Positions 1-6,592 of a stretch of 6,592 bases of DNA are shown here, one piece after another. The translations under genes were made by a program, and so were the position numbers. The notes under the pieces are model-generated. The model was not told the DNA's origin. It did not search any database and saw only the letters and a program-made list of their open reading frames with translations. The number at the start of each line of letters is the position of its first letter. Position 1 is the stretch's first letter. This DNA comes from Caldithrix sp. (lineage in GTDB: Bacteria > KSB1 > UBA2214 > DYKH01): the NCBI GenBank assembly GCA_020722685.1, contig DYKH01000255.1, positions 1-6,592 of the forward strand. The letters run 5' to 3'.

Positions 1-173
1 AAAACCGATGATCGTCAGGGAGGATAATACGCCCTATGGAAGTGAGAAGCCATGAAATCCTGCAGCAAAACTCGGAGGCATGGCACGAAGGCAAATACAA
101 CCCGTGGCCATACATCAACTATCTTTTGTCGATTTTGAAAACGACTTACAAGGAACAGAGGAAATACCCTTAA
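1..173 (+). pseudogene. C-terminal remnant of a Fic-family protein
   Basis: The reading frame ending at the TAA at 171-173 encodes a short segment that looks like the extreme C-terminus of Fic-domain proteins (the family that typically transfers AMP onto target proteins). The diagnostic stretch is EILQQNSEAWHEGKYNPWPY followed by INYLLSILK, matching the family pattern 'SS.GWHEG.H.PWPW..Y' that I know from memory; it belongs to the winged-helix region after the Fic core. The catalytic HxFx(D/E)GNGR motif would lie left of the window and is not visible. Reading upstream in this frame, a TGA occurs at 9-11, only about ten residues before the recognisable part, whereas an intact Fic protein would stay open. 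A frameshift or nonsense mutation near 9-30 is the simplest reading, so I call it a decayed gene. A small independent ORF from the ATG at 36-38 is possible but unlikely. It lies 61 nt upstream of the RhuM gene on the same strand. Confidence 0.6.
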
Positions 174-219
174 AAGAATGTAATAAAGATGGTCACAGCG
201 AATATATCAAGACATTACT

Positions 220-223
220 GAGG
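220..223 (+). promoter_or_regulatory. Ribosome binding site of the RhuM gene
   Basis: GAGG lies 11 nt before the ATG at 235, a usable if slightly long spacing. It is only 2 nt before the alternative TTG at 226. This favours ATG 235 as the start of the RhuM protein. Confidence 0.45.
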
Positions 224-234
224 TATTGCTTTTC

Positions 235-1278
235 ATGACAAATCTTTCTGACAAAACGCCACGATCCGAATTTCTTCTTTATAACACGGAAGATGGTCGT
301 ACGCGAATTCAGGTTCGTCTGGAAAATGAAACGGTCTGGTTGACTCAAAAGTCGATGGCCGAGCTATTTCAAAAGGATGTCCGGACGATCAATGAACATA
401 TACAGAATATTTTTGATGAAGGAGAGTTGGATTCCGAATCAGTTATCCGGAAATTCCGGATACCTGCCGCCGACGGAAAGTTATACGAGACCAATCATTA
501 TAACCTCGATGTCATCATCTCAGTAGGTTATCGCGTGAAGTCCCATCGAGGCACTCAGTTCCGTATCTGGGCCACCCAGCGGTTGCGGGAATACATTATC
601 AAAGGCTTCACACTGGATGACGAGCGGCTCAAGGAGGCCGGAGGCGGCAACTATTTCGACGAGTTGCTGGCCCGAATCCGGGACATTCGTTCCTCGGAAA
701 AGGTCTTCTGGCGCAAGGTGCTCGATATCTACGCTACCAGTATCGACTACGACCCGAACACAGACATGTCGCACCAATTTTTCGCTATAGTCCAGAACAA
801 AATGCACTGGGCTGTGCACGGTCACACCGCTGCCGAAATCATCGCCGGGCGCGCCGACGCCCAGAAACCTTATATGGGACTGACATCCTGGACAGGGGTA
901 AGACCGAACCAGAACGATATCGAGATCGCCAAAAACTACCTAAGCGCGGAGGAACTGGACACCCTAAACCGGATCGTGACCATATACCTCGATTTTGCTG
1001 AGCTCCAGGCCTTGAACCGCAAGCCTATGTACATGAAAGACTGGATCGCCAAGCTGGATGATTTTCTGAAGGTCAGTGAAAGGGAAATCCTGAAACATGC
1101 TGGTAAGGTCAGCCATGCGGCGGCTATCGAAAAAGCTCGCGGCGAATACGAAAAATTCCGTAAACAGGTGCTCGAAGAACCCTCTCCAGTGGAGCAGCAT
1201 TTTATAGAAGCAGTCCGGGAAGTCAAACAACTGGAGAAGGGTCAACCACGGAACAAAAAGAATAAGCGGAAGGACTAA
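235..1278 (+). CDS. RhuM family protein (Virulence_RhuM, COG3943)
   Basis: This is a complete 347-residue protein of the RhuM family, named after a Salmonella pathogenicity-island gene; its biochemical activity is not established. The whole length matches the family as I know it. The N-terminus has VWLTQKSMAELF (about 34-45), a helix-turn-helix-like segment suggesting DNA binding, then VIRKFRI (70-76), HYNLDVIISVGYRVKS (88-103) and RGTQFRIWAT (from 105). The C-terminal half has MHWAVHGHTAAEII (190-203), PYMGLTSWTG (212-221), MYMKDWI (265-271) and the closing SHAAAIEKA...EYEKFR helix (293-309), ending in a lysine/arginine-rich tail. I start at ATG 235 rather than TTG 226 because of the GAGG spacing. 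RhuM genes frequently accompany Fic genes and type I restriction-modification loci, which fits the Fic remnant just upstream. No signal peptide or membrane segment is visible, so the protein is probably cytoplasmic. The 5' part (to about 420) is lower in GC than the part after 540. Family assignment is firm; function is unknown. Confidence 0.93.
   Translation: MTNLSDKTPRSEFLLYNTEDGRTRIQVRLENETVWLTQKSMAELFQKDVRTINEHIQNIFDEGELDSESVIRKFRIPAADGKLYETNHYNLDVIISVGYRVKSHRGTQFRIWATQRLREYIIKGFTLDDERLKEAGGGNYFDELLARIRDIRSSEKVFWRKVLDIYATSIDYDPNTDMSHQFFAIVQNKMHWAVHGHTAAEIIAGRADAQKPYMGLTSWTGVRPNQNDIEIAKNYLSAEELDTLNRIVTIYLDFAELQALNRKPMYMKDWIAKLDDFLKVSEREILKHAGKVSHAAAIEKARGEYEKFRKQVLEEPSPVEQHFIEAVREVKQLEKGQPRNKKNKRKD
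444..462. repeat. Perfect 19-nt inverted repeat inside the RhuM gene
   Basis: TATCCGGAA, a single central A, then TTCCGGATA form a perfect 9+1+9 palindrome. It lies over codons for the conserved I-R-K-F-R-I segment of RhuM. That peptide can itself generate the symmetry through ATCCGG and TTCCGG codon choices, so a regulatory role is not required. It could still be a protein-binding site or a small mRNA hairpin. Confidence 0.6.
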
Positions 1279-1445
1279 TGGACTTATCCGAAGCATGGCA
1301 AGGGAAGGGTTCATAAATGGTTCAAGGTTTGCAACCTAAAGGGCCAAAAAAGAACCAAATTCCTTACGAGGCCTTAGAGAATATTTAAAGAAGCTTGTCA
1401 TCTATTTATTTACCATCTAAACACAATTCAAGTAAAGGATGGAAA
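1279..1445 (+). other. Intergenic stretch with two tiny ORFs, no clear terminator
   Basis: This 167-nt gap separates the RhuM gene from the PHP-ATPase gene. The RhuM stop overlaps an ATG (TAATG at 1276-1280) opening a 12-residue frame that ends at TAA 1314-1316. The next codon, ATG 1317, opens a 23-residue frame in the same phase ending at TAA 1386-1388 (ends QIPYEALENI, product unrecognised). Read together they look like a small ORF interrupted by one stop, or the worn tail of a lost gene. A 5-bp hairpin (1325-1337) has no following T-run, so I see no rho-independent terminator. The RhuM gene and the downstream pair could therefore share transcription. Confidence 0.4.
1435..1439 (+). promoter_or_regulatory. 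Ribosome binding site of the PHP-ATPase gene
   Basis: AAGGA sits 6 nt before the ATG at 1446, near-ideal spacing. It decides the start in favour of ATG 1446 over the in-frame TTG at 1395, which has no comparable site and would add 17 residues before the conserved PHP domain. Confidence 0.7.
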
Positions 1446-4403
1446 ATGAGCCCTCAATCGTCTCTTTATGATGAACTCTTCAAGGCATTGAATGAACTTC
1501 GGAAACGTACCGCGCGTTTCCACCGCGTGGCACTTCATGTCCACTCACCAGAGAGCTACGACTGGAATAGAACGGGAGATAAAATAATTAATGCGCGAGA
1601 TAAATGGACCTCCGAAAATGGCGAAACCGCGTTGATTAGGGAATTGAAAAAATATTTTGATTTGGTAGCAATCACAGACCATATGAAGTGTTCATATGCT
1701 TGCAGCTTATCTGATGCATGCCGACAAGATGAAGATTTCTTAATCCTCCCTGGAATGGAAGTGAATTTTCAGCCAGAGGCAGCAATTAGTTCCTCACGGA
1801 TACATCTTCTCGTTATACTTCCAGAAGGATCAACAGTAGAAAGGTTTAGCCGCATTTTCGCAGGTCTCGGGAATATTCCGGACGACGCGTCTAGGACAGG
1901 TACTGAGCTTGTGGAAGGGTTACGATTAGATGAATTTATAGGTCGTATTCACAAAGAGGGTGGGCTGTGCATTGCCGCTCATGTCAATTCGCAGCAAGGC
2001 ATTCGACACCATTTTCGCCAAACTGCTGCGGGTATCATTAGTCTATTGACAATTGACCCTGCAAGCCAGCTTGAGCAAGAAAAAAATATTTCCGATGAAT
2101 TGAAAGACTACTTGCTTAGTGTATCCTTTGATGCCTTGGAAATAGCAAAGACTGCAGATAAAAGACATTATCGATGGATCTCGGACAAGAATGGGCAAAA
2201 GGCTGCAATCCCGGTGACGATGCGCTTCGACGCTCATTGTATAGAAGATTTCAACCAACCAAATTTAATCACATGGCTTAAAATGACAACCTTGGGTATC
2301 AAGGGACTACAGAGTGCTCTGAAATTTCCAGAAACCAGGATTCGTTTCGCATCTGATCTGCCGACACCGCCTAGCCCTCTGCTCCTTGGCCTTGAAATTG
2401 TCGGCGACGGTAAGGCGTTATTCGAAAACGAAAGAATAGCTTTTGCTGAAAACCTCAATTGCCTTATCGGTCCGCGCGGATCTGGGAAATCAACGATCGT
2501 TGAGGCTCTGAGATATGTGTTTGGCTATAACCGAACCTTATCTGAACTGGACACCACCAATAAGCTTTCTGAACGTATTCACGAAATGCAGAAAGCGAAT
2601 CTTGCCAACTGCTTAATTCGAGTCGTATATCAAACCCAAACAGGCGATAAGCGGATTCTTGAGGCAACGTTCGATCCTCAAGAGGATTATGCAACTAAGG
2701 TGTTTACCGCTGATGGTGACCAACTACCGGTAGCTGATGTTGAGAAATGCGGGGATTATCCCATGAGGCTATTCGGATGGAGCGAAATTGAGACCTTAGG
2801 TAGGAACACAGCTCTGCAGAGAGATTTATTAGACCGCCTTATTGGAGATTTGCCAGCAGCAAAGCAGGAACGAACCACAATTCGCCACACACTTGAAGCC
2901 AACAGAAAGGAGGTTGAAAAAATAATTGGCGAATTAACCTCAATTTCTTCACGCCAGGATGGTATTATCCAACGCTATTCTGAGTTCAAGGCCGCTTTTG
3001 ATAAGCTAAACACTGATGAAGTTAAAGCGCATTTCGAGGAACTTGATCTTTCTCAAACAAAAGAAAATTTACTGAGAATTTTACAGAAAAATATAATTTC
3101 CTTCAAAACAAAGGTAAGTGATCTCGATGCAAGCACGATAGTAGAAGGCCTGACTGAAATCCTTCAGAAGGGACCTCAATCTTTGCGTGAATGGTGGACA
3201 ACTGATGCATTACAACAGCTCAAAATAATGGATTCCGAAACAGATGTTCAAAAATACCTTTCATCAGCGTTACAAGTTCTTACCGGCCTATCTGACCTAT
3301 TAGGCCAACAGATTGACAAAGTTAATAAAGAAATCAGTTCAATTCAGTCAAGGATCAGAACCTCGTTTGCGGATGATTCATCAATGCAAAAAATAGCCGA
3401 TCTTCGTACGAATGCCGAACGCCGACTAAGGGAAACATCTACGATTCGTGATGAATATTTAAAAACATGGAAAATCATGCGTGAATACCTTGGAAAACGA
3501 AATGAATTTGCTGAGAAACTAAGAACAAGTCACGACCGCGTAGCTGTAATCAGATCACGCCACAATGAAATAATCGAAGAAAGGCTTAACCAATATTTAG
3601 CAGGTCACCTAAAAATATCCCTTCTTTTCAAAGCAGGAAATGATAAGCGATTATTTATAGATGCGGTTATAAAATCAAAGATTCCACATGCCTTTGCCAC
3701 ACAATATCGAAATCGAAAGATCCCTGAGATATTAGCCGCACATTTTGATCCTGTAAGCTTGGTTTGTGCGATTCTTTCCAATGACTATGGTGCGTTTGCT
3801 GATCGTAAGCTGCCTGGAGATGCATCATCATCAATTTCAATTACCGAAGCTAAAAAGGCGGTTGATTCATTGCAACCTTGGGTGAAGGATGAAGGAGCTC
3901 AAGTCGATTTTTTAATCGAGAATGGGGATAGATTGATTACACTAATGAAATTGCAGGAGACTGAATGGGACGATGAAGAAAGCATCCTTCTGAATACTCA
4001 CCCTGTTGGCGAATTATCACCCGGTCAGCGATCAAGCGCGATGCTTCCACTCATCGCACTGGCTGAGGCAACGCCACTGGTTATCGATCAGCCTGAAGAT
4101 AATTTAGACAATAGGCTTATTGGTCAGATTCTTGCTGACATAATAGGGGCGTTAAAAGAGAAACGCCAGATCATAGTATGTACTCACAACCCAAATATCG
4201 TTGTATCCGGTGACGCCGAACAAGTAATTGTCCTTAATGCAATAAGTGATCGCAAGGCGAAAATAGAAAGGCATGGATCCATCGACAATGCAGATATAGT
4301 GCAGTCGGTAATTGATATTATGGAAGGAGGTCGTGAGGCATTTAAAGTTCGGCAACAACGTTATGGAATGGATCTCCCTCCAAATCTGCATGTAGGTGAC
4401 TAA
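1446..4403 (+). CDS. PHP-domain protein with ABC/SMC-type ATPase (TrlF-like)
   Basis: This is a 985-residue two-part protein. The N-terminal PHP phosphoesterase domain (about 22-270) keeps the expected metal ligands: HVH (H31, H33), TDH (D78, H79), PGMEV (E105), AAHVNS (H179), DALE (E232) and the final DAH (D262, H264). PHP domains bind two or three metal ions and hydrolyse phosphoesters, including DNA in polymerase-associated relatives. The second part is an ABC-type ATPase of the Rad50/SMC/RloC class: Walker A GPRGSGKST (342-350, Lys348), a long charged helical insert (about 460-730), signature LSPGQR (857-862), Walker B LVIDQPEDNLD (878-888, Asp881 and Glu884) and the switch histidine in CTHNPN (His914). 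All catalytic parts look intact. From memory this architecture is annotated in databases as 'TrlF family AAA-like ATPase'; I have not checked this. There is no signal peptide or membrane helix, so it is probably cytoplasmic and nucleic-acid acting. Its TAA overlaps the ATG of the methyltransferase gene, marking an operon. GC is about 42% near its 3' end by hand count, well below the next gene. A defence nuclease role is inferred. Confidence 0.9.
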   Translation: MSPQSSLYDELFKALNELRKRTARFHRVALHVHSPESYDWNRTGDKIINARDKWTSENGETALIRELKKYFDLVAITDHMKCSYACSLSDACRQDEDFLILPGMEVNFQPEAAISSSRIHLLVILPEGSTVERFSRIFAGLGNIPDDASRTGTELVEGLRLDEFIGRIHKEGGLCIAAHVNSQQGIRHHFRQTAAGIISLLTIDPASQLEQEKNISDELKDYLLSVSFDALEIAKTADKRHYRWISDKNGQKAAIPVTMRFDAHCIEDFNQPNLITWLKMTTLGIKGLQSALKFPETRIRFASDLPTPPSPLLLGLEIVGDGKALFENERIAFAENLNCLIGPRGSGKSTIVEALRYVFGYNRTLSELDTTNKLSERIHEMQKANLANCLIRVVYQTQTGDKRILEATFDPQEDYATKVFTADGDQLPVADVEKCGDYPMRLFGWSEIETLGRNTALQRDLLDRLIGDLPAAKQERTTIRHTLEANRKEVEKIIGELTSISSRQDGIIQRYSEFKAAFDKLNTDEVKAHFEELDLSQTKENLLRILQKNIISFKTKVSDLDASTIVEGLTEILQKGPQSLREWWTTDALQQLKIMDSETDVQKYLSSALQVLTGLSDLLGQQIDKVNKEISSIQSRIRTSFADDSSMQKIADLRTNAERRLRETSTIRDEYLKTWKIMREYLGKRNEFAEKLRTSHDRVAVIRSRHNEIIEERLNQYLAGHLKISLLFKAGNDKRLFIDAVIKSKIPHAFATQYRNRKIPEILAAHFDPVSLVCAILSNDYGAFADRKLPGDASSSISITEAKKAVDSLQPWVKDEGAQVDFLIENGDRLITLMKLQETEWDDEESILLNTHPVGELSPGQRSSAMLPLIALAEATPLVIDQPEDNLDNRLIGQILADIIGALKEKRQIIVCTHNPNIVVSGDAEQVIVLNAISDRKAKIERHGSIDNADIVQSVIDIMEGGREAFKVRQQRYGMDLPPNLHVGD

Positions 4404-4405
4404 TG
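4394..4405 (+). promoter_or_regulatory. TAATG stop-start overlap with weak RBS
   Basis: The PHP-ATPase stop TAA (4401-4403) shares its last base with the methyltransferase ATG (4403-4405). A Shine-Dalgarno-like AGGTGA at 4394-4399 lies only 3 nt from the ATG, close for independent initiation. Termination-reinitiation by ribosomes finishing the upstream gene is therefore the likely route, tying the two protein levels together. Confidence 0.7.
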
Positions 4406-6592
4406 ATTCCCAAAGAATGCAAAAGGTTGGCCGAAGTCGATTTTCCCATTGCCGTGGTTTCGAAGCACTCGGCGCGTGAGAAGTCCATCCGACATGGCCA
4501 CCCTTCGACGCTGCACCTTTGGTGGGCAAGGCGGCCGCTGGCGGCCTGCCGGTCGATGTTGATGGCGTTGCTCCTGCCCGATCCGTGCGATCCACTTTGC
4601 CCTGCGGCGTTCAAGGCGAGCGCAAAGGAATCCTTACTCCACATGCCCGGCTGGAACACACCGCGCATGACCGAACAGGTAAAGTCAGACGAGGGTCTGC
4701 GCAAAGCGCTTCTTACCTTCATCGGGGATTTTGCCGATTGGGACAACTCTGCGAACGATAATTTTCTCATTACGGCCCGCGCACTTGTTAAGGCAGCCCA
4801 TCCGGATGAGACCCCCTTGGTCGTGGACCCGTTCGCCGGGGGCGGCTCGATACCTCTGGAGGCATTAAGGCTCGGCTGCGACGCATTCGCCAGCGATCTC
4901 AATCCAGTGGCTTGTCTCATCCTCAAGGTAATGCTGGAGGATATCCCCCGTCACGGACCGGAGCTTGCCAAGGAACTGCGTCGGGTCGGCGGTGAGATCA
5001 AGAAACAGGCCGAGAAGGAACTTGCCGAGTTTTATCCCAGGGACCCAGACGGAGCCACGCCGATAGCCTATCTCTGGGCCCGGACGGTCAGATGCGAATC
5101 CCCCAACTGCGGAGCGGAGATTCCGCTCATGCGGTCATTCTGGCTCTGCAAGAAGCCCGGGCGGATGCGAGCGCTTAAGTTGAAAGTCGTGCGGCAGAAA
5201 GCCGGGCCGCCACGCGTTGAGTTTGAGATATTCGAGCCGAAAACAGATAAGGATGTCCGCGGAGGGACAGTTACCCGAGCCAAGGCAACTTGTCCTTGCT
5301 GCGGCACGGTTTTACCCCCGGAGCGGGTGCGTGCGCAGCTCTCCGAACAGCGCGGCGGGGCGGATGTGATTTTTGATGCCAATGGTAAGCGCATTGGCGG
5401 TGCGCGAATGCTTGCTGTTGTAATGCTGTCCCCTAGTATTCAGGGGCGCATCTATCGGCTTCCCACCGAGCGTGATTACGACGCCGTCTGGAAGGCTCAG
5501 AAGCGGCTCAAAGCTATTGTGGACGATTGGGAAAGAGGCGGACGTAAAGGGCTTTGCCCGGTGCCGGATGAACCATTGCCACCGATTGGAACTCTTGGTT
5601 TCCGCGTTCAGCGTTATGGCATGCTTCAGTGGAGCGATCTTTTCGCGGCTAGGCAGAAGTTGGAGTTGCTTTTGGTCGCAGAATCTATTCGTCGATGTAC
5701 TACCTCAGATAATCTGTTTCTTCCGACAATGGCATATGGCCGGTGCGTAGATCATTGGAGCGCGAATGCCATGTGGATTCAGGATCTTGAAGCAGTTGCG
5801 CACACATTTGGCCGACAAGCATTACCCATCGTTTGGGATTTTGTCGAAGCTGTCGGTCTTGGCGATGGCGGGGCCAACTTTGAGGGGCAGATTGATTGGG
5901 TGGCAAGAGTAATTGAGATGAATTCTCCAGGATTGACAGAAGCCGGACAAACCCAACTTGCTGACGCGAGTGAACACCCATTCCCTGATAGCAGTGTAAA
6001 CGTGTGGTTCACTGATCCTCCATATTATGACGCAATTCCCTATTCGGACTTATCTGATTATTTTTTCGTTTGGGCCAAACGGATTCTCGGCGAGCATCAG
6101 CTTTTGCGTGATCCGTTTGACAATACAAATCCATTAACCCCTAAAATTCGCGAAGCAGTCCAAGATGAAACCAAAAAGGTCGATGGTTTTCCTAAGGATA
6201 AAGACTTTTTTGAAAAGAAAATGGCTGCAAGCTTTGGCGAAGGGCGACGGATCCTTAACCCAGATGGTGTAGGTTGCGTTGTTTTTGCCCATAAAACCAC
6301 CGAAGGATGGGAGGCCTTGTTGTCGGGTCTGTTAAGGGCTGGTTGGGTAATAACGGCTTCATGGCCAATAAGTACGGAGAGGCCTGTGCGGCTTCGCTCA
6401 CTGCAGAGTGCGGCTCTAGCCGGAAGTGTCCACCTCGTATGCCGTCCGCGTCCGGATGATGCGCCGGTAGGCGACTGGGGTGAAGTCCTGCGCGAGCTTC
6501 CCAAGCGTGTCGGCGACTGGATGGAACGTCTTCAGACTGAAAACATACGCGGCGCTGATCTGGTTTTTGCCTGCATCGGGCCGGCACTGGAG
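4403..6592 (+). CDS. DUF1156 adenine-specific DNA methyltransferase with Zn ribbon (COG1743), 3' truncated
   Basis: I translated this frame codon by codon: it is open for exactly 730 codons and runs off the right edge without a stop. It begins with the DUF1156 hallmark HPSTLHLWWARRPLAA (33-48). The SAM-binding motif I is DPFAGGGSIPLEA (142-154), followed by SDLNP (164-168). The catalytic motif is TDPPYYDAIPYSDLSDYFFV (537-556); DPPY is the form typical of N6-adenine methylases. Between them is a long insert with a zinc ribbon, CESPNC (C231, C236) and CPCCG (C297, C300). A later WPISTE (654-659) is also family-like. Motif I before DPPY with an insert between resembles the alpha order of amino-methyltransferases. 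Family members are, from memory, some 850-1000 residues, so probably 100-250 are missing. The start is fixed by the TAATG overlap. Such genes occur in defence islands, often beside DUF499 ATPases and helicases; the next genes are not visible. The first 1 kb is GC-rich and 6000-6240 is AT-rich. No self-restricting nuclease is seen in this protein. Confidence 0.93.
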   Translation, partial: MIPKECKRLAEVDFPIAVVSKHSAREKSIRHGHPSTLHLWWARRPLAACRSMLMALLLPDPCDPLCPAAFKASAKESLLHMPGWNTPRMTEQVKSDEGLRKALLTFIGDFADWDNSANDNFLITARALVKAAHPDETPLVVDPFAGGGSIPLEALRLGCDAFASDLNPVACLILKVMLEDIPRHGPELAKELRRVGGEIKKQAEKELAEFYPRDPDGATPIAYLWARTVRCESPNCGAEIPLMRSFWLCKKPGRMRALKLKVVRQKAGPPRVEFEIFEPKTDKDVRGGTVTRAKATCPCCGTVLPPERVRAQLSEQRGGADVIFDANGKRIGGARMLAVVMLSPSIQGRIYRLPTERDYDAVWKAQKRLKAIVDDWERGGRKGLCPVPDEPLPPIGTLGFRVQRYGMLQWSDLFAARQKLELLLVAESIRRCTTSDNLFLPTMAYGRCVDHWSANAMWIQDLEAVAHTFGRQALPIVWDFVEAVGLGDGGANFEGQIDWVARVIEMNSPGLTEAGQTQLADASEHPFPDSSVNVWFTDPPYYDAIPYSDLSDYFFVWAKRILGEHQLLRDPFDNTNPLTPKIREAVQDETKKVDGFPKDKDFFEKKMAASFGEGRRILNPDGVGCVVFAHKTTEGWEALLSGLLRAGWVITASWPISTERPVRLRSLQSAALAGSVHLVCRPRPDDAPVGDWGEVLRELPKRVGDWMERLQTENIRGADLVFACIGPALE

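Follow-up and report, generated by a model that had tools for sequence, protein, structure and literature searches.

A TrlF-family PHP-ATPase gene overlapping an HmaB-like DUF1156 methylase gene in Caldithrix sp.: probable accessory effector of an Hma / Type-1 BREX-related operon

The DNA analysed here, referred to as the window, is a 6,592-nucleotide stretch of Caldithrix sp. (GenBank assembly GCA_020722685.1, contig DYKH01000255.1, positions 1 to 6,592, forward strand). Two large genes, encoding a TrlF-family PHP-ATPase and an HmaB-like DUF1156 DNA methylase, lie downstream of a RhuM-family gene and of the tail of a probable Fic-like gene. The PHP-ATPase is recorded from a single contig of 7942 bases, so the window is part of a short and probably metagenomic contig.

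54..170, + strand: C-terminal tail of a probable Fic-like protein encoded upstream and truncated at the start of the window
226..1278, + strand: RhuM-family protein, 350 aa (PF13310, 385 bits; PADLOC candidate family PDC-S05, 521 bits)
1434..1439, + strand: Shine-Dalgarno-like AAAGGA, 6 bases 5' of the PHP-ATPase ATG (direct sequence reading)
1446..4403, + strand: TrlF-family PHP-ATPase, 985 aa (NF045780, 373 bits; PADLOC Ppl, 116 bits)
1512..2363, + strand: PHP domain, residues 23-306 (fold match to 2anu and 7k30; conservation counts; alignment with Escherichia coli Ppl)
2373..4337, + strand: SMC/Rad50-like ATPase, residues 310-964 (PF02463, PF13175, PF13476, PF13304; fold search; model secondary structure)
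4401..4405, + strand: TAATG, stop/start overlap of one base (direct sequence reading)
4403..6592, + strand: HmaB-like DUF1156 N6-adenine DNA methylase, 5' part of 730 codons, running off the window (PF06634; PADLOC HmaB, 337 bits)
4826..4849, + strand: AdoMet-binding motif I, DPFAGGGS (direct sequence reading)
5093..5302, + strand: zinc-ribbon-like Cys cluster, C231, C236, C249, C297 and C300 (sequence; columns invariant in alignment A2)
6014..6028, + strand: catalytic motif IV, DPPYY (sequence; invariant in alignment A2)

The Fic-like tail comprises 39 residues ending at a stop codon and lacks a Pfam match; it shares 14 of 34 positions with the Fic protein of locus L162, a weak match from a three-sequence comparison (E 2e-05). 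The RhuM-family gene is probably separate cargo. No promoter or terminator match was found between positions 1200 and 1500, and the window has no Rfam match.

The two proteins and their junction

The PHP-ATPase is a member of the TrlF family of AAA-like ATPases, scoring 373 bits against the curated NF045780 cut-off of 350 over residues 22-974 of 985. With the Ppl model NF042955 it scores 168 bits against a curated cut-off of 1000. By sequence comparison it is a homologue of the anti-phage exonuclease Ppl lying outside Ppl membership; two aligned stretches of 417 and 249 residues show 26% and 27% identity, respectively. A first-pass annotation, made from the letters of the window alone, had described an intact PHP site joined to a complete ABC-type ATPase, and the family match upholds this, together with a fold search that places a PHP fold (matches to 2anu and 7k30) ahead of a Rad50-like fold. 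The PHP call by Pfam alone was too weak (E 0.048), and structure and conservation were used instead. Nine candidate metal-site residues (H31, H33, D78, H79, E105, H120, H179, D262 and H264) are conserved in all covering rows of alignment A1 and are common to the window TrlF and E. coli Ppl; they are assigned as putative metal ligands by reference to the PHP family. The ATPase part carries a P-loop (GPRGSGKST, 342-350), a coiled coil (approximately 469-715), the signature SPGQ (858-861), a Walker B motif (LVIDQPED, 878-885) and an H-loop (H914). Sequence comparison with PADLOC and the PDB places AriA among the best matches of this part.

According to PMC12904381 (section 5), E. coli Ppl degrades ssDNA as a 3'-5' exonuclease, requires 3'-OH ends and is inhibited by NTPs. 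By analogy, the window TrlF is a probable DNA-end-digesting nuclease, and retention of the PHP site in all covering rows of its clade argues for catalysis. The HxH motif has been lost from some TrlFs linked to BREX or methylase genes (L181, L182 and L022), and in L037 the linked TrlF-like ATPase lacks the PHP domain entirely. A PHP nuclease therefore cannot be the whole function everywhere.

The methylase contains PF06634 and has HmaB as its best PADLOC match (337 bits), comparable to the methylase of locus L160 (347 bits). It is 46-81% identical to the methylases of loci L160-L177 (tblastn), while another DUF1156 model, NF042963, gives 197 bits against a cut-off of 1000. On this sequence evidence it is classed as HmaB-like, the type found in DUF499-centred Hma / Type-1 BREX-related systems. 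The catalytic motif, earlier read as intact, proves invariant in alignment A2, which covers 17 relatives. Full-length relatives have approximately 1010 residues. Among the proteins of the window there was no type I or III restriction or specificity subunit, the downstream side being cut off, and no PglZ, PglX, BrxC or BrxL, the flanks lying beyond the window.

The overlap of the two genes proposed in the first-pass annotation stands, the TAA of trlF and the ATG of the methylase sharing one base; the methylase, presented there as a second large gene, runs off the window. Translational coupling is likely from this arrangement. The window TrlF occupies the position directly 5' of the methylase. 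A TrlF protein (P0004, 73% identical) and a methylase (P0124, 77%) are each reported from one 7392-base contig of the same source, so the pair is very likely present on this second contig too. In a FastTree phylogeny of 129 methylases, the window protein and P0124 fall with P0125 and P0148 in a four-member clade (support 0.98). The similar divergence of both genes suggests joint inheritance. GC content is 0.37-0.46 across trlF and steps up to 0.57-0.61 over the initial 1.2 kb of the methylase gene; this step fits a later-arrived, inserted cargo gene.

Genomic context of relatives

Methylase relatives were collected with P0121, a close relative, as query (E 1e-150 or better) from 395 genomes of the same phylum as a Smithella locus, the Desulfobacterota. 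This gave 18 loci in 16 genomes, all of which were examined. A DUF499 ATPase gene lies 3' of the methylase on the same strand in 14 of them; in the other four (L162, L163, L167 and L173) the contig stops within the methylase or shortly beyond it, so that DUF499 follows in 14/14 loci where the contig continues. A helicase match lies upstream in 13/18 loci (as broken pieces in L170). The contig begins at the methylase in L168, L176 and L177, and in L166 and L171 no helicase match was found within 4.5 and 1.9 kb upstream, respectively. L160 encodes, in order, matches to HmaA (562 bits), HmaB (347 bits) and HmaC (290 bits) in PADLOC.

Of the 13 loci that have a helicase as well as a methylase gene, 11 carry one or more extra genes between the two, the exceptions being L172 and L175. 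The contents are diverse: Schlafen AlbA_2 (L160, L164, L173), UvrD (L160), a HerA-like protein (L163), TIR (L169), AAA with DUF4276 (L165), Fic (L162) and unknowns (L161, L170, L174). In L167 the gap holds a chimera: its residues 16-109 match the L022 TrlF at 48% identity, and its C-terminal domain is of RecG/Schlafen type. A full TrlF is absent from all 18 loci. The modification-linked defence setting suggested at first pass is supported, as is an adjacency that very likely occurs on the second contig too.

Genome loci of TrlF were taken as the best 80 of 294 relatives; one of them, the fragmentary L007, has no called TrlF ORF, and the remaining 79 include cut-off genes and shorter PHP-less ATPases (L027, L034-L037). 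With the window TrlF as query at E 1e-60, matches occurred in 1 of 395 genomes (G087), 1 of 294 (the genome of L004), 1 of 8 (G087) and 0 of 247. In L002, from a Rhodopirellula MAG, the gene order is ATPase, small ORF, DUF1156 methylase, DUF499 with HEPN_Swt1, and TrlF, with a 13-14-base overlap by called ORF in the methylase-DUF499-TrlF stretch; no helicase was seen in the examined stretch. The small ORF appears HNH-like by eye and has no Pfam match. L022 encodes DUF499, DUF3780, DUF1156 and a PLD-helicase, followed after 573 bp by TrlF, an order that fits the Type-2 BREX-related layout as given in the main text of PMC12839542. Other architectures also recur. L057 has a helicase (DpdE, 872 bits) and, 10 bp from TrlF, a methylase (best match DrmMI, 239 bits) on its 5' side, and L091 (TrlF 58% identical) has a PLD-SNF2 helicase and an Eco57I/TaqI_C methylase before TrlF. 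In L055 an Eco57I-type PglX-like gene overlaps TrlF, with a BrxL match 3.6 kb further on; in L037 matches to PglX, PglZ and BrxL lie directly 5' of the PHP-less 629-aa TrlF-like ATPase. A type I restriction subunit lies near TrlF on the opposite strand in L004. L001 and L005, near relatives of the window TrlF, have no match near TrlF to any of 22 seeds and no DUF1156 match anywhere in the genome, so TrlF can exist without a DUF1156 methylase.

Plasmids were represented by 13 annotated regions from the top of 1118 records. Six have a methylase or BREX gene close to a TrlF or TrlF-like gene: Halapricum (DUF1156, TrlF, DUF262, DUF499 and SNF2, on mixed strands), Paraburkholderia (pglX, pglZ), Chitinibacter (N-6 methylase), Comamonas (type ISP fragment), Klebsiella grimontii (brxL) and Polaromonas (brxL, pglZ). 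The other seven, both Ppl genes included, have none in the annotated stretch (five of the 11 TrlF-like loci), the plasmid gene table being incomplete. Viral contigs yielded no relative with a single window protein as query and 43 distant relatives with an alignment as query, many of them PHP-less ATPases near kinase-like and response-regulator-like genes; five viral-contig DUF1156 loci had no TrlF match. Phage records gave seven matches, every one below 60% identity.

A match to BREX, BREX-related or similar methylase/helicase seeds (eight seeds) lies within 10 kb of the TrlF or TrlF-like gene in 10/79 loci, some by a helicase match alone (L009, L045, L057), and abuts it on the same strand in 5/79. 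The seeds came from outside the genome loci, five of the eight being plasmid genes picked for lying near TrlF. The 80 loci amount to 1.24 Mb and are of uneven length, with more than 3 kb on both sides in only 43/79. Control regions, mostly contig starts, were 60 other stretches (0.92 Mb) from 50 genomes holding a TrlF locus, and none had a seed match with either seed set (10/79 vs 0/60, Fisher p 0.005). A 22-seed count gave 17/79, several seeds being drawn from those loci and the 'BrxC' seed being void, and the stricter eight-seed count is preferred. A within-locus control (abutting seed match in 5 of 129 ORFs of at least 500 aa) was set aside as uninformative because all five ORFs lie in four loci with BREX or Dpd/DISARM-like genes (L008, L037, L055 and L057); they are probably parts of such systems. 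Given the plasmid-picked seeds, helicase-only matches, uneven lengths and clustering of defence genes, the count shows association, not specificity. Measured against genome regions, the enrichment could be ordinary defence-island clustering. In 49 TrlF genomes (approximately 229 Mb, by table sum) there are 31 DUF1156 domains, and a DUF1156 methylase lies within 10 kb of TrlF in two loci of 49 (L002 and L022), compared with approximately 0.13 expected by our own arithmetic.

Interpretation of the locus

The window is probably the middle of a Hma / Type-1 BREX-related operon in which TrlF serves as accessory effector. A known defence core with an exchangeable effector is the most likely arrangement, rather than a two-gene restriction-modification pair, and helicase and DUF499 genes are predicted in this genome outside the window. 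The methylase would mark host DNA with N6-methyladenine. Its expected partners are a DUF499 ATPase immediately downstream and, upstream, an SNF2-type helicase-nuclease of the HmaA type; together they would scan for and restrict unmarked DNA. TrlF, placed in the changeable slot before the methylase and presumably translated with it, would probably be held off by nucleotides bound at its ATPase and PHP sites, as in E. coli Ppl. With nucleotides depleted and free 3' DNA ends present, some of them produced by the primary restriction complex, its PHP domain may digest DNA 3' to 5', finishing DNA nicked by the core or acting when the core is blocked. TrlF would then form a second, backup layer behind modification-based restriction. 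Gene content and order, family membership, the intact sites, the position beside the methylase and the recurrence of TrlF beside such systems are directly supported; the NTP-gated 3'-end exonuclease activity is modelled on Ppl, whose biochemistry may not carry over. For BREX, the main text of PMC12839542 proposes that auxiliary effectors may be alerted by an initial PglZ nick, which fits a hand-off from core to TrlF.

The first-pass annotation had seen a self-contained pair, the methylase marking host DNA and the PHP-ATPase attacking unmarked DNA directly. The one-base overlap would suit such a unit, as would the inferred second pair at similar divergence (73% and 77%) and the well-supported clade uniting the window methylase with P0124. 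This reading is improbable: the methylase relatives belong to three-gene operons (helicase, DUF1156, DUF499), with DUF499 following wherever the contig continues and a full TrlF in none of the 18 loci, while the near TrlF relatives of L001 and L005 live without the methylase. That TrlF is an independent Ppl-like defence gene in a hot spot, its adjacency to the methylase being functionally meaningless, is rather unlikely. TrlF-like and Ppl genes with no listed methylase or BREX neighbour do exist, the slot before the methylase hosts many unrelated genes, and the GC step coincides with the junction; against these stand the overlapping reading frames, the pair very likely retained in two diverged contigs, and recurrent links with BREX, BREX-related and Dpd/DISARM-like systems of differing architecture, including the abutting same-strand cases.

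TrlF might instead guard the core, its ATPase sensing phage anti-restriction proteins or a failed core in a PARIS-like manner and stopping the cell without DNA degradation. PMC12839542 (section 35) reports OLD-ABC modules resembling PARIS among the backup effectors of BREX and BREX-related loci, PHP-degenerate or PHP-less TrlFs are still linked to BREX or methylase genes, and AriA ranks among the best matches of the ATPase part. Conservation of the PHP site throughout the covering rows of the window's clade speaks for catalysis, and a pure guard is improbable here.

Beyond the accessory-effector reading of this locus, we put forward as a tentative possibility that TrlF PHP-ATPases serve modification-based defence at large (BREX, DUF499-centred BREX-related, Dpd/DISARM-like and type IIG-like units) as a class of accessory effector not yet listed. 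When the core first cuts or nicks unmarked DNA, this might supply the 3' end that licenses an NTP-gated PHP exonuclease, so that methylation state would indirectly control a Ppl-like nuclease, and forms with a dead or missing PHP domain might be sensors only.

Comparison with known systems

TrlF, Ppl and the Hma/BREX-related systems are already known, the Hma system being termed Type-1 BREX-related (BR) in the naming of PMC12839542. The window shares with it the methylase family, and close relatives have a changeable cargo gene before the methylase; it differs in having a TrlF PHP-ATPase there, with the predicted helicase and DUF499 genes outside the window. The window protein agrees with the TrlF family in its full-length match to NF045780 and its PHP and ABC/SMC ATPase parts, and differs in belonging to an intact-PHP clade and in lying next to a DUF1156 methylase. 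The name TrlF is used for the Photorhabdus TRL operon in PMC7554251, which links the operon to temperature restriction and reports no mutations in trlF. That paper also offers one published hint of a connection to a methylase: the trl-like cluster of plasmid pYR3 includes a pair of small genes whose annotation is type I methyltransferase subunit.

Ppl shares the domain order and the nine PHP positions with the window TrlF, and probably the mechanism; it differs as a single-gene system, and its two plasmid loci have no listed methylase neighbour. Classical type I-III restriction-modification systems likewise place a methylase beside a nuclease candidate, but the window, cut off on its downstream side, has neither a specificity subunit nor a type I/III restriction subunit. 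The backup effectors catalogued for BREX and BR (PMC12839542, section 35) comprise HNH, HKD, PD-(D/E)XK, TOPRIM/OLD, HEPN, PIN and Schlafen. The word PHP is absent from the main text of that paper, whose supplement, outside the search, may list PHP genes, and the words PHP, TrlF and Ppl are absent from the main texts of PMC12458937 and PMC12707154. The literature search found no paper linking TrlF with BREX and none linking 'PHP domain' with BREX. A TrlF PHP-ATPase serving a DUF499-type methylase operon as accessory effector, as proposed here, does not appear in the papers searched. It would connect two defence concepts hitherto studied apart, methylation-gated restriction and Ppl-type nucleases controlled by nucleotide levels and DNA ends.

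A further parallel is with the PARIS and OLD-ABC backup effectors of BREX and BR systems, which also join an ABC-type ATPase to a nuclease as an add-on to a modification-based core. The window TrlF differs in carrying a PHP domain, not TOPRIM, HNH, PIN or PD-(D/E)XK, fused N-terminally to a coiled-coil ATPase. If TrlF joins these effectors, another class could be tested against a biochemical model that already exists, and further effectors could be sought in the slot before the methylase.

Genes near the DUF1156 methylase

Upstream of the TrlF-family PHP-ATPase, the window carries a further gene, which is itself preceded by a Fic-like tail; together these are possibly additional cargo of the locus. 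In the fetched methylase locus L167, the gene before the methylase is a chimera. Its N-terminus is a TrlF-like PHP domain lacking the HxH motif, and its C-terminus is a RecG/Schlafen-type ATPase domain.

Window 226-1278: RhuM-family gene (PADLOC candidate PDC-S05), immediately upstream of TrlF
L167:3952-5130: chimeric gene, 392 aa, immediately 5' of the DUF1156 methylase

The open frames of the HmaB-like methylases in L165, L168, L172 and L175 are longer (1165-1268 aa, as called), and several database relatives of ~1160-1190 aa contain a DUF559/Vsr-like domain (PF04480, PF18741).

TrlF genes with a Schlafen-like neighbour

A gene named by eye as Schlafen AlbA_2-like often lies a few bases 3' of distant TrlF genes. 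One neighbour cluster comprises 24 such loci (including L009, L011, L019, L026, L040 and L050). Such pairs may perhaps represent a separate two-gene defence unit. In L043, an Eco57I-type methylase precedes both TrlF genes.

L043:8099-17460: a single locus with two TrlF genes; 3' of each lies a member of the Schlafen-like cluster

Altered or absent PHP motifs

In the TrlFs of L181, L182 and L022, ALQVN replaces the PHP HxH motif; these TrlFs are found beside an N-6 methylase or BrxL, or beside a Type-2 BREX-related operon. PHP-less TrlF-like ATPases occur in viral contigs (for example L097-L103, L106-L110, L112-L114, L116, L120, L126 and L127). Here a kinase-like gene and, in many contigs, also a response-regulator-like gene lie 3' of the ATPase, both named by eye. 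Another PHP-less ATPase, possibly a sensor-only form, is found in L037, which is a BREX-1-like locus.

L037:1863-11830: PglX, PglZ and BrxL matches, followed at once by a PHP-less TrlF-like ATPase (629 aa)
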